From: Myxococcales bacterium
GTDB lineage: Bacteria > Myxococcota > Myxococcia > Myxococcales > JAJYLH01
Assembly: GCA_021787845.1 (NCBI GenBank)
Contig: JAJYLH010000036.1
Coordinates: 1-41,253 of the forward strand
Reading direction: 5' to 3'
Length of the DNA: 41,253 nt
In this document: in pieces, positions 1 through 41,253 of the stretch
How positions within the stretch are numbered: the stretch's first letter is position 1
Layout: each line of letters begins with the position of its first letter
Notes under the pieces: generated by a model
Seen by the model: only the letters and a program-made list of their open reading frames with translations
The model's database searches: none
What the model was told of the DNA's origin: nothing
Made by a program: the position numbers and the translations under genes

Positions 1-1133
<1,133 letters not shown>

Positions 1134-1208
1134 CGCGAGCGCTGCCGGTGACCGGAAGCGGTACCGCCGCCTGGTCGGAGCGCGTCGGAACGACCGCCGG
1201 GGCTTGGG

Positions 1209-2483
1209 ATGTCTGAGCCCTCGCGCGCCGCGGTGCCGGACCATCCGGTGGTGGTCGTCCTCGAAGGGGACGGCATCGGTCCCGAGGTGCTCGCTTCCGC
1301 CCGGCAGGTGCTCGACGCCGCGACCGGACGCCTCTACCGAAAGCAGCGCACGATCGACTGGAGACTGGTGCCCTCTGGCTCGGCGAATTCGCTGCTCCCA
1401 GACGAGACCGTAGCCGCCCTACGTGAACATCGAACGGCTTTGCGCGGCCCGTTCGCCGCGCCCGACGAGGGCGGTCAGTCGCGGGCGCTTGAGCTGGGTG
1501 GGCTCCTCGACGTCTTCGTCGGCGAGATTCGGCTGCGCGACGACGCTCGCGAGATCGTCCTGCTCCTCGAAGCGAGCGAGGGCTCCGCGGCGCCGGCCGA
1601 GGCCGCCCCGGTGGAGCCCGAAACCGATGCTCTCCTGCGGCTCGTGCGCCGTGAGGTCCCGTCGGTCGCCACCGCCATCCGCTTCGGCACCCGCGAGCGC
1701 GTCGAAAGCTACCTGCGCGCGGTCGGGCGCCCGGAGCCGGCGCTCGTCGAGACCGGTCTCGGCGTGGAGCTGATTTCGCGCGAGGGGACCGAGCGCTTCA
1801 TCGGGGCGTCCCTGGCGCTCGCGGAGCGCGAGCAGCGCCGCCGGGTGACGCTGGTGGTCGATCCGTCGGCGACGCCGCACGCCGCGGAGTTCTTTGCCGA
1901 CACCGCGTATCGCGTCGCCTCCGAGCGATTTCCCGGCGTCGCGGTAACCCACCCGGATTTCATGCGCGCTACGGTGCGGGCGAGCGAGGCGGTGGCGGCA
2001 GCGCTGCGCGATCGCGCGCTCGAGGCGGGGCTGTGGATCGAGCAGCGCTCGCTTGCCGAGGCCTGCGAGCTGGCCGACCGCCGGGGTTCGTTCGACGTCG
2101 TGTGCGCCCCCTGGGCGGAAGGGCTGCTGCTCGCCCACCTGCTCGCGGGCGAGGACGCCGCGACGACGGCGGTGGTCCGGTCGAACCCGGAGACCGGCGC
2201 GGTGATCGGCGAGACCCTGCATGGCACCGCGGCAGCGCTGAAAGGGAAAGATCGCGCCAATCCCACCGCGGCCATCCGTGCGGGCGCGCGCGTGCTCTGG
2301 ACGCTGGGCTGGACCGAGATGCCAGCGGCGATCGAGGCGGCGATCAACCAGGCGCTGGCGCCTGGGACCCTTCCGTCGAAACGCAAGTCCAGTGCCGACG
2401 CGAAGGCGGCGGCCGGCACCGGTCCCGCCAAGCTTCAGGGCTCCGCCTTCACGCAGGCGGTCATCGCCGCCCTCGCGAGGTGA
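1209..2483 (+). CDS. Isocitrate dehydrogenase-fold protein, probably catalytically dead (paralogue A)
   Basis: The 424-residue protein aligns by eye along the isocitrate/isopropylmalate dehydrogenase fold. It has the N-terminal EGDGIGPEV loop, an LRGPFAAPDEGG segment matching the E. coli Icd substrate loop, a stretch like LISREGTERFIGAS matching CSEEGTKRLVRAA, and an HGTA...NP cofactor loop near the C-terminus. By that alignment the catalytic residues are missing: Arg153 is Leu, Tyr160 is Ala, Lys230 is Asp, and the Mg-binding aspartates 307 and 311 of NGDYISD are Leu and His (EGLLLAH). The NADP determinants Lys344/Tyr345 are also lost. The start is an ATG 75 bases after the previous gene, with only a weak ribosome site. 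It is followed after 6 bases by a second degenerate homologue. A structural, regulatory or non-canonical role is inferred; normal isocitrate oxidation looks unlikely. Confidence 0.8.
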   Translation: MSEPSRAAVPDHPVVVVLEGDGIGPEVLASARQVLDAATGRLYRKQRTIDWRLVPSGSANSLLPDETVAALREHRTALRGPFAAPDEGGQSRALELGGLLDVFVGEIRLRDDAREIVLLLEASEGSAAPAEAAPVEPETDALLRLVRREVPSVATAIRFGTRERVESYLRAVGRPEPALVETGLGVELISREGTERFIGASLALAEREQRRRVTLVVDPSATPHAAEFFADTAYRVASERFPGVAVTHPDFMRATVRASEAVAAALRDRALEAGLWIEQRSLAEACELADRRGSFDVVCAPWAEGLLLAHLLAGEDAATTAVVRSNPETGAVIGETLHGTAAALKGKDRANPTAAIRAGARVLWTLGWTEMPAAIEAAINQALAPGTLPSKRKSSADAKAAAGTGPAKLQGSAFTQAVIAALAR

Positions 2484-2489
2484 TCGCCG

Positions 2490-3569
2490 ATGGCGCCGGG
2501 CCGCATCTTTCTCGACGCGAACGGCCAGCTCGTCGTCCCCGACGAACCGACGATTCCGGTCGCGGTCGGCGACGGCGCGGGCGAAGGGAGCTGGCGCCTG
2601 GCGCGGCGCCTCGCCGAAGAGGCGGTCGCGCGGGCGTTCGGCGGCCAGAGGAAGGCGCATTTTCTCGAGGTGCCTGCGGGTGCTCGGGCCGAACGCGCGC
2701 TCAACGACCGGGTCCCGACCTCGACCGTGAACGCGTTTCGGCTCTACCGCGTCGGCCTCGACGGGGGACAGGAGCCGCTGGCGTCCGAGCAGACGACGCT
2801 CCAACGCGAGCTGCGCAGCCTCCTCGACCTGCACGTCGCGCTGGTAGGGCTCCCCGGGGGGCCGCTGGTCGTCTTCGACCAGGGCGAGGCTGGCTCAGCG
2901 GCAGTGGAGTTGCCTGCCGGCAGCGCCAATGCCCTCCGTTTCCTCGGGCTCGTCGAGGCGAGCGCGCCGGCGTTGACCGGGGCGCTGCGCTTCGGAACGG
3001 TCGCCGCCGCCGACCGGTATCACGCCGAGCGTCGCGAGCTGGAGCCGGGGGTGGTGGAGGCGACGGTCGGGCTCGTGCCGACGAGCCGCCTCGGCGTCGA
3101 GCGGCTGACGGTGGGCGCGGCGCGCCTGGCGAGGGCACAGGGGCGGACGCGTCTGACGCTGGTCGAGCCGGACACGTCGCCGCGTCTGACCTTCGCCCGG
3201 CGCATCGCCGCCCGGCTCTCGCTGCAGATGCTCCCGCCCGACGAGCGGCCGGCTCTGGACCAGACCCGGCTGGTGACGGTTCCAGCGCGCCTCGAGAGCG
3301 GAAAGATCGAATGCCTCGTCGCGTCGGAGCGCGAAGGGCTTGAGCTCCTCGGCGCCCTCGCGCCACGCTTTGGCGGCCGTCGTGCGCTCGCCCGGGGGCA
3401 GTACAATCTGGAGACCGGCCACGCGGTGTTCGGGCCATATTCGCCCGACTTCGACCATGTCGGTCCGCCGCTCGTCGAGGCGATTCGCCTGCTCTTCACG
3501 CACCTCGGATGGACCGCGGCAGCGCAGCAGCTTGGCGGCGCCACGGGAGCAGCCGGCGCCGCAGCGTAG
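2490..3569 (+). CDS. Isocitrate dehydrogenase-fold protein, probably catalytically dead (paralogue B)
   Basis: The 359-residue protein follows the same fold as its upstream neighbour but is more diverged. IPVAVGDGAGEG matches the GDGIG loop. LQRELRSLLDLHVAL matches the E. coli Icd SLNVALRQELDLYICL segment and keeps the Arg119 equivalent. RTRLTLVEPD matches the strand carrying catalytic Lys230, here Pro. LVVFDQGEAG replaces the Arg153/Tyr160 segment (Asp and Ala), REGLELLGAL replaces NGDYISDAL (both Mg aspartates lost), and the HGTA cofactor loop is replaced by a YSPDFDHVG segment. The shared C-terminal motif (ETGxxxxG ... LGWT) supports common origin with the upstream gene. The 6-base intergenic gap implies one transcript and possibly a heteromer. 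The alignment is manual, so individual residue equivalences are approximate. Confidence 0.65.
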   Translation: MAPGRIFLDANGQLVVPDEPTIPVAVGDGAGEGSWRLARRLAEEAVARAFGGQRKAHFLEVPAGARAERALNDRVPTSTVNAFRLYRVGLDGGQEPLASEQTTLQRELRSLLDLHVALVGLPGGPLVVFDQGEAGSAAVELPAGSANALRFLGLVEASAPALTGALRFGTVAAADRYHAERRELEPGVVEATVGLVPTSRLGVERLTVGAARLARAQGRTRLTLVEPDTSPRLTFARRIAARLSLQMLPPDERPALDQTRLVTVPARLESGKIECLVASEREGLELLGALAPRFGGRRALARGQYNLETGHAVFGPYSPDFDHVGPPLVEAIRLLFTHLGWTAAAQQLGGATGAAGAAA

Positions 3570-3712
3570 GACCCGACGCCGCTTCTGCGCGTCGGTCGCG
3601 TCGAAGGCCTGGGCTACCCCGCGTCCCGCCACTGTCCCGTCGTCCGTTCCCGAGCGAACGACGTGATTCCGAGGAGAGCCCGGCGTCGATGTCGGGATTG
3701 CGCTCGCAGCCG

Positions 3713-4522
3713 CTATCCCTCGTTCTTGACCAGGCGCAGCGCGCCTTCCGCTGGCAGCTCGAGCCGGCGAATCGACTCCACGTAGGCGGCCTCGAGCTGG
3801 CGGCGAGCGGCTTGGTAGACCGCCTTCTTGATCAAGAACTCGTGGTGCGACACGCCGGGCACCTCGACGTTGACCAGGTTTTCGCGCCCTTCGTCCTCGA
3901 GGAGGCCCGCCGGGAACGGCACCACCCGGTCGTCCTTCGAGTAGATGGCGGCCAGGCGCACGTCGGCCGGGAACGGCCCCGCCTTGAGCTTGCGGATGAA
4001 CCGGCTCATCGGCATCAGCTCCCAGATCGACGGAGCGAAGAGGCCGGTCGCGGCGACCCCGAGGTAGGCGGTAGCGGTCCCGTGGTGCGGCGTACCCAGC
4101 GTCACCAGGGCACAGCAGCGCTCGTGCCCTCCGAGGCGCTTGATGTAGTAGCGCCCGATCAGCCCGCCCGTCGAATGGCCGATGATCGCCAGCGGCCCGA
4201 GGTCGTACTTGCGGTAGAGCCGCTCGACCTTCTCCCGGACGAGCAGCGCCGTCTCCTCGATCGAGCGGGTGTTGAAGGTGCCGAAGAGCCCGCCGAGGTC
4301 CAACGAGAAGACGCCGTAGCCGTCGCGGCGCAGCCGCCGCTCGAGCACCGTCAGCCCCCGGCGGGTCGCCATGAACCCCGGAAGGAGCAGCACCGGTCTC
4401 GCACAGTGCTGGAACTCCGTCACGTGGACCACTTCGTGCCCGATGTCCCGCGGGTCGAAGTAGCGCAGGAGGTCGCGGCTTTCCGCCCGGAACCGGCGCC
4501 AGGTCTTTCGCAGCACATTCAT
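3713..4522 (-). CDS. Lipase-like alpha/beta hydrolase
   Basis: This 269-residue protein has the order expected of an alpha/beta-fold lipase/esterase: an oxyanion segment VLLLPGF (45-50), a nucleophile elbow GHSTGG with Ser117, a downstream SKDDRVVP segment carrying the probable acid Asp, and GVSHHEF with the probable catalytic His. The sequence LVTLGTPHHGT is characteristic of LipA/triacylglycerol-lipase and PGAP1-like families. I chose the ATG at 4522 because GAGGCGGCGAG lies immediately upstream and the conserved domain begins soon after; the frame is open further upstream but that part is low-complexity and antisense to the deformylase gene. No clear signal peptide, so it may be cytoplasmic or membrane-associated. 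It converges on the preceding plus-strand gene and is divergent from def. The substrate cannot be told. Confidence 0.85.
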   Translation of the reverse strand: MNVLRKTWRRFRAESRDLLRYFDPRDIGHEVVHVTEFQHCARPVLLLPGFMATRRGLTVLERRLRRDGYGVFSLDLGGLFGTFNTRSIEETALLVREKVERLYRKYDLGPLAIIGHSTGGLIGRYYIKRLGGHERCCALVTLGTPHHGTATAYLGVAATGLFAPSIWELMPMSRFIRKLKAGPFPADVRLAAIYSKDDRVVPFPAGLLEDEGRENLVNVEVPGVSHHEFLIKKAVYQAARRQLEAAYVESIRRLELPAEGALRLVKNEG

Positions 4523-4688
4523 CTCGCCGCCTCGAGAAAGGACGGTCCCCAGCACGCCCGGCGCAAATGGTACCGCCAAGCGGTTCGCGCGAGAACAAAC
4601 CGCGCCTTGATGCCTTCGCCGGCGGCCGGCGCTTCGGGGGCCTCGGGGGACTCGCCACGAGCCTGGTTTTTTGCGATGAATCGGTCCC

Positions 4689-5192
4689 ATGATTCGTCGC
4701 ATCGTCCTCTGGCCCGACCCGGTTCTGGACCACCCGACGCAGCCCGTCGTCGACTTCGCCTCGCTCCCGCCGCTGATCGAGGAAATGGCGGAGGCGATGA
4801 AAGAAGCGAAGGGCACCGGCCTCGCGGCGAACCAGGTCGGGCTCGGTCTTCGGCTCGCGCTCATCGGCCGCGCCGACGGAAGCTGGTTCGAGATCGTCAA
4901 CCCGGAGGTGCTCTCGCGAGAGGGCGGCGTCGTCTACAACGAGGGGTGCCTGTCGATCCCGGGCGAGTGGCACGACGTGCCGCGGTCGCTCAAGGTCCGG
5001 GTGCGGTATCGCGACGCGCGGGGCGAGGAGCACGAAATCGCTGCCGAGGAGCGGCTCGCCCACGTGCTCCAGCACGAAATCGACCACCTCGACGGGCACG
5101 TCTACGCGCACCATCTCTCGCCGCTCAAGCGCAAGCTCATCCGCGAGCACATGCTGAAGAAGAAGCGCGACGCGGGACGAAACGCGCGTTAG
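4689..5192 (+). CDS. def: Peptide deformylase
   Basis: This enzyme removes the N-formyl group from nascent proteins in the cytoplasm. The 167-residue protein has all three family motifs: GTGLAANQVG (42-51), EGCLSIPG with metal-binding Cys87, and QHEIDHLDG with His129, Glu130 and His133. Length is normal for the family. The first ATG gives a standard MIRRIVLWPDPVL start. It is divergent from the hydrolase gene, and nadA follows 53 bases downstream on the same strand, so co-transcription is possible. The usual partner gene fmt is not next to it. Confidence 0.97.
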   Translation: MIRRIVLWPDPVLDHPTQPVVDFASLPPLIEEMAEAMKEAKGTGLAANQVGLGLRLALIGRADGSWFEIVNPEVLSREGGVVYNEGCLSIPGEWHDVPRSLKVRVRYRDARGEEHEIAAEERLAHVLQHEIDHLDGHVYAHHLSPLKRKLIREHMLKKKRDAGRNAR

Positions 5193-5245
5193 CTTCTCGT
5201 TCTCGGAGCGAGCCGCTCGCCAGGAGCGCTCAAGGGAGCCGTTCG

Positions 5246-6196
5246 ATGCTCGCGCACGATTCGCTCGCCGACGAGGTCGTCGCGCTCAAGAAGTCGCGCC
5301 GGGCGGTGATCCTCGCGCACTACTACCAGGAGAGCGACATCCAAGACGTCGCGGACTTCGTCGGCGACTCGCTGCAGCTCTCGCAGGAAGCGCAGGCGAC
5401 CGAGGCGGAGGTCATCTGCTTCGCGGGCGTACACTTCATGGCCGAGGTCGCGAAGATCCTGAACCCGACTCGGACCGTGGTGGTGCCGGACCTCGAGGCA
5501 GGCTGCTCTCTGTCGGACGCTTGCCCTCCCGCCGGGCTCGCGGCCTTCAAAGCGCAGCACCCGGGCGCGAAGGTCGTCGCCTACATCAACTGCAGCGCGG
5601 GCGTGAAGGCGCTGGCGGACGTCATCGTCACCAGCTCCAACGCCGAGAAGATCGTCAAGAGCTTCCCGGCAGGGCAAGAGCTCCTCTTCGTGCCCGACAA
5701 GAACCTCGGCCGCTATCTGGTCGAGAAGACCGGCCGCCCGATGATCCTGTGGGAGGGCGCCTGCATCGTGCACGAGCAGTACAACGAACGAAAGCTGGTG
5801 CAGATGAAGGCGCGGCACCCGGGCGCTCTCGTGCTCGCGCATCCGGAGTGCGAGGGGCCGGTCCTGCGCCACGCGGACGTCGTCGGCTCCACGAAAGCGC
5901 TCCTGGAGTGCGTGCGAAAGGACCCGGCGCGGGAGTTCATCGTCGCGACGGAGCCGGGCATCTTCCACGAGATGGAGCGGGCGGCGCCGCAGAAGGCGCT
6001 TCTCGAGGCGCCCATCCACGGCGCTTGCGCAGCCACGGGCGCTTGCAACACCTGTCCGCACATGAAGCGCAACACGCTCGAGAAAGTGCGCGACGCGCTG
6101 GCGAACCTGGCGCCGCGGGTGGACCTCGAAGAGGGCGTGCGCGCGGGGGCGTTCGTGCCGATGCAGCGGATGCTCGAGCTGTCGAAGGCCGCGTGA
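5246..6196 (+). CDS. nadA: Quinolinate synthase
   Basis: NadA condenses iminoaspartate with dihydroxyacetone phosphate to form quinolinate in de novo NAD synthesis, using a [4Fe-4S] cluster. The 316-residue protein shows the family signatures AHYYQ near residue 25, GDSLQLS, FAGVHFMAE, PDLEAGCSL with Cys87, WEGACIVHE with Cys173, HPEC, and the C-terminal CNTCPHMKRNTLE motif, whose Cys270 is the probable third cluster ligand. The ATG at 5246 is preceded by AAGGGAGCC, a fair ribosome site, and fits the short N-terminus of three-cysteine NadA proteins. nadB and nadC are not in the window. The reading frame is open far upstream but only antisense sequence lies there. Confidence 0.97.
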   Translation: MLAHDSLADEVVALKKSRRAVILAHYYQESDIQDVADFVGDSLQLSQEAQATEAEVICFAGVHFMAEVAKILNPTRTVVVPDLEAGCSLSDACPPAGLAAFKAQHPGAKVVAYINCSAGVKALADVIVTSSNAEKIVKSFPAGQELLFVPDKNLGRYLVEKTGRPMILWEGACIVHEQYNERKLVQMKARHPGALVLAHPECEGPVLRHADVVGSTKALLECVRKDPAREFIVATEPGIFHEMERAAPQKALLEAPIHGACAATGACNTCPHMKRNTLEKVRDALANLAPRVDLEEGVRAGAFVPMQRMLELSKAA

Positions 6197-6273
6197 CCAA
6201 GCGCACGTTGCCGGACGCGCTCGGTCTGGCAGAATGGGTGTTCGAGCGCTGGTTTTGCTCGGGGAGAGAATCG

Positions 6274-6921
6274 ATGGCCAAGCTCGCGTGCGCGTTCGTC
6301 GTCGCCGTGATGCTCGCGAGCCCAGCGGCTCGGGCACAGTGCGCCAAGACCGCTTCCGGTCAGCCGTACGCCACCGGCACGGGCGATGCGGATCCGGCGG
6401 CCGAGACCGCTGGCCTGAGGCGTCTGGGCGCCGAGCGCGCGGCGTTCCTCGACGCCCTGGCGAAGCTGCACGCCTGCCTCGGCGCGAAAGCTTCGGGCGT
6501 GACCGGCTGGTCGCTCGCCGCGGTGCGCTACTTCGATTCCGATCCGATCGTCGAGGTCGACGTCGCCGCCACGTTCGACCAGGCGCCGCGCATCGCGGTC
6601 CTGGGCTCGGCGCTGCCGAACATCGCGCGGGAGATGCGGCGCGGTTCCAACATCAAGCGGTTGAGGCTGTCGACGACGCGCGCGGCGAAGGTGATGGCCG
6701 AGCGCAACGCCGCCGAGGCGCTGAACGTCGTGTTCCCGGCGGGCGGCAAGACCGGCGACGTGAGGCAGGTGGTCGCGGGAGCGATTGGCGGCTGCGCGAC
6801 GACCGACATCGCCTACTGGAGCGACCAGGCGGTCAGCGTGAAGCTCATCTGCGGCAAGGCCGTCGCGCACCGGCGCGTCAAGCCGCATCCGGCGCCGAAA
6901 ATCGAGAAGCACAAGCCCTGA
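6274..6921 (+). CDS. Secreted protein of unknown function
   Basis: This 215-residue protein begins with a clear signal peptide: MAKLACAFVVAVMLASPAARA, with cleavage probable after ARA before QCAKT. The mature part is about 195 residues with Cys residues near its start, middle and end, suggesting disulfides in the periplasm. The segment LRLSTTRAAKVMAERNAAEAL resembles the helix found in LPP20-type lipoproteins, but that likeness is weak. The C-terminus is basic (RRVKPHPAPKIEKHKP). GGGGAGAG lies 7-14 bases before the ATG and serves as the ribosome site. It lies 77 bases after nadA and converges on the SpoU methyltransferase gene. I cannot name a function. Confidence 0.75.
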   Translation: MAKLACAFVVAVMLASPAARAQCAKTASGQPYATGTGDADPAAETAGLRRLGAERAAFLDALAKLHACLGAKASGVTGWSLAAVRYFDSDPIVEVDVAATFDQAPRIAVLGSALPNIAREMRRGSNIKRLRLSTTRAAKVMAERNAAEALNVVFPAGGKTGDVRQVVAGAIGGCATTDIAYWSDQAVSVKLICGKAVAHRRVKPHPAPKIEKHKP

Positions 6922-6931
6922 CGGATTCCGG

Positions 6932-6948
6932 GACCGGTCACGCCGGTC
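6932..6948 (+). terminator. Possible stem-loop after the secreted-protein gene
   Basis: GACCGG and CCGGTC flank a 5-base loop, starting 10 bases after the stop codon at 6921. There is no T-run, so intrinsic termination is uncertain. The rest of the 212-base convergent gap to 7133 shows no gene. Confidence 0.3.
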
Positions 6949-7133
6949 GAAAGCGCATCCGATGTCCCTGCTGGCGCGGGTGGCTCGTCGCGACGCTCGT
7001 CAAGATCGAGGTTTCCACTCAGAAGACAATTCAGCGGACAAGTCATGGGGTCCTGGACCGCTCACCCTGGGCGGAAACGAAAGCGACAGTGCCAACATCT
7101 CCACCTCACTTCGTTTCGGTCCCTTGATCTCGA

Positions 7134-7661
7134 TCACGCGCCGCCGCGCGTTGGCTGCTCGACGTGGCGGCGAGTCCATTCGGCCATCGCGATGCCAGCG
7201 GCGACCGAGAGCGGAAACGAGTGGTTCAGGCCGTACATCGGGATGCCGACCACCTGGTCCGCCGCCGCGATCAGCTCGGCGCCGACACCGAAGTCCTCTG
7301 CGCCGAAGACCATCAGGCACGCCGCTGGGAGGGGGCACGTCCACAGGCTCTCGCGCGCGCCGTCCCTCTCCAGGACCACGATGGGCAACTTCTCGTCGCG
7401 CGCCCAGCGGATGAGCGCGGATTCGTCGTCGACCTCGCGGATGTTTTCGAACTTCGCCATGCCCATCGCCGCGCGTTCGTAGTACGGCGCCTTTCCGACG
7501 AGGATGATTTCGCGCACCAGAAAGGAGTGCGCGACGCGGATGATGGCGCCGACGTTGAACGGGTTCTTCGGCCGGACGACGGCGATCCGCAACGGCCTAC
7601 GGATGCGGTCCAGCTCCTCGCGGAGCTCTTCGAGCGACCGGTCGGAAGGCGGGACCTTCAC
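7134..7661 (-). CDS. SpoU/TrmH-family RNA 2'-O-methyltransferase
   Basis: A SPOUT-class methyltransferase expected to transfer a methyl group from S-adenosylmethionine to a ribose 2'-OH in tRNA or rRNA. The 175-residue protein has motif 1 (NPFNVGAIIRVAHSF), motif 2 (VFGAEDFGVG) and motif 3 (IPMYGLNHSFPLSVAAGIAM) in order. Motif 3 usually reads SLNVSVAA; here the Asn is replaced by Pro, which may affect the knot. The start is GTG at 7661, with no strong ribosome site seen; an ATG further upstream is out of frame. It lies 52 bases downstream of mutY. The RNA target cannot be read from the sequence. Confidence 0.85.
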   Translation of the reverse strand: MKVPPSDRSLEELREELDRIRRPLRIAVVRPKNPFNVGAIIRVAHSFLVREIILVGKAPYYERAAMGMAKFENIREVDDESALIRWARDEKLPIVVLERDGARESLWTCPLPAACLMVFGAEDFGVGAELIAAADQVVGIPMYGLNHSFPLSVAAGIAMAEWTRRHVEQPTRGGA

Positions 7662-7713
7662 GCTTGCGTAGCATGCTGCATGAAGCTGCCGCGCGCCAGC
7701 ACGCGAGGTACCA

Positions 7714-8814
7714 TCAACGCTTACCGGCAGCGCAAATGCCTACCGCGCGGAGGGTCTTCGTGGCCAGCGACGAGAGCCCGAGCGACGCGAGCTCCTGGGG
7801 AGCGACGAACCTGCCCTGCGGCGGCGGTCGTGCTCGGCGGCCCTGCACGACGAACGGCTCGACCGTCACCTCGCGGTGGGTGAGCGTCTGACGAACGATG
7901 GCGGCCGGTTCGACCGTGGCGTCCATTCCCGCGAACGACCGCGCGACCCGCAACGCGACTCGGCTCGCTTGCCCCTCGGGACCGATTTCGGCGGCCGGCA
8001 GCTCCCAGAGACCAGCGAAGAGGCCTTTCCTCTCCCGGCGGACGAGCAACACCCGGGGCCCATCGAAGAACGCGAGAGCGACGAACCGCAGGTGCCGCCT
8101 TTCGGCGCGGGGCCTGGCGAGCGGATAGGTCGCCGGATCGCCGCGCTCGGCCGCGAGGCACTCCGGCCGGACCGGACACCGGCCGCAGGCGGGAGCCTTG
8201 GCGGTGCAGACGGCCTGGCCCAGCTCCATCAACGCCTGATTCCAGTCGCCCGCCTCGTCGACGACGACGAGGGCGCCCGCGCGCTCCCAGGCGCGCGCGC
8301 GTGACTCCTCGGCACCGCTCTCCCATCCTTCGATCCGGCAGAGGACGCGCGCGACGTTCCCGTCGACCAGCGGCACGTCGAGGCCGAGGGCGATGGAGCC
8401 GACCGCGCCGGCGGTGTACGGCCCGAACCCCGGCAACGCGCGCAGCGCCTCGAGATCGCGCGGGAGCTCGCCGGCGTGGTGTGTCGCCATCACCTGGGCC
8501 GCCGCGTGGAGGTTTCGGGCCCGCGCGTAGTAGCCAAGACCGCTCCAGAGTGCCAGCACCTCGTCGAGCGACGCCGCCGCGAGCGCCCGCACGGTCGGAA
8601 AGCGGGTGAGAAAGCGATGGAAGTAAGGAATCGCCGTCGCCACCTGGGTCTGCTGGAGCATCACCTCGCTCACCCAGATGGCGTACGGATCGCGCGTGCG
8701 GCGCCAGGGCAGGTCCCGCGCGTGGCCGCGAAACCATCGAAGGAGCCGCCGCTGCCAAGGGTGGGAATGCGGCGCAGGGGGTCGGCTACGCTTTCGGTTG
8801 GCGCCATCCTTCAT
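7714..8814 (-). CDS. mutY: A/G-specific adenine DNA glycosylase
   Basis: MutY removes adenine mispaired with 8-oxoguanine. The 366-residue protein has the helix-hairpin-helix glycosylase core with catalytic Glu50 in SEVMLQQTQ, the LPGFGPYTAGAV hairpin (127-138) followed by catalytic Asp151 in VPLVDGNVAR, and the [4Fe-4S] loop Cys203-x6-Cys210-x2-Cys213-x5-Cys219. The C-terminal 130 residues form the NUDIX-like 8-oxoG recognition domain (LLVRRERKGLFAGLWELP). The ATG at 8814 overlaps the stop of the upstream NlpC/P60 gene by 4 bases (ATGA), implying translational coupling. Length and motif order are normal. Confidence 0.95.
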   Translation of the reverse strand: MKDGANRKRSRPPAPHSHPWQRRLLRWFRGHARDLPWRRTRDPYAIWVSEVMLQQTQVATAIPYFHRFLTRFPTVRALAAASLDEVLALWSGLGYYARARNLHAAAQVMATHHAGELPRDLEALRALPGFGPYTAGAVGSIALGLDVPLVDGNVARVLCRIEGWESGAEESRARAWERAGALVVVDEAGDWNQALMELGQAVCTAKAPACGRCPVRPECLAAERGDPATYPLARPRAERRHLRFVALAFFDGPRVLLVRRERKGLFAGLWELPAAEIGPEGQASRVALRVARSFAGMDATVEPAAIVRQTLTHREVTVEPFVVQGRRARPPPQGRFVAPQELASLGLSSLATKTLRAVGICAAGKR

Positions 8815-9548
8815 CGAGCGGCCTGCGGCTCCGGACGCGCTCGGATCGTTCCATAGCCCGCGAACAGCTCGCCCATCAGCCGTGGCGTGCCCGCACGGTC
8901 GTGACGGGTTCGTCGACGCAGGAAAGCGTTGATCACTCGGCCGGAGCGGTCTCGCCACGCGTGCGGATGGGCGAGGTTCATCGGCTCGCGCTCGATGCCG
9001 GCCGAGACGTAGTGGATGACGTAGACGGTTCCGTCGGCAAGGACCCGGTCGACGATTCCGACGTGCGTCAGCCAGTCGTCGAGCCGCCGGTCGCCGTTGC
9101 GGTCGTAGGTGTCGTTGAAGTAGACGACGTCGCCCGGCGACGGCGCTCCCGATCGGTAGTTGCGCCCATGGAGGGCGAACCAGCGATGGATCAGCCGCAC
9201 GCCGTTCTCGTCCCGGCGCATCGGCACCGCGAAGAGGTCGACGCCGGCGGCGCTGTAGACCCCGCGCACAAACCCGGAGCAGTCGGCGCGGAACCGGCGC
9301 CCGCCGACCTCGACCCGCCGGCGCCCGACGAGCGAACGCGCTGCGGCGAGGACGCGGGTCAACGCCGCTGTGGTCGGCCGCGAGCGCGAGCCTCTCGTGG
9401 TCCGAGAGGCGCGAGGAGGACGCGGTCCGCGCGCCGAAGCCGCCATCCGCGCCCGAGGAATCGAGGTCGGCCACGGCTCTGTCCGCCGCGGGGTGTGGGC
9501 GCAGGCGCAAGCCGCGAGCGTCAACGCGAGGGCGGCCGGCCGGGGCAT
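8811..9548 (-). CDS. NlpC/P60-family peptidase, probable lipoprotein
   Basis: This family cleaves peptide cross-links or stems of peptidoglycan in the periplasm. The 245-residue protein starts with a short hydrophobic stretch and a lipobox-like LAAC (Cys14). A low-complexity Arg/Ser/Pro/Thr linker runs to about residue 60. The catalytic domain has the nucleophile in ADCSGFVRGVYSAAG and the His in THVGIVDRV. Between them is DRNGDRRLDDW, which resembles an EF-hand/dockerin calcium loop. The ATG is at 9548. The 3' end overlaps mutY by 4 bases, an odd pairing since the two functions are unrelated. The upstream 111-base gap to 9660 holds no gene. Confidence 0.85.
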   Translation of the reverse strand: MPRPAALALTLAACACAHTPRRTEPWPTSIPRARMAASARGPRPPRASRTTRGSRSRPTTAALTRVLAAARSLVGRRRVEVGGRRFRADCSGFVRGVYSAAGVDLFAVPMRRDENGVRLIHRWFALHGRNYRSGAPSPGDVVYFNDTYDRNGDRRLDDWLTHVGIVDRVLADGTVYVIHYVSAGIEREPMNLAHPHAWRDRSGRVINAFLRRRTRHDRAGTPRLMGELFAGYGTIRARPEPQAAR

Positions 9549-9659
9549 CGGTCGAATTGTACGCGCGACCAGCGCCGAGGTCGCACGTCGTCCGCCACCG
9601 GCTCTTTCTCTATCGGCTAGCGGCAGCCCTTCGCCTCAGCGATGCGCTCCGGGAATCGG

Positions 9660-10604
9660 TCACTGACAGGCTGAGAGCGGGGTACCGGTGCAGCTCGGCA
9701 TGTCACAGGTCGGGTAGGGATGCGTTTCGCCGACGCACGGCCCCCATTGACCGCTGTCGTTGCACGTCATCGTTCCTGCCTGGCAGGTGCCCTGCCCTTC
9801 GGTTCCGGCCGGGCCGGTGTAGCAGGGCCGGGTCGAACCGCTGACGCACTCGCAGCCGGGATTGGGGACGGGATGGCCGGCCGTAGAAAGACAGGACGGA
9901 GCGGCGCAATCGCCTTTGACCGGCTGAACGGCACCGCTGCAGCTGCGCCCCCAGGCACCGTTCGCGCAGGTCTGGGTGCCGGGTTGGCAGGATCCACCGG
10001 CGGCGCCGCCGCAGGGGCGGGTCTGCCCGCTCGTGCAGGCGCAGCTCGCGGCCGGGTTCGCGCCGCAGTCCAAGTCGAGGTCGGAGCAGTCGTCGGCCTG
10101 CGGTACGACCTCGCCGAGACAATCACTCCAGGCGGAACCGGTCTCGGTCGGCTCGCAGATCTGGTAGCCCGAGGTGCAGGGGCCGTGGCCGAGAGTGCCG
10201 GCGTCCTGGGTGTGGCACTCGCGGAGGTAGTCGCTCATCGGCGCCCCGGGGAAGGGATTGGTGAAGCATTGGCAGCCGTCGTTGAAGCCGCCGTCGGCGC
10301 AGTTCGGCCAGTCGCACAACCCGGGCTGCGGCTGGAGGCGTCCGTCGCACGGGCCCCAGGTGCCGTTCGCGCAAGCGCGGGTGCCCGGATCGCAGGTTCC
10401 CGCGTGCGTTCCGGAGCAGGGCTCGGTGTCGCCGTCGTGGCAAGGGGTACCGGTGCCGCCCTCCGACGCGGCGTCGGGCGTTCCGCCATCGCGGTAGGCG
10501 GGTGCGCTGCCGTCAGGCGCGGCGGGGGTCCCTCCGTCGGAACCGTTGGACGCGGGTCCGCAGGCGAGGAAGGCGAAAACGGACGCCAACAGCAGGGCGC
10601 GCAT
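9660..10604 (-). CDS. Cys-rich repeat lipoprotein
   Basis: The 314-residue protein has a signal peptide ending in FAFLACGP, so Cys16 is the likely lipidation site. A linker rich in Gly, Asp, Ala and Pro follows to about residue 55. The rest is Cys-rich, with four imperfect repeats of the type GxCxPGxxxCxxGxWGPC separated by less regular Cys-containing segments (for example GTCDPGTRACANGTWGPC and GSCQPGTQTCANGAWGRSC). Such repeats are common in surface lipoproteins of Myxococcota; the role is unknown. The start at 10604 is fixed by AGGAG seven bases upstream and lies one base after the stop of the aldo/keto reductase gene, so the two are probably co-translated. Confidence 0.85.
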   Translation of the reverse strand: MRALLLASVFAFLACGPASNGSDGGTPAAPDGSAPAYRDGGTPDAASEGGTGTPCHDGDTEPCSGTHAGTCDPGTRACANGTWGPCDGRLQPQPGLCDWPNCADGGFNDGCQCFTNPFPGAPMSDYLRECHTQDAGTLGHGPCTSGYQICEPTETGSAWSDCLGEVVPQADDCSDLDLDCGANPAASCACTSGQTRPCGGAAGGSCQPGTQTCANGAWGRSCSGAVQPVKGDCAAPSCLSTAGHPVPNPGCECVSGSTRPCYTGPAGTEGQGTCQAGTMTCNDSGQWGPCVGETHPYPTCDMPSCTGTPLSACQ

Positions 10605-10605
10605 G

Positions 10606-11628
10606 TCACCACTCCTGGCGAATCCCGATGAAGTCATAGGGGTAGCCCCAGGCCGGCGTCGAGACCTCGTCGAGCCGCTTCATTTCGTCGGCGGAGAGCT
10701 TCAGCGCTGCCGCTTTCAGGTTGTCCTCGAGCTGGGCGAGCTTGCGCGCGCCGACGATGATGGTGGTGACGAAGGGCTTCGACAGGAGCCAGGCGAGGCT
10801 GACCGCGGCGGCGCTGGTCTCATGGGCCTGGGCGACTTCCTGCACCGCGTCGAGGGTGCGGAAGTTCTGCTCGGTCGCGACGCGGGTCCAGGTGTCGTGC
10901 CAGGAGGCGAGACGGGAGCCGGTGGGCGGCGGCGCTTCCCTCGAGTACTTGCCGGAGAGGAAGCCGCGGCCGAGCGGGCTCCAGACGAGGACGCCGAGGC
11001 CGAAGGCATTGCAGGCGGGAATCATCTCCCGCTCGGCGTCGCGGGCGATGAGGCTGTACTGGAGCTGGACCGATTCGAACCGCACGAAGTCGCGCTTGTC
11101 GCTCGCCCAGAGCGATTCGACCAGCCGGTAGCCGGTGTAGTTCGAGCAGCCCGCGTAGCGGACCTTGCCACTCGTCACCAGGTCGTCGAGGGCGCGCATC
11201 GTTTCCTCGACGGGCACCTGAGTGTCCTGCATGTGCACCTGGTAGAGGTCGATGAAGTCGGTCTTCAGGCGCTTGAGCGAGGCGTCGCAGGCCTCGAGGA
11301 TGTGTCGCCGGGAGAGGCCGAGGTCGTGGGGGGCGGCAGCGTTCCAGGCCCCCGTCACGGGGAAGCGGCACTTGGTGGCGAGGATGATCTTCTGGCGGCG
11401 ACCCTTGAGCCACTGGCCGGTCAGCTCCTCGCTCTTGCCTTCGCTGTAGACGTTGGCGGTGTCGACACAATTGACGCCGGCGTCCAGCGCGCGGTCGAAG
11501 ATGCGCCGCGCCTCGTCGTCGGTCGAGGTGACGCCCTTCATGAACCCCGGGGAATCACCGAAGGTCATCGCGCCGAGCGAGAGAAGCGTAACCTTGAGGC
11601 CACAACGACCGAGCGGACGAAATTCCAT
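10606..11628 (-). CDS. Aldo/keto reductase
   Basis: An NAD(P)H-dependent TIM-barrel oxidoreductase. With the start at the ATG at 11628 the protein has 340 residues and the full catalytic tetrad: Asp56 and Tyr61 (DTANVYSEGKSE), Lys86 (ILATK) and His132 (LYQVHM). GCSNYTGYRL and the C-terminal IIVGARKLAQLEDNL cofactor segment are also typical. GCGGGG lies eight bases before this ATG; a GTG at 11637 in the same frame would add three residues. The C-terminal WGYPYDFIGIRQEW resembles the AKR11/12-like group. The downstream lipoprotein gene starts one base after its stop. The physiological substrate is unknown. Confidence 0.93.
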   Translation of the reverse strand: MEFRPLGRCGLKVTLLSLGAMTFGDSPGFMKGVTSTDDEARRIFDRALDAGVNCVDTANVYSEGKSEELTGQWLKGRRQKIILATKCRFPVTGAWNAAAPHDLGLSRRHILEACDASLKRLKTDFIDLYQVHMQDTQVPVEETMRALDDLVTSGKVRYAGCSNYTGYRLVESLWASDKRDFVRFESVQLQYSLIARDAEREMIPACNAFGLGVLVWSPLGRGFLSGKYSREAPPPTGSRLASWHDTWTRVATEQNFRTLDAVQEVAQAHETSAAAVSLAWLLSKPFVTTIIVGARKLAQLEDNLKAAALKLSADEMKRLDEVSTPAWGYPYDFIGIRQEW

Positions 11629-11649
11629 CTCATGCACCCCGCGGGAAGC

Positions 11650-11666
11650 GGCGCCTTGAAGGCGCC
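11650..11666 (-). terminator. GC-rich hairpin between NamZ and aldo/keto reductase genes
   Basis: GGCGCC, a 5-base loop TTGAA, then GGCGCC form a perfect 6-bp stem in the 124-base gap between the two minus-strand genes. There is no U-run, so it may be an attenuator, a weak terminator or nothing. Confidence 0.3.
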
Positions 11667-11761
11667 GGGTGCCGTCCTACCGCCGGGGATGGGCGAGCGC
11701 AAACGCGGAGGGCCGCCGCGTGCGTCGTAGCCCCGGACGGCGGATTCGGGACGCCATCGCG

Positions 11762-12943
11762 TCAGTAGATCAGGAACGGCTGGCGCGCCTCCAGGAACTC
11801 TTGCTCCTCGGCAGCCCATGCGGGGAACAGATCCGCCAGCGTCTCGCCCCGGTCGAACGCGAGGCGGACGGCATCGGTGCCGGTGAGCAGGTCGATGGCA
11901 GGAACCTGGTCGACGAACTCGTACCGCTCGGTGCGCCAGCGGAAAAGATCGCGCGCGAGATCCTGCGCGGTCATCAGGAGCGATAACCCTGTCCGGTAGG
12001 GCTTGAACTGGGCGCGGTCGGTGACGTGGAGGAAGACGCCGCCGCAGCTTTCGCCCGCGAACTTGTGGAACATCGGGGTGAAGCGCACCGGCCGGAAATG
12101 CACGCCCGCGAGCCCCTGCCGGTTGAGAGCGCGCGCGAGCTGGTCGCCGTCGAGAAACGGCGCGCCCACCTGCTCGAACGGCCGCGTCGTCCCGCGCCCT
12201 TCGGAGAGGTTCGTTCCCTCGACCAGGCACGTTCCCGGATAGACCCGCGCGGTGTCCGGCGTCGGCATGTTCGGCGACGGCGGGACGAACGGCAGCCCCG
12301 TGTCTTCCCAGAGCATCCGCCGCTCCCAGCCCTCCATCGCGACGACGGTCAGGTCGACGTCGAGGTCGAGCCGGTCGTTCGCCCACAGGGCGAGCTCGCC
12401 CATCGTCAAACCGTGGCGCACCGGCAACGGGAAGGGCCCGACGAACGATTCGTAGCCCGGCTCCTGCGCGCCGCCTTCCACGATCTCGCCGCCGAGCGGG
12501 TTCGGCCGGTCGAGCACCAGCACCTCGAGCCCGGCCTGCGCCGCCGCCTTCAGGCAGAGCGTCATCGTCGCGTAGAAGGTGTAGTAGCGGCTGCCGACGT
12601 CCTGCAGGTCGATGACGAGCGTGTCGAGCCCGTCCAGCATCTCCGGCGTCGGCTCGAGCGAATCCTCGCGCGTTCCGTAGAGCGAATGGACCGCCGCGCC
12701 GGTCTTCGGATCGACGGGCGCCTGGCCCTCGACCGCCTCCATGTCCTGCGCTTCGCCGCGCACGCCGTGCTCGGGGCCGAAGAGCGCGCCAAGGCGCACC
12801 ATCGGCAGCGCGCCCATCAAGTCGGCTGCGTGCTCGAAACCTTTGCCGACCGACGCGGGATGGCAGACGAGCCCCACCTGCTTGCCGCGCAGCGACGGTG
12901 AGCCGTTGCGCACCAGCACCTCGAGGCCGGTCCTGACCGCCAT
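11762..12943 (-). CDS. namZ: DUF1343 / NamZ-type exo-beta-N-acetylmuramidase
   Basis: The 393-residue protein matches the DUF1343 (YbbC) family, members of which (NamZ, GH171) release N-acetylmuramic acid from the non-reducing end of peptidoglycan fragments during wall recycling. Visible signatures are GLVCHPASV, the highly conserved LFGPEHGVRG (54-63), IDLQDVGSRYYTF, LDRPNPLGG, PPSPNMPTPDTARVYPG and EGTNLSEGRGTT. No signal peptide is seen although many family members are exported. The ATG is preceded by a strong AAAGGAGGGAGCG site. Only 15 bases separate it from the stop of the TPR lipoprotein gene, so the two form an operon. The enzymatic role is by family assignment. Confidence 0.88.
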   Translation of the reverse strand: MAVRTGLEVLVRNGSPSLRGKQVGLVCHPASVGKGFEHAADLMGALPMVRLGALFGPEHGVRGEAQDMEAVEGQAPVDPKTGAAVHSLYGTREDSLEPTPEMLDGLDTLVIDLQDVGSRYYTFYATMTLCLKAAAQAGLEVLVLDRPNPLGGEIVEGGAQEPGYESFVGPFPLPVRHGLTMGELALWANDRLDLDVDLTVVAMEGWERRMLWEDTGLPFVPPSPNMPTPDTARVYPGTCLVEGTNLSEGRGTTRPFEQVGAPFLDGDQLARALNRQGLAGVHFRPVRFTPMFHKFAGESCGGVFLHVTDRAQFKPYRTGLSLLMTAQDLARDLFRWRTERYEFVDQVPAIDLLTGTDAVRLAFDRGETLADLFPAWAAEEQEFLEARQPFLIY

Positions 12944-12958
12944 CGCTCCCTCCTTTCG

Positions 12959-14512
12959 TCAGAAGCCGAGCCGGGTCACCGGCGGGAGGTTGAAGGTCAA
13001 GGTGAAGGTGTCGTGGTCCCGGGCCTTCAGCCGCGGCCAGGCGGCGTCGTGTAGCACCTCCGCGAGATTCGCCTCGATGTACGGGTCGTTGGTGGTGTTC
13101 TCGACGATGTCGACGGTCAGCGCCTTGCCCTCGCGGCTCAAGTGGACCTTGGCGGCGACGGACCCCTTGAGCGCGGGCGCGACCGTCAGGCGCTGGTTGT
13201 AGATTTTGACGAGCGCGTCGGACGCCTTGCGGTAGACGGAGGTCAAGCTGTAGCCGCTGATCGCCTTCGCGGGAACGAGACAGCTCTGCCGGATGCGGTC
13301 GAGGTCCGCCTGCGCCGCCGTGTCGCCCCCGGCGAGCGCCTTGCGGTACAGGTTCAGCGCCTCTTCGAGCTTCCCCCGCCGCTCGGCGACGGTCGCCAGC
13401 CCCCGAAACGCCTGCGCGTCGTTGGGGCTCAAGGCGAGGATGCTCCGGTTGTAGGTCTCCATTTCCGGCAGGGAGCCTTTCTGGGCCGCGATTTCCGCGA
13501 GCCGGCGCCAGGGCGCGACGTTCTTCGGGTCGAGCTTGGTCAGGCGCTCGAGCGACTTGACCTCGGAAGCGGTGTCGCCCACCTGGCGGTAGAGCTTGGC
13601 GAGAGTGCCCTCCTCGTTCTTGTCGAGCGGCTTGAGCTTGGCGGCCTCTTCGTAGGCGGTGATGGCGTCGTTGGGGCTGGCGTTTCCGGCGAGCCTCGCG
13701 AGCGCGAGCTTCGCCGCCCGGTTCCCCGGCGCGAGCTGTGCGACTCTCTCCCACGCCGCTTTCGCTTGGGCGGAGCGGTTCTGCTGGTCGTATAGCTCCG
13801 CGAGCGCCAGCGCCGCGTCGTACTCGGTCGGCAGATCCTGGAGCGCCTGGCCAAGCTGCGCCTCGTAGTCCGGGTCGCTCCCCGTCGCTTCCTGCGCGAG
13901 GGCGAGGCCGACCTCCGCGTCCGGGTCGCGCGGATCCGCGCCGAGCGCGATCTGATAGCTGCGCACCGCGAGCCCCAGGTCGCCCAGGTGCCGGTAGAGG
14001 TCGCCGCGGACCGTGTAGGTGTACGGGTTCCTGGGGTCGCAGGCGTAGGCGTACGAAAGCTCCTTCTCGCCCCAGTCGCGAACGCGCCAGTGCGCGTAGA
14101 TTTCGGCCATCTGCGCGTGGGCCCAGTAGAACTTCGGCTGGTCGGTCGCGATCTGGTGGAGCGCGTCCCACTGCGCGCCGAGGTTGGGAATCGCCGCTGC
14201 CGCGAGGAACCGGCTCTCGAGGGTGCGCGTCGCCTGGAACCGGTCGGCGTAGTCGTCGAGCGCTTTCGCCGCCTGCCCCGCGCGCTGCCTGGCCGCGATG
14301 TCCCACAGCGCCCGGCGGATTTGCTCGGAGGTCATCGTCGGGGGCGGAAGCGTGGCCGCGATGGGGGCGCGCGCGCGCGCCGCCGCCTCGCCGGTGGTCT
14401 GCTCGGGAGCGGTCATGTCCCCCATGATGCGATGAGGCGTGCAGCCGGCCAGCACGACGAGCGCGGCAGCCGAGACGCTCCGGCAGAAGGAGCCGAATCG
14501 CGTGTGACCCAT
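12959..14512 (-). CDS. TPR lipoprotein with TonB/AgmX-like C-terminal domain
   Basis: The 517-residue protein has a signal peptide with lipobox VLAGC (Cys24). From about residue 100 to 420 it is built of tetratricopeptide-like repeats (for example AQAFRGLATVAERRGKLEEALNLYRKAL written in part as GKLEEALNLYRKAL, and DPRNPYTYTVRGDLYRHLGD). The last 100 residues contain VAAKVHLSREGKAL and NTTNDPYIEANLAEVL, which resemble the TonB-C/AgmX fold found at the end of many myxobacterial TPR or envelope proteins. The likely location is the periplasmic face of a membrane, as a scaffold for protein contacts. It is the first gene of the minus-strand run, with namZ right behind it. The exact partner is unknown. 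Confidence 0.8.
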   Translation of the reverse strand: MGHTRFGSFCRSVSAAALVVLAGCTPHRIMGDMTAPEQTTGEAAARARAPIAATLPPPTMTSEQIRRALWDIAARQRAGQAAKALDDYADRFQATRTLESRFLAAAAIPNLGAQWDALHQIATDQPKFYWAHAQMAEIYAHWRVRDWGEKELSYAYACDPRNPYTYTVRGDLYRHLGDLGLAVRSYQIALGADPRDPDAEVGLALAQEATGSDPDYEAQLGQALQDLPTEYDAALALAELYDQQNRSAQAKAAWERVAQLAPGNRAAKLALARLAGNASPNDAITAYEEAAKLKPLDKNEEGTLAKLYRQVGDTASEVKSLERLTKLDPKNVAPWRRLAEIAAQKGSLPEMETYNRSILALSPNDAQAFRGLATVAERRGKLEEALNLYRKALAGGDTAAQADLDRIRQSCLVPAKAISGYSLTSVYRKASDALVKIYNQRLTVAPALKGSVAAKVHLSREGKALTVDIVENTTNDPYIEANLAEVLHDAAWPRLKARDHDTFTLTFNLPPVTRLGF

Positions 14513-15035
14513 CCTCGAGAACCAGCCATCCCCGGGCCATCCGAAAAGCTGGCCCGCGAAAGGGGAGCGACGATAGCACCAACGGCTGGAAACCGAGCGC
14601 CTCGACGACCCCGCGTCGGGCGCGTCCTCGATCCGGTTTCAGTCGAAGGGCTCTTTCGCTCAGCTTGCAGCCGCTCGTCCTTCGGGTCCGGCCGACGAAG
14701 AGCCGCCGGCCTTCCCAGAGCGCGCTGGCGCCCGCAACCCAAGCGATCGGGTTCGGGCCGGCACTGCTCCATGCTGCGCAGCATCGAGAATCTGCGCATG
14801 GGAACGAGATTTCGCGGCTGGGTAGATCAGGGTGAGGGGGCTTGGAAGACGCCGCTCGTCGGTCTGAGCCGGAGCCTCGCCAGCGTCTCGTTGCGCAAGC
14901 GGCAGCTTCGCGGTACCGAATCGCCGCTCGCGCCAAGCTCGGGCGCCAAGCCTGCCGATTCCTCCCCCCGATGCCGGTGAAACCTCTAGCCCGTTCGGGC
15001 GCGGCCGACCACCCTCGGGAATCGCGAGAGCTTCG
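14513..15035. other. Non-coding gap between divergent genes
   Basis: These 523 bases separate the minus-strand TPR lipoprotein gene from the plus-strand EamA transporter gene, and should hold both promoters. Open frames here have no recognisable protein character. The one structure I noticed is a perfect 14-bp palindrome (ATGCTGCGCAGCAT) at 14771-14784, which could be an operator or a chance hit. Confidence 0.5.
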
Positions 15036-15953
15036 ATGAAGCGCTCCAGTCCCCCGGCTGCGCTCGTGTACGGCGCGCTCGTCCTCCAGACGCTGATCAG
15101 CTCGGGGACCTACCTCGCAGCCAAGCGCGCCCTCGTGGACGTGCCCTGGCCGGCGCTGCTGCTCCTGCGCAACGTCGGCGCGGCCGGCCTGTTCATCCCG
15201 CTGTTTCTCGTGACGGCGGGACCGGTCCTGCCCCCCGGACGGCACCGGCGCCGGGTGGTGCTCCTCGGGGTCCTGGCCGTGCCACTGAACCAGGCGCTGT
15301 TCCTCGCGGGGCTGACCTGGACCACGCCGGCGCACGCGGCGCTCCTCTACACCCTGACGCCGGCCCTCGTGCTCGCCTGGAGCGTTGCCGCCGGTCAAGA
15401 GCGTTTCGAGGGTCGAAAGCTGGCGGGCCTCGCGCTCGCCCTCGGCGGCGCCGCTCTCGTGGTGCTCGAGCGCGCGAAGTCCGTCGGCGCCGGCGTGCGG
15501 GGGGGCGACATCCTGGTCTTCGGCGCGGTGCTCGCGTGGGCCGCGTTCACGGTGCTCGGCAAGCCCCTCGTCGAGTCGGCCGGGCCGGTCCGCGCGACCG
15601 GCTGGGCCTTGATGACCGGCGCGCTCTTCGTCGTGCCCGCCGGCGCGCGCCCGCTCGCCCGGGTGCCCTTCGCCCATCTCCACGCCGCGGTGTGGGCGTC
15701 GCTCGCCTTCCTCGTCCTGCTGACGAGCTTCGTGTCCTATCTCTGTTGGTATTTCGCCCTCGCGCACGTCCAGCCGAGCCAGGCGGCGGTCTTCACCAAC
15801 CTCCAGCCGGTCCTGACCGCCGCGGCGTCGTGGGCGCTGTTCGAAGAGCCGATCACGCCGCGGTTGGTGCTCGGCGGCGCGGCGGTGATCGCGGGAGTCC
15901 TCGTTGCCACCCGCGCCCGCGCCCTGCGCGCGAGGTGGCGCGCGCTCGGGTGA
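15036..15953 (+). CDS. EamA/DMT-family transporter
   Basis: The 305-residue protein is almost entirely hydrophobic, with about ten membrane segments arranged as two EamA repeats (roughly residues 8-140 and 155-295), as in drug/metabolite exporters such as RhaT and YdcZ-like carriers. Typical family features are SSGTYLAAKRAL at the first helix, the LNQALFLAGLTWTTPAHAALLYTLTP stretch (core TTPAHAALLYTLTP), and the matching QPVLTAAASWALFEEPIT near the end of the second repeat. It sits in the inner membrane; the substrate is not predictable. The ATG at 15036 lacks a strong ribosome site. It stands alone on its strand. Confidence 0.92.
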   Translation: MKRSSPPAALVYGALVLQTLISSGTYLAAKRALVDVPWPALLLLRNVGAAGLFIPLFLVTAGPVLPPGRHRRRVVLLGVLAVPLNQALFLAGLTWTTPAHAALLYTLTPALVLAWSVAAGQERFEGRKLAGLALALGGAALVVLERAKSVGAGVRGGDILVFGAVLAWAAFTVLGKPLVESAGPVRATGWALMTGALFVVPAGARPLARVPFAHLHAAVWASLAFLVLLTSFVSYLCWYFALAHVQPSQAAVFTNLQPVLTAAASWALFEEPITPRLVLGGAAVIAGVLVATRARALRARWRALG

Positions 15954-16271
15954 TTCGAATCGACGGGCATCGACCAGACATGGCGTCGACAACGGACTTT
16001 CCCGCCTCGATTCCGGCCGCTTGCCGGCGAAGGCGTCGCCCGAGCGAGAGCCTCACCCGAACGCGTCTCGGATGAACCGCCAAGACGCCAAGAGCGCCAA
16101 GCACTACGGTCAGCAAAATTGGCGTCCTCGGCGTCTTGGCGGTTCAGACGCTTTGGGGCGCGGCTCGAGCGAGCCGCCCTTGACGCCCGCCGAGAATCGC
16201 GGGAAGGTCCCCCACAATCTGTCGCCGGCGCGAGGCCTTCCGCTCGCGATTCCCGGTGCCGGTCGAGCACG
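15954..16271. other. Intergenic region with an inverted repeat
   Basis: These 318 bases separate the EamA and kinase genes. The only clear structure is the inverted repeat at 16073-16146, described separately. I see no coding potential or obvious promoter. Confidence 0.5.
16073..16146. repeat. Inverted repeat, 28-bp arms
   Basis: Arms 16073-16100 and 16119-16146 match in 25 of 28 positions and enclose an 18-base loop. Each arm begins TGAACCGCCAAGACGCC and carries a repeated CGCCAAG motif. I recall similar CGCCAAG-rich sequences between genes in other bacteria. It could act as a terminator for the EamA gene or be a small mobile repeat. Confidence 0.8.
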
Positions 16272-17924
16272 ATGCCATCCGCTCCGCTCCGGACTTGTCC
16301 GCTCTGCTCGGTCGCCACGCCGGAGAAAATCTGTCCTCACGACGGGACGCCGACCTACGTCAAGGTCGTCGAGGCGCCGGGGCTCGAGCCGGGAATCGTC
16401 ATCGGTGACCGCTACCGCATCGTCTCGCGGATCGGCCAGGGCGGGTTCGGCGCGGTCTACCGCGCGGTCCATGTCGCGACCCGCCAGGACATCGCGATCA
16501 AGGTGCTCAAGCGGGAGCTCGCCCAGGACGCCGCCCAGGTCCAACGCTTCCACGCGGAGGCGCAGGCGTCGAGCCTCCTGCAGCAAGCGCACACCGTCCG
16601 CGTCTACGACTTCGGGCAAATCGACGACGGCTCGCTCTACCTCGCGATGGAGTTTCTGCACGGCCGCCCACTGGAAGCGCTCCTGCACGACACGCCGGCG
16701 CTGCCGCCCCAGCGCGCCGTCCGCATCCTCTCGCAGGTCCTCGCCTCGCTCTCCGAGGCCCACGAGCGCGGCATCGTCCACCGCGACCTGAAGCCGGACA
16801 ACATCTTCATCGTCGACATGCACGGCGAGACCGACTGGGTCAAGGTCATCGACTTCGGCATCGCCAAGTTCACCGGCGACATGGAGCAGACCCTGACCCG
16901 CACCGGGGTCGCCATCGGTACGCCCCGGTACATGTCGCCGGAGCAGGCCTGCGCGGCGAAGGTGGACGGCCGCAGCGACCTGTATTCGCTGGGAATCATC
17001 GCGTACCGGCTGCTCACCGGCTCGCTCCCGTTCGACGGGCAGAACTCGATGGAGATCGTCATCGCGCAGATGCACGCGCCGCCGCGGCCGATTGCCGAGG
17101 TCACGCCGCAACCGCTGCCGCGCTCGCTCGTCCAGGCGATAGAAAGGGTTCTCGCGAAGAAGCCGGACGACCGATTCCGGAACGCGGACGAGATGCGCGA
17201 CGCGCTGGAGTCGGCGCTCGGCGATCCGTGGATGATCGAGCCGGCCGCGGACACGGTCTCGCCCTATCGCGGTGGAACCGTGACCGCGTATTCGCCCGCC
17301 GGGTCGCCGGCCGCGCCCTCGCAGCCGAGGATGGAGGCGAGGACTGCCACCCCGGAGCCGAAGGGCTTCACGCTCTTGACCCCGGCGTCCAAGCCCGGCA
17401 TCCCGGCCGTTGCCCCGGGAACGACCTCGCGCCCGTCGCGGTCGGGCTCCATGCCGGTGAGCGGCGGCGCTGCCGGGGTCCCTCCGAGACCGAGCTCGAA
17501 GCGCTACACCGCCGCCGTCGCCATCGCCTCGGTGGTCACCATCGCGATTCTCGGCACGGCCTTGTTCTTGGCGCGCGCGATGTGGTTCCACTCGCGTACG
17601 CCGCCGACCGCCCCCGCCGCGACCTCCGTCCGGTCTGAACGCGCGGTGGCCGCGCCCCCGCCCAAGGCCGCGGCGCCTGCCCGGAACGCCGCGGTCGTCG
17701 ACCCTCCGCAACCGGCGACTGTCGATGCCTCGGCGTCCGCCCCGGCGCCGGCGAAGAACCTGGCGCCAGCGGCCAATCCGCCGGTCGTGCCGCACCCAGC
17801 GGCCGCGAGGTCCGGGCCCAAGGCCCCCAGCGCCCACCATCCCGCCGCCAGCCGCCCGAAGCTGCGCGAGGAACGAACGCCGCCGAAGAAGGGACCGTCC
17901 AATGATTTCCAGCCGTTCAACTGA
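16272..17924 (+). CDS. Hanks-type Ser/Thr protein kinase with N-terminal Zn-ribbon and one membrane span
   Basis: The 550-residue protein starts with a small Cys/His motif (Cys9, Cys12, Cys21, His23) that could bind zinc. The kinase domain runs from about residue 48 to 315: Gly loop IGQGGFGAVY (54-63), Lys77 in IAIKVLK, Glu96, catalytic Asp172 in HRDLKPDN, Asp194 in DFG and the SPEQ activation-segment motif. All key residues are present, so it should be active. A Pro/Ala/Ser linker follows, then a membrane span at about 411-437, then a disordered Pro/Ala-rich tail of about 110 residues, presumably periplasmic. The ATG at 16272 was chosen because the Zn motif begins directly after it. The next gene overlaps its 3' end by 23 bases. 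Confidence 0.93.
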   Translation: MPSAPLRTCPLCSVATPEKICPHDGTPTYVKVVEAPGLEPGIVIGDRYRIVSRIGQGGFGAVYRAVHVATRQDIAIKVLKRELAQDAAQVQRFHAEAQASSLLQQAHTVRVYDFGQIDDGSLYLAMEFLHGRPLEALLHDTPALPPQRAVRILSQVLASLSEAHERGIVHRDLKPDNIFIVDMHGETDWVKVIDFGIAKFTGDMEQTLTRTGVAIGTPRYMSPEQACAAKVDGRSDLYSLGIIAYRLLTGSLPFDGQNSMEIVIAQMHAPPRPIAEVTPQPLPRSLVQAIERVLAKKPDDRFRNADEMRDALESALGDPWMIEPAADTVSPYRGGTVTAYSPAGSPAAPSQPRMEARTATPEPKGFTLLTPASKPGIPAVAPGTTSRPSRSGSMPVSGGAAGVPPRPSSKRYTAAVAIASVVTIAILGTALFLARAMWFHSRTPPTAPAATSVRSERAVAAPPPKAAAPARNAAVVDPPQPATVDASASAPAPAKNLAPAANPPVVPHPAAARSGPKAPSAHHPAASRPKLREERTPPKKGPSNDFQPFN

Positions 17925-18675
17925 GGCAGCGGCGCGACGAGCGCGGCGGGAGGTTCGTCTCTGGGCGCTCCTCTCGTTGCTGGTCGCGGTCCTCGTCGCC
18001 GAACCTTCGCAGGCGACTTCGCGCGACAAGGCGAGGCACAACCTCGAGCGGGCGGCCCTGCGCGCTTACCAGGCTGGAGACTTCAAGCTGGCCGCGCAGG
18101 TTTGCCATCACATCTTCGAGCGCGACCCGAAGGTGGTGGGCGCTCTGTTCAACGCGGCGCGTGCCGAGCAGCGTGGGAAGATGTACGGCGAGGCCGAGTA
18201 TGATTACCAGACCTTCCTCGATCAGGCGCCGGCGAGCAACCCGAGCCGGAGGGCTGCCAAACGATTCCTCGCCGAGGTGCGCGAGGCGATGAGGCAAGCC
18301 GCTTCCGTCAAGCCGGCAGCATCGGCGCCGGTCACGACAAGGCCGGCCATGGCGCGACCGGCCGTGACCGCTCGGCCCGCGGCGCAGACCGCGATGGCCT
18401 CGAAGTCGGTAGCGTCTCCGACCCGGCCGCCAGCGACGACGAGCGCGCTCAAGCTCGCGCCGCGCCCGCAGACGGTCGCGCGGGGTTCACTCGTCCGAGT
18501 CGTTCCGCCGCCGGCCTCGCCGCCCGCTGCGACGCCCTTCTACCGGCGCTGGTGGTTTCTCACCGCCGCGGGAGCGGTCGTCGTGGCCGGCGCCGCGGTC
18601 GCCGTCGCCGAGAGCTCAGGCACCCAGAACGTGACGCAACATCCCACCGTCGACGGCCAGGTGAACGTGCCCTGA
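17902..18675 (+). CDS. TPR-like membrane protein, probable kinase partner
   Basis: The 257-residue protein has an N-terminal hydrophobic segment at about 20-39 (LWALLSLLVAVLVAEPSQA), either a signal peptide or an anchor. A TPR-like region follows (AYQAGDFKLAAQVCHHIFERDPKVVGALFNAARAEQ in part: GDFKLAAQVCHHIFERDP). Then comes a long Ala/Pro/Thr linker and a second membrane span at about 216-236, with a short polar tail. Its ATG lies inside the kinase gene (23-base overlap, different frame), so translation is coupled and the two products probably work together. Proteins of this layout behind a kinase are frequent in Myxococcota. Whether it is a substrate or scaffold is unknown. Confidence 0.8.
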   Translation: MISSRSTEAAARRARREVRLWALLSLLVAVLVAEPSQATSRDKARHNLERAALRAYQAGDFKLAAQVCHHIFERDPKVVGALFNAARAEQRGKMYGEAEYDYQTFLDQAPASNPSRRAAKRFLAEVREAMRQAASVKPAASAPVTTRPAMARPAVTARPAAQTAMASKSVASPTRPPATTSALKLAPRPQTVARGSLVRVVPPPASPPAATPFYRRWWFLTAAGAVVVAGAAVAVAESSGTQNVTQHPTVDGQVNVP

Positions 18676-18764
18676 GCGTCACGGGTTCCTGGAAGTCCGC
18701 TCGGACGTGACGCCATCCGCGGCCTCGCTCTTCAGGCGCTGCGCCGGCCGAAGATCCTGTCCAG

Positions 18765-19400
18765 ATGCTACTCGAGATCGCCAAGCTGTTCCTCGTCGCG
18801 CTGCCCGCGGTGTTCTTTGTGGTCGATCCGATCGGCGTCGTGCCGATTTTTCTGGCGATCACGGCGCGAGACTCGCGTGAGAAGACCCGCGCCATGGCCC
18901 GGCGCGCGTGCCTTGCGGGCGGCGGCATCCTGTTCTTCTTCGCCATCTTCGGCGGAGTGGTGTTCAAGATCCTGGGCGTCTCGCTCTCGGCCTTTCGGGT
19001 CGCGGGCGGCATCCTCCTGCTCATGACCGCGCTCGACATGCTTCGCGCCAAGCCGTCGGCGACGCGGACGACCGCCGAGGAAGAGAAGGAGGGAGAGGCC
19101 AAAGAGGACGTGTCGCTGGTGCCGCTGGCGATGCCGCTCCTGGCCGGCCCCGGGTCGATCGCCACGGTCATGGTGCTGATGTCGCAGGGGCGGCGCGTGG
19201 TGACCGCGGTGCCGGTGTTGGTGTCGGTGCTGCTGACTTTCGCCGGAAGCTACTTCATCCTCGCCGGCGCGACCTACGTGCAGCGCGCGCTCAAAGCTTC
19301 AGGGGTCGCCATCCTGCAGAGGGTCATGGGCCTCGTGCTCGCGGCGATCGCGGTGCAGTTCATGGCGGCGGGCGGAAAGGATCTTCTCGGGCTGCATTGA
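18765..19400 (+). CDS. MarC/UPF0056-family inner-membrane protein
   Basis: The 211-residue protein has six predicted membrane segments. MarC-family features are the N-terminal LPAVFFVVDPIGVVPIFLA, FRVAGGILLLMTALDML near residue 75-92, and PLAMPLLAGPGSIATVMVL at the start of the second half. A charged loop (RTTAEEEKEGEAKED) divides the two halves. Despite the name, family members are not proven antibiotic-resistance determinants; the function is unknown. The ATG at 18765 follows the TPR gene by 89 bases. It converges on the carboxyltransferase gene. Confidence 0.93.
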   Translation: MLLEIAKLFLVALPAVFFVVDPIGVVPIFLAITARDSREKTRAMARRACLAGGGILFFFAIFGGVVFKILGVSLSAFRVAGGILLLMTALDMLRAKPSATRTTAEEEKEGEAKEDVSLVPLAMPLLAGPGSIATVMVLMSQGRRVVTAVPVLVSVLLTFAGSYFILAGATYVQRALKASGVAILQRVMGLVLAAIAVQFMAAGGKDLLGLH

Positions 19401-19524
19401 CTTCGTCGCTCGGCGCTGGGGCACGCGAGCGGGCCGTCTCGACCGGCAATGCCCTCAGGGACGCGGGGAGGAACCAGCGAAGGCTGCCTATCGGGTTCTG
19501 CGCTGTCTCTTGGGGGAATCGGAG

Positions 19525-19660
19525 TTGGAGCCGGACGTCGGTGTCCGGGTGCAGGCGATGCAACCGGACATGTCGTCGGTGGTGCCCGGCCGCCGGCCGG
19601 CCGTCGGGCACCGATAGCGTTCCGGCGGCATGGACCGGAAACCGACGTGTCCGGCTCCGA
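19525..19660. mobile_element. MITE-like inverted-repeat element, diverged copy
   Basis: This 136-bp element begins TTGGAGCCGGAC and ends GTCCGGCTCCGA, with imperfect terminal inverted repeats of about 30 bp. The left end shares TTGGAGCCGGAC and GTGTCCGGGTGCAGGC with the element at 39660-39800. A central hairpin (GGTGCCCG at 19581-19588 with CGGGCACC at 19605-19612) is not present in the other copy. It lies in the convergent gap between the marC-like and carboxyltransferase genes. It codes for no protein that I can see. Confidence 0.65.
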
Positions 19661-19673
19661 AGAGATCAGTACG

Positions 19674-21239
19674 TCATATCGGCGTGACGGTGTGCTTCTT
19701 GTCGGGCGCAGGCAGGTGTTTGTCGGCATAGAAGTCGAGCCGCCGCGCGATGGTCCGCCGCAGCTCGCGCGACGGGACGATGTCGTCCACCACCAGCTCC
19801 GACCCCAGCTTGTAGATGTCGATGTCCGCTTTGTACTCTTCCCGAAGCTGCTGGACGTAGGCGTTGCGCTCGTTCTCCGGCTTCTCCTGAATCTTGTTGA
19901 AGTAGACCGCGTTGACCGCCGCTTCCGGTCCCATCACCGCAATCATCGTCTGGGGCAGCGCGATGGTCGCGTCGGGCTCGAAACCCGGGCCGCAGAACGC
20001 GTAGAGCCCCGCGCCGTAGGCCTTGCGCAGGACGAGCGAGATCTTCGGAACCGTCGCCTCGGAGACCGCCATCACCATCTTCGCGCCCGCCCGGATGATG
20101 CCTTCGCGCTCGACCTTGGTGCCGATCATGAACCCGGGCACGTCGGCGATGAACAAGAGCGGGATGTTGAAGGCGTCGCACAGCTCGATGAACCGCGCGG
20201 ACTTGTCGGCCGAATCGACGAAGAGGACGCCGCCTTTCATCTTCGGCTGGCTCGCGACGATGCCGACCGCGCGGCCCTCGATGCGACAGAGGCCGGTAAT
20301 GATCTCCGGCGCCCAGAGCTTCTTGATTTCGACCCACGAGCCTTCGTCGACGAGCTCGTTCAGGACCAGGACCATGTCAAAGAACTTGTTCTGATCCGGC
20401 GGAACGATCTCCTCGATGGTCTTCGGCCCGTGCCTGGGCGGTCTGGCTTCTTCCCGCGGCGGCACTTCGTGGCAGTGGCGGGGGAAGTAGGTCAGGTACT
20501 TGCGACCCCAGGCGATCGCTTCCTCTTCGGTCTTGACGAGCACGTCGCCGACCCCGGAGACCGAGCAGTGCATCCGCGCGCCGCCCATCTCTTCCAGCGT
20601 CACCTGCTCCCCGATGACCATCTGCGCCATCCGCGGGCTGCCGAGGTACATGGAAGCGTTCTTGTCCACCATCACGACCACGTCGCAGAACGCCGGGATG
20701 TACGCGCCGCCCGCCGCCGACGGTCCGAAGAGCAGGCACACCTGTGGCACCAGCCCCGACAGGTGGCACTGCAAGTCGAAGATGTGCCCGGCGCCGCGGC
20801 GGCCGGGGAACATCTCGACCTGGTCGGTGATGCGCGCGCCGGCGGAGTCGACCAGGTAGTACATCGGGCAGCGCAGCTTCAGCGCCTGCTCCTGGATGCG
20901 ACAGATCTTCTCCACCGTCCGCTGCCCCCAGGAGCCGGCCTTGACCGTCGAGTCGTTCGCCATGATGGCGACGGCGCGGCCGTGGACCCGGGCGAGGCCG
21001 GTGACGACGCCGTCCGCGGGCAGCTCCGGGTCGCGCGCGTTGGCGAAGAAGCCGTCCTCGACGAAGGAGCCCTCGTCCACCAGGAGGCGGATGCGCTCGC
21101 GCGCGAAGAGCTTGCCGGCCTCGGCGTTCTTCGCGTGGTACTTTTGCGCTCCCCCTTTGAGGATGCGCTCTCGCTCGGCGTCGAGGCGGCGCTCGAGAGC
21201 GCTCGGCTGACGGTCGGTCGGGACGGGCTGCTCGGGCAT
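19674..21239 (-). CDS. Acyl-CoA carboxylase, carboxyltransferase subunit
   Basis: This subunit transfers carboxyl from carboxybiotin to an acyl-CoA (propionyl-, methylcrotonyl- or a related CoA). The 521-residue protein has both crotonase-fold halves: the N-terminal acyl-CoA oxyanion region VDSAGARITDQVEMFPGR and FGPSAAGGAYIPAFCD, and the C-terminal biotin-side region IADVPGFMIGTKVEREGIIR followed by KAYGAGLYAFCGPGFEPD. Length is typical for PccB/MccB. The ATG at 21239 follows GAGGAGGTCCTCG, a strong ribosome site; the upstream in-frame stretch is Arg-rich and not part of the family. No biotin carboxylase or biotin carrier gene is in the window, so the partner must be elsewhere. Substrate specificity cannot be read. 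Confidence 0.93.
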   Translation of the reverse strand: MPEQPVPTDRQPSALERRLDAERERILKGGAQKYHAKNAEAGKLFARERIRLLVDEGSFVEDGFFANARDPELPADGVVTGLARVHGRAVAIMANDSTVKAGSWGQRTVEKICRIQEQALKLRCPMYYLVDSAGARITDQVEMFPGRRGAGHIFDLQCHLSGLVPQVCLLFGPSAAGGAYIPAFCDVVVMVDKNASMYLGSPRMAQMVIGEQVTLEEMGGARMHCSVSGVGDVLVKTEEEAIAWGRKYLTYFPRHCHEVPPREEARPPRHGPKTIEEIVPPDQNKFFDMVLVLNELVDEGSWVEIKKLWAPEIITGLCRIEGRAVGIVASQPKMKGGVLFVDSADKSARFIELCDAFNIPLLFIADVPGFMIGTKVEREGIIRAGAKMVMAVSEATVPKISLVLRKAYGAGLYAFCGPGFEPDATIALPQTMIAVMGPEAAVNAVYFNKIQEKPENERNAYVQQLREEYKADIDIYKLGSELVVDDIVPSRELRRTIARRLDFYADKHLPAPDKKHTVTPI

Positions 21240-21371
21240 CGAGGACCTCCTCTTCGCGCGCACAGGCCGCGACGCGCGAAGACCGCGGAGAATCGCGAAA
21301 GGACGGCTGACGCGCAAGCGCCATCGACGCGCGGCGGCTCCGTCGGCGACGGCGGGGAGGCGGGGAACGTG

Positions 21372-22172
21372 TCAGCCCGCGCGGCGAGAGAGCATCGTGG
21401 CGACTTCCGAGCCGAAGGGTCCGTCGGCATCGTGCACGACGAGCGGCGGCCCGACGGCCAGCGGGCGCTTCGATTCGGGCCGCGCTTCGACGAGCACCAC
21501 GCCCGCGGGCGCGTCGAAGCGAGGATGCACCGCCCGGAGGCCGGTCGGCGTCAGGCCGTGCTTTGCCAAAGCGCTGAAGAGGTGCGGCAGCCGTCCTGCT
21601 GGGTACACGACGCAAAACGCGCCGTTCGATTTCAGAAGCCGTTTCGTCGCCCGCGCCAGATCGTCCGCGGTCGCCGACCATTCCTGTCGCGCGATCGCCT
21701 TCTCGTCGTCCGGGCTCCGATGTCCGCCGCCGGCGGCGAAGAACGGCGGGTTCGCCACGACCAGGTCGAAGTCGCGCCCGAGGTCCGGCGGCGGCGCCCG
21801 CAGGTCGCCCTCGACGACGCGCAGGTCGAGACCGTTCAGCTCCGCGTTTCGCCGGGCGAGGTCCGCGAGCGACGGCTGCAGCTCGAGAGCGGCCACGCTC
21901 CACACTGGCCGCCGCGATTTCAGGAGCAGCGCGATGACCCCGCAGCCGGTGCCCAGATCGATGACGGAAAGCCGCCGCGAGCCCCCGCGCGGCCGCATCG
22001 CGAAATCGGCGAGCAGCACCGCGTCGAGGTTGAAGCGATAGCCCGCCTTGCGCTGGAGGAGGCGCACTTCCCCTTCGCCGATGGCGTCGAGCGTCTCGTC
22101 GGGGCCCGGCGCGAGAGGGAGCTCGAAACGCAAGCGCGGGCGAAAGCGTGGCCGAGCGTCAGATCGGCTCAT
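21372..22172 (-). CDS. TrmN6/YfiC-like N6-adenine methyltransferase
   Basis: The 266-residue protein is a Rossmann-fold methyltransferase with the SAM motif VIDLGTGCGVIALLL and the NPPFF motif typical of N6-adenine methyltransferases. An N-terminal segment LLQRKAGYRFNLDAVLLADF matches the conserved start of the tRNA1(Val) A37 methyltransferase family. The likely role is modification of adenine 37 in a tRNA, by family. The ATG at 22172 overlaps the end of the DUF1015 gene by 14 bases, so the two are co-transcribed. Confidence 0.85.
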   Translation of the reverse strand: MSRSDARPRFRPRLRFELPLAPGPDETLDAIGEGEVRLLQRKAGYRFNLDAVLLADFAMRPRGGSRRLSVIDLGTGCGVIALLLKSRRPVWSVAALELQPSLADLARRNAELNGLDLRVVEGDLRAPPPDLGRDFDLVVANPPFFAAGGGHRSPDDEKAIARQEWSATADDLARATKRLLKSNGAFCVVYPAGRLPHLFSALAKHGLTPTGLRAVHPRFDAPAGVVLVEARPESKRPLAVGPPLVVHDADGPFGSEVATMLSRRAG

Positions 22173-23457
22173 CGAACCGCTGCAGGGCGAGGCCGTCGAC
22201 GATCTTGGGATAGAACCAGGTCGACTTCTGCGGCATCACCTCGCCGGCCTGGGCGACCTCGCGCATCTGGTCCATCCGCGTCGGATTGAGGAGGAACGCC
22301 GCTACCGCTTTCCCGGTGCGCACCTGCTGGACGGCGTCGCCGAGGCTCTTCGAATAACGCAGGTGCTCCTGCCGCTCCTGCGACTCCCGCGACATGCCCA
22401 GCAGGTGCTCGAAGACGACCGCGTGCAAGAGCGTCACGTCGAGGGCGCGCAAGCTCGGCGCGGCGGGCAACGAGGGCACCGACGCGAGCGGCGCGTCGGC
22501 GCGCAGGGTCAGAATCCGCAGCGTTTCCGGCGTCACGAGCCCGAACGACGGCCGCGCGCTTCCGGCGTCCGCGAGAAGCGCCCGCATCGTCTCCGCGTCC
22601 GTCAGCTCGATCGGCCTCGCTTCGAAGAAGCGGTCCAGGTCGCGCAGGAGCTTGCGCGAGTCGAGCGCCAGCGAATGGACGAGCCGGTGGGTCGGGAGAA
22701 TCAACAGACCAGGATCGCTCATGCCGCACAGGAGCGCTGGAATGTAGTCGAGAGCGGTGCCGGTGACCACGCGGCCCGTGCTTGCCGCGCGGCGGCGGTG
22801 GTTCAGCGCCGTTTCGTACCGGTGGTGCCCGTCGGCGATGTATCCGGTGCGGTCGGCGAGCGCCGCGCGAAGCGCCCGCACCCGCGCGGGGTCGGTCACG
22901 CGCCAGGCGCGATTGGTCACACCGTCGAGCTCGGCCTCCTCGTCGGGCGGCCGCGCGAAAACGTCCGCGAGGGACCCGGTCACCTCGTTCGCCGCGTCCG
23001 GATAGAGCACGAAAATCGGGGAGAGCTGCGCCCCTACTGCTTCCAGGAGGCGCAACCGGTCTGCTTTCGGGCCGGCCAACGTCCGCTCGTGCGGAAGGAT
23101 GCGGCCTTCGGAGAACTCCGTCAGCTTGACGAGCGCGAACAGCCCTCGCCGGACGTGCGCCGCCCCGCCCTCGGCGAACGTCTGTTCGACGGCGAGGATC
23201 GACGGCTGCGGGTCGACCGCCAGGACGCCCTCATCGATCCACGCCGTCAGCGCACCACGCGCCCGGCGGTAGCGCTCCTCCTCGGCTTCGCCCGCGGGCG
23301 CGCGGGGGAGAATCAGCCGCACGAAGTTGTGCGGGTCCTTCTCTTCCAGCTCCACCCGTCCCGCCTCGTCGATCACGTCGTAGGGCGGGCAGACCACCGC
23401 CGACAGTTCGCGCCGCCCGGCGTAGCGAACGAACCTTCCCGCTGCGATTTCTGGCAT
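22159..23457 (-). CDS. DUF1015 family protein
   Basis: The 432-residue protein matches the DUF1015 family: an N-terminal VCPPYDVIDEA motif, DPHNFVRLILP, ILPHERTLAGPKADRL, a central ADGHHRYETALNH motif, and a C-terminal GEVMPQKSTWFYPKIVDGL. The family is widespread. Its DGHHR motif recalls ParB-like serine kinases, but I cannot confirm an activity. The start at 23457 is supported by GGGGAGAATCGG just upstream and by the conserved MPEIAAGRFVRY beginning. It lies 55 bases after the Ig-domain gene and overlaps the methyltransferase gene by 14 bases. Confidence 0.88.
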   Translation of the reverse strand: MPEIAAGRFVRYAGRRELSAVVCPPYDVIDEAGRVELEEKDPHNFVRLILPRAPAGEAEEERYRRARGALTAWIDEGVLAVDPQPSILAVEQTFAEGGAAHVRRGLFALVKLTEFSEGRILPHERTLAGPKADRLRLLEAVGAQLSPIFVLYPDAANEVTGSLADVFARPPDEEAELDGVTNRAWRVTDPARVRALRAALADRTGYIADGHHRYETALNHRRRAASTGRVVTGTALDYIPALLCGMSDPGLLILPTHRLVHSLALDSRKLLRDLDRFFEARPIELTDAETMRALLADAGSARPSFGLVTPETLRILTLRADAPLASVPSLPAAPSLRALDVTLLHAVVFEHLLGMSRESQERQEHLRYSKSLGDAVQQVRTGKAVAAFLLNPTRMDQMREVAQAGEVMPQKSTWFYPKIVDGLALQRFDEPI

Positions 23458-23512
23458 CCGATTCTCCCCGCTCGAGCGGGGGAGTCCCCGAGGGGAGCGC
23501 CTGTCGCTCCGG

Positions 23513-26500
23513 TCAGAACCCGCCCGCCTGGGCGAAGCGCACGAGCGACGAGGCGCCGGCCTCCGTCGACAGCGCAAAGAGGTAGCCCTGCACCAGGGCG
23601 AGACCGGTCGGCTTGTCCAGCGCCGCTTCTGGAGAGTAGCCGGTCAAGAGCGGGGTGGTCGCCAGCGTTCCGTCCGCCGGGTTGATCAGGGTGACCATCC
23701 CGCCGCCGCTCCCGCTCGACAGCGTCACCGCGACGCCCGCATTCGTCACCGCGCAGCCGCCGATGCGCTGCCCGTCGACGTCGCCCGTGTACACCGTCGT
23801 GACCGCGTCGGTCGACGGATCGATGTGCACGAGCCGCACGAAGGTCTTGGTCCCGTCTCCGCTGGGGGCATAACCGGTGCCGTAGAGCGTCCCGTCGCGC
23901 GGGTTGACGCACAAGCTCGTCAGCCGGGTGCGGCTGAGCGTCTGGCTCGTCGGGTCGGCGACGACGGTGGCGTTCGCCAGGTCGGTGATTTCGCGGCTGA
24001 AGTCGAGCGGCTGGCCGAGCTTCCAGACCGTGCTCGACAGGTGGCCGTAGGTGCCGTTCGCCCCGGGCTGGGGGCCGCTCGTCGCGTAGAGCGCGCCATC
24101 GGTGCCGAGCACGACGCCGTCGAAGCGGTCGGTCGCCGAGGAGACGCTGACGAACCGGTCGTCGGTCCCGCCGCCGTTCTCGTCGAGCCCGCGCGTGCGG
24201 ACAATCGCCATCGTCGAGCTCGAATCGGCCTCGACGGTGGTGAAAGCGATGCCGGCGGTCAACGCCACCCCTGCCGGCGAGCTGAAGCCGGTGAGCGGGT
24301 GCGCTTGCCCCAAGCCGTAGCTCCCGCTGCGGGCGAAGAGCGCAATCGCCGCGTCGCCGCCCGCGTCCTCACTCGCCAGGACCAGGTCGCCCGCCGCGTC
24401 GGCCGCGAGCGCGTCCCCCTTGGCGATCGAGCCCTCCGCCTTCAGGATCGCGCAGCGGTTCAGGTTGGAATTTGCCGGCTGGTACGACTGGTTTCCGCTC
24501 GCGTCCGGGTCGACGCACCAGCCGCCGGTTGCCCGCGAGAGGTTGCCTTTCAGGTCCGCCGCGGCGAAGTTCGCCAGGACCTCCCCCCGCGTGAGCCGAC
24601 CGGAACCGCTGACGCACAGGTCCTCGGTGAAGCTGGCGCTCGCCTGCGGGAAGGCGAGAACCGGCGCCGGGCTGAACGGGTCGGCTGCGCCGCTCGCCTG
24701 GAGCCAGACTTGCCCGACGGAGGACGGGTCGCTCGCCTGAACGACGAGCACACCGCCGCCGTTGCCGCCGCAGGCGGTCGGATCCGGCGGCCAGGTGGCG
24801 ATGGTCGGGTCGCCGGTCGGGTTCTCGAAGGAGAGCGTCGGGCCGGTGGTGTCCGGCGGGGCGCTGACCACCACGGTAGCGCTGTCGGTCAGCGTGTTGG
24901 AGCCCGAGGTGACCGTCGCCACGAGCTCGTAGGTGCCCGCCGCGGACGGAGTCCATGACGAGCCGGAAACGCTCGCGTCGACCGCCGTCCCGCCTTGCAT
25001 CACGGCGACCGTCGGGGTTCCGCCGGCGGCGTTTCCATAGGCGTCGTCGACCTCCACGGTGAACGCGACGGGCGTGCCGACATCGGCGGTCGCGCGCGCG
25101 AGGGAAAGATGAACCGCCGTCGCCGCTCCCGCGGTCACGGTCAAGGTCGCGTTCGGGTCGCTCGGGTCGTTGACGATGTCGGTGCCGACGACCTGCGCGA
25201 CGAGCAGATAGGTTCCGGGCCGGATGAGGTCGTAGATGACGCCGCCCGAGACCTCGGGTCCCGGCGGCGTGACGACCGTTCCATGAGTGGGGAGGACCGC
25301 CTGGGTGACCGCCGCATCGGCGATGGTGTTTCCGTAGCCGTCGGTCACCTGGTAGGTGAACGGCGGCGTCGACCCGGCCGGCACCGTGCGGGCCGAGCCG
25401 GAAGCGATGGTGATGGCGTTGGGCGCGGCCGGCGTCACCTCGAGGCCGGCGGTCACCGGCGAGAGCGCCGACCCCGGCGCGGTGGGCGCGGCGCGGACGG
25501 TGAGCTGACCCGCGCGCAAGGGCTTGATCGTCTTCGCGGTGGTGTCGACGACGTAGTCGCCGTGGCCGGGATCCTCGTTGTCGATGGAGAGCAGGAGCCC
25601 GTCCGCGGTCTGGTTCCCGTACGGGTCGATCGCCTGCGCGCTGTAGGGCACCTTCTGCCCCGCCTCGACCTGGGGGTCCCCGAGGGAGAAGGCGATGGCG
25701 GTCGCCTTCGCCGGCAGCACCTGGAAGCTCTGCTCCGCCGCGAGGCTGGAGTTCGCCAGGCCCGCGCGCACCGTGTAGGAACCGGCCTTCGTCACCCCCT
25801 GGATGGCGCTCCCATCGAACAGGCCAGGAGCGTCGGTGGTCACCACCAGCGCTGCCGGGATGCTGTTTCCGTACTGGTCGGTGAGCGACGTCGTCACGGT
25901 GACCGCGTTCTCCGGGTCGGCCACCACCTGCAATCCGGGGAGCGACCCGTCGGCGTCGGTCCCGGTCAGCTCCAGCGAAAGGGTCTTCGGCGCCGCCGGA
26001 TCCACCATCACCGGCGTGGTCGCCACAAGCGGCGGGTCGAGCCCGGTCACCGTCGCGGTCAAGGTCTGCGCCCCCGCCTTCGTCACCGTCGCCTCGTTCT
26101 GCGTCGGGTCGTAGGTCAGCGTCGAATCGGACGACGTGAGCTTCACGGTAACGCCGCCGGAGAGCGACACCGCGTTGCCGTACGCGTCGGTCACCGGGGT
26201 CGTCACCTGGAACGGCTCGCCCGCGGTGACGGTCGCCGGCGCGTCGATCGCCACCTTGGCCGGCGCGCCCGCCTCGACGTTCACGGTCGCCTCCCCGCTG
26301 ACCGCCACCCCGCCCGCCGTCGGCGCCCCGGTCACCGCCGCCACCACCGTGAAGGTGCCGGGCACCCGCAGGTCGGTGATCCGGGTTCCGGCCACCAGGG
26401 CCCCGGGAGCGTTGGTGAAGAGCTGCACCGGTACCGTGACCGGGTTCTGGCTCTGGTCGGCGATGGTCACCTCCGCGATCACGTCCGTCCCCGCGGTCAC

Positions 26501-27256
26501 GTCGAGCGAATCGGACGGGCTGCCCGAGCCATCCGCGGCCTTCAGCTCGAGCTTCAAGCTGGAAGCGGGCCCCGCGCTGACGACGAAGGTCGTCGAGTCC
26601 GAGAGGTCCGGCGCGTCCTTCAGGGTCGCGGTCACCGTCCCCACGCCGACCTGGGTGAGGCCGGTGAAGACGACGTTCGCGGTTCCCGCGGTGTCGGTGC
26701 TCGCGCTCTTCGTGGCGGTGGAAACGCCGGAGAGCACGAAATCGACCTCGCGTCCGTCGAGCTTCATCCCCTCGACGCCCGGCGCGAGCTGGGCGGTCAC
26801 GTTGAGGCTACCCGCACCGCTCCCGGTCCCCGCGGTGAGGTCCGGGTTCGCGACCGACACCGTCAGCCCCTGCGGCTCGTCGGTGTAAGTGACGACGAGG
26901 GTCGCTTTCGGGCTCGTGTTCCCGGAAGCGTCGGTGGCGGTCAGCGTGAAGGTGTTCTCGCCCTGGGCGAGGCCGACGTCCGGGTAGACGAACCGCGCGG
27001 TGTACGGGTCGGCCGTCTGGTCGGCGGGCGCCTTCTGCCCTCCGAAAGCGGTATCGCTCGTCAGCTCGAGCTTGGCGCCGTACTCGGCCGAGCCGGTGAG
27101 GGTGATCTGGGGCAGCCGCGAGACCACCGGCGCCTGCGCGGCGAGGTCGAAACGCGGCGCGGCGGGGGGCGTCGTGTCGGCGTTGAGGCAGCCGAAACCG
27201 GCGCCGAAGAGCGCGGCGAGCGCCATTCCCATCACCCACTTCGACTGAGACCCCAT
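23513..27256 (-). CDS. Large secreted protein with about eight Ig-like domains and a propeller-like C-terminus
   Basis: The 1247-residue protein starts with a signal peptide (MGMALAALFGAGFGC); Cys23 may be lipidated although GFGC is an imperfect lipobox. Residues of about 27-130 look like a bacterial Ig-like domain with a DASGNTSP motif. About seven further domains of roughly 95 residues follow to about residue 800, several with the Big_1-type signature (VTDAYGN, LTDQYGN, VTDGYGN, VDDAYGN). The last 450 residues lack this motif; they have repeated short blade-like segments (DGTLYGTGYAP, GVALTAG) suggesting a beta-propeller. The start at 27256 has GGAG nine bases upstream. It follows the outer-membrane protein gene by 29 bases, so the pair is probably co-expressed at the cell surface. 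No enzymatic motif was seen. Confidence 0.85.
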   Translation of the reverse strand: MGSQSKWVMGMALAALFGAGFGCLNADTTPPAAPRFDLAAQAPVVSRLPQITLTGSAEYGAKLELTSDTAFGGQKAPADQTADPYTARFVYPDVGLAQGENTFTLTATDASGNTSPKATLVVTYTDEPQGLTVSVANPDLTAGTGSGAGSLNVTAQLAPGVEGMKLDGREVDFVLSGVSTATKSASTDTAGTANVVFTGLTQVGVGTVTATLKDAPDLSDSTTFVVSAGPASSLKLELKAADGSGSPSDSLDVTAGTDVIAEVTIADQSQNPVTVPVQLFTNAPGALVAGTRITDLRVPGTFTVVAAVTGAPTAGGVAVSGEATVNVEAGAPAKVAIDAPATVTAGEPFQVTTPVTDAYGNAVSLSGGVTVKLTSSDSTLTYDPTQNEATVTKAGAQTLTATVTGLDPPLVATTPVMVDPAAPKTLSLELTGTDADGSLPGLQVVADPENAVTVTTSLTDQYGNSIPAALVVTTDAPGLFDGSAIQGVTKAGSYTVRAGLANSSLAAEQSFQVLPAKATAIAFSLGDPQVEAGQKVPYSAQAIDPYGNQTADGLLLSIDNEDPGHGDYVVDTTAKTIKPLRAGQLTVRAAPTAPGSALSPVTAGLEVTPAAPNAITIASGSARTVPAGSTPPFTYQVTDGYGNTIADAAVTQAVLPTHGTVVTPPGPEVSGGVIYDLIRPGTYLLVAQVVGTDIVNDPSDPNATLTVTAGAATAVHLSLARATADVGTPVAFTVEVDDAYGNAAGGTPTVAVMQGGTAVDASVSGSSWTPSAAGTYELVATVTSGSNTLTDSATVVVSAPPDTTGPTLSFENPTGDPTIATWPPDPTACGGNGGGVLVVQASDPSSVGQVWLQASGAADPFSPAPVLAFPQASASFTEDLCVSGSGRLTRGEVLANFAAADLKGNLSRATGGWCVDPDASGNQSYQPANSNLNRCAILKAEGSIAKGDALAADAAGDLVLASEDAGGDAAIALFARSGSYGLGQAHPLTGFSSPAGVALTAGIAFTTVEADSSSTMAIVRTRGLDENGGGTDDRFVSVSSATDRFDGVVLGTDGALYATSGPQPGANGTYGHLSSTVWKLGQPLDFSREITDLANATVVADPTSQTLSRTRLTSLCVNPRDGTLYGTGYAPSGDGTKTFVRLVHIDPSTDAVTTVYTGDVDGQRIGGCAVTNAGVAVTLSSGSGGGMVTLINPADGTLATTPLLTGYSPEAALDKPTGLALVQGYLFALSTEAGASSLVRFAQAGGF

Positions 27257-27285
27257 CCTGTTGCTCTCCGGTACCAGCATCCGCT

Positions 27286-29172
27286 CTAGAAGGAGACGAG
27301 ATAGCCGCCCGTCAGCGCCGATGCCGACACGACGGCCTTGGCGAGCTGGGCGAGGTTCTTCAGCCCCGCGACCGACTCGGTGTGGCGCACCTCGAAGACG
27401 AAGGAGCCGATGCCCGCCTGCAGCCTCAGGCCCACCTCGGCCGTCACCCCCAGCGTCGCGCCGAGCGACTGCGCTTGCGGCAGGCTGAAGCGCTGGAGGG
27501 AAGTGCTGGCGAGCCCGCTGGCGAATGCGAGGCCGGCGTAGGGCGAGACCCCTCCCGGTCCCCACGGCTCCCAGGTGAAGCCCAGCTCCATCGGGATGAG
27601 GGTGGTGTTCTGGTAGAAGCTCCCGAGGCCGTGGCCGGGGTCGATGCCGGTCCAGCTCCCGGAGAGGAGCGAGTAGCCGCTCGTGAAGACCACCCGGAAG
27701 TTCGGATGGCCCTGCTGGGAGAGCCGGTAGCCGAGCTCGACGAGGTAGAGCCCCTGCCCGCCCTTCAGGTCGCCGCGGGCGAGCGCAAAGCCCGCCTGGG
27801 CGCCGATTTCCATCGCGCCCAGCTTCGGCGGCGGGCCCGGACGGACCGCGGCGAGGCGGCGCCGCCGATGCCAGCGACGCCCGGGGTGCGGCCGGGGGGA
27901 AACCGGAGGGGGCGACAACGTCGGGCTCGGCAGGGTGGCGACGAAGGTCGAAGGCGGCGGGACCGCCGGCGGAAGGTGGGGCGCAGGGGTCTCGGCTGGC
28001 GGAAGCGGCGTCGCTGGGGGCGCGGCGGGCGTCGTCGCGACAGCGAGCGGCCCCGAGCCTGGGGGCGGCGTCGGGGCGGCGGGGGCGAGGCCGAGGTCGA
28101 GACCGCCGCTCGGCGGCGCGGGATTGGCCGGAGCGGCGGGAGAAAGGCCGAGGTCGAGGCCGCCGCCGGAAGGCGCGGGGGTCGGGTTCTGCGGCGCCGC
28201 CGAGGCGAGGCCCAAGTCGAGGCCGCCGCTCGCGGGCGGCGACGCGCTCGGGGCGGGGGCGCCGGGCGCGGCGAGACCGAGATCGAGCCCGGAGCTCGCG
28301 GGCGGCGCGGCGGGCGCGGATTTCGCCGGAGCAGGAGCGGGCGCGGCGGAGGCGAGACCGAGATCGAGACCGCCGCTCGCGGGCGGGGGCGTGCTCGGGG
28401 TCGGCGCGGCGGGGGCGGCGAGACCGAGGTCGAGCCCGGAATTCGTCGGCGGCGCGGCGGCCGTGGTTTTCGCGGGAGCCGGCGCGGCGAGGCCGAGATC
28501 GAGACCGCCGCTCGCAGGCGTGGGCGTGCTCGGGGCCGGCGCGGCGGGGGCAGCGAGACCGAGGTCGAGCCCGGAGCTCGGCGGCGGCGCGGCTGGCGGC
28601 AGGTCGAGGTCGGCGGCGAGGTTACCGGCCGGTCGAGGGGGCGGCGAGTTGGAGGCGATGGGGCCGAGCCCCAGGTCGAGACCGAGCCCGCCGGGGGCCC
28701 GGCGGGCGTTCTCGAACACCACCGTCGCTGGGTACGGGACCGCTGGCGGCAGCCGCAGCTCGAGGGAGTGGGTGCCCGCCCGGATGAGCAGCAGGATCGG
28801 AATCGGCTCGCTGGGACGGGTGCGGTTGCGCCGCCGGGGCCGGTAGTCGAGCCGCGCCTGCGCCCTCGGCGACAGCGCCTTCACCTGCTGCGCCTGGTCG
28901 AGCGCCACCATCACCCGGACCGTGCCCGGAAACTCGTGGCCGTGGACATAATCCTGAAAATAAAGCAATCGGAGGACGCCCGGCCCTTGGACGTTGGCGG
29001 CGAGGCTCCGGCCCGGCTTGAGGACGAACCCCCGGTAGCGGTGCCCGGGTCCGACGATGGTGGCGTGGGGCGGCTCCGGTCCCGCAAGGGAATAGCGGAC
29101 CGGCTCGGCTTGCGCGGCGAGCGCGGCCAAGCAGAGAGCGAGCACGCCGCCGGATGTCGCGAAGGAGCGCAT
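27286..29172 (-). CDS. Outer-membrane beta-barrel protein with nine LDLGL motifs
   Basis: The 628-residue protein has a signal peptide (cleavage probably after AAQA, near residue 22). A globular N-terminal domain extends to about 165. A low-complexity Ala/Pro region to about 440 carries nine copies of (S/G)GLDLGL or GLGLDLGL spaced every 20-35 residues, plus one degenerate DLDLP. A Pro/Arg-rich spacer follows. The last 180 residues alternate like beta-barrel strands, beginning MEIGAQAGFALARG and ending in a terminal Phe (GGYLVSF), as needed by the BAM machinery. The start at 29172 directly precedes the signal peptide. The gene for the multi-Ig protein follows after 29 bases. The regular short motif suggests multivalent binding to a partner; the partner is unknown. 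Confidence 0.85.
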   Translation of the reverse strand: MRSFATSGGVLALCLAALAAQAEPVRYSLAGPEPPHATIVGPGHRYRGFVLKPGRSLAANVQGPGVLRLLYFQDYVHGHEFPGTVRVMVALDQAQQVKALSPRAQARLDYRPRRRNRTRPSEPIPILLLIRAGTHSLELRLPPAVPYPATVVFENARRAPGGLGLDLGLGPIASNSPPPRPAGNLAADLDLPPAAPPPSSGLDLGLAAPAAPAPSTPTPASGGLDLGLAAPAPAKTTAAAPPTNSGLDLGLAAPAAPTPSTPPPASGGLDLGLASAAPAPAPAKSAPAAPPASSGLDLGLAAPGAPAPSASPPASGGLDLGLASAAPQNPTPAPSGGGLDLGLSPAAPANPAPPSGGLDLGLAPAAPTPPPGSGPLAVATTPAAPPATPLPPAETPAPHLPPAVPPPSTFVATLPSPTLSPPPVSPRPHPGRRWHRRRRLAAVRPGPPPKLGAMEIGAQAGFALARGDLKGGQGLYLVELGYRLSQQGHPNFRVVFTSGYSLLSGSWTGIDPGHGLGSFYQNTTLIPMELGFTWEPWGPGGVSPYAGLAFASGLASTSLQRFSLPQAQSLGATLGVTAEVGLRLQAGIGSFVFEVRHTESVAGLKNLAQLAKAVVSASALTGGYLVSF

Positions 29173-29215
29173 CAGCCTCGGCGTCGGGCGTCGGAAGGGC
29201 CGCCGGACGGAAGGC

Positions 29216-29246
29216 AGTCTAGGGCCACCGGCCGGGGGCCTGTCAA
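29216..29246 (-). promoter_or_regulatory. Candidate sigma-70 promoter for the LDLGL protein operon
   Basis: On the minus strand TTGACA (29246-29241) is followed after 19 bases by TAGACT (29221-29216), about 45 bases before the start codon at 29172. The -35 box is perfect and the -10 matches four of six; spacing is longer than ideal. It lies in the 307-base divergent gap 29173-29479, which holds no gene. Confidence 0.45.
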
Positions 29247-29479
29247 CGCGGTCGGGGACGCGCCCCGGCCGAGAAGCGGGACCCCGAGTCGAAGCGGGCG
29301 GCCACCGGTCCGGTTCATCGCGCGCGAGGCCCTTGCCTCCTCCCCGCGCGGCTTCTTCAGGAAAGGTCTGCGGACGCAGGAGGTTCGTGGTGCCGAGCCG
29401 GGCCGCGCTTTTTTCGCTAGAGTCCGGCGCCCGCCTGGCGAGGTGCGGCCGGCGCGGGCCAAGGGAGACCAAGAAAGCC

Positions 29480-31558
29480 TTGACGAACCGACCTTCCGTT
29501 GCGGCGTTGCTCGTCGCCTGCCTGGCGCTGGTCGGCTGCCCTCCCGCGGGCTCGCAGCAGGCGGTGCGCCCGGGCGGGGTCGCCGGCCAGTCCGCCGGGC
29601 AGACCGATTTCGACCGGGCGCTCGCGCTCTACCAGCAGGGGCGCTTCGCCGAGGCGGCGCAGGCGTTCCAGGATTTCCCGGCGCGCCATCCGGGCTCGCC
29701 GCTCGACAGGGAGGCGGAGTTTCGCCGGGGCGAGGCGCTCAACCGGCTGGGGCGCTACCGGGAAGCGAGAGCGGTGCTGCAGGACTTCCTGAGCCGGTAT
29801 CCGAACAGCGGCCGGTCGCAGGAGGCGGCGGTCGAGCTGGCGCTCGCGGAGGACAAGCTCGGCCACGCCCAGGAGGCGCAGCAGATTCTCGAGCCCGCGG
29901 TCCAGCAGCTCACCCCGCAACAGCGGCAGGAGATGGCGCCGGCCCTGGCGGAAGAGGGGCAGGGGGGAAGCCTGGTCTTGCAGGCGATTGCCCAGGCGGC
30001 CGTCGCGGCCGAGAGCGGCGACGTCCAGGCGAAGGAGAGGCTGTTCGACCTGGTCGACACGCAGGCGACCTTCGTGGACCTCGCGACGGTATACGCGCAA
30101 GGGCCGAGCGCGCCCGCGTACGGGCTCGTCGCGGCGAAGATGGCGCGCGTCTACCTCCACCTGGGCGACCCGGCGCGAGCCGAGGAGGCGGCCCAGGCGG
30201 CGCTCGCGCACGGGGCGGGGGGCATGAGCGCTGCCGTCCAGCAGACGCTGGCGCGGCTCGAGCTGCGGCGGCGGGTGGCGCCGGCGATGGTCGGGGTGGT
30301 GCTGCCCCTCTCCGGTCCTTTCCAGGCTTGGGGCAAGGCGATTCGCGACGGCGTCGACCTCGCGCTGGGGCCGAAGAGCGGGGTGCAGGTGGTCTACGAG
30401 GACTCGCGAGGGGATCCGCTCGCCGCCGCGAGCGCGGTCGAGGATCTGGCCGGGAAGGGGGCGATAGCGGTGCTGGGGCCCGTCGGGGAGGCGGAGTCGC
30501 GCTCGGCGGCGGTGCGGGCCGAGGAGCTGGGCGTGCCGCTCGTCTCCCTCTCGCGGGCCGAGGGGCTGACGGGGCTCGGCCCCTACGTCTTCCGCGACAG
30601 CCTGACGAACTCCGAGCAGGGGCGGGCGCTCGCGAAGTACGTCCTGACGGCGCTCAAGAGCAAGGCGGCAGCGGTGCTGGCACCCGACATCCCGTCGAGC
30701 GACGAGGTGACGGGTGCGTTCTGGCGGACGATGGTCGATGGCGGCGGCGAGATTCGCGGGTACGAGAGCTACCTCGCGCATGCGACGATGTTCACCCAGC
30801 CCATCGAGAGGCTGGTGGCGCGCGATCACGTCCAGGACCGGCCGGAGTTCAAGGCGGCGGCGGCGAAGATCGTCCGGACCCAGAAGAACCCGTACTGGCG
30901 CCGGCGCCTGTTGGAGAAGCTGATGGAGCAGCAGCCGCCGGTGGTCGACTTCGACGCGCTCCTCATCCCGGACTACTACAAGACCATCGGGCTCGTGGCG
31001 CCGGCGCTGGCGGTGGAGAACGTGGTCACCGACGGGTGCGATCCGCGGGCGCTCGCGGAGATCAAGAAGACCACCAAGCAAGAGGACATCCATCCGGTGA
31101 CGCTCTTGGGCACGGCGGACTGGGACTCGCCGGAGCTGGTCACCCGCGGCGGGCGCTACGTGATGTGCTCGGTCTTCGTCGACGGCTTCTACGCCCAGAG
31201 CGACCGGCCGGCGACGAAGAAGTTCGTCGACGCTTTCCAGGAGCGGTACCAGAGGGTGCCAGGGCTCTTGGAGGCCCAGGGCTACGACGCGGCGGCGCTG
31301 CTCCGGATGCTGGTGACGAAAGAGCGCCCACAGACCCGGGACGAGCTGCGCGACGACCTGGCGAAGGTGCGCGACTATCCCGGCGCGACCGGCGACACCA
31401 CCATCGCGCCCGACCGAGAGGCGGACAAGCCGCTGTTCTTCCTGACGGTGGACAGCACCGGTATCCGGGAGCTCGACGTGGACATCTCGCCGTTCGGGTT
31501 GGCGGCGCAGCCGGTTCCGGCTCCCGCTCCGGCGACCGGGGCGAAGGCGGGTCCTTGA
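29480..31558 (+). CDS. LppC/LpoA-like lipoprotein: TPR plus periplasmic-binding domain
   Basis: The 692-residue protein has a signal peptide with lipobox ALVGC (Cys20). TPR-like repeats occupy about residues 40-270 (LALYQQGRFAEAAQAFQDFP, AEFRRGEALNRLGRY). A periplasmic-binding-protein-type domain follows from about 275 (MVGVVLPLSGPFQAWGKAIRDG) to 670. This layout matches penicillin-binding-protein activators of the LppC/LpoA type and related branched-chain amino-acid-receptor-like lipoproteins. It should sit at the outer membrane facing the periplasm; a role in wall synthesis is inferred from the family only. The start is TTG at 29480, since no in-frame ATG or GTG precedes the signal peptide sensibly; GGGAG lies about 12 bases upstream. 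It ends by overlapping the next gene (TTGA). Confidence 0.85.
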   Translation: MTNRPSVAALLVACLALVGCPPAGSQQAVRPGGVAGQSAGQTDFDRALALYQQGRFAEAAQAFQDFPARHPGSPLDREAEFRRGEALNRLGRYREARAVLQDFLSRYPNSGRSQEAAVELALAEDKLGHAQEAQQILEPAVQQLTPQQRQEMAPALAEEGQGGSLVLQAIAQAAVAAESGDVQAKERLFDLVDTQATFVDLATVYAQGPSAPAYGLVAAKMARVYLHLGDPARAEEAAQAALAHGAGGMSAAVQQTLARLELRRRVAPAMVGVVLPLSGPFQAWGKAIRDGVDLALGPKSGVQVVYEDSRGDPLAAASAVEDLAGKGAIAVLGPVGEAESRSAAVRAEELGVPLVSLSRAEGLTGLGPYVFRDSLTNSEQGRALAKYVLTALKSKAAAVLAPDIPSSDEVTGAFWRTMVDGGGEIRGYESYLAHATMFTQPIERLVARDHVQDRPEFKAAAAKIVRTQKNPYWRRRLLEKLMEQQPPVVDFDALLIPDYYKTIGLVAPALAVENVVTDGCDPRALAEIKKTTKQEDIHPVTLLGTADWDSPELVTRGGRYVMCSVFVDGFYAQSDRPATKKFVDAFQERYQRVPGLLEAQGYDAAALLRMLVTKERPQTRDELRDDLAKVRDYPGATGDTTIAPDREADKPLFFLTVDSTGIRELDVDISPFGLAAQPVPAPAPATGAKAGP

Positions 31559-32073
31559 CGCTCAGGCTCGTCCTCGCGGGGGTGCTCGCCCTGGGAGTGG
31601 GCTGCCGCTGTGCATCGCCACCGCCCGCCGGCGGGCCGCCGACCGCGGAGGCGGTGGACGCGATGCCCGACCCGTACCGGGGCCTTCCCCCTCGGGGAGG
31701 GGTGCCGCCCAGCGTCCGGGCGCGCCAGGTGCTGGAGAACGCGGGGCGCGCGCTCGGCTACGGAAAGACGCCGGTCGATTCCCTCGACGCCCACGCCGGC
31801 GAGTCGTGGGTCCGGCTGCAGATTCTCTTCCTCGACCACGGCGGGCTCGAGAGCCTGCGCGCCGCGTGGATCGACCTGTCGAGCGTTGTCCTCGACGCGC
31901 CCGGGGTGCCGATGGGCATCAAGGCGAACGTCCGCCGTTCGCAGGCGCGCCTCGACGACCTGAAGGTCGAAGAGCCTCCCGAGAGCATTCTCGTTCGGCG
32001 CTACGTCGCGGAGATCGCCTGGACCTTGACCGAGATCGCGCCTGGCCCCCGGGACGGCGGACGGCAGCGGTAG
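31555..32073 (+). CDS. Small lipoprotein of unknown function, coupled to the LppC-like gene
   Basis: The 172-residue protein begins at TTG, overlapping the stop of the previous gene by 4 bases (TTGA), which implies coupled translation. The N-terminus is a signal peptide (LRLVLAGVLALGVGC) with Cys17 as the probable lipidation site, although the lipobox is atypical. A Pro-rich linker (residues 20-60) precedes a helical domain with conserved-looking LQILFLDHGGLESLRAAW. No family is recognised. The tight coupling suggests a partner of the LppC-like protein. Confidence 0.75.
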   Translation: MTLRLVLAGVLALGVGCRCASPPPAGGPPTAEAVDAMPDPYRGLPPRGGVPPSVRARQVLENAGRALGYGKTPVDSLDAHAGESWVRLQILFLDHGGLESLRAAWIDLSSVVLDAPGVPMGIKANVRRSQARLDDLKVEEPPESILVRRYVAEIAWTLTEIAPGPRDGGRQR

Positions 32074-32194
32074 GCGATCCCCGAGACGGCGTGGCCAGAA
32101 GCTCGCACGCTGGACGACGAACCGCTCCGCCGGAGAGCGCCGTCGAGGGACGACCGCGCCCGGAGGAATCCGCGCCGCGGTCGAACCGATGGCC

Positions 32195-32392
32195 TCAATG
32201 CTCGCGCGGATGGAGATACTCGGTCTCCGCGTCGTGCTGCCATTCGGCATAACGCTCGGCTTCCTGCCGCTCGCGTTCCGCCAGCGCGGGGTCGCCGGGC
32301 GTCGGTCGCGCCTCGCCGGAAAGCTCGGGCCCGGCCGGCGGCTCGCGTTCGCCTCCCAGGCGCGTGCCGGTCGTCTCGGGATGCTCCGCCAT
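32195..32392 (-). CDS. Small charged protein, hypothetical
   Basis: A possible 65-residue protein starting MAEHPETTGTRLGGE and ending HDAETEYLHPREH, rich in Glu, Arg, Pro and His. The ATG is preceded by GAGGGGGAAAGCC, a good ribosome site. It has no hydrophobic segment and no recognised family. It lies alone in the 528-base gap between the lipoprotein gene and rplU, divergent to rplU. The charged repetitive composition also fits chance in GC-rich DNA, so the call is tentative. Confidence 0.45.
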   Translation of the reverse strand: MAEHPETTGTRLGGEREPPAGPELSGEARPTPGDPALAERERQEAERYAEWQHDAETEYLHPREH

Positions 32393-32466
32393 GGCTTTCC
32401 CCCTCTGAGAGGAATCTGGCAGCTCTTCCGCTGCGGTCACGGTCTACGCGGGGCGCGCGCGAGCGC

Positions 32467-32495
32467 TTGACTTGCGCGCGCTGTTCGCGTATACG
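32467..32495 (+). promoter_or_regulatory. Sigma-70 promoter of rplU-rpmA
   Basis: TTGACT (32467-32472) and TATACG (32490-32495) are separated by exactly 17 bases, close to the vegetative consensus. The predicted transcript starts near 32502, leaving a leader of about 100 bases before rplU. Confidence 0.75.
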
Positions 32496-32559
32496 CGCCC
32501 GCTTTCGCCGCTCGACCGGGCTCGTCCGGCGGCCGGTGAACCGGGAAAACAGCCAAGCG

Positions 32560-32578
32560 GCCCTTTTGGGAAAAGGGC
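32560..32578 (+). promoter_or_regulatory. Leader hairpin before rplU
   Basis: GCCCTTTT, loop GGG, AAAAGGGC form a perfect 8-bp stem about 23 bases before the rplU start codon, within the predicted leader. Ribosomal protein operons are often autoregulated through leader structures; whether this hairpin does so is inference. Confidence 0.5.
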
Positions 32579-32601
32579 TCCCCGGAGCGCGGAGGTAGGG
32601 C

Positions 32602-32910
32602 ATGTACGCCATCGTGGACACGGGTGGAAAGCAGGCGCGGGTCAAGGCCGGGGACGTCATCCAGGTGGAGCTGCGGGCGGCGGCGCAGCCGGGCGAGAAG
32701 GTGTCGCTGCCGGTGCTCCTCATCGGCGAGGGCGCGGAAGTGAAGGTCGGCACGCCGCACGTCGAGGGCGCGGTGGTCGAGGCCGAGGTGGTGCGGCACG
32801 GGAAGCACCGCAAGGTCTACCACTACCGGACGCAGAAAGAGAACTGGACCAAGATCCGCGGCCATCGCCAGCAGTACACCGAGCTCAAAATCACCCAGGT
32901 CAACGCCTAG
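32602..32910 (+). CDS. rplU: 50S ribosomal protein L21
   Basis: L21 binds 23S rRNA in the large subunit. The 102-residue product has the normal length and family features: [18 protein letters not shown] at the start, [23 protein letters not shown] (core [12 protein letters not shown]) and a final [20 protein letters not shown] ribosome site precedes the ATG. rpmA follows after 25 bases and obg further down, the standard order in many bacteria. Confidence 0.98.
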
Positions 32911-32935
32911 CGGCAGCACGACCGGAGGACTTTCC

Positions 32936-33208
32936 ATGGCTCACAAGAAGGGACAGGGCTCCAGCCGCAACGGGCGCGACTCGCCGGGTCAGCGGCGCGG
33001 CGTCAAGATTTTCGGCGGCGAGCACGTGCGGGCCGGCAACATTCTCGTCCGCCAGGTCGGAACCGTCGTCCACCCGGGCACCAACGTGGGGATGGGCCGG
33101 GACTTCACGCTCTTCTCGCTCATCGAGGGAACGGTGAAGTACGAGCGCCTCGGCAAGGACCGCAAGCGCGTGTCGGTCTACCCGGAACCGAAGCAGGTGG
33201 AGGCATAG
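32936..33208 (+). CDS. rpmA: 50S ribosomal protein L27
   Basis: L27 reaches toward the peptidyl-transferase centre through its N-terminal tail. The 90-residue product begins [20 protein letters not shown], without the cleavable extension found in Firmicutes, and contains [15 protein letters not shown] and [18 protein letters not shown] lies just upstream of the ATG. It lies 25 bases after rplU. Confidence 0.98.
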
Positions 33209-33228
33209 GCTCCTGCTCGACGGGAACG

Positions 33229-33272
33229 CGGATCGGACCGATCCGACGGATCCGACCGATCGGTCCGATCGG
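33229..33272. repeat. 10-bp-periodic palindromic array behind rpmA
   Basis: About four units of the type GATCGGACC / GATCCGACC run head to tail with 10-bp periodicity; subunits such as GGATCGGACCGATCC (33230-33244) are inverted repeats. It begins 21 bases after the rpmA stop. Similar arrays lie near 36161-36200, 39530-39570 and 39860-39900. Confidence 0.75.
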
Positions 33273-33326
33273 CGGCGGGTCGTTGCAGGACGAAATCGTC
33301 GAGGCCGCGCGGCGCCTTCGCTCCGC

Positions 33327-33358
33327 TCATCCTGAGCCCTTCGGCAAGCTCAGGATGA
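33327..33358. repeat. Intergenic hairpin, 11-bp arms
   Basis: TCATCCTGAGC (33327-33337) and GCTCAGGATGA (33348-33358) form a perfect 11-bp stem around a 10-base loop, with outer CCTTCG/CGAAGG pairs. The CCTGAGC core is shared with the inverted repeat at 35303-35376. The 265-base gap rpmA-obg (33209-33473) contains this and the decamer array and no gene. Confidence 0.75.
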
Positions 33359-33473
33359 ACTTGGTCGAAGGACGCGACGCGGCCTTTGTTTTGGGCTTTC
33401 GCCGTTCCGTTTCGGCTCGGGCAGCGGTTCCGAGCCGAACGGCGGACGGCGGAAGGTCGAAAGCCGAGCGCCG

Positions 33474-34529
33474 ATGTTCATCGACGAGGTGACGGTCTAC
33501 TTGAAGGCGGGCGACGGCGGCTCGGGCGCGGTGGCGTTCCGGCGGGAGAAATACGTCCCGCGCGGGGGGCCCTCCGGCGGGGACGGCGGCCATGGCGGCA
33601 GCATCGTCCTGGTGGCGGACGAGGGCCGGACGACGCTGCTCGAATATCGCTACAAGAAGGAGTTCCGGGCGCCGGCGGGCGAGCACGGCCTGGGGCACGA
33701 CCGCAACGGGCACGGCGCCGAGGACATCGAGCTGCAGGTGCCGGTGGGAACCGTGGTGCGCGACGCGGCGACCGGCGCGGTGCTCTTCGACCTGGCGCGC
33801 GCGGGCGAGCGGGTGGTGCTGACGAAGGGCGGTCGCGGCGGCCTGGGCAACATGAACTTCGCGACGAGCACCCGGCAGGCGCCGAAGTTCGCGCAGGAAG
33901 GCGAGGCGGGCGAGGAGAAGACGGTCCGGCTGGAGCTGCGGCTGCTCGCCGACGTGGGGCTGGTGGGATTTCCCAACGCCGGCAAGTCGACGCTGATTTC
34001 CCGCCTGAGCGCCGCGCGCCCGAAGATCGCGAGCTACCCGTTCACCACGCTGGTGCCGAACCTCGGCGTGGTCGACGTGCGCGGCGAGCGTTCCTTCGTC
34101 CTGGCGGACATCCCCGGGCTGGTCGAAGGCGCGCACCGGGGATTGGGGCTCGGGCATCGCTTCCTGCGCCACGTCTCTCGCTGCCGGGTGCTGGCGCTCC
34201 TGGTCGACTGCAGCGGAGAAGAAGGGCGCGACCCGGCGAGCGACCTCGCCATCATCCGGCGGGAGTTGGAGCTCTACTCGCCCGAGCTCGCCGCGAAAAC
34301 GCAGCTCGTCGTGGCGACGAAGCTCGACGTGCCCGACGCGGGCGGACGGGCGGACGCGCTCGCGCACGCTCTCGATTCGACGGACGGCTCCGGCCTCCTG
34401 CGGATCAGCGCGGTGACGGGAGAAGGGCTGCCGGCCCTCGTCGACGCGATGGCCCGGGCGCTCGACGCCGCCGGTCCTCCGCAACCGGTGCAGGAAAGCG
34501 AGAGCGCCGGCGCCGAGGGGCCGGGATGA
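33474..34529 (+). CDS. obg: Obg/CgtA GTPase
   Basis: Obg is an essential GTPase that binds the 50S subunit and takes part in ribosome maturation and stress responses. The 351-residue protein has the Gly-rich Obg fold (residues 1-157, with MFIDEVTVYLKAGDGGSGAV and PRGGPSGGDGGHGG) and a GTPase domain with P-loop GFPNAGKST (about 164-172), switch PFTTLVPNLG, DIPG near 213, TKLD near 282 and SAVTGEG. There is no long C-terminal OCT domain; the tail is short and acidic/Pro-rich. trmH overlaps its stop by 4 bases (ATGA). The rplU-rpmA-obg order is standard. Confidence 0.98.
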   Translation: MFIDEVTVYLKAGDGGSGAVAFRREKYVPRGGPSGGDGGHGGSIVLVADEGRTTLLEYRYKKEFRAPAGEHGLGHDRNGHGAEDIELQVPVGTVVRDAATGAVLFDLARAGERVVLTKGGRGGLGNMNFATSTRQAPKFAQEGEAGEEKTVRLELRLLADVGLVGFPNAGKSTLISRLSAARPKIASYPFTTLVPNLGVVDVRGERSFVLADIPGLVEGAHRGLGLGHRFLRHVSRCRVLALLVDCSGEEGRDPASDLAIIRRELELYSPELAAKTQLVVATKLDVPDAGGRADALAHALDSTDGSGLLRISAVTGEGLPALVDAMARALDAAGPPQPVQESESAGAEGPG

Positions 34530-35245
34530 GCGCTCCGGCGAAAGCGACGTTCGAATCGCTGCGCGGGATGCTGACCGAACGGCGGCGGGAGCGGATCGAC
34601 TTTGTGGTGCGGCGGCGGATGCGGACGCTGTCGATCGTGGTGGAGGACCTGCGCGACCCGCACAACCAGGCGGCGGTTCTCCGGACGGCGGAAGGGCTCG
34701 GGCTGCTGACGGCGCACGTCATCGACACGCCGGATCAGAATGGGCGCACCGAGACCTTCGAGCCGGCGCGGGGGGTGACGAAGGACGCGGACAAGTGGCT
34801 GTCGGTGCGCCGGCACCGCGACCTCGGGCCGTGCGTGGAGGAGCTGAAGGCGCAGGGTTTCGCCATCTACTGCGGCGCGCTCGATCCGCAGGCCGTCAAT
34901 CTCTACGACCTCGATGTCTTGCGTCCTTGCGCGTTCGTCTTCGGCAACGAGCACCGCGGCATCTCGCCCAAGCTGCGTGCCAAGAGCGACCGGCTCTTCG
35001 TGATTCCGATGCGGGGCTTCGTCGAGAGCTTCAACGTGTCGGTGGCGGCGGGCATCTGCCTGGCGCACGCGGTTCGCGCGCGCGAGCTCGCGGGCGTGGA
35101 GAGCGATCTCGCCGCCGAGGAGCGCGAGGCCTTGCGCGAGGCGTACGAGCGCAAGAGCCTCGGCAAACGCGTCCTTCGCGCGGCGGAGAACCTCGCCGCC
35201 GAGACTGAATCGCCGGACGACCCGCTCGTCTCACCCGGCGGGTAA
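34526..35245 (+). CDS. trmH: TrmH-type tRNA 2'-O-methyltransferase
   Basis: TrmH methylates the 2'-OH of G18 in the tRNA D-arm. The 239-residue protein has SPOUT motif 1 (DPHNQAAVLRTAEGLG), motif 2 (FVFGNEHRGIS) and a canonical motif 3 (IPMRGFVESFNVSVAAGI). The N-terminal RRRMRTLSIVVEDLRDP and a C-terminal helical extension of about 60 residues match TrmH. The ATG at 34526 overlaps the obg stop, with GAGGGGCCGGG as the ribosome site. The substrate assignment is by family. Confidence 0.9.
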   Translation: MSAPAKATFESLRGMLTERRRERIDFVVRRRMRTLSIVVEDLRDPHNQAAVLRTAEGLGLLTAHVIDTPDQNGRTETFEPARGVTKDADKWLSVRRHRDLGPCVEELKAQGFAIYCGALDPQAVNLYDLDVLRPCAFVFGNEHRGISPKLRAKSDRLFVIPMRGFVESFNVSVAAGICLAHAVRARELAGVESDLAAEEREALREAYERKSLGKRVLRAAENLAAETESPDDPLVSPGG

Positions 35246-35281
35246 ACGGAGGTTCCGCATGCGTGTCCAGTAAAGCGTGCG

Positions 35282-35376
35282 GAGCGCCTCCGGGAAGAAC
35301 CACTCACCCTGAGCGCAGTCGAAGGGCGAGCGGTTCTTCGCGGAGGCGCTCATCCTTCGACTGCGCTCAGGATGAG
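35282..35376. repeat. Two interleaved inverted repeats before lolA
   Basis: Arm a (35282-35301) pairs with a' (35332-35351) in 19 of 20 positions. Arm b (35303-35330) pairs with b' (35349-35376) in 25 of 28, including the exact core CCTGAGCGCAGTCGAAGG. The order a-b-a'-b' means the two long pairings are mutually exclusive or pseudoknotted. b' can also fold alone as an 8-bp stem (CTCATCCT/AGGATGAG). It lies between trmH and lolA. Confidence 0.8.
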
Positions 35377-35422
35377 CGGATTTGGCTCCGTGGGCTTAAC
35401 TGGACGCGCATGGGAGGTTCCG

Positions 35423-36064
35423 ATGCGATGGTTGTCGATGGCGCTCCTGCTCAGCCTGGCGCCGCTCGCGCGCGCGCAATCCGTGCAGGCGACGAAGCTC
35501 GCGGAGAAGGTGCAGCGCTTCTACGAGCGCACGCGCGATTTGAGCGCCGACGTGTCGCAGACCTACAAATACAGCGCGCAGAGCTACACGATGCACGCGA
35601 CGGGAACGATGCTCCTGAAGAAGCCGGGGATGCTGCGGTGGACTGTCGCGAAACCGTACCCGAAACAGTACGTGCTCGACGGCAAAGCGCTCTACATCTA
35701 CGACGCCGACGAGAACGAGGTGCTGGTGCAGCGCCATTTCTCCGCGGACAAGCTCTCGGGGGCGATCACCTTCCTCTGGGGCAAGGGCCGGCTGACGCGC
35801 GAGTTCCAGGTGGCCTTGGCGAACCGGCCGGACCTCGGCAAGACGGTGCTCGAGCTGACGCCGAAAAAGTCGGAAAGCGGGTTTCGGAAACTCTTCTTCG
35901 CGGTCGACCCGAAGACCGGGATGGTCGAGAAATCCGTGGTCATCGATCCGGAAGGCAACGAGAACGAGATGACCTTCACCCACGTCAAGATCAACAGCGG
36001 CGTTCCCGCCTCCCGATTCCGCTTCCAGATTCCGAAAGGCGCGACCGTCACCGAGCAGCCCTAG
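35423..36064 (+). CDS. lolA: Outer-membrane lipoprotein carrier protein LolA
   Basis: LolA ferries lipoproteins across the periplasm from LolCDE to the outer membrane. The 213-residue protein has a signal peptide (MRWLSMALLLSLAPLARA, cleavage probable before QSVQ) and the family pattern: VQRFYERTRDLSADVSQTY, GTMLLKKPGMLRW, YVLDGKALYIYDADENEV, and a C-terminal RFRFQIPKGATV. GGGAGG precedes the ATG at 35423. The many lipoproteins in this window are its plausible clients. It is followed by a strong hairpin. Confidence 0.92.
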   Translation: MRWLSMALLLSLAPLARAQSVQATKLAEKVQRFYERTRDLSADVSQTYKYSAQSYTMHATGTMLLKKPGMLRWTVAKPYPKQYVLDGKALYIYDADENEVLVQRHFSADKLSGAITFLWGKGRLTREFQVALANRPDLGKTVLELTPKKSESGFRKLFFAVDPKTGMVEKSVVIDPEGNENEMTFTHVKINSGVPASRFRFQIPKGATVTEQP

Positions 36065-36150
36065 CGCGCGGCCAAGGGAGCTGTGCCGGCGAGCGGCCCG
36101 CGACCATCGAGCGGGGCGTGGGTGTGCCAACTCGCCGGGCATGGCTCGGA

Positions 36151-36212
36151 CCGACAAGACCGATCCGACCGATCCGACCTATCGGTCCTATCGGTCCGAC
36201 CGGTCTTGTCGG
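36151..36212 (+). terminator. Long hairpin behind lolA, with decamer repeats in the stem
   Basis: CCGACAAGACCG (36151-36162) and CGGTCTTGTCGG (36201-36212) form a perfect 12-bp stem. The 38-base interior carries GATCCGACC and ATCGGTCC units that can extend the pairing. It lies 86 bases after the lolA stop and 75 bases before the next operon. No U-run is present, so termination is only inferred. Confidence 0.6.
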
Positions 36213-36287
36213 CTTCGCTTCGCGGCCTGTCGGATTCCGGCCGCCTGGGTTGCCGCGACCCCGCGCTGCCGGTACTGTCGCTAAGCC

Positions 36288-37382
36288 ATGGCGCCGCCGA
36301 ACCCCCCTCTGGTCCCCCGCCGCGACGAGGTCATCCGCCGCCACCGCTCGTCCGGCGGACGCCTGGCGGCAGTGCTGCCGATCCATTACTCCCGCGCGGT
36401 CTTCCGCGCGCACCGGATGCTCCCCGTCGAGGTCTGGGGGCCGCCCGGCATCGACACCAGCCCGGGGGATGCGCACCTGCAGTCCTATACCTGCGGCATC
36501 GTGCGCTCGAGCCTGGCCTTCGTTCTCTCCGGCGGCCTCGACGTCGCGGACATCATCGTGGTGCCGCACGGCTGCGACAGCCTGCAGGGTCTCGGCAGCG
36601 TGCTCCTCGATTTCGCGAAGCCCCGCCAGCCGGTGGCGACGCTCTACGTCCCGAGAGGCCCCCGCAGCGCTTCCGTGGTCTTCCTGGCGGAGGAGCTGCG
36701 CGCCCTCTCGCGCCGGTTGTCGGAAATCTCCGGCATCGAGCCGACCCTCGACGAGCTACGCCAGGCCATCGCGCGGGAGGAGTCGGCGGATCGCGCCCTC
36801 GCGGACCTGCTCGACGCCCGCCCGCATCTCCCGTTTGCCGACGCCGACTTCTATCGCGTCGCCCGCGCCCGCGAGTACCTGCCGGCGGAGGACTTCGAGC
36901 CGCTCGCCCGCGCGATGCTGGCTGAGCGCGTCGCGGCGAAGCGCCCGGGAATTCCGGTCGTCCTCTCGGGCCTCGTGCCGGAGCCGATGAATTTCCTCGG
37001 CGCGGTCGCGGACGCGGGCGGCGTCATCGTCGGCGACGACCTCGCCTGCCTCGGCCGCCGCCGCTATGCGCCCGGGCGCTCGGACGATCCGTGGAAACAC
37101 CTGGCGGAATCGCTCCTGGACGCGCCGCCGGACTCGACGCGGGGCAGCAGCACTGCCGACCGCCTCGCCTGGATCGAAAAGCTCGCGACCGACTCGGGAG
37201 CGAAAGCGGTGGTTTTCTACCTCGTGAAATTCTGCGAGCCCGAGCTGTTCTACCTGCCGCAGCTCCGCCAGGGTTTGGAAGAGCGCGGCCTCAAGTCCGT
37301 CGTCATCGAGACCGACATCGCGGAAAGCCTGAGCCACCAGGCCGTCACCCGATTGGAAGCGCTCCTGGAGTCCGTGTCATGA
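36288..37382 (+). CDS. 2-hydroxyacyl-CoA dehydratase/benzoyl-CoA reductase-family subunit (smaller)
   Basis: The 364-residue protein belongs to the HgdB/FldC/BcrB superfamily, whose heterodimers hold [4Fe-4S] clusters and carry out ATP-driven radical dehydration or ring reduction of CoA thioesters. Three Cys residues lie where cluster ligands are found: Cys69 ([10 protein letters not shown]), Cys96 (PHGCDSLQG) and Cys316 (VKFCEPELF). [11 protein letters not shown] and VLSGLVPEP are also typical. The ATG at 36288 has only a weak ribosome site. The stop overlaps the next gene (ATGA). The substrate is not evident; no CoA transferase or acyl-CoA dehydrogenase gene is adjacent. Confidence 0.85.
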
Positions 37383-38704
37383 CGCTCGGCCTCGCGAAAT
37401 ACCAGCACCTCGCGGTGTCGTTCCTCGGCCGCGGCGCCCTGCGCTACGAGCGGCTGCGCCAGGAGGCGAAGCTCAAGCGCAAGGGCTCCTGGAAGAGCGA
37501 GCGCTTCGCGCCGCCCTTGTCGACTTCGCCTCGGCTCAAGGAGCTGATCAGCCTCCACTACCTGAAGGGCCGCACCGCCGACGAGCGCGGGCCCGTCGCC
37601 TGGGTGACCTCCGGCGCTCCCGTGGAGTTCCTGGTTGCGCTCGGCTACTACGTCCTCTATCCCGAGAACCACGGCGCGGTGTGTGGAATCCGGCGGGTGT
37701 CGGAGAAGATTTCCGTCCACGCCGAAGACGCCGGCTATTCGCGCGACCTCTGCTCGTACGCGCGCACGGACATCGGCGCCGCGCTCTCGGGGGAGACGCC
37801 GGTCGGACGCCTACCGAGACCGGACCTGCTGGTTGCCTGCACCAACATCTGCCAGACCGTTCTGCTCTGGTACCAGGTGCTCGCCGCGCACTTCCGGGTG
37901 CCGCTCGTCATCATCGACACGCCGTTTCTCTACGGCGAGGCGACGGAGCGCGACATCGACTTCGTGCGAAAGCAGATCGAGGAAGCGGTGGCGGTGGCGG
38001 AGCGCGTCGCGGGCCGGTCGCTTTCCGAATCGCGCCTGATGCAGGTGACGCGCCGGTCGAAGGAGGCGACGGAGCTGTGGCTGAAAGTGATGGAAACGGG
38101 GAAGGCGAAGCCGGCGCCCATCACGGCTTTCGACGAGTTCATCCACATGGCGCCGATCGTGGAGATGCGAGGCGAGCAATTCACGGTCGACTACTACCGC
38201 GCGATGCTCCAGGAGCTCGAGGCGCGCGTGCGCCAGGGTAGCGGCGCCGTCCTGCGCGAAAGGAAGCGGCTGATCTGGGACAACCTCCCGATTTGGCCGC
38301 GGGTGCGCTGGCTCTCGGAAAAGCTGGCGGACCGAGGCGTGTCGCTCGTCGCCTCGACGTACACCAACGCCTGGGGAGAGCTCGCGGACCTGGTCGATCC
38401 GGAGCACCCGCTCGAGAGCGCCGCGAAGGTCTACCTGCACCCGATTCTGAACCGCGGCACCGGCCACAAGCTCGCGACGATGGAGAAGATGGTCCGCGAC
38501 TATCAGGCCGACGGCGTCATCCTCCACAGCGACCGCTCGTGCAAGCCGTACTCCATCGGCCAGATGGATCAGCGGGAGCGGCTGGGGACCGCGGCCGGAG
38601 TCCCGGCGCTGCTGCTCGAGGCCGATCACAACGACCCGCGCTCGTTTTCGGAGGAGCAGGCGGCGAGCCGGCTGGCGGCGTTTTTCGAGGTGCTGGAGGC
38701 ATGA
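37379..38704 (+). CDS. 2-hydroxyacyl-CoA dehydratase/benzoyl-CoA reductase-family subunit (larger)
   Basis: The 441-residue protein is the second catalytic-subunit homologue of the operon. Features include [23 protein letters not shown], Cys102 (AVCGIRR), Cys125 ([11 protein letters not shown]), Cys154 and Cys158 (ACTNICQT) and Cys388 ([12 protein letters not shown]), which include the expected cluster ligands. [12 protein letters not shown] and ITAFDEF are also family-like. The ATG at 37379 overlaps the upstream stop by 4 bases, and its own stop overlaps the activator start likewise. The sequence fits HgdA/BcrB-like proteins but not clearly one substrate class. Confidence 0.87.
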
Positions 38705-39480
38705 GCGACGCCGCCTCGATTCGGGCGCTGGGCATCGACGCGGGCTCGACGACGATGAAGATGGTCGGCGTCGACGCCGAGGGTGCGCTGGTCTGGCACG
38801 CGCTGGAGGAGATGGATCCGCGCATCGAGGCGCAGGCCGAGCGGCTCCTCGACGTGGTGCGCGCCGACGGGTGCCCGGATTCCCTGCCGCTGATCGCCAC
38901 CGGCTACGGCCGGAGGCTCATCACCCGCGCGGATCGCAAGGTCACGGAAATCACCTGCCACGCGCGCGGCGTCCATCGCGAGCTCGGGCACGGCGGAACG
39001 CTGATCGACATCGGCGGGCAGGACAGCAAGGTCATCGTGGTCAGCGAGGAGGGGAAAGTCGTCAACTTCAGCATGAACGACAAGTGCGCGGCGGGCACCG
39101 GACGCTTCCTCGAAGTGGTCTCCGGCCGCCTGCGGATGCCGATGGACGCCTTCGCGGACACGGCGCTGGCGGCGGACGGCGAGGTCGGAATCTCCTCGAC
39201 CTGCACGGTCTTCGCCGAGTCGGAGATGATTTCGCTCCTGGCGCACGGCGCGCCGGTGGAGCGCATCGTGCGCGGGCTGCACCGGTCGCTCGTGCAGCGC
39301 GTGAGCGCTCTGGCTCGCGGCGCGGGCCTCCGCCCTCCGGTGATGCTTTCCGGAGGCGTCGCGCGTAGCCGCGCGATTCGCACACTGCTCGCGGAGACGC
39401 TGCGCCAGGAAATCGTCCTTCCCCGGCACCCGCAGCTCATGGGCGCCTACGGCGCGGCCTTGCTCGCGCTGGGCGCGTGA
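38701..39480 (+). CDS. ATP-dependent activator of 2-hydroxyacyl-CoA dehydratase (HgdC type)
   Basis: The activator is a homodimeric ASKHA-fold ATPase with one [4Fe-4S] cluster at the dimer interface. It pushes a low-potential electron into the dehydratase or reductase with ATP hydrolysis. The 259-residue protein has the phosphate-binding motifs [12 protein letters not shown] and [10 protein letters not shown], and cluster ligands Cys129 ([14 protein letters not shown]) and Cys168 ([11 protein letters not shown]), close to Cys127/Cys166 of Acidaminococcus Hgd[14 protein letters not shown] is the C-terminal nucleotide motif. A single activator rather than two subunits favours a HgdC-like over a BcrAD-like system. 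The start overlaps the previous stop (ATGA). Confidence 0.93.
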
Positions 39481-39593
39481 GGCGAGCGGCGACGTCGCAT
39501 CCGACGGGCGTTCCGGGCAGCCCCCCGATGTCCGATCGGACCGATCGGACCGATCCGACCGATCGGTCTGATGGCCTGCGGTTTTCTGCGGGC
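39471..39593. repeat. Direct repeat, copy 1
   Basis: This 123-bp segment, which includes the last 10 bases of the activator gene and a decamer palindromic array (about 39530-39570), is repeated nearly identically at 39802-39922 (121 bp, a short indel and a few substitutions). The two copies flank the inverted-repeat element at 39660-39800. Confidence 0.85.
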
Positions 39594-39659
39594 TCGAGCC
39601 GCGGGCGTCAGCCCGCGGGAGCCGCCCGACGAAACCTGGACTGGGCGACGCCCGCCAAA

Positions 39660-39800
39660 TTGGAGCCGGACACGTGAGTGTCCGGGTGCAGGCAGTGCCA
39701 TTGCCGCTTGGCTCGCCGTTTCGGTGGCCGCAGCGATTTCGGCTCATCGTGATCGACGATGGCACTGCCTGCACCCGGCCACTCGCGTGTCCGGCTCCAA
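39660..39800. mobile_element. MITE-like element with 42-bp terminal inverted repeats
   Basis: The ends 39660-39701 and 39759-39800 are inverted repeats matching in 40 of 42 positions, starting TTGGAGCCGGACACG and containing GGGTGCAGGCAGTGCCAT. The 57-base centre shows no coding potential. A diverged relative lies at 19525-19660. No target-site duplication of a few bases is obvious. Such a non-coding palindrome could be moved in trans by a transposase elsewhere. Confidence 0.75.
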
Positions 39801-39801
39801 C

Positions 39802-39922
39802 GGGCGCGTGAGGCGCGGCGGCGTCGCATCCGACGGGCGTTCCGGGCAGTCCCCCGATGTCCGATCGGACCGATCGGACCGATCCGACCGATCGGTCTGA
39901 TGGCCTGCGGTCTTCTGCGGGC
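39802..39922. repeat. Direct repeat, copy 2
   Basis: The second copy of the segment at 39471-39593. It starts one base after the inverted-repeat element and contains its own decamer array. It carries a copy of the last bases of the activator gene (GGGCGCGTGA) without the gene. It lies 35 bases before the stop of the coiled-coil gene. Confidence 0.85.
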
Positions 39923-39957
39923 CAACGGATGCAGGAGGGACGCTATCGGCGGACGCT

Positions 39958-40836
39958 CTACCCCGCGGCGGGCGCCTGGGCCGGGGGCGTTCCCGCCTGG
40001 GCCTGGATGTCCGCGAGCTGCTTGCGATAGACCTCGGCGGTGGCCGTCAAGTCGGCGAGCTGCTTCTGGAGGTCGCCGTTCTTCGTCTGGACGTCGACGA
40101 GCAGGGCGCTCAAGGCCGTATTCTGCTTCTGGAGGTCGGCGTTCTGGGCGGTCAGGTCGTCGACCTTCTTCTGGAGCTCCTCGAGCTTCGGGTCGACCTT
40201 CTTCTTCTTCGGCGGAGTCGGCTTGAAGTGGGCGTCGTTGAAGGCGCGCTCGCCGGGGTGGCGAGCGGTGAGGTTGCCCTCGACCTGGCGGGAGACGGCG
40301 TTCGAGCCGCTCTTCGCGTCGGTGGCCGCCTGCTGGTTCGCGGTCTGGGCCGCGGCGTTGGTCGCGGCCTTGTCGAGGATGGCGGCGTGGAGCTTGTAGA
40401 TGCCGTGAAATCGCTTGCCGGCGTCCTTGAAGACGGTCGGGCAGGTCGCGCCCGTCACCACCGCGTCGATGTCCTGGAGCGTCTGGTCGCGCTGGGCCTG
40501 CGTCGCCCTGCCGAGGAGGTTCGCGGCGCTGGTCGCGAAGACGGGGGTCCAGCTCTTCCCGGCGGGGGAGGCGATGTACGCCTTCTCGATCTTCTCCAGC
40601 TCGCGGACGACCGGGTCGAGGAGGAGAATGACGATGTGGTCGCCGCCGCGAAGCTGCTGGTCGAGGTCGCCGGCGGAGTCCTGCGCCTGCTGGACGGCGT
40701 GGAGGGCCCCCAGCGCCGCATCCACCGGGCCGAGGAGGTCCTGGTTCCCCGGCGAGTAGGTCAGCGAGCCCTTGAGGAAGTTCTGCCAGTCGATGTGGAT
40801 GGGGACCGAGTCGGTTTCGGTGGGGTGCGCTGCCAT
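39958..40836 (-). CDS. Coiled-coil protein of unknown function
   Basis: The 292-residue protein has no signal peptide. Residues 1-190 are mostly helical with no recognised domain (begins MAAHPTETDSVPIHIDWQNF, with a single Cys in the segment VTGATCPTVF). A basic stretch PTPPKKKKVDPK near residue 210 precedes a coiled coil of about 60 residues with leucines in heptad spacing and repeated LQKQ/LTAQN units. The tail is AQAGTPPAQAPAAG. The ATG at 40836 is supported by GCGAGGA seven bases upstream and by a candidate promoter. It is isolated between repeat-rich regions. Function unknown. Confidence 0.75.
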   Translation of the reverse strand: MAAHPTETDSVPIHIDWQNFLKGSLTYSPGNQDLLGPVDAALGALHAVQQAQDSAGDLDQQLRGGDHIVILLLDPVVRELEKIEKAYIASPAGKSWTPVFATSAANLLGRATQAQRDQTLQDIDAVVTGATCPTVFKDAGKRFHGIYKLHAAILDKAATNAAAQTANQQAATDAKSGSNAVSRQVEGNLTARHPGERAFNDAHFKPTPPKKKKVDPKLEELQKKVDDLTAQNADLQKQNTALSALLVDVQTKNGDLQKQLADLTATAEVYRKQLADIQAQAGTPPAQAPAAG

Positions 40837-40888
40837 CTGAAAATCCTCGCCGCCGAGGGGCGGCCTGAGCGGTTGGAGCGACTCCTGC

Positions 40889-40917
40889 CTTGTACACGAC
40901 CGGCCGCCGGGCGTCAA
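40889..40917 (-). promoter_or_regulatory. Candidate sigma-70 promoter for the coiled-coil gene
   Basis: On the minus strand TTGACG (40917-40912) and TACAAG (40894-40889) are separated by 17 bases, about 53 bases before the start codon at 40836. An A-tract (AAAAAAA) lies just upstream of the -35 box and could act as an UP-like element. Confidence 0.5.
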
Positions 40918-40976
40918 CACGTATTTTTTTCGGGCTCCGCTTCGCTCGGGGCGGGCTCGCGCCCACAACCCCAACT

Positions 40977-41054
40977 GTAGGATGGGTGGAGCGCAGCGCA
41001 GCCCATGACTCGCGGCCGTCGCTGATGGGCTCCCCTCCGCTCCACCCATCCTAC
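40977..41054. repeat. Intergenic inverted repeat, 17-bp perfect arms
   Basis: GTAGGATGGGTGGAGCG (40977-40993) and its exact complement (41038-41054) enclose 44 bases with a further AGCCCAT/ATGGGCT pair. I recall GGATGGGTGGAGCG-type repeats between genes of several proteobacteria. Non-coding; it lies directly before the 41-bp tandem repeat. Confidence 0.85.
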
Positions 41055-41058
41055 GAGC

Positions 41059-41253
41059 TCGACGAAGCCGTCTCGGGGGCAAGAATCGGGATCGTCGCCT
41101 CGACGAAGCCGTCTCGGGCGCCAGAATCGGGATCGTCGCCTCGACGAAGCCGTCTCGGGCGCCAGAATCGGGATCGTCGCCTCGACGAAGCCGTCTCGGG
41201 CGCCAGAATCGGGATCGTCGCCTCGACGAAGCCGTCTCGGGCGCCAGAATCGG
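41059..41253. repeat. 41-bp tandem repeat at the window edge
   Basis: Units start at 41059, 41100, 41141, 41182 and 41223; the fifth is cut by the window end. The first unit has two substitutions and the rest are identical. The unit begins TCGACGAAGCCGTCTCGGG. 41 is not a multiple of three, so a coding role in one frame is unlikely unless the period-3 product (123 bp) is used. Confidence 0.95.

Follow-up and report, generated by a model that had tools for sequence, protein, structure and literature searches.

An apparently lineage-specific GLDLGL array in the linker of a predicted two-domain outer-membrane protein

Introduction

Pro/Ala-rich periplasmic spacers, such as those of TonB and some OmpA-type linkers, link a globular domain to its envelope anchor in a flexible, extended form. 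Outer-membrane barrels with an even number of strands normally have both of their ends in the periplasm. Repeated short motifs in disordered linkers have been the subject of much work in eukaryotes, whereas bacterial envelopes have received little attention in this respect, and we know of no Pro/Ala-rich envelope linker in which a hydrophobic core recurs as it does here.

The window analyzed in this study is a stretch of 41,253 nucleotides from a Myxococcales bacterium that belongs to a poorly sampled family. It encodes P0001, a 628-residue protein whose linker recalls the spacers mentioned above. The C-terminal part of P0001 is similar to OMP_b-brl (PF13505) proteins, with a barrel-like domain of about 180 residues that ends with a Phe; P0001 differs from these proteins by an extended N-terminal part that contains a separate domain and a linker. 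Our literature search found nothing relevant on the GLDLGL motif or on proteins of the P0001 type. A motif array in one lineage of a family that otherwise lacks the motif, combined with measurable constraint on the motif core, could show the birth of a linear motif by tandem duplication. It concerns a single gene in a single genome, with a linker that is variable in relatives, and by itself alters no established picture.

Results and Discussion

Overall architecture of P0001

The P0001 gene occupies positions 27286..29172 of the minus strand, from an ATG start to the stop codon included, and is present in a single copy according to a full-length search of the whole genome. The open frame has a GC3 of 0.87 against a GC2 of 0.64, and the reading frame is supported by the C-terminal domain, which in that frame has homologues in other families. 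All features of P0001 given below lie on the same strand. Residues 1-22 (29107..29172) read as a signal peptide, with a predicted cleavage site AAQA|EP. They are followed by an N-terminal β-sandwich-like domain of about 140 residues (about 23-162; 28687..29106), which is delimited by homology and by an AlphaFold2 single-sequence model. A linker of about 270 residues (about 163-431; 27880..28686) was assigned from its composition, 27% Pro, 22% Ala, 13% Leu and 11% Gly. In the translation, an Arg-rich stretch, RRWHRRRRLAAVRP (27838..27879), joins this linker to the C-terminal domain (27286..27837). The original prediction of a low-complexity Ala/Pro region between an N-terminal domain and a barrel-like C-terminal domain thus agrees with the architecture read from the sequence.

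Modelled alone from its single sequence, the N-terminal domain is all β, with a pLDDT of 63 and a pTM of 0.61. It has no match in Pfam or NCBIfam and no sequence match in the PDB. Foldseek comparison of the pLDDT 63 model with carbohydrate-binding modules gave a best E-value of 0.014, and VIA-align Z-scores did not exceed 6.5, values that common arrangements also reach; we take this as a weak hint that the domain might bind carbohydrates. The domain is shared with two proteins from other genomes, G008 (E-value 5e-6) and G004 (E-value 1.6e-8). Since it occurs both in the G008 protein and in the barrel-less G004 protein, it is a module. In the G004 protein (contig C32, 4700-5641), the domain and an Ala/Pro linker are followed by hydrophobic segments that replace the barrel. 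Two further matches, both with E-values of 0.006-0.007, were rejected: the one in G104 lies opposite a better frame, and the one in G051 contains stop codons.

The C-terminal domain is probably an outer-membrane β-barrel. Neither P0001 nor its isolated barrel domain matches PF13505, and P0001 matches no Pfam family whatever. One other member of A2, a profile built for this domain, matches PF13505 with an E-value of 1.7e-5, which, together with the terminal Phe and general knowledge of such proteins, suggests the barrel assignment. With regard to the eight-stranded fold of PF13505 barrels, the single-sequence model of the domain had a pLDDT of 33 and did not fold without an alignment. As both ends of even-stranded barrels are periplasmic, the linker would more likely be located in the periplasm than at the cell surface.

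The GLDLGL array and its growth

The linker contains nine exact copies of GLDLGL (28087..28683), which begin at residues 164, 201, 223, 246, 268, 295, 317, 338 and 357, or with first bases at 28683, 28572, 28506, 28437, 28371, 28290, 28224, 28161 and 28104, respectively. Nine copies at 20-35-residue spacing had been predicted; the number is correct, and the measured start-to-start spacings (37, 22, 23, 22, 27, 22, 21 and 19 residues) span a slightly wider range of 19-37. When the linker residues were shuffled 20,000 times, the LDLGL count never rose above two. A damaged tenth copy, AADLDLPPAAP, is visible in the translation between copies 1 and 2 (residues 186-196; 28585..28617).

The alternation of hydrophobic residues in L-D-L-G-L might suggest that the repeat units fold together as a small β structure of stacked strands, and thus form a structural repeat instead of a linker. 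We consider this very improbable: such a fold would be poorly supported by strands of five residues with 13 or more residues, most of them Pro or Ala, between them, and the motifs are unequally spaced.

Tandem Repeats Finder identified a 147-bp repeat (28192..28598, family D4) with 2.9 copies and an 82% match. Each 147-bp unit is a dyad of one type A and one type B module, and hence carries two GLDLGL motifs. The type A copies (2, 4 and 6) are 82-89% identical in DNA among themselves and the type B copies (3, 5 and 7) 73-87%, values that exceed the 60-75% identity between A and B copies. It follows from this pattern that a module of about 22 residues was duplicated first and that the two-module unit was multiplied later. 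DNA identity among the copies is far from complete, and the array therefore did not expand recently. It grew by old tandem duplications, after which the core was retained.

Homologues of P0001 and a conserved gene pair

A scan of genome contigs with whole P0001 found no relative. The homologues described here were found with domain queries and with the C-terminal-domain profiles A2 and A3, searched in 146-147 genomes of the class, nearly all from the same order, among which the family of this bacterium is represented by its genome alone; both profiles include P0001, and their searches are not independent for this protein. This analysis revealed four close homologues with E-values of 1e-67 or better (A3), above a broad background of barrel-like proteins at 6e-16 or worse. 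Three of them belong to three other families of the order (G001, G008 and G109) and the fourth, a paralogue encoded on contig C6, comes from the genome of P0001 itself. The barrel domain also matched G001 in a single-sequence search (4.6e-8), and G008 (1.9e-8) and the C6 paralogue (1.1e-5) by blastp.

Conservation of LDLGL among homologues, which the original prediction had proposed to examine, was not observed: the motif was found neither in the linker nor elsewhere in any of the four proteins. Their linkers are much shorter than that of P0001, Ala/Pro-rich in G001 and G008 and Lys/Arg/Pro-rich in G109 and the C6 paralogue. In the latter two, no N-terminal domain resembling that of P0001 was seen. 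The length and composition of the linker differ widely among homologues, so LDLGL does not belong to the function that the family conserves. With the motif missing from the four closest relatives, the array is a repeat specific to this lineage, as opposed to a conserved site of binding. The C6 paralogue (L051, 4514-5584) has a strongly basic Lys/Arg/His/Pro linker ahead of the same barrel, and basic stretches are also present in the G109 protein and, directly before the barrel, in P0001.

Immediately downstream of P0001, the gene at 23513..27250 (minus strand) encodes a product with a lipoprotein-type signal (..GFGC..) and Ig-like repeats; "lipoprotein" and "Ig-like" are labels from our reading of the sequence, and the product has no Pfam match. 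In blastp comparisons with the partner genes of G001, G008, the C6 paralogue and G109, its best E-values were 1e-43, 7.5e-15, 1.5e-39 and 2e-30, respectively. At all four loci, a barrel gene is thus followed by an adjacent Ig-like-repeat lipoprotein gene homologous to the partner in the window, and this gene pair is therefore probably ancestral. The four pairs (L016, L018, L052 and L051) share with the window pair the homologous barrel and the adjacent homologous lipoprotein gene, and differ from it by their shorter linkers without LDLGL, two of which are Lys/Arg-rich.

Constraint on the motif core

Divergence was measured on codon-aligned units, between copies inside one gene of one genome. 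The core and the spacers have diverged synonymously to the same extent (dS 0.75 and 0.79, respectively), whereas amino-acid divergence is nearly confined to the spacers (dN 0.43 versus 0.016 in the core, a value that is itself an artefact of path counting between leucine codons). The resulting dN/dS ratios are about 0.02 for the core and about 0.54 for the spacers. In the nine intact copies, the core has undergone at least eight synonymous changes and no amino-acid change. A simple binomial calculation on these changes, counted by hand from the codon table, gives a P of about 6e-5, or about 0.009 when the changes of the damaged copy are added; it overstates the case, as it takes no account of codon bias or of the ancestry shared by the copies, which were moreover recognized by the motif itself. 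For the same reason, the low dN of the core is partly due to ascertainment. We regard these values as moderate evidence that selection keeps the GLDLGL core within P0001. They bear out the original claims of a core constant at the protein level, with variable intervening sequence and changes between repeats that are synonymous in the core. Copies identical in DNA, which had been named as the mark of simple expansion, were absent; since the core changes are synonymous only and the core dS equals that of the spacers, a simple recent expansion is excluded.

The array could also be a by-product of unequal crossing-over in a neutrally expanding spacer; the identity of its core would then reflect no more than limited divergence and the use of the motif to define the copies. 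The tandem 147-bp structure would fit such a process, as would the widely variable linker length in the family and the homologues that manage without the motif. We consider it the less likely reading, given that the core matches the spacers in synonymous divergence with almost no amino-acid change, yet a serious rival, since the copies are recognized by the motif.

Occurrence of the motif outside P0001

A degenerate DNA pattern for GLDLGL matched seven other sites of the genome, all of them single, compared with 8 matches in all for the reversed-pattern control. Five of the seven were inspected, and each contains one motif in an unrelated reading frame. No second motif-repeating protein was found in the genome by this pattern scan with its five inspected matches. 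Among 146 relatives, a paired LDLGL pattern occurred only in the P0001 gene and at three unrelated places. The same paired pattern gave at least 118 stretches in a scan of 84,980 genomes. Those inspected among the stretches listed consisted of low-complexity runs of LDLGL/LDLDL, of antisense-like frames or of pairs that arose by chance; an Ala/Pro array like that of P0001 was not among them.

These results weigh on the possibility that GLDLGL is a dedicated docking peptide, the specific ligand of one putative periplasmic or surface receptor, presented in many copies for avidity. Such a role would account for the core constraint, and a spacing of about 20 residues leaves room for several bound partners. 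It appears doubtful with the motif missing from all four close homologues and with no second motif-repeating protein found in the genome. We hold it equally doubtful that the array is a newly evolved, lineage-specific periplasmic docking motif by which one disordered tether of the outer-membrane protein would gather multiple copies of a single envelope partner. Of the originally proposed selection for a binding motif, the constraint on the core within P0001 is thus retained, and the conserved binding motif is not, as the homologues lack LDLGL.

Proposed role of the linker

We give somewhat better than even chances to a length-variable periplasmic spacer of a two-domain outer-membrane protein, in which modules expanded in one lineage and GLDLGL was kept as a weak repeated contact. 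P0001 would be exported and its C-terminal barrel seated in the outer membrane, with the N-terminal β domain hanging in the periplasm by the flexible Ala/Pro linker. The linker would act as a spacer that is free to vary in length and sequence across the family. In the lineage of P0001, it was lengthened by tandem duplication, at first of the module of about 22 residues and subsequently of a 49-residue module pair, and selection would then have retained the GLDLGL of each module. The hydrophobic-acidic segment would most likely provide a weak repeated contact, as a "sticker" or docking peptide, and the candidate contacts are GLDLGL itself, the N-terminal domain, the partner lipoprotein or another envelope protein.

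Other features of the window

The divergent neighbor of P0001 (29333-31558, plus strand) encodes TPR repeats that precede a periplasmic-binding-protein domain (PF13458), an order that presumably resembles that of LpoA-type activators of penicillin-binding proteins. Short tandem arrays of a 9-bp near-palindromic unit, CCGATCGGA, are located at 33231-33272, 39532-39566 and 39861-39895. A two-unit pattern with at most one mismatch matched the whole genome 352 times (179 forward and 173 reverse; one site can be counted twice because the unit is near-palindromic) and the reversed control gave 0 matches. The arrays belong to a repeat family that is dispersed across this genome. Those at 39532 and 39861 have near-identical surroundings (39500-39920) and are separated by an inverted repeat, TTGGAGCCGGACAC...GTGCAGGCAGTGCCAT and ATGGCACTGCCTGCAC...GTGTCCGGCTCCAA; this region may represent a small element that is mobile or was duplicated. 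Finally, the window starts with 31.8 copies of a 9-bp repeat, GTTCGACGG (1-286), and ends with 4.8 copies of a 41-bp repeat at 98% (41058-41253), and these terminal repeats may be points of assembly breakage.

Follow-up and report, generated by a model that had tools for sequence, protein, structure and literature searches.

A 141-base element with inverted ends in the window, by which we mean the whole analysed stretch of 41,253 nucleotides (C141:1-41253 of a 6.24-Mb Myxococcales assembly in 153 contigs), is very probably a REPIN tied to RAYT1, a gene on another contig of the same genome. As an overall explanation, we think it likely that the REPIN was spread by the RAYT1 system, the enzyme of which probably no longer cuts. 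The element is of a known kind; its variant features are the class 3-like partner with a replaced tyrosine, a REP layout that recurs across phyla and the nesting of some copies in ISL3-like MITEs.

The window element and its surroundings

The arms of the element (39660-39701 and 39759-39800) are identical at 40 of 42 positions and enclose 57 bases, as the first-pass annotation had described. The inverted-arm match is far above chance, a repeat finder stretches the arms to 47 nt (91 %), and folded as single-stranded DNA the element reaches -67.1 kcal/mol compared to a shuffle mean of -28.6 (z = -11.3; none of 200 shuffles was equally good). The REP in each arm has a 24-base layout composed of a GGAG foot, the arm CCGGACAC, a four-base loop and the arm GTGTCCGG, followed by GTGCAGGC (Table 1).

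Table 1 Features of the window and of the two RAYT loci. Positions without a contig or locus label refer to the window.
Feature	Position	Strand	Basis and remarks
REPIN, two inverted GGAG-tagged REPs and 57-nt centre	39660..39800	.	Arm match, fold
Left REP, consensus GGAGCCGGACAC GTGA GTGTCCGG, 0 mismatches	39662..39685	+	Pattern scan
Right REP, loop GCGA, 1 mismatch	39775..39798	-	Pattern scan
REPIN centre, probably non-coding	39702..39758	.	No CDS called
Second family REPIN, right REP partly decayed	19525..19660	.	Sequence, REP scan, fold
Different hairpin repeat, GAGCCGCGGGC GTCA GCCCGCGG	39596..39618	+	Fits foot/arm/loop layout
RAYT1	C84:47077-47679	-	PF01797 profile match; 200 aa, open frame from ATG
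Second RAYT, ordinary	C24, L060:1324-1788 (locus L060:1100-1970)		PF01797; keeps YIIENP

The same annotation had pointed to a relative of the element at 19.5 kb. This is a real copy of the family, with the qualification that GCCTGCACCCGGACAC of the window copy is missing from its right-hand REP; its left REP has a shorter loop region, and it folds with z = -5.8. At up to 3 mismatches, GGAGCCGGACACNNNNGTGTCCGG matches the window 5 times versus 0.01 expected, and these matches correspond to 3 hairpins, as both strands of one hairpin can be matched. Two further relatives, C84:83617-83760 and C92:63911-64055, each share 79 % with the element over positions 1-141.

Upstream of the element lies a BcrAD_BadFG ATPase gene (38293-39480, +), a real gene that was missed by our codon-usage gene caller, which is crude. 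Downstream, a converging ORF has its stop at 39958 (-), and its ATG16 match is weak and below the cut-off. Within the window, Rfam gave no match at gathering score and ARAGORN no tRNA.

Other repeats share this region. The hairpin repeat with a GTCA loop stands 41 bases ahead of the REPIN and has 20 exact matches in the genome (0 for the backwards control). A stricter pattern for hairpins of this layout found no matches in the window and also missed this copy, hence it was too strict. A 119-bp direct repeat (39475-39593 and 39806-39922, 96 %) brackets the REPIN. We considered it as a giant target duplication and rejected this; only its ~40-bp CCGATCGG core recurs genome-wide while the full length does not, and it is therefore probably a local duplication. 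Look-alike palindromic arrays of the CCGATCGG type are found at 33231-33289, 36144-36229, 39534-39592 and 39863-39921, and the one at 39534 is a member of a dispersed family. Additional inverted repeats lie at 35282-35380 (TTCGACTGCGCTCAGG type) and 16073-16146 (CCGCCAAGACGCCAAG type), and at 40977-41054 there is a GTAGGATGGGTGGAGCG inverted pair of GTAG type, unlike the repeat beside the RAYT gene of contig C24. Tandem arrays occupy the window's start (1-310, 9-bp units) and its end (41058-41253, 5 copies of 41 bp).

Organisation and distribution of the REP family

The REP family is dispersed, with about 180 or more copies in the genome, in agreement with the first-pass suggestion of such a family on the strength of two members. 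The non-palindromic 16-mer GTGTCCGGGTGCAGGC matches the genome 188 times at up to 2 mismatches (87 and 101 on the two strands; backwards control, 2 and 5). The 24-mer REP has 276 and 274 matches with no control matches (0 and 0); since many hairpins are counted once per strand, the sum of 550 does not serve as a copy number. A copy lies no more than a few hundred bases from the start or end of several contigs, and the copies may therefore be undercounted in the assembly. In a 441-kb sample, made up of stretches of contigs C56 and C92 taken for their length together with the window, there are 27 REPs, 11 of them without mismatch.

By contrast with this genome, the REP does not occur as a dispersed family in 98 other genomes of the order, none of which is from the same family as the source genome. 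Near-matches were found in 35 of these, at most 6 in each and 63 in total, compared to 0 to 2 each and 16 in total for the backwards control, indicating that isolated similar sites exist in other genomes of the order. The case that the first-pass annotation had named against its reading, two copies only and none in relatives, thus has one side each way: the copies are many, yet no dispersed family appeared in those 98 genomes.

The REPs are mostly arranged as inverted pairs with GGAG outward. Neighbouring REPs within 300 bp in 554 kb, a set in which most loci were chosen via REP hits, comprise 38 '+-', 4 '-+' and 17 same-strand pairs; the corresponding numbers in the 441-kb sample are 7, 1 and 7, with five of the last 7 in one array. 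Such an array, of seven REPs, is seen in a called ORF at C92:41323-41837, where five gaps measure 48 bases (period 72, a multiple of three). The foot is GGAG in 102 of 151 REPs and GAAG in 27, which differs from the 5' GT[AG]G tag of the GTAG-REP superfamily. Of 106 REPs that have no more than 2 mismatches, 92 have a GYNA loop, as do 100 of the 151 in a less stringent set. Both bases are altered in 32 stem pairs, where independence would predict 8.7, and 21 of the 32 are Watson-Crick; as 17 of the 21 are the same A-T to G-C change, they possibly reflect one inherited event or one lineage.

Inverted REP pairs thus exist in many dispersed and mainly extragenic copies: 85 of 118 REPs lie outside called CDS in DNA that is 82 % called coding, and 33 lie inside, as judged by the crude caller. 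This placement, the strong hairpin and the position of the window copy between converging genes would fit REPs whose retention and spread serve a host role (terminator, protection of mRNA 3' ends, supercoiling or protein-binding site) to which RAYT1 is irrelevant. We regard this as highly improbable. A called gene stands on either side of 56 REPs, and the gene pair is divergent for 23 of these and convergent for only 6; transposase-flanking repeats of another phylum have the same loop and foot layout, as set out below; and a host role leaves the origin of new copies unexplained.

RAYT1 and its replaced tyrosine

The first-pass annotation proposed looking for a RAYT gene with the same ends in its flanks, and RAYT1 is a candidate of that description. 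PF01797 matches two places in the genome, on contigs C84 and C24, and only the former has REPs of the window type. RAYT1 is a single-copy gene enclosed by six such REPs, four upstream (0 mismatches) and two in its own 3' end (0 and 2 mismatches). The GGAG feet point outward around it, and the gene core thus occupies the place of a REPIN centre. The RAYT on C24, an ordinary one, scores 81.2 bits with REP_Tyr_transpos (cut-off 80) and sits between two pairs of GTAG-REPs that have 77 and 89 genome matches (control 0). The two systems are alike in residing in the same genome and in having a gene flanked on each side by REP pairs, whereas their REP sequences are unrelated.

RAYT1 falls below the cut-offs of the family profiles: 21 of 23 bits for PF01797, 22.5 of 55 for IS200 and 16.9 of 80 for REP_Tyr_transpos (NF047646). 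Its predicted structure has a mean pLDDT of 82, with residues 153-199 below 50; this tail is a read-through into the REPs. The model matches ISDra2, IS608, other IS200-type transposases and the RAYT-REP complex 4er8 at E below 1e-3. In the structure search, 30 chains were retrieved at E up to 1e-3, none of another fold, with TM-scores by query of 0.40-0.46. RAYT1 is therefore predicted to adopt the IS200 fold, and it resembles class 3 TnpA_Y1, having HVH (the HUH motif), W-T and, five residues beyond the catalytic position, a Gln.

We scanned named genome contigs and obtained 194 encoded relatives of RAYT1. The best 80 of these, with identities of 28 to 41 %, were retrieved. Among these 80, 78 carry names that we take to be planctomycete and 2 are titled only 'bacterium'. 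Three of 195 genomes of the window's own phylum match RAYT1 at 1e-4, its own genome included. After removal of 6 of the 80 relatives with flanks that were too short, 74 loci were left, and a 14-mer common to the upstream and downstream flank is present in 64 of them, compared to 69 of 1456 mismatched pairs, 55 of 400 random own-genome windows and 1 of 61 outer ends. A layout with an NNAG foot, CC at the start of the stem, a GYNA loop and an arm ending in GG (NNAG-CC..GYNAG..GG) has at least 2 matches in 46 of the 74 loci and in 3 of 74 for reversed sequences, the pattern having been written after viewing the flanks of these same loci. An example is CTAGCCCGGAACGTCAGTGACGGG (L081) alongside GGAGCCGGACACGTCAGTGTCCGG. 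That the REPs of the planctomycete relatives and the window REP have this layout in common supports the pairing of REP and RAYT1. With a slightly looser pattern, two loci in one genome of the phylum (L069 and L070) have one motif-like match each, and the former keeps its Tyr. A weak relative in a genome of the order (L063 in G024, 29 %) has five motif-like matches with the looser pattern, three of which are one hairpin with a GTCA loop.

Residue 146 of RAYT1 is His, where all 80 fetched relatives, the best of the 194, have Tyr; the Y----Q of the class 3 signature is thereby broken. Profile alignment places this column opposite the Tyr in QYIENQQ of IS608 TnpA, which we take to be the catalytic Tyr127. 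The placement of Q131 of IS608, as given in the available text of PMC6006769, agrees with this. There is no other Tyr in RAYT1 between residues 73 and 185, the latter being in the REP-derived tail, and, of 12 almost invariant positions, the protein deviates at three besides this one, including the Asn before HVH. Two TnpA_REP proteins in which Tyr was mutated to Phe failed to cleave, according to the portion of PMC8266576 on which we draw. Given His at 146, the other changes at conserved positions and these mutants, RAYT1 has probably lost the ability to cut, as judged from its sequence, and we consider it fairly likely that it is inactive at present.

An enzyme that is still active with His in place of Tyr, or a domesticated REP-binding protein, would account for the open frame of 200 codons, the retained HVH and downstream Gln, and the 11 of 27 REPs in the 441-kb sample that are exact to the consensus, which suggest recent activity. 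The uncleaving Tyr-to-Phe mutants speak against activity, and both the other conserved-position changes and the low-confidence read-through tail fit decay; we judge an active or repurposed RAYT1 unlikely.

Proposed modes of spread and comparison with known systems

The element is very probably a non-autonomous inverted REP pair which, when single-stranded, takes the shape of a long hairpin. RAYT1 or a recent ancestor probably recognised single-stranded REPs by their NNAG foot and GYNA loop, and would then have cut and rejoined them, spreading REPINs from single-stranded DNA, for example at the replication fork. With the change from Tyr to His, RAYT1 would probably be unable to form the 5'-phosphotyrosine bond, and present REPINs would be fixed in place or be moved solely by recombination or within terminal-repeat MITEs.

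We extracted 32 REPINs, and by spacer similarity these form groups of 13, 6, 3, 2 and 2 with six singles. Both GGCTC-type MITE ends are carried by 12 of the 13 (one of the 12 is cut by a contig end) and 5 of the 6, while in the other two REPINs of these groups one or both ends are absent. Thus, 17 REPINs, the window copy not among them, are nested in two MITE families, MITE1 and MITE2. As judged by eye, at least five of them stand between identical 8-bp direct repeats, namely the copies on C65, C38, C6 and C152 (MITE1) and C19 (MITE2). A degraded ISL3 transposase relic (C16:41165-41434; PF01610, 73 bits, one stop) has the terminal repeat of MITE1 at its end; no ISL3 relic could be connected with MITE2. 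The nesting and the relic's end suggest that, for part of the REPIN family, multiplication probably took place inside ISL3-like MITEs, as their cargo. We had considered the 13 and 6 near-identical REPINs as proof of whole-element copying by RAYT and rejected this, as most sit in larger MITEs; that these largest groups are mostly explained in this way counts against RAYT1 as the spreader. No empty site, that is a MITE1 without REPIN, was found at 19 places (12 aligned and 7 read), each of which held a REP or a REP remnant, so transposition itself is presumed rather than seen.

The nesting raises the question of whether the window element is itself a classical MITE, derived by deletion from a DDE-type IS with terminal inverted repeats and target-site duplications. 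Its inverted ends and short non-coding centre would be expected, and the 17 REPINs inside GGCTC-ended repeats, the 8-bp direct repeats and the ISL3 relic sharing the MITE1 end lend this reading some weight. However, by eye, the window copy has neither a target-site duplication in its flanks nor GGCTC ends, the flanks of the C92:63911-64055 copy, which has a related centre, are unrelated right up to the REPs, and the element ends in REP hairpins, in which the stems covary and the loop is constrained. A classical MITE is therefore improbable, and of the first-pass assignment to a REP or MITE type, the REP part holds, as an HUH-linked REPIN, while for the window copy the classical MITE lacks support. 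Starting from the preferred reading of a REPIN spread by the RAYT1 system, one may go further and suppose that RAYT1 is now a tyrosine-less REP-binder, that its REPINs are now partly copied as ISL3-like MITE cargo in a hand-over from HUH to DDE, and that the GYNA loop and NNAG foot are a class 3 recognition code across phyla; taken together, this is a speculative and unlikely proposal.

The REPINs described here are like those of Pseudomonas fluorescens SBW25, in the portion of PMC3116915 compared, in being dispersed inverted REP doublets that form hairpins and cluster beside a single-copy RAYT. Unlike them, they have a class 3-like RAYT1 with the catalytic Tyr replaced, a GGAG foot and some MITE-nested copies. 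The titles and abstract openings of open-licence publications among the matches listed contained no tyrosine-less RAYT and no MITE-borne REPINs, and the compared parts of the REPIN and REP papers centre on GTAG-type systems.

Class 3 TnpA_Y1 are described in the available text of PMC6006769 as rare, found mainly in Planctomycetes, Acidobacteria and Proteobacteria, and needing experiments; they have atypical flanking hairpins with a CnGA foot and the signature NHVH / W-T / Y----Q. RAYT1 is like them, to the extent of that text, in its HVH, W-T and Gln five after the catalytic position, its high-copy flanking hairpins and its largely planctomycete relatives, and differs in having His for Tyr and Ala for the Asn before HVH. 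The commonest foot here, TTGGAG (70 copies), is TGGA in the published register, not the CnGA given there, and the inverted-pair organisation seen here is absent from what the class 3 section of that paper provides. A class 3-like pair with a replaced catalytic residue offers a natural test of what becomes of a REPIN population when its enzyme may fail, and the many planctomycete pairs allow the concrete layout of an NNAG foot and GYNA loop to be put to the test.

The Marinomonas and Stenotrophomonas REPtrons, as presented in the part of PMC8266576 used, differ in having a GTAG foot and a group 3 TnpA_REP, with a three-base loop in Stenotrophomonas. The Stenotrophomonas REP, with its 8-bp perfect stem, can nevertheless be likened to the REP here, and in Marinomonas the enzyme is selective for T, T and A at positions 1, 2 and 4 of the loop, which parallels the GYNA loop of this family, where the third position is free.
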